In this document: in pieces, positions 1-64,000 of the stretch | How the letters are laid out: every line of letters begins with the position of its first letter | Numbering within the stretch: position 1 is the first letter of the stretch | Assembly (NCBI GenBank): GCA_015179125.1 | Contig: WHVA01000084.1 | Coordinates: 124,001-188,000 of the forward strand | Source: Gautieria morchelliformis | Taxonomy: Eukaryota; Basidiomycota; Agaricomycetes; Gomphales; Gomphaceae | Reading direction: 5' to 3' | DNA length: 64,000 bases | Position numbers and translations under genes: made by a program | The notes under the pieces: generated by a model | Databases searched by the model: none | What the model was told of the DNA's origin: nothing | What the model saw: the letters and a program-made list of their open reading frames with translations, nothing else

Positions 1-294
1 GCACCCAGTCTGTTCAATAGGTTCATTCCTTTATATGTAGCCAAGGTATTGAAGAAGATCACGACCGAGTGTGAAGCCACAGTGGAGGAAACTGAATTTC
101 ACTTCAGGTCTATTGCAAATGGTTATTTCCAGTTCAACGTTGAACAAGGAATGCAAAATGTGACACTAGCGCAGTGGGAAAGGCTGAGAGAAGTGAAGAT
201 GCACACGTTGCAGTATCTGCAGGGGGGCAAAGTGGACAAGATGCTCACAGCAGCTGTCAAAGCTCTGGTGGTATGCCGATGGAAATACGTTTGA
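1..294 (+). CDS. Partial hypothetical protein (C-terminal end)
   Basis: An open frame runs from the first base of the window to a stop at 292-294, about 97 codons, so the start lies outside. The visible part is a mixed, mostly helical-looking sequence with Trp, Cys and charged residues spread evenly, and there is no low-complexity stretch. I do not recognise a family. It ends about 65 bp before the acidic antisense region of chromovirus B begins, so it could be a host gene cut by that element or a further part of the element. Nothing in the sequence decides between these. Confidence 0.3.
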   Translation, partial: APSLFNRFIPLYVAKVLKKITTECEATVEETEFHFRSIANGYFQFNVEQGMQNVTLAQWERLREVKMHTLQYLQGGKVDKMLTAAVKALVVCRWKYV

Positions 295-540
295 AGAAAG
301 TAGGAGCGGCAGATGTAGCATGAGTGGCCTCCCAGATAGCGCAGCTCTGAGAGGGGCGGTTCAATTTGGCTGGGGGTTCGGGAAGTGTGGAGAGGGAAAA
401 GGGAACAGAGGAAAAAGACAAGGAAAAAGAGAAGGAAAAACAGACAGAAGAAAAAGTGGAAGCAGGATCAGGGTCGGGTTCGGATGATGGGGACGAGGAG
501 GATGAGCAGGATGATGGGGGAAAGGATGCAGATGAGGATG

Positions 541-1101
541 TGTTATGATACGATCCGTCGTAAGGTTGACCAAGGTCGGGGACGAAACCCGAGGCAAGGT
601 CCGAGGTTACAGAGCGAGGTTTGGATGGGGAAGTCGGAGAGGGACTTGGCTTCAGCTTATGTGCTGCGCTGACCCTACGCACGAGTCCCAACTTCGGAGG
701 CAAACAAATAAGAGGCGAGGTTTGGCTTAAGAGGCAAGGCTTAGAAACTAGCTAAGGATCGAAGGGATACAATAGTTGATTTTCAGACTGAGGAGTAGGA
801 ATGCATACAAGGGGGTTATATATGGGCGAGGGTGCGAGTCAGGGGCGAACATATTAGTGGAGGTCAGGGCGAGGTCAGGAGACCGAGGTCAGGGCGAGGT
901 AATATACGAATGGTGCGTGATGGAGCGGAATCAGTAACTAAGGGGATACGGGCATGGGATCAAGGTTGGATATGAGCTCAAGCTCGGGATCGGGCTCGGG
1001 CGCGGATAAGGATCATGTGTACTCAGGCACGAATATCACAAGGCTCAGGCTCGGAAGAAGGTTTTACCGGTAAGTAACCGGCCAAAGGCCGGGTCCTTAC
1101 A
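541..1101 (-). repeat. 3' LTR of chromovirus A
   Basis: A 561-bp repeat starting TGTTA and ending TTACA in plus orientation, matching 6268-6822 almost throughout. The 5-bp GGATG lies just outside it at 536-540. The LTR is rich in AGG/CGAGG motifs and holds a TATATA stretch near 829. Confidence 0.93.
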
Positions 1102-1237
1102 GTATCCCCTCCTTATGGCCGAGACCCTCGAGGCCGTAATATGAACAAGGTTCGCCTATCCTCGAATCTAGATCCCGGCCCGATGTTAAGTAGCCAGAAA
1201 GGTGAAGCTTAAATCGTAGCCGAGGTTAGATAAAAGG

Positions 1238-2379
1238 GTGGGTAGGAGGCAGCGAACCCAAGTGCCAACGAATTATGGTGCGCCCCAACCCCTCTTCAAC
1301 TCAGCCGTCGACGAGAACAGCGCGAACAACGTGTTCGACCAGACATTGCTGTCTGAGGAGAACGGAGCCTTGGGTGAGGTTATGCCCGAGGATCGACCCG
1401 AGGTTGGCACATTGCCAATTGATGAGACGGGGGCCATCAACATGCGGCAGCCGTGGCAGGAAGGGCCGAATAGCAAAAAGGTGAGTTGTGAGTAGTATCA
1501 TTTTATTTTGCTGTTTGCTGACTTGAGTAGTACAAGCGAATGCCCTTCGCTTACCACCCGACTGACTTGACCCTATACAGGTACAAGCTCGCTGACGGGG
1601 GTCCTCGAGCGTGGCAGCTCGGGTGAAGCCGAGGCCAGGTGCGCTCGCTGCGAAGAGCGTGATTATACGTGCCTTCGCCAGGTGAGCCTCGACTTCGGCG
1701 TCGCCGACCAGGGGCCTGCGTATGGTGCAGGACACAGTCCTTAGGCTGTAGTATAGCCTAGGCCGTCGCAGCAAGGCGACCCCTGGAAAAGGTCAGGCGG
1801 GTGCCAGGGGCAAGAAGCGAGTGAGGAGCGAGGAGGCCGAGGAAAGAGGCCAAGGTTCAGGACGAGGTCGAGGATGACAACGACTCAAGCGACTGGGTCG
1901 AGCGGAATCTCGAGACGAGGGTAGAGAGGATGGAAGTGAGGATGAGCGAGGAGAAGGGTAAGGGGACAGAGGGAGCGAGGCAGAGTGAGGGGAAGGAAAC
2001 TGAGGTGGAGGAAACCGAGGTGGAAGGTCGGAGGGCGAAGAAAGACAAGAAGGTGAAAAGGTCGGAGTGAAGTGCGGAGATGAGGGAGTTGATAGCGGCA
2101 GTGAGGGACGTGGGACAGAAGGTTGGCGAGGTTGGGGAAAAGGTGTGCAAGTTGTTGGGGGAGTTTAGGGCGGCGAACGATAGGATGAATCGGGCGGATG
2201 TGGAGTTTATGAGGATAAGGAGGAGGCGAAATTATTTGAAGCGGATGCAGGGGGCGAGGGACTTGGCAGATTATAGAGGACATGGAGGTCTGGTGGAGCG
2301 TAGTAGCAGTAGTAATGAGGAGGAGTCAGGCGAGGGTAGCAAGGAGAGTGAGGGAGAGGATATGAGGATGGTGGAGTAA
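1238..2379 (+). other. Antisense open region of chromovirus A, Cys-cluster plus acidic coiled-coil-like tail
   Basis: Between the chromodomain and the 3' LTR the plus strand, opposite to pol, carries protein-like open stretches: an N-terminal piece at 1238-1495, a short Cys-containing piece near 1630-1680 (CARCEERDYTC), and a Glu/Lys/Arg-rich tail at about 1860-2379 with heptad-like hydrophobic spacing. A GT..AG-bounded gap after 1482 could be an intron. The element's Gag is not in its usual place, so this may be a Gag-like or accessory protein made from the opposite strand. It is fossil sequence and not obviously whole. The assignment as protein-coding is inference. I do not recognise a named domain beyond a resemblance to fungal Cys clusters. 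Confidence 0.45.
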
Positions 2380-2508
2380 ACTACTACGAGAATAATGGAA
2401 TTTCTTGGATTTTATCGATTTTTTTTTTGTTTGTTGTTCGTTGTGAGGGGATTTTGTTATCTAGCTACTGGGTTCATGGGGTTAAACAAGGAAATGATCA
2501 TAGAGCAG

Positions 2509-4280
2509 TCAAAGGTCCCGGCTTGTCCGGATACGACTCGTGGAAATCGTGACCAGCTCCGAGGCATGATCAAGCTCGGAAGCGAGGATCCACGAGGTTT
2601 CTTCGTCGGTACCTTCGTAACCAGTCCACCTAACAAGATAGAGTAACTTGCAGCTCTTGCGTCTATTATCGATCTTCGAGTCGAGGATTTCGGAAACCTC
2701 AAACTCGGGTTCGCCGTCGATAACGACTGGGGGCAGAGGCGGCTGAACTCGGTTCGGGATGGTGTTGGGGAGGCTGGTTCGAGCATAGATACGTGGAATA
2801 CTGGATGGACTGAATGCATGTGTTCTGGAAGTTGAAGGGTGAAGGAGTGAGTCCCGCTCGGGAAATGATCTCAAAAGGACCCAAGAACTTCTCGGCGAGC
2901 TTTTTGGTAGGGCGAGTCGTTCTGAAGTACTGTGCCTTCACAAAGGCGAGGGATCCTACTTGAAAATCAGGAGCGGGTTGTGGCGAACATCGCTTGGTAG
3001 GTCTTCTGAGCCTCGAGGATGGCGTGGCGAAGTTCTTGGTGAAGCTCGTCCAGGTCAACCACGAAGTCTCGAGCTCGTGCTGAGGCGAGATCGTGCTCGG
3101 GGTGAACTGCGAGGTTCGGATGGTAACCCTTATTAGCAAAGAAGGGGGATATGCCGGTGGTTGCGCTAGGCGCCTTGTTGTAGGCGAACTCGGCTAGGGG
3201 AAGGAGCGAAGCCCAATTGGACTGCTGATAGTTGCAATATATCCTGAGGTACTGTTCCAAGGTCTGGTTAGCATGCTCGGTTTGACCGTCACCCTCGGGA
3301 TGATATCCCGAGGTGAAATGCAACCGCATGTCCAAGGCTTTCCCTAGGGAACGCCAGAAGTGCGAGACGAACTCGGAACCCCTGTCCGAGGTGACGTGCG
3401 AGGGGACTCCATGCTTGGAAAAGACATGAAGGACGAAGAGATGAGCGAGCTCTTGCGAGGTTATCTTGTCGTGGTTGGAATGAAGATAACCTGCTTAGTG
3501 AAGCGGTCAACAATCACTAGGATGGAGGTGAACTCGGATGAAGGGGGAAGCTGCTCAATGAAATCCATAGAGATGGAATTCCAAGGCTTCTCGGGAACGG
3601 GAAGTTGTTTGAGGAGACCATAGGGTTTGTGACGTTGCGGCTTGCTTCGCATACAAGTGGTGCACGTCTTGCAATACTCCTTGACAAAGGATCTAATCCC
3701 TGGCCAAGTGTAGTCTCGTCGGATCAGCTCCAAGGTCTTGTTGACCCCGAAGTGTCCGAGAGAATGTGGTCGTGCTTGTATTGCAGGATGCGAAGTCGAA
3801 GGTCTTGGGCCGCTGGAACATAGGTTCGGTTGTCAAGCTTGAGAAAACCCTCGGGGTCTGTGGTCCACCTCGGGTCATTAACCAAGCCGAGGTGCGACTT
3901 GGCTATGGGGTCCGAGGGGAGGTTTGCTAGTATGTCAGCTCGGATCTGCTCGGTATCAAGCAGTGAAGCGGCTCAGAGTACGACGGGAGCGAGGTTAGTA
4001 GCTCTAAGGGACGATGCCAGCTGGTGTTGGGTAAACACTGGCCATAGGTTCTGTGGGTTTATGGTGGCATAGTCGCTATTCCCCTCTTTAAGGTAGACGT
4101 CCCATCGTCTAGTGAGGAGTCAGGCTTCGTTCCGAGGCGACCAGGTCGGAAACGTATGGCGAGGTTGAATTGGGACAGGTATTCTGACCACCGAGCTTGT
4201 CGACGGGTCAAGAGCTTCGTTGTTGAAAAGTATTCGAGGTTCTTGTGGTCGGTGATAACGTCGACAGGGTCGCCAGAGCC
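2509..4280 (-). other. Chromovirus A: RNase H tail, integrase and chromodomain part of pol
   Basis: Minus-strand pol downstream of the reverse transcriptase. At 3461-3733 is the integrase N-terminal part, with a YTWPGIRSFV-type stretch and the CKTCTTC pair of the zinc finger, running into the catalytic core (WNSISMDFIEQLP). At 2967-3335 is the rest of the core, with the HPEGDGQTEHANQ motif near the catalytic Glu. At 2509-2874 lies a chromodomain with the aromatic YLVRWTGY core, which in chromoviruses is known to guide integration to modified histone tails. Several breaks are present. Confidence 0.85.
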
Positions 4281-4282
4281 CT

Positions 4283-6215
4283 CTAGGTAGTGTCGCCAGC
4301 GTTGAAAAGCTTCAAAAATGGCGAGGAGCTCCTTGTCGTGAACATCGTAGTTGAGCTCGGTAGAGGTGAATGTGCGGAGTGGAAAGCGACGGGATGAAGT
4401 TCGCCTTCCGAGGTTCGCAGTGATAAGATTGCCGCTAAGGCATAATCTGAAGCATCAGTCTCTACGATTAGCGGAAGGTCAGGAATCCAGTGGGTAAGGA
4501 TAGGAGCGGTAGTGAACGCCCTCTTCAGCAGGTTGAAAGCCTGCCGACAATCCTCGGAAAAGTTCCAAGGGGTACCCTTGCGGGTGAGTCGGGTGAGGGG
4601 AATGGTGATGTCGGAGTAGTTGTGAATGAAACGTCGGTAGAAGTTGGCGAAGCCGAGGAAGGATTGGATGTCGCGAACTTTGCGAGGTTCAGGCCAGTCT
4701 TGAATGACCTTTACCTTGTCGTCCGCCATAGTGAGGCCCTCGGGAGAGAGTATGTAGCCGAGGAATTCAACCGAGTCGCGATGAAACTCGCATTTGTCTT
4801 CTTTGGCGAAGAGGTTGTTGAGTCGCAGTCGTCGCAAGACTTCCTTGACATGTTCAACATGTTTGGAGGGGTCACTGGAGTAGATTAGAATGTCATCCAA
4901 GTATACCACCACACAAACGTCCAAAAGGTCGGCGAAAATCTCGTTCATGAATCTCTGGAAAGCAGCAGGGCCGTTAGTGAGACCAAATGGCATAACCAAC
5001 CATTCAAAAGACCCATAGCGAGTCCTGAAGGCGGTTTTCCATTCGTCACCCTCGGCCACCCGTACGAGGTGGTAAGCGTGACGAAGGTCAATCTTCGTAT
5101 AGATGCGAGCATTCTTTGGAGCATCAAGTAAGTCAGCAATCAATGGCAATGGATACCGATCCTTTTTCGAGATTTTGTTTAAACCTCGGAAGTCAACGCA
5201 CAACCGAAGTGAGCCATCTTTTTTGCGAACAAACAATACCTTGCACCATGAGGCGAGCGTGAAGGTCGGATGAAACCGATGTTCAAGTGTTCGTCAATGA
5301 ACTCGCGAAGTGCTTTGAGTTCGGAAGCCGAGAGGGAGTAGATTGGACCGATAGGTGGCGAGGTCCCTTCTTCGAGGTTGATTTTGATATCATGGGGTCG
5401 GTGGGGAGCTAGAGTGTCAGCGCGTGCTTTACTGAACACATCTGCAAATTCGTGATATACTTCGGGAACATGTTTCTTAACATTCTCAGAAAGCTCGGAG
5501 GAACCTTCTCCCGATGTTGCCCCTCTGGCGAGGAGCTCAGGCGAAGCCAGATTGAGCTGAAACACTTCGGACCCTTCCAATCTAGACGCGCGCATGAAAG
5601 CGGGTGCATTGATTAGGGAAACGAGCGGTGCTTGCAACTTCGGAGGCGAGGTCGGAGGCGGGGGCGAAGATGCCGTAGGCGAGGTCGAAGTCGTAGCCGA
5701 AGCTGAGCGGGCTGACGTCGCCGTGGTCGCTGGAGTCGTTGTTAGGTCAATGGTATTGAAAGTAATACTGCCCAATACCCAGTCAATCGACGGATTGTGG
5801 TGGGTGAGCCAGTTGTGGCCAAGTACCATCGAGCAACTCAAGTCGAGCGAGGTTACGTAGAAGGTAACCCATTGTTGTTCGCCGGTCGGAAAGCAGATAC
5901 AGAGGTCTAGAGCTTGGGTAATGGTAGTGTTAGAAATACCATCAAATAGTTTCAAGGGTATAGGAGAGACAGGATAAGCAGGCATAGAGTACTTCTGGAC
6001 AAATCTGGATTCAATAAAACAATCGGAAGACCCGCAGTCAACTAATGCAACAAAAGCGACGTTTGGGAGCGAAGGCGAGGTTAGATCTACATTAAGGGAA
6101 TATTTGGACAATGAATGAGAAGCGGCACTGAGTCTGAGCACACGGCTGAGGTTACCACAATCCTTGGATCGTGTGGTTCCGAGGTTGCTACCTATTTTTT
6201 CACCTCCGTAATGGA
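4283..6215 (-). other. Chromovirus A: protease, reverse transcriptase and RNase H part of pol
   Basis: The minus-strand region begins almost directly at the 5' LTR. The protease lies at about 6060-5740 (VDCGSSDCFIESRF, then GHNWLTHHNP). The reverse transcriptase follows, with [12 protein letters not shown] and the YLDDILIYS catalytic box, and RNase H begins with [12 protein letters not shown]. This order (PR-RT-RH-IN-chromodomain) defines the Ty3/gypsy chromovirus group. Breaks exist but the domains are easy to read. Confidence 0.9.
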
Positions 6216-6267
6216 GGCCGAAGTCCCCTCGTTGGTGATACGTAGGGTGTAAGCAGTCTGAAAATAC

Positions 6268-6822
6268 TGTTACGATACGATCCGTCATAAGGTTGACCGA
6301 GGTCGGGGACGAAACCCGAGGCAAGGTCCGAGGTTACAGAGCGAGGTTTGGATGGGGAAGTCGGAGAGGGACTTGGCTTCAGCTTATGTGCTGCGCCGAC
6401 CCTACGCACGAGTCCCAACTTCGGAGGCAAACAAATAAGAGGCGAGGTTTGGCTTAAGAGGCAAGGCTTAGAAACTAGCTAAGGATCGAAGGGATACAAT
6501 AGTTGATTTTCAGACTGAGGAGTAGGAATGCATACAAGGGGGTTATATATGGGCGAGGGTGCGAGTCAGGGGCGAACATATTAGTGGAGGTCAGGGCGAG
6601 GTCAGGAGACCGAGGTCAGGGCGAGGTAATATACGAATGATGCATGATGGAGCGGAATCAGTAACTAAGGGGATACGGGCATGGGATCAAGGTCGGATAT
6701 GAGCTCAAGCTCGGGCTCGGGCGCGGATAAAGATCATGTGTACTCGGGCACAAATATCACAAGGCTCGGGCTCGGAAGAAGGTTTTACCGGTAAGTAACC
6801 GGCCAAAGGCAGGGTCCTTACA
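6268..6822 (-). repeat. 5' LTR of chromovirus A
   Basis: A 555-bp partner of the repeat at 541-1101, also with TG..CA ends, followed by the second GGATG at 6823-6827. It is 6 bp shorter than the left LTR because of one indel in a CTCGGG-rich stretch. Confidence 0.93.
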
Positions 6823-7120
6823 GGATGCTACAATGGAGCATAATTAAACTACTGTTTTTTCAGGTTTTCTATCTTAATGTGAATCTTTTTTCCTGGTGCT
6901 TTTTGTTTTGGAATTGGGATCAGGGACAAAGAGAGAGGAAAGCTGAGAACTACAAGCGTAGCTTATTCAGCAAAACGGCTGAGATAAAATATAGCAAAAG
7001 GAGCGTTGTGTCTAACTAAGAAAGTGACTGTTAAATGAGTGAAAGGAAACGGGAGAGCCGAAGCTCAGGTTCAAGGAACCCATGGTCCAGGCTTGGCAGG
7101 GTAGGCCAAGTGAAAGTCGG

Positions 7121-9619
7121 TCACGATCTTGGCCATGTGGCTGAGCTCAGTTGCAAGGACCCATGACATCTCTTCATCGGTACCTTCATAACCAGCCCAA
7201 CAGACAAGGTACAGGAGGTTACAGGGTCTATGGCATCAGTTGATCTTTGAATCAAGAATCTCAGAAATCTCATACTCTGTCTTGCCGTCGATATTGACTG
7301 GAGGTGCAGAGACTGAACTTGGTTCGGAATGGTATTTGGGATTGCAGGTTCGAGCATGGAGACATGAAAGACCGGGTGGACTGCCCAAAGGTTATCTGGC
7401 AGGCATAGAATGTAAGCTCAGGATCTGGCCTGGCCAATAATCTCAAAGGGACTGAGGTACTTCTCAGCCAGTTTCTTCGAGGGCTGGGTTGTCTGGAAGA
7501 ACTGCGCTTTTACAAACGCGGAGGATCCTATCGTGAACTCAGGAGCGGGAGCGCGACCCACGTCGGCCGAGACCTGATACTGAGATTGAGCGGATTTAAT
7601 TTGCTCTTTCAAGGCAGCATGAAGCTGGTCAAGGTCAACTGTGAAGTCTCAGGCTTGGGAGGATGCAAGGTCCCATTCAGGGTGAACCTCGAGGTTCGGG
7701 TTGTATCCCTTGTTGGCAAAGAAGGGTGAGATGCCGGTAGTTGCACTGGGAGCATTGTTGTATGCAAACTCGGCGAGTGGTAGCAACTCGGACCAATTGT
7801 CCTGTTGATAATTGCAATACACACAAAGATACCGTTCCAGAGTTTGGCTGACATGTTCGGTTTGACCATCGCCTTCGGGATGATATCCCGAGGTGAAATG
7901 CAGTTTCATGCCGAGAGCCTTACCCAGGGAACGGAAAAAGTGCGAGACAAATTCCGAACCTCGGCCAGATGTCACATGACTAAGGACACCATGTTTTGAG
8001 AAAACATGCAAGACGAACAGGCAGGCGAGGTCTGCAGTTGTGACCGTGTCGTAGGTTGGGATGAATATCCTCTGCTTGGTTAAGTGGCAAACTACTACAA
8101 GGATTGCTGTTTTGGAACCCTTCAAGACTTTGGTGTTAGAGCTAACACCTTGGTCTATCAGAACGTGTCGTATACGAAACTGCAAGAATATTAGACACTA
8201 CTGGCATAATGAATAACAAACTATTAGTTTGTAGGTTCAAGGACGACTATCGGGGTCCAAGTATTCCAAAAAGAGAGGAATGGCTTTCGCAGGAGAGTTT
8301 GTAAGTGGGCTGACCCGATTAACGTCAACGCACTGCAATAAACGAGTGACCAGTTTTTGGGTAGTGACTTGTGAAAGTCTCTGAACAGGAAAATCGACTG
8401 ATCAGATCGTCTCGGGTATTGGAGTGCTAATTGGCAAGAAAATCGTTGACAACCTCACTCTGCAGAATTTCACCTAGAGGGTTAGTCTGGGTGGCTAAGT
8501 AGAAAAGCAACTACTTAACTGAGAATTAATACACTAAGCAAGTGTAATAACCCTAGCTGGGGTTAGCAGCCTGGTAAGCTGTGCAAGCTTGGCAAGTCAC
8601 GCAAGGTGCATTGGATAGAAGATGGTAGATTGGCTGATGAAAAGGCAGGCAAAAGGGCCTCCTTTTATATTGTAATGTACATGAGCTTAGTAAGCAGGTA
8701 GAACCTTCTATCTATTATTGGAATGGGGGGAGCAGGTTGTGGAAGCTGGAAGAAAGTATAGGAAGGTTCTGGGTGTTTCCAGATGACTCACAGTGTTTCC
8801 TACCAATCACAGCTTTATTTGTCAGGAATGACTCACTGATCAGAGTCATGTGACTTGGCACAGCTTGGTTGAGTTATGTACTCCTGACTCTCCAAGATGT
8901 GCCTGGTTTGGTTGAGTCACTGAGGCTGTACCTTCAGTTATGACTTTGGCACTCAGAGGCTTAGTAAGCAAACCTGAGCCAATTAGTGCTCTGTAGCCAC
9001 AATAACCAAGGGCACAAATTAGCACTGCCTTGCACAGCCTGATACAGCCTTGTTGTCATGACTGACCAAGATCCCCACTGTTTGGTTCAGCCAAACAGGC
9101 TGCATAGTTGCTATGGCTGCATATAGCAACAGATTGAGGCTCAGCTGGAATTACTGGGAGAGCCATCCTGCCGGACTTGTGGGCGCTTGAGTGACCGGTA
9201 AGTCCGAAATTAAGGTACCGCCGAGGTGGCCGGCGGAGTTTGAAATGGAAAGTCCGTGACAGAGTTGTGGGTGCAAATGGACACAACTCTGCAATAGCAG
9301 AAATAAGGCAGTTTGGGCCAAATAAATTGCGGAAAAATATGGAAAAATGGGGGAACGATGGAGGGATGTTTGAAATACTCCCACAATTTCTTATAGCTTC
9401 GTGTATATGCTATAACTTGTGAAAAACCGGAAATACACCAGTATGAGCCCTTTGTAGCTGGTTGAACAGCTGATTCCCCAACAATTGCAGTGAATCCCGA
9501 AGACACCGGCAACTGCTCAATGAAATCCATGGAGATGGAATTCCAAGGTTGCTTGGGTATCGGAAGCTGCTGCAGGGAGCCGTAAGGCTGATGACGCTGT
9601 GACTTTGAATGCAAACAAG
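7121..9619 (-). other. Chromovirus B: chromodomain and integrase remnants, split by C
   Basis: From 7121 to 8107 the minus strand reads a decayed chromodomain and most of an integrase core (CHLTKQRIFIPTYDT, YHPEGDGQTEHVSQ, FAYNNAPSATTGISPF). The remaining integrase start lies beyond the solo LTR C at 9484-9619 (SKSQRHQPYGSLQQLP). The sequence is clearly related to element A but well diverged from it. Fossil with several breaks. Confidence 0.8.
8108..9483 (+). mobile_element. Solo LTR C (1376 bp)
   Basis: A block starting TGTTTTGGAACCC and ending CCCCAACA, flanked by the perfect 5-bp repeat ATTGC (8103-8107 and 9484-9488). It interrupts the integrase of element B, and B's sequence is continuous once it is removed. 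It contains no protein domain. A TATA-like stretch (TTTTATATTG) lies near 8664. Start, length and internal layout match element D at 45695-47119, so both are solo LTRs of one family with LTRs of about 1.4 kb. Confidence 0.85.
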
Positions 9620-10290
9620 TTACGTATCGAGATTTCCGCAAGTCGGAACTGTAAAGGACAATGGCTTCAACTTATATGTTGCTCCCCCAATGAACTATCG
9701 TCCTAAGTATTTCGGAACGCAGGTCGGAAGTCAGAAAGTATCGAGCTAAAACAGAAGTCAGAACCTGAGTCGGAACTGAGTCGAAAGGCAGAAGGTGGAA
9801 ATGTGGAAGGTGGAAAGGCGGAAAGGCGGAGGTCTTGCTAAACTTGCTGTGCTAAGAACAGGAGATAGAGTGAAGGAAATCAAGTATTGAAGGTGATTAT
9901 CTGATTGCAGAATAACAGAGATACATGAGAGGCTTTTATACAAAGAGCTGAGACAACATGTAATGGTGTAGTACTAAGCAAATTCTGGAGAGAGCGGAAG
10001 TCAGATAGACATACAGGGTAACTAACTAATTGGGAACAAGGGGACTACAAAGGGGGTTCAGGGCAGGGTAAAACAATGGCAAAAGAACAAGGGGTCTGAA
10101 AACATATCTGACAACAAAACTACAAGGAGGACCAGACCTAAGGTCTTGCTGTACTAAGAGTTGGGTCCGGTGGGTCTGAGTAATAGAGTCGAAAGAACAA
10201 TGGAATAAAACAAGGGGCGGCAATGTCAGAACTATCGGAGGGTTGGAACGTGAGCAGAACTGAGTGTCGGAAGTCGGAACTGCATGGTCG
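9620..10290 (-). repeat. LTR-like block of chromovirus B
   Basis: The block carries the same landmarks as the LTR of A in the same order and orientation: a TTACG..TCGAGA start, the GGCTTCAACTTATATG stretch, many GGTCGGAA/GAAGTCGG repeats, then a TATA-like stretch (GGCTTTTATAC) near 9933. It joins directly to an integrase remnant, so an internal deletion has brought integrase and LTR together. It probably ends with CGCAACA near 10290. Both borders are approximate. Confidence 0.55.
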
Positions 10291-10843
10291 CAACACTAGT
10301 ATACCTGCTTATGCTGATGACAACTTCTTCATGGCCATCGAAGGCACCTTTGATGACTGCAACAACATGCTGAATGACATGCTTGATTAGCAGACAGCAT
10401 GGTCGACCGCTCACAGCTCGCAAGCAGAGCTTTCTAAATTCCAATGCTTGAGGCTCATGAGACGTAAGGACATGATACGTGCTGACTTTACCCACAGGCC
10501 AACTCAGCACATCATCAAATGTGTGCCTGAGGCATGCCTGCTTGGAGTACAGATCAACCAAGAGCTCAGATGGAACCCACATGTACAACAAGTGGTACAG
10601 AAAGCGAAAAATCTCCTTGCAGTCAACAGACTCACACGGCCTTCCTTCGGCCTACCGGAGCACCACACCCGACGACCTTACACAGCTATGGTGCTGCCCA
10701 AGCTCGAGTATGCACTCCTGGTCTGGTACACCCCCCTCTACAAGAACCCCAGGTCGGGCCAACACTTAGGATCGGTGGGACACACCAAGGCCCTAGAAAA
10801 GGTACAAAGACTAGGCTGTATACTAATCACTGCCAGTGATTAG
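10291..10843 (+). pseudogene. Non-LTR retrotransposon (LINE) reverse transcriptase fragment
   Basis: A plus-strand frame opens with PAYADDNFFMA, the Y-A-D-D box of LINE reverse transcriptases. It continues into a thumb-like region (HIIKCVPEACLLGVQINQ, then WNPHVQQVVQKAKNLL) and ends with ALEKVQRLGCILITAS, a typical LINE end-of-RT motif. One in-frame TAG at about 10387-10389 interrupts it. Everything upstream of the catalytic box is missing because the fragment begins where the LTR of B ends, so B may have inserted into this LINE. It resembles Tad/I-like fungal LINEs, but the clade is uncertain. Confidence 0.7.
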
Positions 10844-11370
10844 TTTTCTAGTAGGTTGGTTGCCGTTGATCTGTATGCCCCAGTGATTCTGTACGCTCCA
10901 GTGAATCACTGGAGCGTACATAGTGTTCTGCAAAGCCCGGCTCGGCTCAAAAGCCACGGCTTCGGCTCAGCTCACACCGGCTCAGGCTCACCAAATTCAG
11001 AGCTGGGCTTTGAGTGCCGGCTCGGCCTGGGCCGGGGCTCGTGAGTGGGCACGGATGCAATGCCAAACTAAACATTCTACATACTTTTAAGTAACTAGTT
11101 GTATTCTACATACTCAAATATTCCTTTGAAAGGTGTCTAGACCACCTGAGGGACCTCCGGACCTTCCTTAATTAATTCCAAGATGACATGAGTCCACATT
11201 TGGAGTGCGCTTGTTACCCGATTTGCACATAACCGGTGAGCGCTTGTGTAAGCGCTCGAGCCGCGGCTTGACGGCTCGGCTCAGGCTCTCCAAAACCCAG
11301 GCCGAGCCCTAGCTCCTGGCCTCAGGACGGCTTTGGCCCGGCTTTTGGCACAGATCAATGGCGACCGACC
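10844..11370. other. Intergenic, GC-rich CGGCTCGGCTC repeats
   Basis: No gene is visible. Two blocks (about 10928-11040 and 11255-11350) are packed with GGCTCGGCTC/GGCTCAGGCTC words, and a similar block lies at 15720-15850. These look like parts of a dispersed GC-rich repeat whose borders I could not fix. Confidence 0.4.
10891..10919. repeat. Perfect 14-bp palindrome
   Basis: GTACGCTCCAGTGA is followed by a single A and its exact reverse complement TCACTGGAGCGTAC. Related CAGTGATT words lie just upstream at 10826-10841 and 10871-10878. It could be a hairpin or an end of a small inverted-repeat element. Confidence 0.6.
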
Positions 11371-11372
11371 TA

Positions 11373-11924
11373 AGGTAGAAGACACCAGGAACCGGCACCC
11401 CTGACATAAGCGAGCGCTTAGATCACGTGACGCACCAAATCGAAGGACTTGGATGTTGATATATAGAAGTTGTGTGAATTTTGTCTATAGTTACTCTACT
11501 TTTGATCTGATTTGCTAATATGTTATTGGTCCAACGCTCGGTGTCACGTGTCACGGGACCCCCCGAAATGGTCATGCGTCTTCGGAACCGAGGTTCAAGC
11601 TCTGAGAACGCTGACAAATCATATCACGTGACACGCCAAATGTCGAGTTCGCAAAATACTACAAGTGTCCAAATGGTTCCAAAGGACGAAATAAAGCATT
11701 TGGTAAAATAATTCTTTTTTCTTAACATGTACTTCAAGGTAGTATAACTCAGCTATCATGCATTATTTGGCTAAATCCTTTCCTACAAGTTCAAGCTAGA
11801 TATATTTAGAAAACCTCTTAGGACTTAGATATGCCAAAATATGATGTGGGTGGGTGGAATTAAGAATGTCAAGAGGGGGCTGGTAGCTTATGTAAGGGGT
11901 GCTGGTTCCTGGTGTCTTCTACCT
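11373..11924. mobile_element. MITE with TA target duplication (552 bp)
   Basis: Inverted ends of about 40 bp start AGGTAGAAGACACCAGGAAC on the left and are repeated in reverse complement at the right end, with a few mismatches. TA lies on each side (11371-11372 and 11925-11926). The inside has no coding capacity. TA flanks suggest mobilisation by a Tc1/mariner-type transposase. It abuts the 3' flank of F-box copy 1, and that flank continues directly after it. Confidence 0.75.
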
Positions 11925-12506
11925 TACTAGAAAACTACGACCTGAAGCACTGAATGGTTTTATCTAGAATGCACGGTGAGCAATCTAGATCGTCTAGGGA
12001 ACGCATTTACTAAGTATTTGGCTTTGTATTCGCGTACTAGTAGCAGTGCGAGCAGAAGCAGAAGAGATCCAGTATTAAGAAGCGCATAACTGCTTGAGAT
12101 ATTTTTCGAGAACGGAAAGTGCAGTCGCTTAGCGATGACTTTATGCCATCGAAGTGACTCAGCTGAGAGCTAATAGATCTATGGGTTGTTGATCCAGGTC
12201 TCAACCTCAGTAAACAACGGTTACACGCGTATGCGAATCATAAGCAACCTACCGGTTTATACGAAGTGTGCCTACTACGTTTAATCCTACGTCGGAGTTT
12301 GTTGATCAAAACTGAGGGAATGAAGAAATACTTACGAGGAGCCGCTCGCAAGTGACATGCATTACATCAAGCGCCCTGCCCGGTATATTGGAAATCATAA
12401 TAACTATTGTAAACTATGAGGACAAGGAGGTCATAAAGCATACTGTATATGGGAGCCTCATAAGCGGTACTTAGACCTAGAACTCAGAAGCCAGCTGAGA
12501 ATGGAT

Positions 12507-14873
12507 CTATGCATATTCCAGGAGCCTGAACCCCTCTTGAACATGGGGTTGACACGTGAAGCTGTCCACAAAAATGGTCGACTCAATTAGGCACACCCTC
12601 CCGCTGATTTCGTCCACACTCGCCTCTTCGACGTATGGGTCCCTCCCATATATTGCTTCGACACTCCCATCAACAGGTATGGGAAGCACGGTCTTCGCCG
12701 CGCCTTGTTCGATATCAGTAATTATCGACTGATCTGGTCCTAAGTTGACGGCGGCTGGGATCATTGTCGATAAGATGATGAGACTTCCGTCGTGGTCAGG
12801 ATTTCGCATCAAGACAACATTCTGCGCTTCAGATCTGGGTGAGCTGCTGTCTGAGTCTCTGTTCATCGCGGAACTGATGCCGCCCATTGCTCCAACCCAC
12901 AACGCGTCCGGCTTGCCGCTTATTCTGCCTGTTCGGGAAAATTCTCTTGAACCTGTGCGTGCCTGCTCTTGCGCGTCTCCGCGGTCCATCGACGTGAAAC
13001 AGAAGGTGTCTAGAGAGCCAGCGTTCGAGGATAGCTCGTGGATAGGGAAGGAACACATCAGATACGAGTCGCATGAGGCCGCATCGATAAAAAGCAAGCC
13101 GCGGCCCGAAGGTTCAGAACAAGAATCTATACAGTCATGCACTCCCTCGTCACCATGAATGTCCAAATGTGCAGCAGGCATGGATATGCCACCCTGGTCG
13201 GCTGCCTCGTCGGCGACAGGAAGTCTGTCAGGTATAGCCAAGGTATCGACTGATCGGTCGGTAGAGAAGCGAAGCGCATGCGTGCCAGACGGCAAGGTGT
13301 GCGTTTGATATGGAGGAAGGTCAAACAAGGGCAGATCGCCGAATCGCGCGGGACGGATGAGAAGGGGAGGCAATTTATACACTCGTATTTCAGAATCGTC
13401 TCCATCTGCTATGATGAGATATTTGTGTGTGTGAGTAAAAGCGTGTGCGGCCTATGTGTATGATACGGAATACGGTCAGTTATGGCTGTTGGACAAAGGG
13501 AAGAAATAAGGGCGGCCAGTGACCTACCTTGCCATTATAGGATGGTCTTGTGAGCATCAACGCGCACATGTCATTGGGGTAATAATCCCAAAAGAGAACG
13601 GCGGTAAATAAATCTACAATGACGCGTCCGCGCTGTGGATAGATTTGCACCTCTGAGCCTTGTTGCCTGCCCAGAGAAAACGTATCAATTCGATGAAAAC
13701 TCGAGGTGCCTTTATTATTCTTGAAAATAACTCCATAAACATCCATTTCGAAACTGGATAGTTCGAATGTATTTAAATTAGATTCACGAGCCAATTTCAT
13801 GCCACATACCTTTCTTTCTCGGACAAAATCACCAAGAAGGCAAATCTACCCGTTCGATCCATCTTTACGTCCATGGAGATTATTATACCTTCTGCAATCA
13901 GCCGTGCCTCAGGAGGAGGCTCTTCCAGTGTCTGATCTAGGTCCCATAAGCATACAGTGCTGACGAATGATCCTGGGTTATCGTATGCTGCGAAAAACCA
14001 ACGTCCCCCTGGCATCAAAATCGGAAATCGAATGTTTTCAGCCTCGCCCTCGACTGTCGAGAGGAACTTTGATGTCATAGGGCTTTCGTGACATGCACGG
14101 CTACGAAGCCATCTATAGTCGAAAATATACGGTCGGATAACGGCGTGCTCAAGATCACGCGTGGAGACCTGAGAAGGAAGGACTGTTGCGGTACCTTGGG
14201 CAATCTGCAGGTGGTCTAGGAGTTGGCAGAGACGTTTTATCCAGATCACTCTGGCCCGTGTAACACACGCAAGGCGTTTGTTGGTCTGAATGCATTGACA
14301 TGTAACGATCACAAGTTCCGCGAAAGAGTTGTTCAAACGTACCCTTCGTAAAGACATGACATCACCAAGGCCCAGCTCTGTAAGAACATCAATAATCAGT
14401 TCTTCTGGAAGTCCTGCAAGCGAGGCCCGCGCAGGTATTATGAGGACACCGGTGTGTTTAATTGCAGTCTGAAGTACAGGCTCCTGCTCTTCCCGGTGAT
14501 TCTTCTCGATGAATAAAGACCGGTGCAGTTCGTTATCCCTGTTCTCTACTGCACTATCGCTCAGCCTGAGCCTCTTGGCTCCAGTAACGATGGTAGACAT
14601 GGGGTCTAAATGAAAGCAAGCATCTCCAGTACCAGATGGAGCAAGAGAACCATACTTAGGCTCTTCCGGCTCGTCGAGACGGCCTCTTGCACGTTTTGTG
14701 CCAACAGCCACGGATGCCTCTGCACAAGACTCGGAGGACGTCGAATCCGTTAGCATTAGTGACTTGCGTTTATAACCGCTGACATCTCGGCGGTTGACAC
14801 TAGCGTGGCGGCCAGTGCCACCACTGTCCTCGGTGGAACTAGAGGGCCCGGGCAAAAAGGATACGCCATTCAT
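12507..14873 (-). CDS. F-box protein, copy 1
   Basis: Inferred exons on the minus strand are 14873-14343, 14285-13810, 13753-13528 and 13451-12507, giving 2178 nt and 725 residues with frame kept across three introns of 57, 56 and 76 bp. An F-box (LPEELIIDVLTELGLGDVM) lies near residues 158-178, and the first intron falls just after its LRR end. F-box proteins of this kind usually link substrates to Skp1-cullin ubiquitin ligases. The first ~150 residues are low-complexity and Ser/Arg-rich. The C-terminal ~450 residues hold repeated segments such as HKYLIIADGDDSEIRVYKLP that resemble a beta-propeller-like region, but I see no clear WD40 repeats. The gene reads open. The target is unknown. The start is the first ATG of the conserved frame. 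Confidence 0.8.
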
Positions 14874-15172
14874 CCGAACCTAGGTCACCGTATAGGTTGT
14901 CACGGGGCTACAGGCGTCCAAGTAGATACTCTAGACAACGAGGAGATTAGAGAATGAGCTCAAAGAACAACGCCACCCGGGTAAGTAGCATGATCAAACT
15001 CCGCCGCAAGCGCAATTGATCACTGTAGAAGAATAAGCGCTATATTTAAGTTCCGCTCGCACTACAGCTAAATTACAGTATTTAGACCGCAAAAAATAAT
15101 TTCACAGAGGACTACAAATCAGTATTATACAACTACTGAAATTTACAAAATGCAAAGTCAAACAGTGCCAAT

Positions 15173-15515
15173 AGGGTGTTTCACGCTTGCGTTTTCGTGG
15201 TTTTTTCAGAGGTTTTTTCGTCAGCGTTTTCGTCGCCGCTTTTGGAAAAAGGTCAGCGAAAATGCGTGGAAAATGCCAAGCGTGAAACGGGTGGATCCCG
15301 GCATTAAGAAAAGTTACATTGATTATATAATACACGTAAGGGAACTTTCTATTGCCTGAAAAACGCCATGAAAAATGCGATCAAAAACGCGGCGAAAGGG
15401 CCTCCGGCGGCGCTTTTGCAACTCACGTTTTTCTAGGGCATTTTCCGAAAACGCCTCAAAAACGTCGTGAAAATATCGACGAAAACGCCACGAAAACGCA
15501 AGCGTGAAACACCCT
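15173..15515. mobile_element. MITE with 3-bp target duplication AAT (343 bp)
   Basis: Inverted ends starting AGGGTGTTTCACGCTTGCGT are mirrored at the right end for about 28 bp. AAT lies on both sides (15170-15172 and 15516-15518). The matching place in F-box arm 2 (near 38490) lacks the element and shows a single ATT on that strand, which confirms the insertion and the 3-bp duplication. The inside is made of GCGTTTTCG-like words and encodes nothing. Its superfamily is not assigned. AAT is not the TWA site usual for PIF/Harbinger. Confidence 0.85.
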
Positions 15516-15697
15516 AATGGCGAATGAATTGTTTTTTTTTTACCTAATCATGATCAATCTCTGGGTCCACGAACCTGGCGAAATCGCCGCTTCTATCGAC
15601 TATGCAGAGACACGGCTGCTTACCCACCATGGTATGGATACGCGTCAATGCCTTTTTTTCTGTTAGTCTTTTGATTCTCCGCTACTTTATATTATTG

Positions 15698-15951
15698 CGT
15701 GCTTCATCCGTACTCAGTGTTGCCGCGGCGCGGCTTTGGCTTAGCGCCAAGCGACGCTTACCAAAGCCGGTTATTATAATTATGCTCTAAGCCAAGCCGA
15801 GGAACCGCAGCTTGGCTTGGTTAAAAACCGGCTTTTAGCCGCAAGCCGAATATAGCTAAGGGGAGATACCGGATTATTAATACATTATTTTATCGATGTT
15901 CTAAACCTTCGGTATATACATGATAGTCTCTCTCATGTTCTATGGTATCAG
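15698..15951. other. Intergenic between F-box promoter and KDZ element
   Basis: No gene is seen. A GC-rich stretch at about 15720-15850 has repeated GGCTTTGGCTTAG/AAGCCAAGCCGAGG words in both orientations and can fold back on itself. It resembles the blocks near 10928 and 11255. Confidence 0.35.
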
Positions 15952-16117
15952 TATGGTGGCACCTGTACCTTACACTAGCGCTTGCTATTTAGGTGGCGAC
16001 AGCCGGTGTGTAGTCCCGGCCTAATACGGCCTCGTTCGAGAGGTAAGCTATGACGCGAGACCAATCTCAAGAAAACCTTCACCCCGTAGTAATATTGCGT
16101 GACTGATCCTTGAGATA

Positions 16118-19100
16118 CAGTCGCGGACAACCAAAGTCCACCAACTTAGTAGCCAGTGACTGAGAGATTTGGGGGGTAATCTGACTTCAGATTCGGACTC
16201 AGGAATGCAAAATACGTCGAAAAACACTCCTTTGGAATTTTTCCCACGAGGATTTCAGCCGGCCAAATTTTTGGACAAAAATTTCAAAAATTTAACATAT
16301 AAAGGGTCATTTATTCGGTGTCTAAAGTAGGTACATGTCAGTTGCGGCTGACAATTGCATCAAGATGCATCATAGCACTGCGTGAGACTGTACGATGGCC
16401 CTTTTGTTTTCTAACGGCCCATGCTGCTGCCTGCCCTGTCAGGCCAATCCTGTAAGCACTCATGAACCGCCAGGCTCTGTTGATAAAACATCGGATGACA
16501 TCCACCAGGCAAGCATTGAGAGCAGCAAATGCTGCTTTTATGGCATCATCGAAGGTTCTCTTGGGCACTTGCCGATATCTGTACTTCACCCACCCCCAAT
16601 ACTTAGACAATGTGAATAAGTTGACAAATTACCAATTGAAGTAAAAGTAAATATTACCATTTCAATGGGATTGAGTTCACAGTGGAACTTTGGGAGGAAT
16701 ATGCATTCATGCCCAGCCTCTTTTATGAGTGTTTCAAGCATAGACACCTGGTTTACAAAGTCATCTTGCTGGCTAAGCAGTCGAGCCATGCAGCACCATT
16801 GACTCTTGAATGGACAGACAGGGGAACACTTTGCCTTGAGACCTTTAATATTAAACCCACGTTCTGTAAGAGTCTGTTCCAGGCCTTTCTGTTGGCCATC
16901 ATCAGTGGTCATTCTCTGTACTTTGCCACGGAGTTCAGGTGTGGGATTGTTGTGTGGAATAATTGTATCCTTCTGATGCCGTTGCTTGCCACCATTGCTT
17001 TTATTCATTTCAAATGCCTTGAGTGCATCTGGTGGCAGCGCCGTATGTGCAGATGACTGATCAAATATAAAAAGGGCTTGACAGCCAGGGTGTGCCGCTT
17101 CGAATGTTGGAATTGCTGAAGATTTCACTTGCTCAATGAGTTGAGCACAATCCCAGTATGGATCTGCATTTGAACCAGGAAAGATGACCTTGCGTGCACT
17201 GGAGGAAATGCTGCCATCGTCATTGAAAGAAACCAACCGTCCGTTCACCTCCTCTATGAAGTCTGAGATGTGAATCAGCTGACCATTTCCTTTTTTCTGG
17301 AGGATTTGTTCACCCTTCTGTAGCCTGACATGGTTGATTAGATTCAAGTATAAGAATTAAATATACATACATACCAGGTAGAACCTTTGAAGTCATTTTG
17401 TTGACAGCAGCTCTCATCGTGAAACTCAGCAATGAGAAGCCTTTCACCTGGCTGAAGTTTGGGTTCAACTTGCTTCAGCTCAGGCCCCTCAAATTTAATC
17501 ATCCGTTGTTCATATTTCTCCATCATTGGGAGAAAAACCTCATTCCGATACTTGACAACGTCAGCCCTCTCGTGGCCATCCATATACACCCCTTTTTGCA
17601 AGATGGTGCGTGTCCAGCCAAGCTTCACCAACCACCTCTGTGAAGTCCTCTCGCAGAGTGGTTTCTTCAAGGTAATATTCAGGGAGGGGAGAATCTGTGA
17701 GTTGAGGGCATGGCAGAAGAGCTGAGGGGTGATTGAGCCAATGCGCTGTTCTGTAAGCCATGTTCTTGCCGCAACTTTGACAGCCTCATCTTTTAATAGA
17801 GACTGTGAGTTCTTGCTGCCACCCCTGGATTCAATAGGGAGCTGCTCAAATACTTGACAATGGTGTGCAAGACCTCTGATACGGCGTGCAAAATGTTCAC
17901 TGGATCCACCCTGCTTTTCATGCCACTGTGCTGCAACCTCCCTGCTTGAAGTGATCCAGCCATGACCCTTCAACTGAAGTGTGGCAAAATTACGAAGGAT
18001 CATTAGCTGGTTGATGTCCTTCAGTGGCATATGTGCATGCTTTTTTTTCAAATCATCTTTGACTTGATCTCGCAAGTCCTTCCAGCCACGAATATTCACC
18101 AATGGCCTCACCATGTCTGTAACCTCATCTTCCCATGGCGCTTCTTCTCCAGCTGTGTCCCCTTCACCTCCTTCTTCACCTCCTTCTCCAGCTGTGTCCC
18201 CTTCGCCTCCTTCTTCGCCTCCTTCTCCAGCTGTGTCCCCTTCACCTCCTTCTCCACCAGCGTCCCCTCCTTCTTCAGCCTCACCATCGCTGCCACTTCC
18301 ATCCTCTGTGCTTCTCTCCTTTTGCTTTCGGGACGTTGCAACAGGAGTAAGGTCTTCAAAGGAAAGTGGTGGAGGAGTAAGGGACTCTTGGTGAATCTGG
18401 ATAGGAGCCGTGGCAGGTGCTTCAGAGCGGTCCACAACAGGCAGGCACGTCACATAAGTATCAAGAGTTTGCTGACCCTCTAACATGGAACGATAACGAC
18501 GCCGAGTGCGTTCTGATTTACTGCCGACATCTGGGCCTTTGACATATTGTTTGGGACGAGCTGCGCAACAAAGGTTGGCCTATTTTTGAGTGCGGCAGAA
18601 ACTTATAACTCACCTTTTTTATCCATCAATCGCTTCATCCTCTTTCTCTTTGACGCTTCTGGCATCCAATCCTCATCACTCGGATCATCACCATTTGCCA
18701 CGGCAAATTTCAGGAGTCTCGCATGCAAAACATGCTCCTCCTCCCCCAAACCCAGCCATCCAGTGTCAGAATTGACTGACCCGTCGTCTTCGTCGTTCAA
18801 CTCCTCCGATTCCTCCCAGTTTGGCCGCAAACTGTCGTTCTGGTGAGCTTCCCAGGCTGGGTCATCTTCCTCTGTGCTGCTGGGATCAGTAGAAAGAGCA
18901 GCTGCTGAATGAAGCAGGGACACCTGGGAGGGTGCATCCACAGGTGAGACAACTTGCTGGGCTTGGTTTCGAAGCCCAGTGATATTACGCTTTTGTTTCT
19001 TGCCTCGCATGCGTCAAGCTGGCCAAATCACGTGAGTATGTTATGTAATGTAATATTAAAATAATTATTTCACCTGCATCCGTCGTGGAAATTTTTTTAT

Positions 19101-19353
19101 TTCTTCAGAATCAGATTCAGCTTGAAGAAAGCTATCGATTCCGCTATTTTCTATATTTTTAGCTATTTTTTTGGTGTCCGGCCAAATTTTGAAGGGCCAA
19201 ATTTTCAAATAGCACGTTCTGAGGAATCGGCTCGTGGAAACCTGCCCGTAAGGACCTAAATAGACTCTATCTAGGCTTAAAATGATATTCTAATGCGGGT
19301 GGGGTGCCCATAACTGGTTAATTTTTTTAGTGGACTTTGGTTGTCCGCGACTG
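16118..19353 (-). mobile_element. Tc1/mariner-like DNA transposon G (3236 bp), looks whole
   Basis: Perfect inverted ends of 24 bp start CAGTCGCGGACAACCAAAGT, with TA on each side (16116-16117 and 19354-19355). It encodes one transposase on the minus strand with an uninterrupted spliced frame. It sits inside the left inverted repeat of F, so it arrived later. The untouched right repeat of F shows the original site with a single TA. Confidence 0.93.
16338..19010 (-). CDS. Tc1/mariner-like (IS630 superfamily) DDE transposase
   Basis: Inferred exons on the minus strand are 19010-18614, 18560-17375, 17324-16658 and 16601-16338, giving 2514 nt and 837 residues, open throughout, with introns of 50-56 bp. 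The acidic N-terminal half holds three tandem 13-residue repeats (GGEGDTAGE core, 39-bp DNA repeat at about 18145-18270), then a DNA-binding-like region (CERTSQRWLVKLGW). Catalytic candidates are Asp in FHDESCCQQND, Asp in FIFDQSSAH and Glu in HCELNPIEM. Between the last two lie 132 residues, far more than the 34-41 of most Tc1/mariner enzymes. A C-terminal block (FINRAWRFMSAYRIGL) follows. The length is more than twice the usual ~340 residues. This long type occurs widely in mushroom genomes, but I cannot name its clade with certainty. Confidence 0.88.
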
Positions 19354-19776
19354 TAGGTCCAGGCTCCCAAAAGGTCACATGACCGGTCCATTGTGTCAAA
19401 GCCAAGACCTACCAGCCTAAATTTAGCAACGAAGTAGATAGCCATAATAGGATATGTTCAGCCCATCGCTAGTAGTCCCTCCTCACCGCTGCACACGACG
19501 GCAACCTATAGAGGCCATCCCCTTGTCTCAAAAAAACCCTAATAAATCTTAAAAATATTCGCGTCTGTCATTCAATTCCCACAGAGCTGATCCGGCGTCA
19601 CAAGGAAGTGCATGCTCGCTGTTGCACACGACGAGCATGCAACTTTGCTCTACAGCTTCCGGAAAATTATGAAAAATCACCAGAACAAATGATTTTTATG
19701 ACTAACAACTTATCACATTCAAAATTCATCATTAAGAACTCTGTGTTGGGGTAAAAGGGACTGCTGCCATCCCTTC

Positions 19777-21254
19777 TCAGACATCAGCAATAACCTCAGC
19801 CTCCTCCCCCTTCTTTCTCTTTCCTTTGCTCTTGCCGTTGCCTCGACCGTTACTCTTTACCTTGTCCAATGGCTCATTCTCTTTATCAGTTCTTGCCTTA
19901 GATTTCTTCGTCGGCTGTGCTGTGATATCGTCTGTCGATTTGCGCTTCTTTGAAGCAGTTTTCGAGTTCTGCCCTCCACGGGGCACATAAGGATCTTCCC
20001 CGGCATTGAGCCTTCGCAAATTCCCTGCCTTGCGAGTGTCTTGTTCTTCCTGGGTAAGGCGTACCCAATGACAAGTTCCCTCACTAAGCGTGGCATGGAC
20101 TTTATTTAAGTTGGCAATCCGGGTGATCTTTGAAGGGTTCGCGAACAGGATGTCCTTGGGCCAGCCAACCAAGTCAATGCCATGGGCTTCAACAAGCAGC
20201 CGTTAAAACTGAACATATTCCATATCCAGATCCGCCCCAGCTGCTGCAGCTAAAGTGACAAATTAATAAGTAAAATGGACATCTATCAATCAGAACGTAC
20301 CAAGGCCAGTTCTAATCAACTGCCGTATTTTCAGCCTTAGTTCACCAAGCCGCTCATTGTGATTTAGTACCACTCCTAAGAATGTTAACAAATCAGCTGT
20401 TATGTGGTGCAGTAGCAGTGATAGGTCAGGTCCTTCTTACCTTCGGCACTTCGCAGTGTGTACATTTCGAATTCCCTTGACACCCTATCGGGGTCAAGTT
20501 TGAGAATGTTGACAAGGAATGACTCAGCCTTAGGCGTCATGATCACCGTCCCATCTTGGTGATGCTCATCTTTACCTTTGACCGTAAACATGAATACCTC
20601 TGTTGAGGTGCGAGCATTGAGATGATGCAACTAGAGATACCAATTAGCACAAGGAGATAGCTGAATGAAAATGAGTGCACCTCTTCTTCTATGCTAGTCA
20701 ATACATGACGGGTGTCATGGAGTACACCTATGGGGCGAACATGAGGAGCCGTGTGGACATGGGCTCATGTGGCTGTCAACCTGTTCGTAAGCAGCTCGCG
20801 GTCCTCTGCAACCAAGTCCTTGGCAAATTCTGGGCCACCAAGCCCTCGGATCCTCTCAACGACAAGTTTGATACGCTCATAGTCTTCAGGTGAGATTTCC
20901 AAGTCTGTCCTGAAGTCAGTGTACCGCTATACATGTACATTATTGGATACTCTTACCCTGTTTCTCATTTTCCTTTTCTACCAGACAAATGGCATGTTGT
21001 GCCCCATTGAAGATGTTAGGGCTTCTTTTCATCCGGGAGAAACGTCCCCCTTGATGGACTTGCTCGAGGAAATATCTAGTGCTCTTCTTGTGTTCCAATG
21101 CGAGACGAGCCACCTCTCTGTCAACCATATCAAGGACCTCATTAACTGAATCACGGATATTCTGTCGTCTCGTCTCGGCGGCCTTTGAGGCAACTTTACG
21201 CTGCTGATACGAGAGGTTCTTGGATGGCCCTTTATGGGTTTTCAGGCGTGCCAT
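19777..21254 (-). pseudogene. KDZ-element accessory gene 2 (unassigned), with in-frame stops
   Basis: A multi-exon gene on the minus strand. The first exon (21254-20957) encodes a basic, helical start (KASTRRQN-like, residues around VASKAAETRRQNI) and ends at a clean donor. Later exons read through EISPEDYERIKLVVERI (about 20880), HHLNARTSTEVFMF (about 20625) and LVGWPKDILFANP (about 20165), ending in a Lys/Arg-rich nuclear-type tail (KKRKSTDD, KGKRKKG). At least two in-frame stops are visible, a TGA near 20767 (AT*AHV) and a TAA near 20204 (VQF*RLL). Similar proteins accompany KDZ transposases in mushroom genomes, to my recollection. The function is unknown. A DNA-binding or targeting role is only a guess from the basic ends. 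Confidence 0.6.
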
Positions 21255-21395
21255 TGGTGTGGCGAAGGTGTGTTGGGAGATGTCTTCATGGTTTAAACCA
21301 AATTCACAGGCACGTGACTTGCAATAAAATAAAAGTGATCCAAACTCAATTCAAGACTATCAATTTCATACAAGTTTCTAGATAACTATTCCCAA

Positions 21396-22871
21396 TTAGA
21401 TCGCATCGTCAGTGGCAATGACAGTCTGAGTCAGTCTGACAAGGTCATCTATTTTATCAGATGGGATGTGCAGTACTCGCTCCATGTGGTTAAACATATC
21501 AGGCGTCCAAGAAGCCTGCTGTAGACAACCTACCGCATTCGTAAGAACCTTCTGGCTACTGTAGATCCTGTAAGTCTCCAAAAACTCCACCAGGGACGTT
21601 ACAGCCATCTCGTTGGCATGTAAGGCTTCAATCCTACCAAGATCGACTTCCTGCATTGCAGCCAATGTCTTGGCATCGTAGAATTCGTCCGAGCTTGATG
21701 GACTAGGGGCCTCGGCTGGGATGAACTGGCTGGTGCGGTATGCATTCAAGGACTCGTGGAAAGAGCATGTAGGTGTCTGTGGATTCAGGGGCACATAAGA
21801 GTGGCTGGCACCTTTGCCGGCAAAGTTTGAGGACATAGGAGGGTAGGCATTGAGAGACTGGTGGGATGAACGAGAGGGGGTAATAGTTGTCAACTCAGGT
21901 TGTCGGCTGTGGTGGGATGAACGACCAGGTGTAATAGTTTGTAACTCAGGTTGTCGGCTCTGGTGGGATGAACGAGAGGGAGCAATAGTTGGTGACTCAG
22001 ATTGTCGGTCTCGTGTGTGGGAGTGAGAAAACCCTATGGAATGTACATTAGCAAATGCTGCAACATGAACATGAAACTTACGTTTGAAGTATCCTGTATT
22101 TACAGTTCGCCGCTCCCACTCCTTAACCCAGGGAATAGCAAGTGTGGTCACGAAACGAGCACCAAGGTCATCTATAGCCTTGGAGACCAAATTGTCAGTC
22201 TTCAGCTTATGGTCGAACCAATCGGACACCCCAATAACTAGGTTCTTGCGCAGGGTGGCTGCGTCCAATTGGTCTCCAGGACGGCATTCTGGGTGTAGTG
22301 AGAAGAGAATGCATGCTGAACCGCTGAGGCGGCTGTAGATGGCACACTAGCCACTTCTGTTAGTGTGCAACCCTAAATGAACAAAATAATTCTTACTGCG
22401 TCATCAATGTCTTGAAGGGCAATGGCGCGGTATTGCCTGCGCTCATCAGCATTGGAAATCCAACCCATTGGAAGCTCTTCAGCACTCATTCCAAAATTGT
22501 ACGAAGCTCCCTGGCCAAAGCGACGTCGCGCCCGTTCTACGGCCAGATCCAATGCGTCCACTGTTCATGGCTCATTCTCCTGCCATTTTCGTAGGGCGGA
22601 TGGATGGGAGTGCTGAGGGTGGGTCGTGAAATCTGGATCAACTGGGGAGTGTTGGCAGAACGAGACGGATAAGTCTTCCAGAGCATATCGAGGTTCCAGA
22701 CAGCCTTGTTTGGTGAACACAACCGCCCACATGGACCAACATAGGTAACTACACAGCCGGGATGGCATTGGAGCTCCTTAGTAGAAATATAATAAATAAT
22801 TGGTTACCCCTGCAAGTCTTCAAATGCGATGTCTGGAATTTGGCAAAGAGGCTAATTTCACCATTCTCCAT
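21396..22871 (-). pseudogene. KDZ-element accessory gene 1 (unassigned), one in-frame stop
   Basis: The likely start is ATG at 22871 (MENGEISLFAKF), with an intron near 22805-22770. The frame then runs to 22565, meets a TGA at 22562-22564 where the context (ENEP*TVDALD) suggests a lost Trp, and continues through RARRRFGQGASYNFGM. A further intron lies near 22380-22315, then comes DAATLRKNLVIGVSDWF. After another intron (about 22080-22034) a Ser/His/Gln-rich stretch contains three copies of a 16-residue repeat (TITPSRSSHQSRQPEL type, about 22000-21840). The C-terminal ~100 residues are helical. I recognise no domain. It lies between the transposase and accessory gene 2 on the same strand. Confidence 0.55.
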
Positions 22872-23364
22872 TGTGTTGGAGTAACAAACACATGACTGCC
22901 CAAACACGTGACTACCTGTGCGTGATGCCGCAAGCTCGTTTGTTCTCTATATTTAGGTATATGCATCTCTGTTATGAGACACCCCTTTTGTTTTCTCTTT
23001 TATTCAGACAATTGTGATAGAAACTATAAGTAACAATAGTTAGGACCACTTTCCTCAGTCGTTTGACATGCCATCGTGTCCAAACACTGAGGTAAGAAAC
23101 TCTTACACTTACTATGTATTTCCCATATTCACCTGTACACTATAGATTACTGCATCAGGTGAATAAATAGTCGTTTGACACGCCATCACATCCAAATACT
23201 GAGATTACTGTATCAGTTATTGCGCAATATTTACACATTGCAGTGTCACAGTTAACATGGCAATGGACAGGCGCATTGTATGCGCTTTCAATAATGAAAT
23301 CACGACTCATGCTTTATAGACAAGAACAGCCTGGCATGCATTGTGCATTGCAAGTAGAGACTAA
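22872..23364. other. Intergenic region inside KDZ element with a direct repeat pair
   Basis: This is the gap between the transposase end and accessory gene 1. A 34-bp word (core TCGTTTGACATGCCATC..CCAAACACTGAG) occurs at about 23057 and again, slightly changed, at about 23170. The stretch likely holds the promoter of accessory gene 1. No coding frame is seen. Confidence 0.45.
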
Positions 23365-26300
23365 CTAAGTAATGAGATCATTCATTGATAAACTGGAGAT
23401 ATAATCCTCCAGACGAGACATTTCTTCATTATCCTCATTATCCTCATCCTCATCCTCATCGTCCTCACGTGCTTTGGCTACTCCATGATGCATAGCCTGG
23501 GAGGATGAAGGTAGCTTTATCGTTATTCGTGTAGTACCCAGTTGTGTACCAATCTCGGAGGAACCTGTGTAACCTGGTAAGGCAAACAAGGCCATGAGCT
23601 TATGTCGGTGATAGTCATTGAGCCGTCGCCAAGTTTGGAGCTGCTCCTTAAGCTCTTCGCACAACAGTGGTTTGTGGGCCTGGAGATTATGGATCTGTAT
23701 TTCGTATTCTGTTTCGCTATCATGGATCCAAGTGTTCAACCGTGCCACCTCCACATTCAACCGAGCTATTTCTTCTTTTGCACATTCCAGTCGCAAACTA
23801 TATATTGTCACTTGGCGATTGACTGTGTCAGCCCACGGAAGCTTACGGATGTCCTCTCGTGCTGCTGAGCACAATAAGTCAAATTCTGCCAGGGTACCAT
23901 ATTCAACGACTTCCTGCCATTCGAGCCGGGGTCATGGAGGAACTAGCTTGGCGGCTGCTTGATTATAACGCTTGAGAGCTGACTGGATAGCTTTGCATCG
24001 TGTCTGCAATGATTTGCTGATGTGTACCCACAGCTTGTACCCTGTATTGTATTAGCTTGGATCCTATCACAACATTGGCAATTACGCACCAGTGCCAGAC
24101 AAATTGGCCTTTGTGAGCTCAAACAGGCATTGTACAACTAGGCCTTCAAGCTTATCAACTGCTAGCTGGTACTCCCGAATCTTGTTGTAGCTCATGGCCA
24201 TCTCCCATTCATGGCATCCAGGAGTCCAGCGTTCAGCGATATCAAGAGTTTCTTCTATAGACATAACTTCCTTTTGCAGGAACTCATAGGCCTCCCATGC
24301 CTGTTGACGAATAGCTCTTACACAACTCGTGGGTGGTGTAAACTGGCAAGTTGCATCGAATGTATGCCTTCACTCTAAGTTAATGCCTGAAAAAAGTGAA
24401 CCAAGGAATAATAACATACTTTGCTAGCTGCATCTTTGTGAGAACCGTCACATATTGGCCCCTGGCTATATCACTGTCCGGCTCGATCTCTTTTGAAGCC
24501 AAATAGGTACGTTCCTGGTCCAGCCATTTCTGATAGTGTGTCGGCCACAGACTGATAACCAGTCAGTGCTGCAATTGCAACAGGCATGTCATGAATAAGA
24601 CCAAGAGCTTGAACATAGTTGTTGTATAGGAATGTCGCTGCTCGTGTAATTATAGACTGCTGGAGAAACACTAGATGATGCTACTTACATAGTAGTTCAT
24701 ATTTATCTTCATCGTGTTGGCGAAAATACATATCAATTGCCTGATGGCGATGGAATCGTGAAGTGTGGCGTATAGCACTTGCAAGCGCATTGGAACCCTT
24801 GAAGATACGTTCACATACCTCCAAGTCTTCGATGCCAAACCCGTGCAGATACAGGGGATGCCACTGTAACTGGCATCTCCGATTGTGTGCATATCCATGG
24901 AAAGCTGGTACTACAAAGCGGAGCTGTTTCTCTTGCGCATGTGCACCCAGCGAGCTGTTTTTGACAGTTGTGGCGAAAGAACAAGCGATGTCATACCCGA
25001 TGGCCAGATTTGAGTCATACACTTCAATGATCTTGTTGAGGTGAGCCAGGGGGTACTTTGCCCTGGGTGAACATGTGAGTATAAATATTAGGATTTGAAT
25101 TGCATACCCACAATTCCCCGCTACGGACCATGTCTGCAATGAGAATGATAAATCCATGGCGGCATGCAGATAAAAAAAATGCCTGATTCATCAAATTCCT
25201 TGTAAGTGGCCTTGACAGCATCAGCATTTGCTGCCTTCCATCGGTCAGTGCATGTGGTATCTCCATACGTTGTATCCACCTGCTCGGCCTCCTGCCACAG
25301 AGTTGGACCTTTTGCCTTAGGGCGTTTCCTAACTTCATCCTTGAATTGATCAACCTGATCAACGGTGAGATAGTAGTCGCTTAGAAATGGCTTGTTGATA
25401 TCTTGGCGACCAGACCGGTGCGAGCCGTTTCAGCGAGTTGCTACCATCGAGAGCAAGAAGCATTGATGGCTGAAGCTCGGTCTCTCCATTGAGCTGGTCT
25501 AAGGGTAGATCATCAATTCCTTCTTGGCCACAGTTTGGCACTAACCTTGTGACAGCATGGGGACACATGTGCTTCATTCGCCAATTGGGTGTATCATGGG
25601 ACATAATTGCTTTTACCTTTGCATCTACATGTCGTAGTAGATCTAAGTATGTATCGAATGCCCGAGTGAATTGCTCCCGCAAGTAGCGTCGATAATTAAT
25701 CTAGAAAAGAGCGGTCAATGACATTGGGTGTGATAACCAAAGAAAGGAATACCTTGCAGACATCACAAAGAACTCTTACCCATACCTGGATACTCACGTG
25801 GGGACTTCGAAGACGCAGCCGACGAAATACCTCAAGTGTCGCAACTTCAAATGCCATCGACGGGTCGACAGGATTGCAGGAGATAATGCCATAGTGGATG
25901 AGTGTGACACTGATGTGAGAGACTCCGGAGATGTGGCTAAATTCTCGTTCCATGCAAGCTTCCAATGCAAAGGTGAGCAAGTGTCGACATTGATTCAGAG
26001 ACTTACCGCCAATTCCCATAACACTCAAAATAAATTTCCCTCCACTAGTTTCTATGCGAGTTCCTCCGTGCTTCCAAAGTAAGTAGGCATCTGCTAAGGC
26101 AGGCATCTGTGCCTGCCATGCCTGATCTCGTCGATGTATCGCTTCTGCCCAAGTGCGCCCGTCTTTTTGCTTTATATAGAGATTATTTGAGATAATGGAG
26201 TCTAAGAACAACGTGGAAAGGCTAACCTCATTCTAATATGCCGGTCATATTCACAAGTAGCCAAATACTCGCCTCCCTCATGGCTAATCTCTCGATTGTT

Positions 26301-26756
26301 ATCAGGGCAGCCAATACCATCGATATTTTCGACCACATCTTCCCAGCCGCCCATCATAGTCTCATCATGGGTGCTGCGACCTATGTCTTGAGATACCTGT
26401 TCCAATGCGCGGCGAGTCGATTGATGAAGATCTTGACTTCGGCTCAGTAAGTCTTTCCTGTATATTAGGCATGGAACATCACCTTGATTATATTCTTGTC
26501 TCTTCTCGTCCCATCGTTCTGCGCTCACTCCAAGTTTGGCTCGCATGACCCGCTCATGTAAAATGCCTGTTCGAACAGGTGGCCGTGCACCTTCGCCAAG
26601 GGTGGTAACTTGATGGCGCACCCCGAGACGACTAATCTTGACACCTTGACTCAATTTGCTCTTAACCTTTCGACGGTGAGGAGCTGGTCTGAGCGCAGGC
26701 ATCGGCGCAAGAGAATCCAGGTATGGGATCACGTGATTGATGATTGATCTGCACAT
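23365..26756 (-). pseudogene. KDZ (Kyakuja-Dileera-Zisupton) transposase
   Basis: A minus-strand multi-exon gene starting at ATG 26756 and ending at a stop at 23365. Diagnostic stretches in order are WAEAIHRRDQAWQAQMPALA (about 26140), HDTPNWRMKHMCPHAV, LLALDGSNSLKRLAP (first catalytic Asp), FLSACRHGFIILIADMV, IGYDIAC (second Asp), FHGYAHNRRCQL, CERIFKGSNALASA (catalytic Glu region), then DIAERWTPGCHEW, LVVQCLFELTKANLSGTG and ARLNVEVARLN, ending in an Asp/Glu-rich tail. These match the KDZ transposase family. One in-frame TGA near 23935 replaces an expected Arg in a VPPRPRL-type motif, so this copy is probably inactive. I saw no TET/JBP dioxygenase beside it, although KDZ elements and TET/JBP genes are known to be associated in mushrooms. 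Exact exon borders were not fixed. Confidence 0.88.
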
Positions 26757-26827
26757 GATGCGTGTTCAAAGAAGACAATAATATCTTGTGAATCGTGTGA
26801 TGCCTAAATCAGAGCTCATTGGATGTT

Positions 26828-27316
26828 ATAAATCATTTGTTCTGGTGATTTTTCATAATTTTCCGGAAGCTGTAGAGCAAAGTTGCATGCTCGTCGTGTG
26901 CAACAGCGAGCACGCACTTCCTTGTGACGCCGGATCAGCTCTGTGGGAATTGAATGACAGACGCGAATATTTTTAAGATTTATTAGGATTTTTTTGAGAC
27001 AAGGGGATGGCCTCTATAGGTTGCCGTCGTGTGCAGCGGTGAGGAGGGACTACTAGCGATGGGCCGAACATATCCTATTATGGCTATCTACTTCGTTGCT
27101 AAATTTAGGCTGGTAGGTCTTAATGGACCGGTCATGTGACCTTTTGGGAGCCTGGACCTATCTCAAGGATCAGTCACGCAATATTACTACGGGGTGAAGG
27201 TTTTCTTGAGATTGGTCTCGCGTCATAGCTTACCTCTCGAACGAGGCCGTATTAGGCCGGGACTACACACCGGCTGTCGCCACCTAAATAGCAAGCGCTA
27301 GTGTAAGGTACAGGTG
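26828..27316. repeat. Right terminal inverted repeat of KDZ element F
   Basis: An uninterrupted ~489-bp arm, the reverse complement of the two-part left arm, ending GGTACAGGTG before the TATGGTGG duplication. It preserves the TA site into which G inserted on the other side. Confidence 0.9.
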
Positions 27317-27324
27317 TATGGTGG

Positions 27325-28929
27325 TTTGGCTAGAGCACCGTATCTGTACCAATCATTGAAGTAATATTAGTAATATAACCTTCCGTTCATTAGTGATTCA
27401 TTTCGCGAGGACAACACTGCCCGTGAAAGCCCGGTACGAATGGAAGGTCGCTGTCATCGTCGCTGTTTATACCGTATCGTAGCGGCGGCGGCTGCCGCCC
27501 CAGTCCCCAACTCTCTCCAACTTTAAATGCGTCAGAGCTTAAAAAACCGAATCAGTAAAGTTCTTTCTGTCCATGAAATTGAAGCCAGACCACCGTAAGA
27601 CAGTAAAATACAAGGAGTACAACTGAAGGGTGGGAGAATGGGAGAGTAGACGAAATAACTAGAGTGGGGGAAAGAAACGCTCTATGAAATAGGTGTGCCG
27701 TGAGGCAGTGGACGGATGAGGTGGCGTTTGGCGGTCAGGACGATGTCGTGCTTAGAGCTGCGTTCCAGAATATTGCAATGGCCATGGGAAATGCAGAACA
27801 AGGGCCACCTTGTGCGGAGTAGTGTTTTGTCTTAAATTCTACAATGAGTCAACTCAACCGTATATTTACGCAGTCATCCTGATAGCGTCGTCATGTCCAG
27901 TCATCATGGTATATAGCAATCAACGTACCAGATATAGGAGTTTTCTTGCGTCCATCTCCGACTTTGAGGGACGTTCATCACTTCTTTATCCAGCAACGGA
28001 CAGGGAGACATCTTGTTATTAGATATCTTCAGTAATCAGATGCTCTGGGATAACAACATCCTTCTGGGGACTGACATTGCAAATCGTGAGTATGATTACA
28101 AGGCTCAGGGTGAGGTCATCAGGAAGATGGACAACACCGTGTATGATGTGGATGAGTGCACCTGTATCAGGAGGTTGTGCATGGGGAGAGGTCTTATGCG
28201 TGAGTACTGTATCCCTTTTGTTTTGCATGACCCTCAGTCTGTTTCCTGCATTCCCTGTTGGGATGGGAAATCGCCCAATGTGCCGTAAAGGACGGCAAAT
28301 ACAGATGGAGGTGACGGAGGGGGCTCATAGAACAGACAGGTAGATAAGGGAAGGGTCAGGGCACGGAAAGAAAGCCCAGGGTGAAGACAGCGCCGAAAAA
28401 GAAAGGACGTCGGAAACAGGGCGAAAGAAACACCCATCCGAACGCCATGCCAAAAAGGGATGTGTAGAGATCCCACTATGCAAACGAAGGATGGGAAGGG
28501 GTGGGGACGGGATGACAAAGAAAAAGCGGGGCAGGCCAGGCAAACATTTCAAGAGTGGGGATACATTTTACTCCCCCGTGAGACACAGAGAAACCAACCC
28601 CCCCCCCCTCTAAAATGACAGGCCTCCACAGAAAAAACCGCTAGGAAGGGCCATCCAATTAAATGAATACGAATGCACCCGCATAACGGTGATCACAGTT
28701 ATTCGCGCTCGTGCAACCCTCCCTCTCCTTTGGAGAGAGTCAGGGACCGTATTTCACAGCTGTATATGTTGAGCTCATTGCTGTATATAATCTCATTTGG
28801 AGTTACATTATTCTTAAGGAGGTCATCTGGGACAGTTAAAATATTGCCCGGGCCTCAAATTTAGTATATCCTCAAGGTGAAAGCCATGACTCACTGGTAG
28901 TGAGATTGCTTCCAAATGGCCACGAGGGA
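27325..28929. other. Unassigned stretch right of the KDZ element
   Basis: Only short frames, none with recognisable motifs or convincing splice support. A plus-strand frame at 28013-28288 has a few Cys and Asp residues but no family signal. A run of C near 28602 and purine-rich tracts (28340-28560) suggest noncoding sequence. Confidence 0.4.
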
Positions 28930-29109
28930 GAATGACGATAGGAAGAACAAGAGCAGGATGGGGTGGGTCATTCAAGGATGATGGGGTGGTATGAGTTCAA
29001 TGGGAAGAACAAGAGCGGGATCCGGTGGGATGTTCGAAGATGAGGGGCTGGGTATGAGTTTGATGGGAAGAACGAGAGCGGGATCGAGTGGGCTGTTCAA
29101 TGATGAGGG

Positions 29110-29640
29110 AACCGGGCATGCGGCGCTGAACAAGCACCTACACAAAATGGGGAAGGCAGACTCACCCATGTGCCCAGCCTGCGAGAAGGCAGAGGAGACG
29201 GTATATCACTACCTTTTCAGATGCCCAGGGTACAAAAAGCACAGACAGGAGCTACAGAGGGAGCTGCGAAGAGGAGCTACGATGGCTACAACTATACTGG
29301 GAAGACCGAAGGCGATGAAACACCTACTCAGGTTTATACAAGCCACCAGGAGATTCGCTAAGACGCATGGGGAGCTGACATTGCCGCCGCAACGGGAGGA
29401 CAGCAAGAAGTAGGCAGAGGAATTGTGGAGCAAGCAGGGAGAGGCATGAAGAATAGAAAACCTCGCCAACCAAAGGCATGGACAAGCTTGGGGCTTCGCC
29501 CGCAGAGCACAAGTGGAGATAGAGGCAGAAAGGGCAGAAAGAACAATCCTGTTGACCAGGGCTTTGTAGGAAATTTGTCTTACATAGGGCCTTGCCCCAA
29601 AAGACATAAAATTGGATATAAAAAATAAAAATAAAATAAA
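29110..29640 (+). mobile_element. 5'-truncated LINE (531 bp)
   Basis: Flanked by the 11-bp duplication AATGATGAGGG (29099-29109 and 29641-29651) and ending in an A-rich tail of TAAAAATAAAA type. The plus-strand frame reads GHAALNKHLHKMGKADSPMC, then CPACEKAEETVYHYLFRCP, a Cys/His cluster found at the C-terminus of fungal LINE ORF2 proteins. The frame runs to a stop at 29411-29413, and everything upstream of this end is missing, as is usual for aborted reverse transcription. Confidence 0.88.
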
Positions 29641-29881
29641 AATGATGAGGGGCTGGGTATGACTTCAATGGGAAGAACAAGAGCGGGATCAGGTGGGTCA
29701 TTCAAAGATGAGGGGCTGAGTATGAGTTCAATGGGAAGAACGAGAGTGGGATCAGGTGGGTTGTTCGAAGATGAGGGGCTGGGTATGAGTTCTATGGGAA
29801 GAATGAGAGTGGGATCGGGTGGGTCGTTTGAAGATGAGGGGCTGGGTATGACTTCGATGGGAAGAACGAGAGCGGGATCGG

Positions 29882-31225
29882 TGTCATGACGCGTTTATTT
29901 CCCATACTCAGATGCCCCGTTCTCCCATTTCTCACTCCACCTCCATGTTTGTTCCGATCGCCCTTGCCATGTTCAGCAACCGATCTTCGCTGTTCGCGCC
30001 ATTTACCATAGAGGTCCTGATTGGAAACAGGTTCATAGCTGAGCAGAGGGACTATGACCCTGTTCAAGAGAGGCAGATGGCTGATGAGCTGTCAAAGCAC
30101 AATCGACGTCTTTGGACTGACTTGGCAGTCATCGCTGGGCCTATCACCTCCTCTGCTCAACCCTCTTTCAATGGTGTTCCTATGATCGGATTGTCATGAC
30201 TTGTGTATCTCCTGCACCTTGTTATCCCCATTTCCCCTTTCGCCACTCCTCCCCCATGTTCGCTCGGCTTCACCCTCCACCTCAACCACTCCTGCCCTAT
30301 GTCATCTCCGTTAGCCCTTCCTCGCATTTCGCCGAACAGCCATTCGCTGCTCGCATCATTCGCCAGCAGGCACACCATCAAATCATGATCGATATCCCTA
30401 CCCGGCATGATGGCTCGTCAGTAGCTCTATCAGCTTCTCAGTCCAACCCCCTTTTGGTGTTCATATGATCAGGGTGCGTTCGCGGGACGTCCTACCTGTA
30501 GGTCGTGTGGGTTCAACCCAGCAGATGAAGAACCCGTGCAGGGCAGTGTATATGCGGGCCCCAAGACATGATTTCGTACATAGGTGCCTTCGCCACCTTT
30601 ACTCTCCGTCGTTTCGTGTTTGCACTCTTCCCTTACTCTATTGTATGTTTATTCCATCTACTTAGTATCATGACTGCGCACCCCTATCCAACCCTGACTC
30701 ACAACGGCCTCTTTCCTATTCGCTGATACCTTACGAGCATTTGATATAAGTAGTTTACATTCGCATGTATATTCTCCAGTTCAATTATCATATGTCGTCC
30801 ATCTTGTGCAAACTTGACCTCACTGTGATCATCATTTTGAGCCTTCTCCTGGAGATTTCTATCTTCGACCAGAAGAGTACTTAGGCATCACTGGTGAGTT
30901 CTCATACTTCATCTTCATTACCTTAGCCTTCGAACTATTTTCTGTGCTGACGGCGAAGGGCTCTGAAGGAGCACCTTCGCTGGCGAAGGGATTGTCGCTA
31001 CCTAGACAACCCTTCAGTGACACCTTGTATGTTACATTGTCAAGTGCCACGGGCTATTTCGCTATGACTGTAGATAGGGCGAGCTCCGCTCAGGGAGCCC
31101 TCTTATCTTGTGAACATTTATTGGTTCACCTATTCACCAAACGGCATACTTATTTGCACAAGTCATTTGGGCATTTGCTGTGTTCACTAATACACGATAT
31201 TAACGCCTAAAAACCAATCTTGACA
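29882..31225 (+). mobile_element. Solo LTR I (1344 bp) with internal duplication
   Basis: Starts TGTCATGACGCG and ends AATCTTGACA, flanked by the perfect 5-bp repeat ATCGG (29877-29881 and 31226-31230) within the minisatellite. From about 30194 to its end it matches solo LTR J (32379-33409) in inverted orientation. The first ~312 bp look like a diverged second copy of the LTR start (a second TGTCATGAC begins at 30194). No protein domain is seen. Confidence 0.85.
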
Positions 31226-31555
31226 ATCGGGTGGGTTGTTTGAAGATGAGGGGTTGGGTATGACTTCAATGGGAAGAATGAGAGTGGGTCGAGTGGGCTG
31301 TTCAATGATGAGGGGCTGGGTGTGAGTTCGATGGGACGAGAGCAGGATCGGGTGGGTTGTTCGAAGATGAGGGGCTGGGTATGACTTTGATGGGAAGAAC
31401 GAGAGCGGGATCGGGTGGGTTGTGCGAAGATGAGGGGCTGGGTATGAGTTCGATGGGGTGAGAGTGTGTCGAGTGGGCTGTTCAATGATGAGGGGCTGGG
31501 TATGAGTTCGATGGGAAGAGCGAGAGCAGGATCGAGCCGATTGTTCAATAACCAA

Positions 31556-32102
31556 CGGTTGAGTTGAAGGCAGTGTATGATGATGCAATTATGAATGAGA
31601 ATGTCAGGGAATGACAACAGTCTGGATGGTGGTGTGAGTATGCCATCTAGAATGGGTACGAGAGGGAATTTTACACCAAATTAGACAAGACATACCGTCG
31701 ATACTTTCCCCTTTTCGCTCATCTCCCTGAATGTTTCTTCAATAAGTTTCACTTGTCGTTTCCCACATAAAGAGCACGGACATGAACAAAAAGAGAAGGG
31801 ATACCCTTAATGAGGCCATTCAGGAGGCATGGCCTGATAAGAGACTTCCTGATAAGAGACTTGAACTCCTCGCGCAATGAGCCTACCACATGTGTCAGTA
31901 TAGATGGAAATGGGACTACAGGTGCATAAAGATAAAGCAAATGTGGTAACACAAGTGAAGAGTGCAGGTGGTGGTGGGCAAGAGCCAACAGTGTTGTTCA
32001 GGCTCCGATAATCTCGCACGTGGGTCAGTCTCGAGACTGCTCTGGGAGATTTTTTGGAATAGAAAATATATGCAATGAGAAGCTGATTATTACAGAGCCT
32101 AC
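31556..32102. other. Unassigned stretch between minisatellite and hAT relic
   Basis: No gene or repeat border is recognised. It probably includes the 3' non-coding part of the hAT element that reads toward it. Confidence 0.35.
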
Positions 32103-34690
32103 TTAAGATTCCTCCCCCCATTCATCACAGCCCTTGAAAACAAACCCTTCAAGCTCTATATCTGTCGAGTCCTTCCCAGATCCCCTACTAGGCTCGCCAT
32201 CGGTTTCCTGCGCATTCCCATCCTTGTCAGCCAATATATCCAGCTGTTGATCAAATGCACTGTGAGGCTTATGTGCACATACTGAGTATCCCTGATCTTG
32301 CCACTCATTTTCCTGCTCTATGTCCTTCTCCTCCCATTTCCAGCTAGCCGTGAAATCTAGCCGGGCCTTCTTGATCATTGTCAAGATTGGTTTTTAGGCG
32401 TTAATATCGTGTATTAGTGAACACAGTGAATGCCTGAATAACTTGTGCGAATAAGTATGCCATTCGGTGAATAGGTGAACCAATAAATGTTCACAAGATA
32501 AGAGGGCTCCCCGAGCGGAGCTCGCCCTATCTACAGTCATAGTGAAATAGCCCGTGGCACTTGACAATGTAATGTACAAGGTGTCACGGAAGGGTTGTCT
32601 AGGTAGTGACAATCCCTTCGCCAGCGAAGGTGCTCCTTCAGAGCCCTTCGCTGTCAGCACAGAAAATAGTTCGAAGGCTAAGGTAACGAAGATGAAGTAT
32701 GAGAACTCACCAGTGATGCCTAAGTCCTCTTCTGGTCGAAGATAGAAATCTCCAGGAGAAGGCTCAAGACGATGATCACAGCAAGGTCAAGTTTGCACAA
32801 GATGGACGACGTATGATAATTGAACTGGAGAATATACATGCGAATGCAAACTACTTATATCAAATGCTCGTAAGGTATCAGCGAATAGGAAAGAGGCCGT
32901 TGTGAGTCAGGGTTGGATAGGGGTGCGCAGTCATGATACTAAGTAGATGGAATAAACATACAATAGAGTGAGGGAAGAGTGCAAACATGAAACGACGGAG
33001 AGTAAAGGTGGCGAAGGCACTTATGTACAAAACCATGTCTTGGGACCCGCATACATGCTACCCTGCACGGACTCTTCGTCTACTGGGTTGATCCCGCACG
33101 ACCTATGGAAGGGACGTCCCACAAACACACTTTGGCCATATGAACACCCAAAGGGGTTGGGTTAAGAAGATGATGGGGTTAGTGATGAACCATCATTCCG
33201 GGTAAATGGTATCGATTGTATTTGATGGCGAGCCTGCTGGCGAAATGTGCGAGCTGCAAATAGCAGTTCGGAGAATGGGGCGAACAGTGAATAGAGTGGA
33301 CGTAGAGGAGGAGTGGTCGGAGGGTGAGGCGAACTCTGGCGAAGATGCTAGGGAGTGACGAGGGGAAACATAGAGGCAGTGGGGTAAGAGAAATAGACAG
33401 GTCATGACAATCATGAACTTCAGCATCTGCAGCTGTTCCATCAGATGTGGTGAGATGCGGTTTCTTCGACATGTATCCGTCTCCATGCTAGAAGAGAAGA
33501 TGTGCTCGGCAGGGACAGATGATGCTTGTGCTGGGAGATAGTCGAGTGCCCAACAAGATAGCCATGGGTAGTTTCCCTCATTGTGCTACAGGGTGGTTAT
33601 GGTTAGAAGTCAAATGTCAAACAGGAGCCTAAGTTATTACGCACATCCCACCATTTGATTAGATCAACACTGTATATGTCAGGCCAGTTAGCAGCGTGAC
33701 AATATGAATCCCATTCTTCTTCAACCAACAGTAAACGTGAAGTGCACCCTGTTGGAGACTCATCAATTTCCCGGCCAAAAAGCAATGTGTAAGCATTGCA
33801 CGACACGCCTGGTTGGTGTATTGTCTCCCTGGTAGATTAAGCGGCTGGTTGACTCTCATCATATTTTGCAAGCTAAACAATGGTCAGGTTTTGCTGGAGG
33901 GCAGATAGCGTAAAAGTCACCTCTAATAGAATTGTTTGTTTAGCATACGAAACCTGAGTGATGGATGAAGGACTAGCAAAGGCTTGGTTAGCAATTGATT
34001 TAGTAACAGCTTGCCACATACCAATAGAAATAATATGTGGCTTTGAAAAGTGATGCTCGTTATACTGCAAGGTCATCTTTTCAACTGCCGCATCAATCAT
34101 CCTTCATAGGTGCGCATTCTAACGCTCCTTGCGCATGCGGGTCCAAGTAGATAGTAGTGAGTCGAATGCAGGGAGTACGCAGGCAAGAATAGGGGTGTGC
34201 TTGGTACACATGACGGCTTGTAAAGCATGAGCCGGCTGCGGGTATAATAAGCATGGCCCCTACATTAAACAGAGAACATGACCTACCTCTAATATATTCT
34301 TTATATCCTTCAGTATGGCCCATTCATTGTTGGTGAGTCGTTGCTTGAAGATGGTACTCATGACCGGTGGCGAAATATAAACTTCAATTGCCTAATACGA
34401 ACTTTAGCGTTTTCATACTCATCAATAGCATAATTACTTACATGACGAAAATACAATGCTCGTTCAATCATTAGATACGACGATCCCCATCAGGTTGGAC
34501 TATCACAAATAAGGGTGAGATGTGCATGCTGGTAAGATACCTGTTGAGAATCTAGCCAACGTTCTCAATGGTTTCCAGTTGTAACAATCTCCTTGAATTC
34601 TTCATGGCGGAGTTGGGAGGACCGAATCATGTTAGCGATGTTACGAGTAATCGCAACTGGATCACGCTGTAAAGCCTGTGTGGGTGTTTG
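32103..34690 (-). pseudogene. hAT transposase remnant, split by solo LTR J
   Basis: The minus-strand pieces include IRSSQLRHEEFKEIV (about 34600), LTLICDSPT and SSYLMIERALYF (about 34500), ILACVLPAFDSLLSTW (about 34190), and the hAT C-terminal dimerisation motif (WALDYLPAQASSVPAEHIF, then RRNRISPHLMEQLQMLK, about 33540-33415). After LTR J the frame continues KKARLDFTASWKW to a stop at 32103. The N-terminal zinc finger part is missing. A TGA in the DSPT*WG motif (near 34495) and a TAG or TGA near 34560 break the frame. Introns are likely, for example near 34270. The relic ends abruptly where the GC-rich host fragment starts. Confidence 0.8.
32379..33409 (-). mobile_element. Solo LTR J (1031 bp)
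   Basis: In plus orientation it starts TGTCAAGATTGG and ends GGTCATGACA, with the 5-bp duplication ATCAT at 32374-32378 and 33410-33414. It is the inverted match of solo LTR I from 30194 onward. It lies inside the C-terminal part of the hAT transposase frame, which runs on uninterrupted on its other side. Confidence 0.88.
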
Positions 34691-34699
34691 ACTAGAGGG

Positions 34700-35440
34700 G
34701 TTTACTGGGTCATGATCAGTCAGGTCAAACCCACCACGGCAGACGACGACGAGCTCTCGGCGTTCGTGCAGGCCATCGATCGGCGGGTTATGCTTGGGGG
34801 GCGGAGGAGAGGGCTGCGGGAGCGGGAGCGAGAAGGGTCGCGTGAGAGGGGAGGGGTCGGCAAGCGGGACTCTACGTCACTGGTCAGGGTCGGCGGAGAG
34901 GGAGGAGGAATGGAAGAGGAACGGGAACGGGCAGGGGAACGGGAAGGAGGCGGCGGTGGCGCGGATCGGGAGAGACGACACGGTGGTGGAGGATGAGGAC
35001 GTGGAGGCGGAGGCGGCGCCACCCCTGGTCTATGCCCGTCCCGCGCGGCCACACTGCATCGCCTGCAGAGTCCCCGCACCCAGGCACACCGCACGTCCCG
35101 CTCCCGCTCCGGTCCTCACTCTCACCCTCACCCCTCGCATCATCGCCCCCGCACCCCGCACCCCACGCCTCCCCGCGTCCCACGCACCCGCACTCCCCGC
35201 CCACGCCCACCGACCCGCAGCCGCAGCCGCACTACACCGCGCAGTCCGACGTTCACGTTCCATGCGCAGGTAGACGCGCGGCTGCGCCGCCTGAACGACT
35301 CGTTTTGGAGTAGTGTGGCGGGGCTGGAGGCGCGTGCGAAGGGCGGCGAGGACGTGGTGGGGGGGTGGGTGTTGCTGGGAGTGGTGTGGGGGTTGGGGCT
35401 GGTGGGAGTGCGAGCGGTGCGGGAGGTGTGGGTGATGTGA
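34700..35440 (+). pseudogene. Truncated host gene tail, GC-rich, membrane-anchored end
   Basis: A very GC-rich plus-strand stretch whose codon use differs from the transposons on its left. It begins with ADDDELSAFVQAIDRR, runs through Arg/Glu/Gly-rich and Pro-rich low-complexity sequence in more than one frame, and ends with VDARLRRLNDSFWSSVAGLE. A likely membrane segment (GWVLLGVVWGLGLVGVRAV) and a TGA at 35438-35440 follow. The pieces look like the C-terminal part of a basidiomycete protein. An autophagy-type adaptor is possible from the acidic motif, but I cannot support it. The 5' part is absent where the hAT relic starts. Confidence 0.4.
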
Positions 35441-38321
35441 GGGTGGGGGAGGGGGTCGAGGGGCGGCAGGGTGAAGGTGTTGTGACGATAGCGACTGCAG
35501 CGGGTATGTAGCCTGTTTCTTGTCTTGACTCGGTCATCATCTCCCCCTCCCCTCCCCCTTCTCCTCATTTGTCACCTCGTTTGCCATTTTCTTAGCATCG
35601 TCTTCTTCTTGTCTCTTCTGCTCCTCTGTACGACGAGGTACTGACGTGTGGTTTTCGACAGATGGCAGGCGTCCCCCCCTCTTGGACACCGGAAGACCAT
35701 ACGTCCTCTCCTGGCCCTGGCTCTCCTGGAGGTCTGCCTTCACCCTCCCCCATTACTGCCAGCACTGCACCTCTACCATCCCGAGCCCCGCGCCCCCGCC
35801 CAGAGCCCTTCGCATTATCCTACTCCCCAACCTCGCACCCGCGCCACCGAACCAACTCTCTCCACTCCGCACGGCTAGATTCCCTCCGCTCGCCCACGAC
35901 TACTCTCCAGCTGCTTTATACAGATGATGGAGCTATGTCTTGACCTCTGTATTACTCTTCATTGTCTGGGTTAGGAAGAGCCTCCCGATGTCTTCTGAGG
36001 AATGGTTAGGACGTGCACAAGCGGGTGGATAAGGAGGCAGCGGCGTTGGAAGGGTAAATTGGGATTGTGCAGCTATTGCTGGAGAGAGGAGGGTGGACGC
36101 TAACACTCATGGAGGAGTGTGTGGCACTTCCCTGCATGCAGGCGGCCTCATCGAATGGCCAAGGTAGGATCACTCGCTTATTGTTCGAAATGGAGGAGAC
36201 GCGAGCGCACAAGGATGAGACCATGGCAATAATGTGCTGCAAGTCGCGGTGTTGGAGGGACTCGCTACCATCACTTGGTGGTGTGAACACACTAGGAGAA
36301 AAGGCAGTGCGTGGAGAAAGGGGCGGATGTGAACTCCGAGGGAGGAGTGTATGGTCCAGTGTGGAGAAAGCGCAGTTCTCTTCCGTGAAGCAGGGCCTGG
36401 GGTGCCTCGATCGCCCTCGGTAGTGAGTGTCTGGCTGTCAAATATAGATGCGGTGATCTCCACTTTCTCGTTAAAAGGCATTATTAGGCGTGATACTTCA
36501 AGTACGATTGACATAATGTGTGAGGTTCTGGTGTGTATACCTATGCGTGAGATGAATTTTTCACTTCTCCCAGCCTCAATGTATGGATGGCACTCGCCTT
36601 CATGTCAATGTACTTTCATGTACATCTCAGCAGATTGTGGGCATGCCTGAGTCTGTCGGCATACACAGCATGTGGAAACTCCGTTTTTCACCACATCAGG
36701 CAACATCGGGCCTGACTGGTAGGAACTCTTGTGGACTTGGCAACCGACGATCCACAATGGCGCTGGCGACTGAGTTTCCCACCCAAAAGCCTGGCCGAGC
36801 CCTCCTCCCCCAAAGCCCGAGTTATACACGGTTCACAGGGTTAGCGCCGCGTGGTGCTAAACGGTGGTAATCGCCGGTACGCAGCGCTGGCCACCAGCAT
36901 GCACCACCACGCGATGGTACTCGGCCGTGCTGACTGATGCTGTCCACGGCCAACCTGTACCTCACGGCCTCGAACACCGACGCAGGGCAGACCCGCAACA
37001 TGTGGCCAGTGGTGAGTACTACCTACCGCTGATAAACAGCGGATATCGCTGATTAACAGTACATGTCCCCGTTTCTACCCATCATGCCTCGCAGGGGGAA
37101 ACGATCCACGCCAGGGAATCCGGCGGTGGCACCCAGGAAAACTCAGACCACTGCAGGAAGAAAGGAACTTGTCATCAGTTCCGGAGGGACTGATAACAAG
37201 TCTCGAAACCATTGCGGACCAGTGCTCGGATACTGGTCCGTAGTGGTTCAATGAAGCTGCGGCGAAGTTGGAAGACACACACTGATGTGCAGTAAACAAA
37301 ATGACTTTAAGTACAATTAGGCACTGCTCATCAGTGTCCAATCACTGCTTAGAAGTTCAAATTATAAGTATATAAGTCACTGGTATCAAGTGCTAGTATA
37401 CACTGCTGTAGGAGCTGAAAAAAGAATACGATCCGGGCGGCGGGAACAAGGGCAAAGTTCGTTGTACTCGAGGTAGCGAAAGGCACGAAGCAGAGGGTAG
37501 GACGTCGGGTACGCAGCCAAACACTGCGACAAGGGGCACCGTAAGTCTGAGTGAAGACGTGACTTGTGAAAATGAGACGAGGGCGGAATGGAGGGCATTG
37601 AGACGTGCCATAGGAGGATAAATATGAAGTGGCATTGGCAAAGGTTGGTTCATCTGCATTGCCAGTCGGTGAGCCTGGGATTTCAATCGTCGTGAATTGG
37701 TCAGTATTAGTGAGAGATGCGCAGACCCAGCTTATGAAAAACCATGCTGGGAATGGAGGAAAGACATGCGCACCAAGTTAGTTTGGTCTACGATTCGTTT
37801 TGCCAGCATTGCCAGTTGGCAAAACACGGCTTTCCTTCAATTGTTCCCTGGTGGCCAGTGTTAGTGAGGGCAGCGTCGTGCTTACGATCAGATGCCACGG
37901 GACGGAGCACCAGTGGCCACGATTGGGTGCTGGCTGTGGACGAAACAGGGTGGGGCACAGATGGACACGCGAGCGTACGGCGGGGTACAGTGAGGAGGCC
38001 CAGAGCTGGTGAGTCTCAGCGCTGAATGTTAGATAACAGCGCTCACCTGAGAGTGGGAGCAAGTGGTGACGAGGTTCCTTGTGGAACTCGACGGTGCACC
38101 AATGGCCACCACTTGGCGTTGGGTGCGAGTGACGTCCGATGGTACGTGTTGAACCACGGTGCCACGCGTTGTGTGACAACGCGCAGCAGCGTGCGGTCCC
38201 GATTGAGGGTGGGTGCAAGTGGGTGCGAGTTCTGCAAATGGTAATAGCCAGTGTGGACTGCCGAAAGTCAGCGGCCGTTGATGCCGGGCGGCTCCAGGCC
38301 CGGTGAACCGTGTATTACGAG
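35441..38321. other. Unassigned region
   Basis: No gene that I can support. A plus-strand frame at 35662-35943 (start MAGVPPSWTPED, directly after TTTCGACAG) is Pro/Ser-rich and could be an exon. A frame at 36067-36423 reads IVQLLLERGGWTLTLMEEC, like a decayed helical-repeat exon with one stop upstream. Small imperfect hairpins occur near 37160 (CTTGTCATCAGT..ACTGATAACAAG), 37200 and 37798 (GTTTTGCCAGC..GGCAAAAC). Confidence 0.35.
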
Positions 38322-38670
38322 CATGCAATAATATAAAGTAGCGGAGAATCAAAAGACTAATGGAAAAAAAGGCATTGACGCGTATCCATATGCAGCCGTG
38401 TCTCTGCATAGTCGATGCGGCGATTTCGTCAGGTTCGTGGACCCAGAGATTGATCATGATTAGGTAAAAAAATAATTCATTCGTCATTGGCACCGTTTGA
38501 CTTTGCATTTTGTCCTGTACCTAAATTTCAGTAGTTGTATAATACTGATTTATCTAAATACTGTAATTTAGCTGTAGTGCGAGCGGAACTTAAATATAGC
38601 GCTCATTCTTCTGCAGTGATCAATTGCGCTTGCGGCGGAGTTTGATCATGCTACTTATATGGGTGGCGTT

Positions 38671-40108
38671 CATCACTAAAACCGCGGAGGTATGACCTTC
38701 ACTGACCTTGGTGCTAACAGATAATGACCATCAGTAACAGGGCTAAAAGAGGTGCAATGTGCACCAATCATCAGGTACCAACCAGAGGTGGAATGTCATT
38801 GTGACGCAAGTGCTGCCATCATGGAACAATCATTCCCATGACATGCCCGCACCACACAAAGCTGGCTGCTTCATACCAGACTGGTTGCACATTATAATAT
38901 AAGGTATGGCACGCATGCTATGTTCCAAATATGCATTCATAAAATCCACAATTATACACCCCACATTGTACTTATCGACATCGGAGTCCTTATAGACCCT
39001 CTCCTCAACATCATTTATGCATACTCCTCCAGCCATCCCCTCCAGTCACCACCCTCGCCATTTCCCCCTCCTGCATGGCCCCACTTCCACATTCTCGACA
39101 CCCTGCCAATGCTCTAACTCTTGCTCGTCCTCTGCATCCTTCCTGCACCCATACACCTCCATGCCCTGGCCCCACTCACCATCATCTCCTCCCGTGACCC
39201 CACGTCTGCCATGGAGGAGTGCCGCATCTACCTTGTATCCCTCTCCTTCTCCCTCCGCCTCCCCGGTTCCCTCCACAAGACCTGCTTTGTCACTGCCGAT
39301 AGGTCAGTACAGTAGTACCCATACTGCAGAACACACAACTTTAAGAACTCACATGTCTACACCGGCAACAGCTACTGTGTACCTAGTCAGGTCACTACTA
39401 TCTAGGATGAATTGCAATCAAGTGGAGCCTTAGATCTGCCATGAGTGACGGCAGTCAGGCTTCCACAAGAGCAAGTCGTCAATCTACGCCATTCTAAGTC
39501 TGGAACTTGTCAAGTTCTGACAAGCTCAGACAAAGAGATGCGAAATGTGACGCATGTCGGAAAAAGCTCAAAAAGGAGAAACAGAGCTAGAACAAGCACA
39601 AAGACGACAAGAAGCAGGTAGTTGGATATCAACGAAGGAGGTTGTGGTGGTGCGTGTTGTTTGTTTGGTTCCGTACATACTTCAGAGGGTCACGTGCATC
39701 CCTTCGAGGTTTCGAACATCGGAGTTTGAAATGACTTGCCGGAAAATATACGCAGACGCATAAATAATACATGCAATCATATCTCGGCGGATGAAGCAGA
39801 GTTGGAAGACAATGAAACCATCGTGATGATTACTATAAGTCAGTCTTATTAGTAGTACAAGCAAGGATAGGATAAACATACCATTGTGTAGCCGGGCTGC
39901 CATGTGGATGCCGCCGACATATTACCACGGGCAGGACATCGGACGCCAGCATGCACTACCATGGCTATGCGGCAGCCATGCCTGCTCTGTGATGGCCAGC
40001 TCATGGTACCAGATGCCGGAGATGCCCGTCCGGCGACATGACGGGCCGGGATGGACGCACGTGCCATACGTGACCTGGTGACGCCATCACAGCGCGCTTT
40101 TAGTGATG
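38671..40108. mobile_element. Non-autonomous TIR element K (1438 bp) in the F-box copy 2 promoter
   Basis: Perfect 11-bp inverted ends, CATCACTAAAA and TTTTAGTGATG. Comparison with arm 1 (GGCGTTGTTC, uninterrupted) shows 2-3 duplicated bases at the site (TT or GTT, depending on where the border is drawn). No transposase frame was found. CACTA occurs inside the ends, but the outermost bases do not fit a classical CACTA end. It separates the distal promoter from the start codon, which in arm 1 lie only about 106 bp apart. Confidence 0.75.
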
Positions 40109-40205
40109 TTGTTCTTTGAGCTCATTCTCTAATCTCCTCGTTGTCTAGAGTATCTACTTGGACGCCTGTGGCCCCGTGACAACCTATACGGTGACCTAGG
40201 TTCGG

Positions 40206-42563
40206 ATGACTAGCGTATCCTTTTTGCCCGGGCCCTCTAGTTCCACCGAGGACAGTGGTGGCACTGGCCGCCACGCTAGTGTCAACCGCCGAGATGTCAG
40301 CGGTTATAAACGCAAGTCACTAATGCTAACGGATTCGACGTCCTCCGAGTCTTGTGCAGAGGCATCCGTGGCTGTTGGCACAAAACGTGCAAGAGGCCGT
40401 CTCGACGAGCCGGAAGAGCCTAAGTATAGTTCTCTTGCTCCATCTGGTACTGGAGATGCTTGCTTTCATTTAGACCCCATGTCTACCATCGTTACTGGAG
40501 CCAAGAGGCTCAGACTTAGCGATAGTGCAGTAGAGAACAGGGATAACGAACTGCACCAGTCTTTATTCATCAAGAATCACCGGGAAGAGCAGGAGCCTGT
40601 ACTTCAGACTGCAATTAAACACACCGGTGTCCTCGTAATACCTGTGCGGGCCTCGCTTGCGGGACTTCCGGAAGAACTGATTATTGATGTTCTTACAGAG
40701 CTGGGCCTTGGTGATGTCATGTCTTTACGAAGGGTACGTTTGAACAACTCTTTCGCGGAACTTGCGATCGTTACATGTCAATGCATTCAGACCAACAAAC
40801 GCCTTGCGTGTGTTACACGGGCCAGAGTGATCTGGATAAAACGTCTCTGCCAACTCCTAGACCACCTGCAGATTGCCGCAACAGTCCTTCCTTCTCAGGT
40901 CTCCACGCGTGATCTTGAGCACGCCGTTATCCGACCGTATATTTTCGACTATAGATGGCTTCGTAGCCGTGCATGTCACGAAAGCCCTATGACATCAAAG
41001 TACCTCTGGACAGGCTGGGACGAGGCTGAATACATTCGATTTCCGATTTTGATGCCAGGGGGACGTTGGGTTTTCGCAGCATACGATGACCCTGGATCAT
41101 TCGTCAGCACTGTATGCTTCTGGGACCTAGATCAGACACCGGACCAGCCTCCTGAGGCACAGCTGATTGCAGAAGGTAGAATAATCTCCATGGACGTAAA
41201 GATGGATCGAACGGGTAGATTTGCCTTCTTGGTGATTTTGTCCGAGAAAGAAAGGTATGTGGCATGAAATTGGCTCGTGAATCTAATTTAAATACATTCG
41301 AACTATCCAGTTTCGAAATGGATGTTTATGGAGTTATTTTCAAGAATAATAAAGGCACCTCGAGTTTTCATCGAATTGATACGTTTTCTCTGGGCGGGCA
41401 ACAATGCTCGAGCTCAGAGGTGCAAATCTATCCACAGCGCGGACGCGTCATTTTAGATTTATTTACCGCCGTTCTCTTTTGGGATTATTACCCCAATGAC
41501 ATGTGCGCGTTGATGCTCACAAGCCCATCCTATATTGGCAAGGTAGGTCACTGGCCGCCCTTATTTTTTCCCTTTGTCCAACAGCCATAACTGACCGTAT
41601 TCCCTATCATACACATAGGCCGCACACGATATTACCCACACACACAAATATCTCATCATAGCAGATGGAGACGATTCTGAAATACGAGTGTATAAATTGC
41701 CTCCCCTTCTCATCCGTCCAGCGCGATTCGGCGATCTGCCCTTGTTTGACCTTCCTCCATATCAAACGCACACCTTGCCGTCTGGCACGCATGCGCTTCG
41801 CTTCTCTACCGACCGATTAGTCGATATCTTGGCTATACCTGACAGGCTTCCTGTCGCCGACGAGGCAGCCGCGCAGGGTGGCATATCCATGCCTGCTGCA
41901 CATTTGGACATTCATGGTGACGAGGGAGGGCATGGCTGTATAGATTCTTGTTCTGAACCCTACGGCCGCGGCTTGCTTTTTATCGATGCGGCCTCATGCG
42001 ACTCGTATCTGATGTGTTCCTTCCCTATCCACGAGCTATCCTCGAACGCTGGCTCTCTAGACACCTTTTGTTTCACGTCGATGGACCGCGGAGACGCGCA
42101 AGAGCAGGCACGCACAGGTTCAAGAGAATTTTCCCGAACAGGCAGAATAAGCGGCAAGCCGGGCGCGTTGTGGGTTGGAGCAATGGGCGGCATCAGTTCC
42201 GCGATGAGCAGAGACTCAGACAGCAGCTCACCCAGATCTGAAGCGCAGAATGTTGTCTTGATGCGAAATCCTGACCACGACGGAAGTCTCATCATCTTAT
42301 CGACAATGATCCCAGCCGCCGTCAACTTAGGACCAGATCAGTCGATAATTACTGATATCGAACAAGGCGCGGCGAAGACCGTGCTTCCCATACCTGTTGA
42401 TGGGAGTGTCGAAGCAATATATGGGAGGGACGCATTCATCGAACAGGCGAGTGTGGACGAAATCAGCGGGAGGGTGTGCCTAGTTGAGTCGGCCATTTTT
42501 GTGGACAGCTTCACGCGTCAACCCCAAGTTCAAGCTGGGTTCAGGCTCCTGGAATATGCATAG
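40206..42563 (+). CDS. F-box protein, copy 2
   Basis: Inferred exons are 40206-40733, 40791-41254, 41311-41542 and 41619-42563, giving 2169 nt and 722 residues, open throughout. Structure and intron positions are the same as copy 1. The F-box (LPEELIIDVLTELGLGDVM) lies at about residues 155-175, with the first intron just after it. It differs from copy 1 by scattered substitutions, a missing codon before the F-box, a shorter GTA stretch in exon 2 and two extra codons in exon 3. The coding frame is therefore kept under several indels, all multiples of three, which argues for selection after duplication. Its promoter is interrupted by element K. Confidence 0.8.
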
Positions 42564-42998
42564 ATCCATTCTCAGTTGGCTTCCGAGTTCTAGGTCTACC
42601 ACTTATGAGGCTCCCATATACAGTATGCTTTATGACCTCCTTGTCCTCATAGTTTACAATAGTTATTATGATTTCCAATATACCGGGCAGGGCGCTTGAT
42701 GTAATGCATGTCACTTGCGAGCGGCTCCTCGTAAGTATTTCTTCATTCCCTCAGTTTGAATCAATAAACTCCGACGTAGGATTAAACGTAGTAGGCACAC
42801 TTCGTATAAACCGGTAGGTTGCTTATGATTCGCATACGCGTGTAACCGTTGTTTACTGAGGTTGAGACCTGGATCAACAATCCATAGATCTATTAGCTCT
42901 CAGCAGAGTCACTTCGATGGCATAAAGTCATTGGTCATTGCTAAGCGACTGCACTTTCCGTTCTCACAAAATAACTCAACCAGTTATGCGCTCCTTAA

Positions 42999-43952
42999 TG
43001 TCATAAAAAGGTGCTAGTAAGCTCATCACTACCACTACACACCCAGCCGAAACGTCCCATCGCCGCACATATGCTATCCCACGCCGCCTGCTCACCTCCA
43101 CACGCACCAACTGTTGATATATATACGCGCAGTAGTCTAATATGAGAATGCTCAGTGAACGGGTGCTTCACTCAGCCTATGTGTATATCTACCTAATGTG
43201 GAACGCTATACACGCAGAGATGAGTGTCCTGTAGCACTAGGCATAGTATGGTACCGAAGCTATTGGCATTTTCCCTACTCTGATTGTCCGGTCATGCCGT
43301 GCACAGCCCTGCTGTGTTCAATGCTTACCCATGGTCCCTAACTCCAACACCAACCAAGACCATCCGAGCCCACACACGTCTGCACGACACACCCCAATGA
43401 CTCCATCACCCCTCAGACTCGACCCTGATCCAGTACCTGCGGACCCACCCCAATCCGAGACAAAGCCTGAGCCCGAGGCATGCTGATCCATGGAGAGACT
43501 AGACGTTTAGCCACTTGTTTACATTCCTTCCTTATTTCTTTCTTTCTTTCTGACTACACTCCACATTTCTGATACACATGACTACCTACACTTCCTCTCA
43601 TTCAATAGATGAGCCTCCTAGTTACCGCTGCATCTGGACCACCATTCCCCCAAGCCCAGTCATTCAAGTACACCCACACATCACTCCTCCGCTCCTCGCA
43701 CCGCAGCACATCCCGTAGCTAGATAAATACCTCAGCTTGTACATCCAAAAATCTCAGTCAATTAGAACTCACCTTTCGAATTATCTCAGTATTTTGCCAT
43801 GCACAGTCTTGCGTAGTTATCACTGTAGAGAATCCACACACTGTGTTTTCTCTATACTTCTGCTTTTACAACCCTACTCAATTCGACTTCGAATAGAAGT
43901 ATGAATCTAACTCACTATCCATTCTACTATCAACAACTCTTAGTCTTTCACA
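42999..43952. mobile_element. Solo LTR E (954 bp)
   Basis: Starts TGTCATAAAAAGG and ends TCTTTCACA, with the 5-bp duplication CTTAA at 42994-42998 and 43953-43957. Arm 1 has the uninterrupted CTTAATACTGG (reverse strand near 12090). No coding sequence. It lies about 440 bp after the stop of F-box copy 2. Confidence 0.85.
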
Positions 43953-44087
43953 CTTAATACAGGATCTCTTCTGCTCACACTTCTACTAATATGCAAATCC
44001 TAAGCCAAATACTTAGTGAATGTGTTCCTTAGACAATCAAGATTGCTCACCATGCATCCTAGACAAAACCATTCACTGCTTCATGCC

Positions 44088-45098
44088 AGGTGAAAAGTGC
44101 TCATGCTGGTTCAGGACTCGTTATGGGTAGTTTGAATGGTTGGTTATGCCATTTGGTCTCCTGCTGCATTTCAGAGATTCCTGAATGAGATTTCACCCAC
44201 CTTCTAGATGTATGTGTAGTGGTATATCTGGATGACATTCTAATCTACTCCAGCACCCCCTCCAAACATACAGGACATGTCATGGAAGTCTTATGTTGAC
44301 TTTGAATCCACAACCTCTTTGCAAAAGAGGATAAGTGTGAGTTCCACCGCGACTCGGTTGAATTCCTCCATTATATCCTCTCCCCTGAGGGCCTTACCAT
44401 GGTGGACAACAAGGTAAAGGTCATTCAAGATTGGCCTGAACCTCACAAATTTTGCGACATCCAATCTTCCTCAGCTTTGCCAATTTCTACTGATGTTTCA
44501 TACACAACTACTCTGATATCACCATTCCTTTAACCTGACTTACCTGCAAGGGTACCCCTTGGAACATTTCTGAGGATTGTCAACACGCCTTCACCACAGC
44601 TCCTATTCTTACTCATTGGATTCCTGACCTCCCCTTGATCATAGACACTGATGCATCTGACTACACTTTAGCAGTGATCTTATCATTGTGAACCTTGGAA
44701 GGCAAGCTTCACCCCATTGCTTTCCACCCCCACACCTTCACCTCTACCGAGCTAAACTAACACAACCAGGAGCTCCTGGCAATCTTTGAAATTTTCCAAT
44801 GCTGGTGGCAATACCTTGAGGCTGGAGACCCTGTCGACATTGTAACCAATCACAAGGACCTCAAACACTTTGCAACAACAAAGCTCTTGACTCACCAACA
44901 AGCAAGCTTGCTGGTCATAATACCTCTTCCAGTTCAACCTCACCATCTGCTTTTGACCTGGACACCTCAGAATGAAGCCTGACTCTCTCACTAGACAATG
45001 GGAAATCTACCTTAAAGAGGGAAATAGCAACTATCCCAGTCTTCAAGTCACTTGTGCTCGTCGTCTGTTGGTGGTGTGCTCAGGGAAGGCATTGTAAG
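44088..45098 (+). other. Ty3/gypsy pol remnant (RT and RNase H), heavily broken
   Basis: The plus strand reads remnants of reverse transcriptase ([38 protein letters not shown]) and RNase H (TDASDYTLAVILSL), in the same order as in element A. It has no LTRs and many breaks, so it is an old fragment. It starts where homology to F-box arm 1 stops. Confidence 0.8.
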
Positions 45099-45279
45099 AG
45101 AGCTATGCTCTCTAGTTGGAGATTAGAGGTATAATGTCACCTTGTGCCACCCCCATTGTTCCCAGAATACATAGTGGGTCCACTTAGATTAGTAATACAG
45201 ACTCCTCTTTCTCGCTCACTATCAGCTGCGCTAGTAGTTCTGTGCAGTTCATCACCACAGGGAGGCTTCCCTCATTACA

Positions 45280-45512
45280 GTGTTGATTCTTGCCCTTCAG
45301 CAATGCGCAGGGCGTCGATGAACATGAGTGCAGCCTTTAGTGAAAAAGCCCATGTTTCCCAGTTTGTCCCATCGAACTTTTCGATGTTGGACAGGAGCTT
45401 TGAGGTTGTGGTGTCAGCCATGGTGTAGTTGGCTTATTGTGAGACTATGGTACAATTTTTTGCATTGACAAATAGGTTAGGTTAAGTTTTCAGGGTGCAG
45501 GACCCATAACCT
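45280..45512 (-). other. Ty1/Copia fragment: Gag start and primer-binding-like site
   Basis: On the minus strand ATAGGTTATGGGTCC follows a possible LTR end (CTTACA) near 45511. About 80 bp further comes a start codon at about 45421 leading into MADTTTSKLLSNIEKF and WETWAFSLKAAL, a typical Copia Gag N-terminus (FDGTNWxxW). The fragment ends after about 50 codons. It is a small fossil. The LTRs could not be paired. Confidence 0.55.
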
Positions 45513-45694
45513 ATTGTAAGAGCAACCTCTACAGGCAGTCTATAACCTAGATGGCATCAGAAAAGAGTCTGAAGCGCCGTCGTACATGTACACCACTACT
45601 GGTGGGAAATGTTTTTGAAATGTTTAGCTGAGGATATTGAGACAGACTGGCCTATGGCTTACCAAGATCGCGTGGTTAGCTCCAGCAAAGAAAC

Positions 45695-47119
45695 TGTTTT
45701 GGAACCCGTTGAACTAAATGTAAAACTGTGGTGTTAAACACAATTCTAAAGTTCAATCAGAGATTTGACTTTACAAGCACACGCAAGCTTCTAAACTATT
45801 TTAACAGAGAACCCAATTAAGAAATTATACTCCGGTGAACAATCAGAATCAGTATTGGTACAGGAAGTGTAGTAATAGAGATTTAACTGAACACGTGTAG
45901 TTCTCAGATTGTGCAATACTTTGTGAGGTCAAAGAATGTTATTAGGCGTCCAAGGGTCCAGATACTTTAAGGGGGAAAGCTACCTAGAGTCTTAGGACCG
46001 TGGGTCGAGTGAATTAAAGACAACAATAATCCCCAAGACGTGAAAAGATAGTTCTGCGCTTGAACTCTTCCTCAGTTCAAGTATGTCACTATTCTCGTGG
46101 CTTTTCTGGTTTTCCAACTCAACAAACGTAGGATATTAACTCACTTACCCTGAGTTAGGTTAATATCTGCAGTGCGTTGATTGATCAAGAAAGATCAATT
46201 ACTCAAAAGGCTATTAACCCACTTAACTCAGAGTTAAGTTAATAAACTATTGCGTGAATTGAATAACTAATAACCAAGTCTATTAGATCACTGCTCAGAG
46301 TGGCGTCTAATGTACAGGATTACTAGTCAGTTACTCTTAGTAATGTTGCTGTTCGCAGCGCGATTATTCAGAGCCTGCTGCAATTAAAATAGAGCACTCT
46401 TGTACTTCTCAGAGCCAATCAGAGTTGCTGCAATCTTAGACTGTAGCCAAGTCAGTGAGCCAGTACTTCAGTACAAGGCTGTGTTGAAGTCACACTTCAG
46501 TTACTCAAGGTATGAGTGGTTTGGGTGAATTGCTTCACTGCTAAAACTGCAGGCTATTTATACTGCATCTATCTAGCTTATGTAACTACTGCTAGGAACC
46601 TTGTAGAGGCTTCTACTACTGTGAAGAACCTTGTGGAAGCTTAGAGAAGCTTCAGGAAAGGTTTGGAAACTATTGGAAGGCTGTGGAAGGTTCTATTGCT
46701 ATATTGGGTTAAAGTCACAGCTCTGTGACAGTAAAGCTAAGAGTATGTAAGAAACTCCCACGCTCATGTGATTATCATGTGACGAAGGAAAGTCATGTGA
46801 CTTCAAGCTGGATTGAGGTCATGTGACTGTGTCATGTGATTGTCAGGTGACCGTAGATAATCAAGTGACTTTGAGGTCAGGTGATTGTCAGGTGACTGTG
46901 GATGATCAGGTGACTTTGAGCTGTTTTTGAGGTTGTGTGATAGTCATGTGACCGTGGGGGATTCTTAGCTAAACTATCAAGAGATTGTTGTATCTTGTGG
47001 ACCCAATGTGAGTGTAGCATAGAAATATTAATACAACCTTTCTTGAGGACATTTGAAACTAATTAACTACCTAGTAAATGTTCATAAATAGGTAGCTACT
47101 TTGTGGACGATCCCTAACA
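45695..47119 (+). mobile_element. Solo LTR D (1425 bp), same family as C
   Basis: Starts TGTTTTGGAACCC like C and ends ATCCCTAACA, with the perfect 5-bp duplication GAAAC at 45690-45694 and 47120-47124. No coding sequence. A run of GTCATGTGACT/CAGGTGACT words at about 46760-46950 forms a degenerate tandem repeat inside it. Confidence 0.87.
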
Positions 47120-47124
47120 GAAAC

Positions 47125-47580
47125 CTCCGCGAATAGATTTAGGCTTAAAAAACCTACAATGTTTCATTGAGGTTTGGCAGAACTCTCTGTGACATATGTT
47201 GTAACTCGTCAATAATATATTATTGCACAACATCTTGGTGACCATACTTAGCATTTCTGCAGCCTGAATATTCAGCTCTCATCGACAATACTAGCGGCTC
47301 TTCATGAGCCACTTCCCGCCGTATATAACCCTGTCCAAATGTCTTAAAAATCTGCTCAATCTTGCCTGGTACATATCAACATTGCCCATTCCAAATGTTT
47401 CATACTCGCTGCCCGTGAATTCCGCATACCCAGGCCGTCCTCACTCCACCTGATCCATATCAGCCTCACCCCTTCCTTCCAACTCTTTCTATTCCTGCCC
47501 GTCCTATGATGATTGCAAACCCTCTGCAATTCCTCGTCATGGTTAGCCGAGGTGTTTATTTCAACACATGCATGACGTAC
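47125..47580. other. Unassigned stretch
   Basis: AT-rich at first, then mixed. No gene is recognised. It probably includes the 3' flank of the ferritin-like pseudogene. Confidence 0.35.
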
Positions 47581-47990
47581 AGTGGTGTCTGATGGCATGC
47601 CTGACCAGGAGAAGGTCAGGAGGGTACCAGCACTGGGTGTGCCGGTGTTGGTTAGGGTAAGGGCCATGTTTGCTGTAGAAAAGCCGTTAAGTATGCTTGA
47701 TAGATGTCATACAGTGCACTTACACGGGATACCAGTGTCACAACCAGAGATGAAACTGCCAGCAATGGCCAGGACCTCGCTTTGCCACATGGCCACATCG
47801 AAACCTTGCATCCCGGGGATTGCTGTGCCAGTGCCTGACAGGACGTTGAGCACCGTTTGTTTGGTGACGAGCTTCAATCATCAGGATGGAGCCAGCGGCT
47901 TCCAGGACTGGAGGGTCAGATATGAGGTGTGCAGCACCAAGGTACTTGAGACACCGAGACATGCGAAAGGAGAATGGCGAGGTCATTGAA
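47581..47990 (-). pseudogene. Ferritin-like domain protein fragment (Rds1-like)
   Basis: The minus strand reads YLGAAHLISDPPVLEAAGSI, LMIEARHQT, then in a shifted frame VLNVLSGTGTAIPGMQGFDV, AMWQSEVLAIAGSFISGCD and TGIP. After a 50-60 bp intron (GTAAGT..CTACAG) comes ALTLTNTGTPSAGTLLTFSW up to a donor at 47581. This order matches the fungal ferritin-like (Rds1/stress response) family, whose helical bundle carries a Glu..His pair as in EARHQ. A 4-bp AAAC duplication near 47868 shifts the frame. The N-terminal helices and the C-terminal part are missing, so it is a decayed host gene. Confidence 0.7.
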
Positions 47991-48016
47991 AGACGCAACT
48001 GGTTCAACCGTGCACA

Positions 48017-48075
48017 TGCACTCTGAGCCCACCAGTGACAAATGTAACATTTGCCACTGGTGGGTTCAGAGTGCA
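48017..48075. repeat. Long near-perfect palindrome
   Basis: Two 29-bp arms starting TGCACTCTGA, separated by a single A, with only two mismatches. It lies about 25 bp upstream of the ferritin-like fragment on its coding strand. It may mark a recombination or replication breakpoint. Confidence 0.8.
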
Positions 48076-48079
48076 CGAT

Positions 48080-49637
48080 GCTAGGCGATGAAGACTGTGG
48101 TGGGCAACAACTTGTTGATTGGTTTAGCGTACGTACCTTTTAAATGTGTCTCACGTGACTCTTGAACATCCCGATAACAATATCGGGGGACCAAAAATAG
48201 ATGTAAGATATTCAGTATGCAACCATGTCTGAGCATGGCTGATACTTACTATATATTTGTATGTAATATGACTTTCGAAAGTTGTGAGGGACGATGGAAT
48301 GGTGAATTTGTAAGGGCAACCCTGGCTGGTTGTGGAGATCACACTACCACACAACTGACAAGGGGAAATCCAAAGAGAAAAGTCTAAGGACCCCCAATGT
48401 CAGCGAGCCCGTATTATACTACACTGCGCAGCCAGGGACAACACTTGGCACCTGCCATCAACCCTGCATCCTCCTGACCTCCCTGACCCTTGATCGACCC
48501 TTGATGCCACCTATTACGCGAGTCACTTGATTTCCGACACTGTTCCGAGAGTGGAAGTCGGAAATTGGAGTGGAACTGGCAAGGCGAACAGAACTGGTGG
48601 AAGTTCTCCCAGAAGCGGAATCATTTCCGAAAGCGGAGGCGGAGATGGAATCGGAACTGGAAGCGGAGTCGGAAATGGAGTCGGAACTGGGTGTGGTGTC
48701 GGAACTGGCGATGGAAAACAGGGTGTCCCCTGGCAGAATTTATCCATGATGGAGAAGAGAATGTGGAGTGGATGAAAAGCGGGAAGTTAAAGAGGGACGA
48801 GTGGACCTGGTTATGCGGGACCTGTGTGGAAGCAGGCCAAGTGGCTCACTTTAAGCTCACTTCAAGCTCATGCGGCCATGGAAGAAATATTGAGTTAAAT
48901 ATCAATCCGGGGAATAGTGTCAGTCAAGGGTTTTGATCATGTATCAGACACCAACCTTATAGAACCTCATACAGAGCTTTACGTTACGTGAGTAAAGATA
49001 TTGACCAGATACTCCATGTGTGCAGATGTCGAAGTCCCACAGTAACCATCGTGAGACCTGAAAGTTGACGTTTGGGAGACATGGTAGACGAAATGTGCAT
49101 GAAAGGTTTCAGAAGTCTCGCACAAATAATACATCACAATGTTTTGGTCACAGCATATTGTAAACCTGTCGCAAAGCAAAAATCCCGACTGGTGGTGTAT
49201 TAGGTACTTGTACTAGGTGATGAGTAATAAGGACTATGTCATGCAAGAAAGAGAGGACAATGTTGGCTCAGCAATCGGACACTTGGATTTACAACATTTG
49301 GTATTCTAGTTGTCGAAATATCACGTTCGCAAGTTCTGGTACACGGAGTCAAATTGACGCGTTGCCTTAGGTAATGCAAACCGCTGTAACACGCGTTGGT
49401 CACGTGTTCAGCTTAATTAGCCTGGGAATTATTATGTTCTCGGGCGCTTATGTTATAAGTGGTTAATAATTTATTAGTGAGTTGATAATTTTTAGGCAAC
49501 AAATACGGGAACGTAAAAGATACAGTGAGAATTCCAAAGCCAGCTTGATCCGTGCAGAAATGCGTTTGGTCTAACGACTGGATATTGAATATTGTCGAAT
49601 ATTTGAATATTTTCCAAGACTATATATCAATTGTACA
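48080..49637. other. Unassigned intergenic region with a simple repeat
   Basis: No gene is supported. It contains the GGA-rich repeat at 48540-48722. The sequence just before 49638 is unique. Homology to the F-box promoter of the other copies starts at about 49638. Confidence 0.4.
48540..48722 (+). repeat. Degenerate GGAAGTCGGAACTGG minisatellite
   Basis: An imperfect tandem array of short words such as GGAAGTCGG, GGAATCGG and GGAACTGG. It is open in two frames only because of its composition (Gly/Thr/Ser or Pro/Val/Thr). A similar word mix occurs in the LTR of element B. Confidence 0.55.
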
Positions 49638-49768
49638 GCGGAGTTTGATCATGCCACTTACGCGGGTGGCGTTGTTCCTTGAGCTCATCCTCTCATCTCC
49701 TCGTTGTCTAGAGTATCTACTTGGACGGCTGTAGCCCCGTGTCAACTTACACGGTGACCTAGAGTCGG

Positions 49769-52134
49769 ATGATGGACGTATCCTTTCGAGCCCCTAGTTC
49801 CTCCAAGGATAGTGGCGACAAGAGCCGCCACGCTAGTGTCATCCGCCAACGCGATGTCACCGTTTTAAGACGAAAGTCACTAATGGATTCGACGTCCTCC
49901 GAGTCTGGTGCAGAGGCATCCACGGCGGTCGGCACAAAACGTACAAGAGGCCGTCTCGACGAGCCGGAAGGGCCTAAGTATAGTTCTCTTGCTCCATCTG
50001 GTGTTTGCTTTGATTTAGACCCCATGTCTACCATCGTTATTGGAGCCAAGAGGGTCAGGATTGTCGACAGTGCAGGAGAGAACAGGGATAGCGAATGGCA
50101 CCAGTCTTTATTCGTCGAGAAGAATCACCGGGAAAAGCAGGAGCCTGTACCTCAAACTGCAATTAAACACACCGGTGTCCTCGTAATACCTGCGCGGGCC
50201 TCGCTTGCAGGACTTCCAGAAGAACTGATTATTGATGTTCTTACAGAGCTGGGCGTTGGTGATGTCATATCTTTACGACGGGTACGTTTGAACAACTCTT
50301 TCGCGGAACTTGTGATCGTTACATGTCAATGCATCCAGACCAACAAACGCCTCGCGAATGTCACACGAGCCAGAGTGATCTGGATAAAACGTCTCTGCCA
50401 ACTCCTACACCATCTGCAGATTGCCCAAGGTCCCGCAACACAGGTCCCCACACGCGATCTTGAGCACGCCGTTATCCGCCCGTATATCTTCGACTATAAA
50501 TGGCTTCGTAGCCGTGCATGCCACGAACGCCCTATGGCATCAAAGGTCCTCTCGACAGGCTGGAGCGAGGCTGGAGACATTCGATTTCCGATGTTGATGC
50601 CGGGGGGACGTTGGCTTCTCGCAGCATGCGATCACCCACGATCTCCCACCAGCGCTGTATGCATCTGGGACCTGCATGACGGGACACAGCCTCCTGATGC
50701 ACAGATGATTGCAGAAGGTAGAATAATCTCCATGGACGTCAAGATGGACCGAAAGGGTACTTTTGGCATCTTGGCGGTTTTGTCCGAGAAAGACAAGTAT
50801 GTGGCATGAAATCGGCTCGTGGGAATCTAATTTAAAGTATATTCGAACTATCCAGTTTCACGCCGCCTGCACCTGTAGCTCTTTTGGGCCGAGTGGATGT
50901 TTATGCGGTTATTTTCGCGACTGATAAAGATGCCTCGAAATTTCGTCGAATGGATACGTTTTTGCTGGGCAGGCAACAAGGCTCAGAGGTGCAAATCTAT
51001 CCAGAGCGCGGACGCGTCATTGTAGATTTATTCGACCGCGTGCTCTTTTGGGATTATAAACCCGTTAACATGTGCGCGTTGATGCGCACGGCAAGAAGAC
51101 GACGCGATCATCACGAGGTAGGTCATTCGCCGCCCTTATTTCTTCCCTTTGTCCAACAGCCATAACTGACCGTATTCCGTATCATATACATAGGCCGCAC
51201 ACGCGTTTACCCACACCCACAAATATCTCATCATAGCAGATGGAGACGGATCTGAATTAATAGTGTTCAAATTGCCTCCCCTCCTCATCCGTCCAGCGCG
51301 ACTCAGCGATCTGGCCTTGTTTGACATCCCCCATATCAAGTGCACACCTTGCCGTCTTTCGCGCTCTCGCTTCGCTTCTCTACCAACCGATTGGTCGATA
51401 TCTCGACTATACCTGATGACAGTGCTCCCGCTCCTCCTGCCGCCGACGAGGCACCCGCGCAGGGTGGCATATTCATGCCTCAGTTGGACATTCATGGTGA
51501 CGAGGTGGATCCTTGTTCCGAACCCTCGGAGCGCGGCTTGCTTTTTATCGATGCGGCCTCATGCGACTCATATCTGTTGTGCTCCTTCCCTACTCACGAG
51601 CTCTCCTCGAACGCTGGCTCTGTAGACAACTTTTGTTTCACGTCGATGGACCGCGGAGACGCGCAGGAGCAGGCACGCTCAGGTGCGAGAGATTTGTCCG
51701 GAACGCGCAGCAAGAGCGCCAAGGCGAACGCGCTGTGGGTTGGCGCCATAGGCGGCATCCCTTCCGCGATGGACAGAGACTCGGGCGGCAGCTCGCCCAG
51801 ATCTGAAGCGCAGAATGTCGTCTTGATGCGCAACCCCGACCACGACGCAAGTCTCATCGTCTTGTCGGCCACGATCCCGGCCGCCGTCGACTTGGGCCCG
51901 GGCCAGTCGAGGATTACTGACATCGAACAGGGCGCGGCGAAGACCGTGCTTCCCATGCCTGTTGCTGGGAGCGTCGACGCAAGCCATGGGGGGCCAGCGG
52001 CAGTACGCGTCGAAGGGGCGAGTGTGGACGAGATCAGCGGGAGGGTGTGCCTAGTTGAGACGGCCACTTTTATGGACAGCGTCGCGGGTCGACCCCCCAC
52101 TCGATCTTGGCTGAGGCTCCTGGAATACGCATAG
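49769..52134 (+). pseudogene. F-box protein, copy 3 (frameshifted)
   Basis: The exon pattern matches copies 1 and 2: 49769-50281, 50339-50796, 50856-51117 and 51194-52134. The F-box LPEELIIDVLTELGVGDVI and all splice sites are kept, although the second donor is now AA|GTATGT and exon 3 starts with a different, still open, 12-residue stretch (TPPAPVALLGRV). One base is missing near 51323-51332 (GACATCCCCC against GACCTTCCTCC), which shifts exon 4. The rest of exon 4 reads open in the shifted frame to a stop at the expected place. It is more diverged from copies 1 and 2 than they are from each other. A sequencing error at the C run cannot be excluded. Confidence 0.75.
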
Positions 52135-52208
52135 ACCCATTCTCAGGCGGGCCGCTGAGTCCTAGGCTCTACCACTTATGAGGCTTCCATATACAGTATG
52201 CTTTTATG

Positions 52209-52571
52209 CGGCTTCCAGATATGCTTTTAGGGATTGGACAAAGTACAGCGTTGTCCAGGATCTATGACACGAACCACGTGACTTTTCTCTCCACGTTCCA
52301 CAAACTTCTTTTCTATTGTTCCAATGCTATATAACCCCCACATTCCGCCTACCTCTCTTTGCGTCCTTCTCACATATCTCGCACTCGATAGCCATAAAGG
52401 CTTCGAGCTTTTTCTTTCCACACCCACCCTGACCCATTCCCCCTTTTTTCCTTTTGTACATATACCTGCGCCGGCTCGAGCACGGTCCAAGTCCCGGTCG
52501 CGCGAAAGAGCGCCGGCATCGGTATCCAATCCAGTTTACTCACCCAATCCGTCACGACCGAGTAAGCATAG
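52209..52571. other. Copy-3-specific segment in the F-box 3' flank
   Basis: About 360 bp with no counterpart in copies 1 and 2, whose flanks run straight from CAGTATGCTT to CCTTGTCCTC. It contains CACGTGAC and a TATATAACCCCC stretch near 52328, as in a promoter, then a short pyrimidine-rich frame (52324-52599). No family is recognised. Confidence 0.45.
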
Positions 52572-52950
52572 ATGGCCTGCTTGTCCTCGATATATATAGT
52601 TTACAATGGTTATTATGATTTCCGATATACCGGGGAGGCCGTCTGATGTAACGCATGTCACTTACTTACGAGCGGCTCCTACGAGCGTATTTCTTCATTC
52701 CCTCAGTTCTGATCAAGAAACTCAGAGAGGTAGGACTAAACGTAGTAGGCACGCTTCGTATAACCCGTAGGTTGCGTGTGACCTCCGAGTCGCATGCGCG
52801 TGTAGCCGTTGTTACCGAGGTTGAGACCTGGATCAACCCATCGATCTATTCGCTCTCAGCAGAGTCGCTTCGATCGGTGGCATAAAGCCATTGCTAAGCG
52901 ACTGCACTTTCCGTTCTCGCAAAATATCTCAACCAGTTGTTCTCCTTAAA

Positions 52951-53276
52951 CACTAGGTGCAAGTCACTGTTTGTTTACCATAACCTATGAATAGTGAAAA
53001 AGAGGAAATCTTGTAATAATTTGAAACTAGGGCAAATGAAGAATACTTTCTTTTTGTTTACAATTTAAAACATCAAGAAAATCTGAACAAACACAGATGA
53101 ACATTTATAAGAAATAAATTGTGACAAAATAAATCCTATTCACATAAGATGGAAGAAATTATTATTTGCCTTTATTCAGATTTTCTTGATGTTTTAAATC
53201 GTGGACAAAAAGAAGGTATTCTTCACCATTTACCATAGTTTCAAATTATTACAAGATTTCCTCTTTTTACCTAGTG
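52951..53276. mobile_element. Foldback MITE L (326 bp)
   Basis: Ends CACTAGGT and ACCTAGTG, with long imperfect inverted arms (AAAAAGAGGAAATCTTGTAA at about 52997 against its reverse complement at about 53248, continuing through AAACATCAAGAAAATCTGAA). It is AT-rich with no coding sequence. It sits in the 3' flank of F-box copy 3 at the same CTCCTTAA position where solo LTR E inserted in copy 2. The target duplication is unclear. Confidence 0.75.
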
Positions 53277-54282
53277 TTACTGTAATACTGGATCTCTTCT
53301 GTGGCTCACCGACCATTCACAACTTCAAGCTTCAGGTCTTAGTTCCACGCTAATAATGCGGTTGAATGGTCTTCAGCTGTTTGCATCGGACGAGAATACA
53401 CACGTCATTTTACTGGTCCCAGTGTAGTACATAGAGATAGGCGGCGCCCGTTTATGGAAAGACAGTCTATTGGTAGGTAGTGAATAATTTTCAGCTACTT
53501 ATCATTCATTCTATTGAAAAAACGAAACTTACGACTTTTTGTTTTCATAGTGCGCCCGGCGACCGATGTGTACCTAGGACGAAGGTCATGTGGACGGCAC
53601 ACCAATGTTGTTTGCATGGATGTGGTACGATGAACATGGTTGATGACATCGTATCATAGTGCCCGCGGTATTTCCTGCCAGGAATAACTCGCGCGCTGCT
53701 GTTGCCTGTTGGACGCACCGCCTAATACGTACTGGAAGAGCTGCTGTGAGAACGATCATGATGTCCGCGGTCGGCGGCATACTGGTACCAGGTAATTGTG
53801 GGAAGACCGATCCCACGTGGACGCAATACCCACCGGCGCGGCGGCACGCCGGCACCCGTATGGCTACTCACTCATGTTTTCGAACGTTACTGTACCTCCA
53901 GAGCGATCCATCGTAGTTATCATGGCCCAGCGGCTCTCCAGGGGTTGTTATGCATATAAACAGGCAAGGCGTTCATTCTCTCGTCCAGGATCGATGCTAC
54001 TATATAAGAGTGTTTTGTGTCGGACCGAGTATGCGAAAACGAGAGTCGAAAACTGCAGGGTTGCGTTCAGGGTTGTACGTTGTGCCTCCCATGGAGCATA
54101 TCACTGCTCCTTGGAACAAAAGTGCCATTACCCGCGAATATCAGAACCAAGTTTTACTTCTGTAGATATGTTGTCGGTACCTTTACGCACGGCCAAGAAA
54201 AAAAAGGAGTGCCTGTTTACGTAAGCCATCTTTAAGTAAAAAAAAATCGCGGAATGGCACGATGCTACCATATTCGACAACG
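53277..54282. other. Unassigned stretch upstream of ERG6
   Basis: Starts with the last bit of F-box flank homology (CTGGATCTCTTCTG, near 53290) and then unique sequence. No gene is supported. A plus-strand frame at 53796-54224 has no family signal. Confidence 0.35.
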
Positions 54283-54629
54283 TATATAAAGCTCGCGTGT
54301 GGGTAAACGACGGACTACTCCTACTTATTTCGCCCTCTTCTCCCTCGATACACATACACTCCTCGGTGGGTAAACGACGAACACTCCTTACTTCTTTCGC
54401 CCTCTCCTCCCTCGATACACATACACTCCTCGGTGAGTCGCGGTCTCATAAGAGCCAGTTTAGGATGTCAATTTGCTCTGCAATACTCGCGACGTGCTCC
54501 ATGGGCACGCTGGGTGACATTTCCTTCGGGAAACCATTCAAGTCTCTGAAACCTTGCCTTTTTGATTCTCTGTGTTCCGCTCCTATCTATCCTGAGGCTG
54601 ACCCGTCCCCTGTGCTGTCTCACGTAGCG
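54283..54629 (+). promoter_or_regulatory. ERG6 TATA box, duplicated leader and probable 5' UTR intron
   Basis: TATATAAA at 54283-54290 is followed by two tandem 67-bp copies (54300-54366 and 54367-54433) of a pyrimidine-rich leader. The second copy ends in GTGAGT, a good donor. CTCACGTAG at 54619-54627 is a good acceptor three bases before the ATG. I infer a 195-bp 5' UTR intron (54433-54627), which would remove the upstream ATG codons. The first leader copy ends in the weaker GTGGGT. Confidence 0.55.
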
Positions 54630-55961
54630 ATGACGGCCACACCCGACGGACGCGTGGACTCGCGAATCCAAAACTACACCGGGTTCTGGCAGAAAGACAC
54701 ACAGCTGGACTCGCCGGTCGACAAGGACACGCGGGTGGAGAACTACAAGGAGGTGATCAACGGTGAGACGGAACTCGTTTTATATTATATGCGTTGAATG
54801 CATTCTAATTCGTAATTCGTGCAGGTTATTATGACGGTGCGACGGAGCTGTATGAGTATGGGTGGGCGCAATCGTTCCATTTCTCGCGGTTTTATAAGGG
54901 AGAAGGGTTTTATCAATCAGTGCGTTTCGTCTGCCCCGTGTTTAATCTAGCAGTCCATTCACGGTTCGCGGGTTCCCCCAGCTCGCGCGGCACGAGCACT
55001 ATCTAGCGGCGCAGATGCAGCTTAAGCCCGGCATGCGCGTGCTCGACGTCGGCTGTGGCGTCGGCGGGCCCGCACGGGAGATCGCGGGCTTCGCAGACGT
55101 CAACATCGTCGGCGTGAATAACAACGAGTTCCAGCTCGGCCGGGCGCTGCGGTACACGGCGCGACAGGGTCTATCAAAACACGTCACGTTTGTCAAGGGC
55201 GACTTTATGAGGCTCGCCGAGATTTTTGGCGAGGAGTCCTTCGATGCGGGTGGGTTGTCTGGATCTGAGACTGCTTTTGCGTGGCATTGTTCCCTTCTGA
55301 TGGGCGTGTGTAGTGTATGCCATCGAGGCCACGGTGCATGCGCCTACATTTGAAGGGGTGTATAGCGAAATCAAGAAGGTCCTCAAGCCCGGAGGCATCG
55401 TTAGTGATTACTCTTTTACTTGCGCAATCCGCACTCACGTCCCTTGTTAGTTTGGGGTCTACGAATGGTGCATGACGGACACATGGGATCCCTCGATCCC
55501 CAGCCACAAAGACCTTGCCCACCGCATCGAGCTCGGCAACGGGATCCCGCAGATGCGCACGCTTGGATCCTCGATTTCGGCACTCAAGACGGTCGGGTTC
55601 GATATCCTGCACCAGGAGGATCTTGCGGAGCGCGGGGACGCGGTGAAGTGGTATTACCCATTAGAGGGCGATATGCGGAAGGCGCAGACACTATGGGATA
55701 TCATCACATGCTGGCGGACGAGCTGGAGCGGCAAGCACGTCACGCAGAGCGTGATCTGGCTAATGGAAAGGACGGGTCTAGCTCCGAAGGGCACGTATGA
55801 CGTTGGGGAGGCGCTGATTATAGCAGCAGATGCTATTGTGGAGGGGGGTCAGAAAAAGGTGGGTGACATTTGTTTCCTTGGAGGCGGTAGTGGCTGATGT
55901 GGGATAACGACAGCTTTTCACGCCGATGCTGCTGGTCATCTGTCGGAAACCGGAGGCGTAG
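54630..55961 (+). CDS. ERG6: Sterol 24-C-methyltransferase
   Basis: Catalyses S-adenosylmethionine-dependent methylation of zymosterol-type sterols at C-24 in ergosterol synthesis, on ER or lipid-droplet membranes. Inferred exons are 54630-54762, 54825-54919, 54982-55249, 55314-55399, 55451-55858 and 55914-55961, giving 1038 nt and 345 residues, the usual length. Motifs in order are the sterol-binding aromatic stretch [18 protein letters not shown], the SAM-binding motif [16 protein letters not shown], the second aromatic region [26 protein letters not shown] and [14 protein letters not shown]. The C-terminus reads [15 protein letters not shown]. All splice sites are GT..AG, and I see no break. 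The start is chosen because MTATPDGRV aligns with the usual N-terminus and follows a clean acceptor. Confidence 0.93.
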
Positions 55962-56793
55962 TTGTTTGTCTTGGCTTGTTTGTGTTTGTCTTTATACGTC
56001 ATAGATTGTGATCGGTCGTCGCGTGGGCTCTACTTAATTACCAGGTACATACTGTATATAATGCCGGGCCGGCTCAGGCACGCTGAGCCTGAAATCGTCG
56101 AGAAGGGATATACAGCAGCGTTTCCTTTTCGAGCAAGACTCAAAGAGTGGCGCCAAGAACCTTCGGGCCTCCTGTGGGAAAGTGCCCAAGGCCATCACCG
56201 TTGTCAACGACGCTGATCGCAGGAAACCATGATTGCATACACTGCCTCGCGTCCACTCCCAATGCGCGCTGTACAATCCTGTACTTCAAGTACACGACTA
56301 AGTATGTAGGAATTAAGCACGACAAATCTCAATTTCACAATGCTGCCTTATCCTGTATACATCTCCTATACTGCCTTCAGCGTCGTCGTGCACAACACTT
56401 TCCCGTCCAAGTCCCACAGAGGGCCAGGGAGGTATTCATTCCCCGGCGAAGCCTGGCGCTATTTGTGTACCTCCTTTCGGAAATCCTTGGCTGCGCTCCC
56501 TCTTAATTCCCAGAATCCCACCCACGGGTGCGTCAGAAGCGCAGCTTTCAGCAGAGAGAAATCGGACGCTCATCTTGAGCTATTTTTAGACCCGAGTCGC
56601 ATCTCTTGACGACTCGTGCGATTTTGATACAACATGTAAGTCACCTGTGTTCTTCGCAGTAGTGTTTGATTGTTCGCTTCGCGTGTTAAAGGTTACAAAA
56701 ACGGTCATGCACGGTCGCACCTGGTCCGCGCAGTGACCTCCAATGCCTTATAAGTATTGATGAACCCCCTGCCAGGAGTCTACCTTTCCACCC
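55962..56793. other. Intergenic between ERG6 and tannase 1
   Basis: Several short frames without recognisable motifs. A TTATAAGT stretch near 56750 lies about 45 bp upstream of the tannase 1 start and may be its TATA element. Confidence 0.4.
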
Positions 56794-58560
56794 ATGTCCG
56801 GCCTGTTTCTCGCGCTGCTAGGCCTGACATTGTTCATCACAGCATCTGCGGACAGTCCGACTGTGCCAAGTGTGCCGGCAGAAAACTGCGCCGCTTTAAA
56901 GACCCTTCTTCTTGATAACACGACAATTATCGACGCCACCCACGTTGCTGCAGGCTCCAATGTCACCACTCCTGGCTCATGCCAGTCGTCTGCCTTTTCT
57001 ACCGTAGCCGTGTGTCGCGTGCAGGCCGTGGTCAATACCACCGCGACCTCCGCTGTCCACTTTGAGGCATGGCTTCCCGACGAGTGGTTTGGTAGATTCC
57101 TCGGTCTTGGAAACGGGGGGCTGGATGGATGTACGCCGTTGTTGTTACATAATTATGCTCCTGGACATTCAGTTTTTTAATCTCCAATAGGCATCGACTA
57201 CCTCGACCTCGACTACGGGAGTACGCTTCACTTTGCAAGCGTAGGATCCGACAATGGCCACGATGGCCAAGACGGGAGACAATTCCTCAATAACCCCGAA
57301 GTGATCAACGATTTTGCGTTTCGCGCCGTGCACGTCGAGGCTGTCCTCGGAAAGCAGATCGTCGAGGCATACTACGGCACCCCCCACCGCAAGGCGTACT
57401 ATCTCGGCTGTTCTACGGGCGGGCGACAAGCTACACAGGAGGCCCTGCTATTTCCGGAGGACTTCGACGGACTGGTGGCCGGGAGTCCCGCGACGGACTT
57501 CAATAACCTAGGCGGTCGACAGGTGCTGCTGGGCCGATTTATCGGTGCGCCGTCGCATACGGCAGACTCGTTCATACCTGCCACGCTATGGCCTGTCATA
57601 TCACAAGAGATTTTGAGGCAATGCGACGGCCTGGACGGTGTGATGGACGGCATCATCACGGACCCGGACCAGTGCGCGTTCAGACCCGAGGCGCTCCTAT
57701 GCTCGGCGCATGCCAGCAATACGAGTGCGTGCGCTACCGCCCCCCAGGTCGCGGCGCTCCGGAATATTTACCAGCCCATCTTCGGGACGGAAGGCCAGCT
57801 TTTGTATCCGAGATACGACCCCGGGGCCGAGTCTGGGGGAAACTTTATTGACATGTTCAGCGGGACCATCTTCCCTATTGCCCAGGTAAGCAAAGCCGTA
57901 CGCGCGCGCGTGCTCGATGAATTTTACATAATAGATTTATCTTTATCGAAAAAAATTTATACTTAGGATTGGCTCGACTTTGCGACGTTCAACGATACGG
58001 CGTTCTCTTTTGATAACTTCAGTGTGGCGGACGTCGAAGCTGCCGACGCCATCAACCCTGGCGGCATCGCGACTTTTAATGGCAATCTCTCCTCCTTCAT
58101 GAACAGGGGAGGGAAGATCCTCAGTTACCACGGTCGCCAAGATCAGGTAATTAATTGAACGCTTTCATACCCGTTATGAATCCGTCAGGCTGAGTCCTGA
58201 CCGACCCCCGAACAGCTCATCGCGTCCGACAACTCACTCAGGTACTACAACCTCATATCGTCGACGCTTGCACTCCCCAATTTGGACGACTTCTACCGTC
58301 TCTTTCTCATCCCTGGCATGGACCATTGTCAGGGCGGCCCCGGGGCGTGGGCATTCGGCCAGGCAGGGAACCCCTCCAATTTAGTGAACACGTCCTCGCA
58401 TAACATACTCCTGGCACTTGTTGACTGGGTGGAAAATGATGAGGCGCCGAAGGAGATCATAGGGTCGGTTCCGGGGGTCGGGGCACAGGCACAGAGGGCG
58501 CACTGCAGGTATCCTCAGAGGAGTATTTTTAATGGGAGTGTATTTCGGTGTGAGATGTGA
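56794..58560 (+). CDS. Secreted tannase/feruloyl esterase family protein 1
   Basis: Inferred exons are 56794-57130, 57191-57885, 57967-58146 and 58216-58560, giving 1557 nt and 518 residues, typical of the family. An N-terminal signal peptide (MSGLFLALLGLTLFITASA) indicates secretion. The nucleophile Ser is in GCSTGG (about residue 205), with the Asp in YHGRQDQ and the His in MDHCQGGPGAW. A Cys next to the Ser and a Cys after the His would form the disulfide known in this family (CS-D-HC motif). A calcium-site-like DALDGV equivalent (CDGLDGVMDGIITDPDQC) is present. It hydrolyses ester bonds of gallate, ferulate or similar phenolic esters from plant material. The exact substrate cannot be told. 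A second copy follows downstream. Confidence 0.9.
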
Positions 58561-59828
58561 ATGGATACTGTACTGGTGTATTTATTTTGTATTCTTATAA
58601 ATATCGTGGGGAGGGTGGTTCTCGTGGAGGGAGGGGGATCTAGATCGTTGGGATGACGGGGCGTACGCCTGTGGGTATTACTTTTCTAGCTCTAGGTATG
58701 GGTGGCACACTTTGGGCGCTCCTGCTTGTCGCTGAGTGCCCCCACGGTTTACTTATGGGAACACGATGTGCTGGCCGCATGCCTAGTCAAAAGCGGACAT
58801 GCTGCCGTCACGGTAGGATCCTGGCGGAGTGAATCTCTGCAACCTGCAGCCTGCATCCTCTATCCCTCTATCCACTCACCTACACACGCCCCCGCGACGC
58901 ACACACGCGAGCAATGGGACGCATACGACGGATCCAGCACGAGCGTAGGCGCGCAGTGGCGCCGCCGTGGCAGCCGTGCTAGCCGGAGCGTCGAGACCGC
59001 GTACCGTGGCGCGCAGAGACATAACGATGACGCGTACCCACATACACAGCCGCTTTCCCCGCCCCCTCGCATGTTCCCTCCTCCTCCACCCACGTACGCA
59101 CAGGCGCAGACGCGACACGCCGTAGGGACGCCACGCACGCAAAATTCCACAAAACGCGCACGTACTGGTACCGGGCATCGGCGACACGCACGTGCACATT
59201 AAGTATTAGCACATGCGGCGCAGCAAACTTGTGCAGGCTCCAAAGCCACGCCGACACGCATAATAAGCAGCCTACGTGCTGTCAAAAAGAGTGCACGACA
59301 CGGCAGTGCGCTGCAGCACCAACGACCGTGGCCAATCCGTACATGCCGTCTCCGACTCTCTCCGTCATGTCCCTTCTTTTTCTTCCCGCTCAGAAGGGAC
59401 GAGGGAGGCGTGGCGGGGGTGGTCCGGCGAAGGAGGAGGTGCAGCGAAGGGGGTGCAGCAAGGGTAGTCTGGAGCGGCAAATGAGGTGCGGTGCGGAGAG
59501 GGCGGTGCGGTATGTGGGGAGGAACATGCAGGGCCGGAGGAAGGTGTGGCGTGATGCGGCAGTGCGGCGAAGGAGGTGCAGCATGTGGCCGTGCGGACAG
59601 GGAAAATAAGACAGAAATGGAAGGCTGATCTGCCATACTTAGACTCCGAGTGCCTGGCATGTCCCGCAACACGTTCCAAGGGCTGTCTGGCAAAGGTCTA
59701 AGCTCTAAGTCCTAACTGCGGACTCCACCTTGCGCTGTATGATGGCTGCTAGGCCCATGCGCCGCCGTGTGATCGGTAGGTATTGATATAGGGATGCTGT
59801 TAAAAGGTTTATCTGCAATTGCGAATAT
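58561..59828. other. Intergenic between the two tannase paralogues
   Basis: About 1.3 kb without a supported gene. A plus frame at 58702-59202 and opposite frames at 59199-59693 are long only because the sequence is GC-rich. Their translations are His/Arg/Thr-rich or built of CACCTCC-like repeats. The stretch 59380-59600 is a GGTGCGG/GGAGG repeat-rich tract. Confidence 0.4.
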
Positions 59829-59838
59829 TTATATATAG
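59829..59838 (+). promoter_or_regulatory. TATA-like box of tannase 2
   Basis: TTATATATAG lies about 45-50 bp before the chosen start at 59882. Confidence 0.45.
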
Positions 59839-59881
59839 TCTATCTAACCTATGCCGTTCCTCGCATCGCCTCCATTCCAGA

Positions 59882-61692
59882 ATGCTACCATTACTTGTAC
59901 AGCTTCTGGCCTTCAAGTTGCTGAGTTCAGCAGGAGCAGCTCAGAGCATATCCGATGCCTGCAGCAGTCTCACGGCGACGCTCTCTCTCGAGAATACGAC
60001 GATTATCACTGCGGAGCGCATAACGGCTGGACAGAATATTTCCACGCCAGGATCTTGCCACTGGCAGTCCGTGGCTGCTGTTACGGCTGATGCTTGCCGT
60101 GTCTACGCCGTCGTAAACACTACCGCAGAGTCTGCCGTCCATTTTGAAGTGTGGCTCCCTGACACGTGGTTTGGTCGCTTCCTGGCGCTAGGAAACGGTG
60201 GTCTGGGAGGATGTAAAGTCGCTCAAGGCTCCCCATTTCGAATGCGTTTCTGACCCAGCCATCTAGGCATTGACTACATCAACCTGGGTTATGGAAGCGC
60301 GCTTCATTTCGCCACCGTTGCGTCTGATAATGGACATGACGGCACGTCGATCAGCGGCTCTTTGCAGAGCCCGGAGCTCCTGAACGACTATGGTTTCCGC
60401 GCGATTCACGTCGAAGCAGTGCTTGGGAAGCAAATCGTGGACACGTATTACGGCCGCACGCACGACAAGTCATATTTCATGGGTTGCTCCACGGGCGGAA
60501 GGCAAGCCATGCAGTCAGCCATGTTATATCCAGATGACTTTGATGGTATGATCGCCGGTGCGCCTGCGACGGATTTCAACCACTTATTAGGGTGGGAAAC
60601 TATGCTGGGACGCTTTATTGGAGCGCCGATAAGGATTGCGAGCGATAGCTTCAGCCAGGTATTAGGCCAGTGGATTGGGATGGTCGGACTCGGACGCTTC
60701 GCAGATGTGCTGAGCCCCCATGCAAGCAACAGCTTCATCCCGGAATCCCTATGGCCTGGCATATCACAGGAGATATTAAACCAATGTGACGCATTGGATG
60801 GTGTGGTGGATGGGATCATCACGGAACCCGACGACTGTGTGTTTAGGCCCGACGCTCTACTTTGCGATGCGACAGATGTGGGGTACAGGAATAATTGTTT
60901 AACTGCCCTTCAGGTGGATGCGCTAACGCGGGTGTACGAACCTTTGTTTGGGACAGCTGGGCAGCTTCTTTATCCACGATATGATCCTGGCGCAGAAGCA
61001 GATGGTAATTTCGCGCCCTTACTAGGTGGTGCTATTTTTGATATCCCACATGTAAGTCATGTCATGCCCGAGTCGTGTCCGATACCGTTCAATAACGACA
61101 CGCACTGCTCTTAGGAGTGGTTCCGGTTCGCCATCTACAACGACACAAATTTCTCATTTGAAAACTTTAGCGTTGCGGATATCGAGTTTGCTGATACGAT
61201 TAACCCTGGGGGGATTTCTACCTGGAACGGTGACCTCTCTGCTTTCCAAAATCGAGGCGGGAAAATTATATCATACCATGGCCGGCGTGACCATGTGCGT
61301 TCGCTGTTTGCTTAAGTTATTCTCCGCTCAATAGCGAAACCCCTCACTGGCAGCTCATTCCATCCGGAAATTCAAAGCGCCTCTACGACCTTATCGCCTC
61401 TACCCTCTCCCAACGCACCCTTGACGAATTTTACCGTCTCTTCCTCATTCCTGGAATGGACCACTGCGCGGGCGGCCCGGGAGCATGGGCAATTGGACAA
61501 CACGGACTCGGGTCGAATACGGTGAATGACTCGGCACACAATGTTCTGTTTTCCCTGGTAGAGTGGGTAGAGCAGGGGCGTGAGCCTGATGTGATCGTGG
61601 GCACGACGATTCCGGGGATGATGGAGAGGATGCATTGCAGGTATCCGCAGCGGAGCGTGCATAACGGATCTGTCTTCGTGTGCCAAGAGTGA
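59882..61692 (+). CDS. Secreted tannase/feruloyl esterase family protein 2
   Basis: Inferred exons are 59882-60212, 60267-61051, 61115-61294 and 61354-61692, giving 1635 nt and 544 residues. The three introns lie at the same codons and phases as in the upstream paralogue, so the pair arose by tandem duplication. A signal peptide (MLPLLVQLLAFKLLSSAGAA) starts at the first in-frame ATG. The catalytic Ser is in GCSTGG, the Asp in YHGRRDH and the His in MDHCAGGPGAW, with the flanking Cys pair present. Relative to copy 1 it has about 30 extra residues after RFIGAP (VLGQWIGMVGLGRFADVL). The gap is in frame, and no usable intron with a length divisible by three was found there, so it seems a true insertion. 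Predicted to be an extracellular phenolic ester hydrolase. Confidence 0.9.
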
Positions 61693-62182
61693 AGGCATGT
61701 GGTCAAAGATAGGGTACTGGGTAAGTTCGGTTGTGGGTTGTGGTTGTCTTCTCGTTGACCAATGTGCTTACTGCATGCGGATAGAAGATATAGCCACCGA
61801 TGCAGGTGGGTGCGCTGTGCTCACGCTTCCGAAGGGCAACGATAAAAATGGATTCACAATAATTTATTGGTACATCTCCTCGTACATGCACAGGGGTGTG
61901 ATGGTGCATTAGTAGTGATGCTCCGCGTCCTCGGGACTCATGGATATCCTTTTCGTCCAAACTGACATGCCAGGGGTTAAATTCAAGGGCAATGCTTTTC
62001 TATACGCCTGTCGGTGCGTATATTGACACTACTATTGATGTTGAAGTGAGGTTGGATCGCAAATAATTTGAATGCGGACCGACATCGACTCAGCGGCTGT
62101 GTCATTTTCCAATTTGAGTCGTGCGAGTCGTGCCAAACCTTTTCTCCGGCACAGCGTACAGGATAAGCGCCACGAGTCGACG
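61693..62182. other. Intergenic between tannase 2 and NLR
   Basis: No gene is recognised. It serves as terminator and promoter space for the flanking plus-strand genes. Confidence 0.4.
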
Positions 62183-62192
62183 TATATATAAG
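62183..62192 (+). promoter_or_regulatory. TATA box of the NLR gene
   Basis: TATATATAAG lies about 75 bp before the first ATG (62259). Confidence 0.5.
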
Positions 62193-62258
62193 AGATAACC
62201 AGTGAGATAACCTGTTGGGTTCTCGAGCACTCCCACCACCAGCAACTCGACGGTTAGT

Positions 62259-64000
62259 ATGGCTGCAGCTCTAGGATTGACAGGCAAGCCATCGATACTA
62301 GTTCAGAACCTGTCTACGTGCTAATCTTCTCGTTAGCGAGTGTAATTGCCGTTCTAAACCTCACTATGGCGACTATCAGCACATGCTACAGCTATGGGAG
62401 TGGCGTCAAGAACGCGTCCAAAGATAAGAAAAAGATAATTGACCAGCTACGTGGACTGCAATCTGTGCTTGAAGGCGTGCGCGCGCTAGTGGAGGACGAA
62501 GAATTGAAAGCCTCGTCCCGATTGCCAGCGGTGCTTGAGCTGCTCAATGACTCCAGCAATGGCCTTTCTCGGTGCCATGCTGAGCTAGCTGCCCTCAAGA
62601 CAAAACTAGAACCTAAAGCTCGGCACACAGATCGTATTCAAGCGTTGATCTGGCCCTTCAAGGAAGGCGAGGTGAAAAAAACTCTCCACCATCTTGGGCA
62701 GTTCCAGCAACGGTTGGATTCGACCCTAAGCGTCGATCAGACGTACGTTCTACTAACTTATCTTCTTGCATACTGATCTTGACCGTCCTTTTAGACGTTT
62801 GACGTTGGAGATACATACCAGTGTCGTGGGTGCGTTGCGATATTGCTGTCGCCTGGGAACATGCTAACTTGTTGTGTAGAAGAGCGTAGGCAAGAAATCT
62901 ATACGTGGCTGTCAACTCATGATTACCAGTCGAAACACACGAATGCCTATAAGGAGCGACAGGAAACGACCGGATCATGGTTTCTGCAAGGACGCCCCTT
63001 CGAGGAATGGAAATGTAGGGACAACTCGTTCTTGTGGCTTCACGGCATACGTGCGTTCTCCATTGCACTTCTTGGTTCTTGCCGCTGAGAGCACAGCACA
63101 GCTGGCGCCGGAAAGACTATTTTGTGGTAAATACATCACGTTTCTGGTCATTTTCCGCTTCCCTGCTAACGAGCGCATGCTTTAAGCTCCACGATCATTG
63201 AAGAGTTATTCTGCCACTGCAAATCGCATGCATCATTCGTAACTGCGTACTTCTATTTTGACTTTCACGATAAAGATACGCGGCCAGAGGTCGCCTTAGG
63301 ATCTCTAGTAGAGCAATTGTCTATGCAATGTGGGAGCTTTCCCGACGCTTTAACGCAGCTGTTCTCCGAGAACGGCAAGAACCGAGCTCCACCTCCACAG
63401 CATCTGATGGCAGTCCTGAAGGCCGTTATTGGGAGCTTCCGGAATGTCTATATCGTTTTCGATGCCCTAGACGAGTGTCCTCAACGAGCGGAGCTTCTGA
63501 ACCTGCTCCGCGAGATTAACGATTGGGGTCTAGGAACATTGCACCTGTTGGTGACTAGTCGAAGGGAGCGGGACCTTGAAGAAGCCTTGGACTCTTTCGT
63601 GTCCCATCACGTACCGCTGGAACAGCGTGTTGTCGATCATGACATCCGTGTCCATGTGTCCAAAACCCTGGATCGTGATATCAAATTCAAACGATACTCA
63701 ACCGAGGACAAGAAAATGATCGAAAGCACTTTGACTGAGGGTGCCCATGGAATGTAATGTAATCATATATTTCCATGTTAGTGTGTACTGACGGGGCAGG
63801 CAGGTTCCGTTTGGTTGCTTGTCAGCTGGATGTTCTGCGAAAGTGTTATTCCCCCGCGGAGCTCATGAAAGCACTCAATTCTCTACCACGGACGCTATAT
63901 GAGACCTACGATAGAATGCTCTCGAGTATTCCAGAGGAACATAGGCGGGATACTCTGAGGGTGTTGCAATGGCTCGCATTCTCGGTTCGCACGATATCAC
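62259..64000 (+). CDS. NACHT-domain STAND (NLR) protein, N-terminal part
   Basis: STAND NTPases of this type act in fungal self/non-self recognition and programmed cell death. The N-terminal helical region (VIAVLNLTMATISTCYSYG to LDSTLSVDQT) is typical of mushroom NACHT proteins. It is followed by EERRQEIYTWLSTHDY and a NACHT domain with the P-loop GIPGAGKTIL, Walker B VYIVFDALDEC and the downstream TSRRERDLEEAL. Exons inferred after the first are about 62795-62832, 62880-63050, 63102-63126 (only 25 nt, holding the P-loop), 63187-63762 and about 63804 to the edge. The first exon is uncertain. ATG 62259 leads to an early stop unless an intron lies at about 62255-62305, and the conserved frame is open from about 62303. 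The C-terminal repeat domain lies outside the window. Confidence 0.85.

What the first reader, a model, noticed from the sequence alone, without database searches (positions are those of the whole stretch)
15960..27316. Complete KDZ transposon with 8-bp target duplication and ~0.49-kb terminal inverted repeats
Both ends, the inverted arms and the TATGGTGG duplication can be read directly, giving exact borders for an 11.36-kb element (about 8.1 kb without its nested insert). Fungal KDZ transposases are common, but whole elements with defined ends and cargo are less often described. This copy gives a reference for the family's termini in this lineage.
Basis: partly seen in the sequence, partly recalled or inferred. 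Interest (0 to 1): 0.75.

Follow-up and report, generated by a model that had tools for sequence, protein, structure and literature searches.

The report
Complete but dead fungal KDZ transposon
This is a jumping gene of a known fungal kind whose exact ends are confirmed by sister copies and by uninterrupted target sites in the same genome; the copy here is decayed, and its supposed cargo is a second gene that tends to travel with this kind of transposase.

Summary
Window 15960-27316 is one KDZ DNA transposon with inverted ends (501 and 490 bp), tip CACCTGTACC and the 8-bp duplication TATGGTGG. The same genome has four further full-length sites: three with perfect 8-bp duplications (one split between two contigs), one with 7 of 8. 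The element landed in a 0.4-kb repeat; 17 of 17 fetched copies of that repeat lack the element and carry one TATGGTGG at the site. Cleaner copies are about 8.16 kb with 505-508-bp ends. The window copy is 67 substitutions away; 30 of its 41 C-to-T changes are at CpG. Both its genes carry frameshifts or stops, and a 3.2-kb element with TA duplication sits in its left arm. The "cargo" is a second gene without a Pfam match; at 12 of 23 other loci its relatives lie within 10 kb downstream of a KDZ transposase on the same strand, at none in the other order or strand within 10 kb. Two contigs appear misjoined at this repeat. New member of a known kind; the linked second gene is the least ordinary part.

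The parts
15952..15959 (.). left 8-bp target-site duplication TATGGTGG
15960..16117 (+). left terminal inverted repeat, outer piece (158 bp, ends with the TA at which the nested element sits)
16118..19353 (.). nested 3,236-bp element with TA duplication (TA at 16116-16117 and 19354-19355) and inverted tip CAGTCGCGGACAACCAAAGTCCAC; absent from the five sister versions
19356..19698 (+). left terminal inverted repeat, inner piece
19735..22686 (-). second gene of the element (modelled exons, about 868 aa in copy C626, basic C-terminal tail, no Pfam match above cut-off); here 1 of 6 exons checked has a frameshift and the last exon has two in-frame stops
23365..26702 (-). KDZ transposase gene (8 modelled exons, about 986 aa in copy C626); here 3 of 8 exons are frameshifted and the last exon has an early stop
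24681..25187 (-). frame with the second half of the KDZ domain (PF18758, profile 99-217, E 1.2e-47)
26827..27316 (-). right terminal inverted repeat (490 bp in this copy; 505-508 bp in C992, C626 and C251)
27317..27324 (.). right 8-bp target-site duplication TATGGTGG

Best explanation
A two-gene KDZ-superfamily DNA transposon that inserted here, most likely by cut-and-paste, into a 0.4-kb repeat. The transposase is taken to bind the roughly 0.5-kb inverted ends, cut out the element and join it to 8-bp staggered target cuts, which gives the TATGGTGG duplication. Shown: borders, duplication, ends, KDZ domain, sister insertions, target sites without the element. Inferred: excision, the roles of the two proteins, and the order of events. 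This copy then decayed, mainly by C-to-T change at CpG (as expected of a methylated, silenced copy; methylation was not measured), lost both reading frames, and took in a nested element with a TA duplication. The other five full-length versions differ from each other by 1 to 5 substitutions in about 8.1 kb, so the family probably moved recently.
For: Identical 8-bp duplication at the tips. Five full-length sites, counting the window: perfect duplications at the window, C626 (AAATGTGA) and C251 (GCGTTGAG); a perfect GCGTCGAT when the left flanks of C503 and C419 are read as the two sides of one site; 7 of 8 at C992. 17 of 17 fetched paralogous sites lack the element and carry one TATGGTGG. Ends identical over 505/505 bp in C626. 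KDZ domain 2-217 of 217, E 2.2e-81, in the transposase modelled from C626. 30 of 41 C-to-T changes at CpG, where CpG holds about 17% of cytosines.
Against: C992 has a one-base mismatch in its duplication. C503 and C419 have unlike flanks as assembled. No allelic empty site was found for the window site or the C503/C419 site; three other sites were not tested. In 10 of the 17 paralogous sites the alignment has a gap of 13-15 bases that ends 1 or 4 bases left of TATGGTGG, so those ten are not unchanged copies of the site. Some single-base indels behind 'broken' may be assembly errors, since C419 shows 27 gap openings against C992. Exon models come from a simple script, not from transcripts.
Confidence: 0.95

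Rival explanations
1. The second gene is captured host cargo, carried by chance, and not a working part of the transposon.
For: No Pfam, NCBIfam or PDB relative gives it a transposition role. 11 of 23 other second-gene loci show no KDZ match within 10 kb; three of these have a KDZ match on the same contig farther off (C374 12 kb and C69 22 kb on the same strand, C204 14 kb on the opposite strand). 29 of 41 other KDZ loci show no partner within 10 kb.
Against: 12 of 23 do, each with the transposase first and on the same strand, at 2.5-8.2 kb, none within 10 kb in the other order or strand; chance per locus is about 0.0017 if loci were spread evenly, which clustered transposons are not. At those 12 loci second-gene pieces are 26-40% identical and the best KDZ piece 51-57% identical to this element, which points to long association.
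Confidence: 0.12
2. C503 and C419 are real products of exchange between KDZ copies (chromosome rearrangement at the repeats) and not assembly misjoins.
For: C503 changes once from the common type to the window type inside the element and continues with the window's right flank; C419 continues with the right flank of C251.
Against: The elements end 4.3 and 2.2 kb from a contig end; the shared stretches have 0 mismatches and only gaps (5 and 14 gap openings); the two left flanks fit together as one site with a perfect GCGTCGAT; a copy joining the window's left flank with C251's left flank is not among the copies found.
Confidence: 0.1
3. The duplication is a chance 8-base match and the true ends lie elsewhere.
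For: None found; the base before the left duplication is the same as the last base of the element, so one copy alone could be read as a 9-base duplication.
Against: Three further sites with different perfect 8-base duplications end at the same base; 17 of 17 fetched paralogous sites fit.
Confidence: 0.01

Closest known systems
Zisupton and Dileera (KDZ) transposons with 8-bp duplications, as described in Kojima 2025 (PMC12730594; Results part 1 of 3 and passages read)
   Same: KDZ transposase, 8-bp duplication, inverted ends (stated there for Zisupton)
   Different: No TET/JBP domain was found in this element by Pfam; it has a second gene without a named domain. Its branch within KDZ was not tested by a tree.
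Kyakuja (KDZ), two Laccaria families described in PMC12730594
   Same: KDZ transposase, CA..TG termini
   Different: Those families have 7-bp duplications and no inverted ends; this element has 8 bp and 0.5-kb inverted ends
KDZ1, KDZ2, KDZ3 of Cryptococcus neoformans (PMC12810828, passages read)
   Same: about 9-11 kb, inverted ends of 139-241 bp, 8-bp (KDZ1) or 4-8-bp (KDZ2, KDZ3) duplications, KDZ domain
   Different: Longer inverted ends here (505-508 bp); the CxC1 domain named there is only a sub-threshold match here; 'second gene', 'two genes' and 'additional gene' do not occur in that text

Membership tests
KDZ superfamily | KDZ transposase domain (PF18758) | tested here: met
   E 1.2e-47 in the window frame; 2-217 of 217, E 2.2e-81 in the modelled protein of copy C626
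KDZ superfamily | 8-bp target-site duplication (Zisupton and a Dileera element in PMC12730594) | tested here: met
   perfect at 4 of 5 full-length sites (one split between two contigs), 7 of 8 at the fifth; 17 of 17 fetched paralogous sites
KDZ superfamily | terminal inverted repeats (stated for Zisupton in PMC12730594; absent in two Kyakuja families there) | tested here: met
   501/490 bp in the window, 505/505 bp in C626
KDZ superfamily | cysteine cluster (CxC) of the transposase | tested here: inconclusive
   PF18802 at E 0.01-0.055, below the curated cut-off
Zisupton, Dileera or Kyakuja branch | position in the KDZ transposase tree | not tested
   no named reference transposases at hand and no tree made; the 7-bp duplications and lack of inverted ends reported for two Kyakuja families are not seen here
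TET/JBP-bearing KDZ | TET/JBP dioxygenase gene inside the element | tested here: not met
   no such Pfam match in the frames scanned or in the modelled second protein; a genome search with PF12851 was empty, but so were its controls

The most novel reading that the evidence does not exclude
A lineage of fungal KDZ transposons is a fixed two-gene system: downstream of the transposase sits an undescribed protein of about 870 aa with a conserved C-terminal segment and a basic, probably nuclear tail, needed for transposition or for escape from CpG-methylation silencing in place of the TET/JBP enzyme of other KDZ elements.
Probability: 0.3. Interest if true: 0.55.

Novelty: new member of a known kind. 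Interest (0 to 1): 0.34.

Why it matters
It gives exact borders, supported by sites without the element, for a KDZ family with near-identical full-length copies that suggest recent movement, and one older copy that records CpG-biased decay. It also shows that a second gene recurs with this kind of transposase, which gives KDZ work a concrete protein to follow, and it warns that an 8-kb repeat of this kind can misjoin contigs.

Tried and rejected
TET/JBP cargo: no Pfam match in the frames scanned or in the modelled second protein. The genome-wide PF12851 search was empty, but so were its controls, so absence from the genome is not shown. Fold of the last exon of the second gene: mean pLDDT 47.9, not used. 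PDB sequence searches: two weak chance-level matches (E about 1) for a frame of the nested insert, none for a second-gene exon. Bacterial-type promoter scan: one match against 1.1 expected, no meaning for a fungus. Other carriers of the ends: C804, C382, C515 and C255 hold only parts of the element in the stretches fetched; C36 and C163 share only the first 36 bases with this family and then follow another sequence. The right end of the C515 copy was not found at 183-188 kb of that contig, but second-gene matches go on to 194 kb there, so that copy is probably broken up by other insertions; I did not pursue it.

Counts dropped or chosen by hand: in the exon check I used 8 transposase exons (the second lengthened by hand to 1580) and 6 second-gene exons (the last lengthened to 7613), leaving out a 6-bp exon, a 96-bp exon and an improbable last exon of the script's second-gene model, and the transposase tail after about 3970. 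In one search, 17 of the 21 listed matches that cross the junction were looked at; one search scored 40 of 193 candidates. For some searches I entered by hand one row per KDZ locus (47 rows, 41 outside this family, one of them, C167, below the Pfam cut-off) and the second-gene rows. In one search, 11 of 34 merged second-gene loci, those of this family or its relics, were set apart before counting 12 of 23.
Full report
Observation. Window 15960-27316 begins with CACCTGTACC and ends with its reverse complement GGTACAGGTG, and TATGGTGG lies directly outside both (15952-15959, 27317-27324). The inverted arms are 501 bp on the left (split by an insert) and 490 bp on the right, with 4 mismatches and one 11-bp gap. 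The tip is not a chance word: its first 16 bases occur 16 times in 122 Mb, 8 on each strand, against once for the backward-read control.

Sister copies. The genome (122,073,039 bases, 1,113 contigs, unnamed) holds five more full-length versions: C992:260286-268442, C626:59782-67938, C503:81932-90065, C419:105464-113593 and C251:118126-126280. C992, C626 and C251 are 8,155-8,157 bp; C503 and C419 are 8,134 and 8,130 bp. The five differ from each other by 1-5 substitutions, besides gaps. The window copy differs from their majority by 67 substitutions and some indels. The ends of C626 match over 505 of 505 bp; with another setting the ends gave 505/505 for C992 and 507/508 for C626 and C251, but 95.7% for C503 and 97.2% for C419, the two doubtful contigs.

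Target duplications. C626 has AAATGTGA twice, C251 GCGTTGAG twice, the window TATGGTGG twice, and C992 CGCTGCTG against CGCTGATG, 7 of 8. As assembled, C503 and C419 have no matching duplication. But the left flank of C503 ends in GCGTCGAT and the left flank of C419, reversed, begins with GCGTCGAT, so together they look like the two sides of a fifth site; a search with the joined flanks found only these two places. The right flank of C503 is the window's right flank and that of C419 is C251's right flank: from just inside the element to the contig ends, about 4.4 and 2.4 kb, there are 0 mismatches and 5 and 14 gap openings. Inside C503 the sequence changes once from the common type to the window type, between alignment columns 7199 and 7732. 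I read these as contig-end misjoins across an 8-kb repeat; real exchange between copies is a rival at about 0.1.

Empty sites. A query of the two window flanks with one TATGGTGG found no allelic empty site, but the flanks belong to a repeat of about 0.4 kb. Twenty-one of the listed matches cross the junction; 17 were fetched, and all 17 lack the element and carry a single TATGGTGG at the site, at 84.8-92.8% identity. In 7 of the 17 the bases directly beside the site are present on both sides; in 10 the alignment has a 13-15-base gap ending 1 or 4 bases to the left of TATGGTGG. The site itself, with one copy of the eight bases, is there in each. This is independent evidence that the stretch from CACCTGTACC to GGTACAGGTG plus 8 bases was added.

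Transposase. The window frame 24681-25187 (minus strand) matches the second half of PF18758 (KDZ) at E 1.2e-47. A gene model from C626 gives about 986 aa with the whole KDZ domain (2-217 of 217, E 2.2e-81); the CxC1 cysteine cluster, described by Pfam as associated with KDZ transposases, is only a sub-threshold match. The models are from a simple splice-site script, without transcripts.

Second gene. Further along the same strand lies a second gene of about 868 aa with a basic C-terminal tail and no Pfam match above cut-off; the two exons given to NCBIfam and the one given to the PDB had no match. Its exons find relatives elsewhere in the genome. After merging hits into 34 loci and setting apart 11 of this family and its relics, 12 of 23 other loci have a KDZ match 2.5-8.2 kb upstream on the same strand, 0 downstream and 0 on the opposite strand within 10 kb. 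The other 11 have none within 10 kb; three of them have one farther off on the same contig (C374 12 kb and C69 22 kb on the same strand, C204 14 kb on the opposite strand). The chance per locus is about 0.0017 under even spread, an assumption that clustered transposons do not meet. Seen from the other side, 12 of 41 other KDZ loci have such a partner and 29 do not; the searches score only the best candidates, so misses are likely. At the 12 loci the second-gene pieces are 26-40% identical and the best KDZ piece 51-57% identical to this element. So the "cargo" is more likely a standing second gene of one KDZ lineage. Its role is not shown; DNA binding or help against silencing is inference.

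State of the window copy. Three of 8 modelled transposase exons and one of 6 second-gene exons carry frame-changing indels; the last transposase exon has an early stop and the last second-gene exon two stops. Some single-base indels may be assembly errors; the stops lie in exons without indels against C626, so they come from substitutions. Of 67 substitutions, 41 are C-to-T or G-to-A, and 30 of the 41 are at CpG, while CpG holds about 17% of cytosines on both strands. The direction is judged against the majority of the five sisters, not an outgroup. This fits methylated, silenced DNA. No methylation was measured.

Nested insert. 16118-19353 is bounded by TA (16116-16117, 19354-19355) and short inverted tips and is absent from the sisters. 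Its first 583 bases have 21 further matches at 94% identity or more over at least 300 bases among the 42 listed. TA duplication and the general look of its frames suggest a Tc1/mariner-type element (recalled; no Pfam match in three frames and no NCBIfam match in two).

Literature. Kojima 2025 (PMC12730594; abstract, Results part 1 of 3 and passages read) reports 8-bp duplications for Zisupton and for a Dileera element, 7 bp and no inverted ends for two Kyakuja families, and TET/JBP genes in some of them. PMC12810828 (passages) reports Cryptococcus KDZ1-3 of about 9-11 kb with 139-241 bp inverted ends and 8-bp or 4-8-bp duplications. PMC8290104 (passages) says the end motifs of KDZ and Plavaka elements of Marasmius oreades are in its supplement, which I did not see. 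The passages I saw mention no second gene like this one, and no title or abstract start in the listings of searches (20 of 59 shown; 20 of 22 shown) names one. Iyer and others 2014, the founding KDZ paper (recalled), is not held, so a prior description there cannot be excluded.

Verdict. A complete, now defective member of a known superfamily, with borders supported by four sister sites and by sites without the element. Interest is moderate and rests on the linked second gene and the CpG-biased decay, not on the borders.

Noticed in passing
G000:C503:89900-94348 and G000:C419:113400-115828 (L030, L031): Ends of both contigs repeat the flanks of other KDZ copies with 0 mismatches; likely misjoins at the 8-kb repeat, and C503 and C419 are likely neighbours
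   Followed up: yes
window 16118-19353: Nested 3.2-kb element with TA duplication, in many near-identical copies in the genome; no Pfam or NCBIfam match for the frames tried
   Followed up: partly
window 15716-15959 and 27317-27473: The KDZ element sits in a 0.4-kb repeat; at least 21 other copies cross the site
   Followed up: partly
L028:4917-4952 (C163) and L029:4854-4889 (C36): Two loci share only the first 36 bases of the KDZ tip and then another sequence, 85% alike between them over about 320 bases; perhaps a second family using the same tip
   Followed up: partly
L025:8250-8420 (C804): Two copies of the KDZ tip about 114 bases apart around one arm of a 74-bp inverted repeat whose other arm is 5 kb away; unexplained
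   Followed up: no
window 28938-31546 and 32377-33368: Short related repeats, and a stretch of about 1 kb near 30.2-31.2 kb that matches 32377-33368 in inverted orientation at 89%
   Followed up: no
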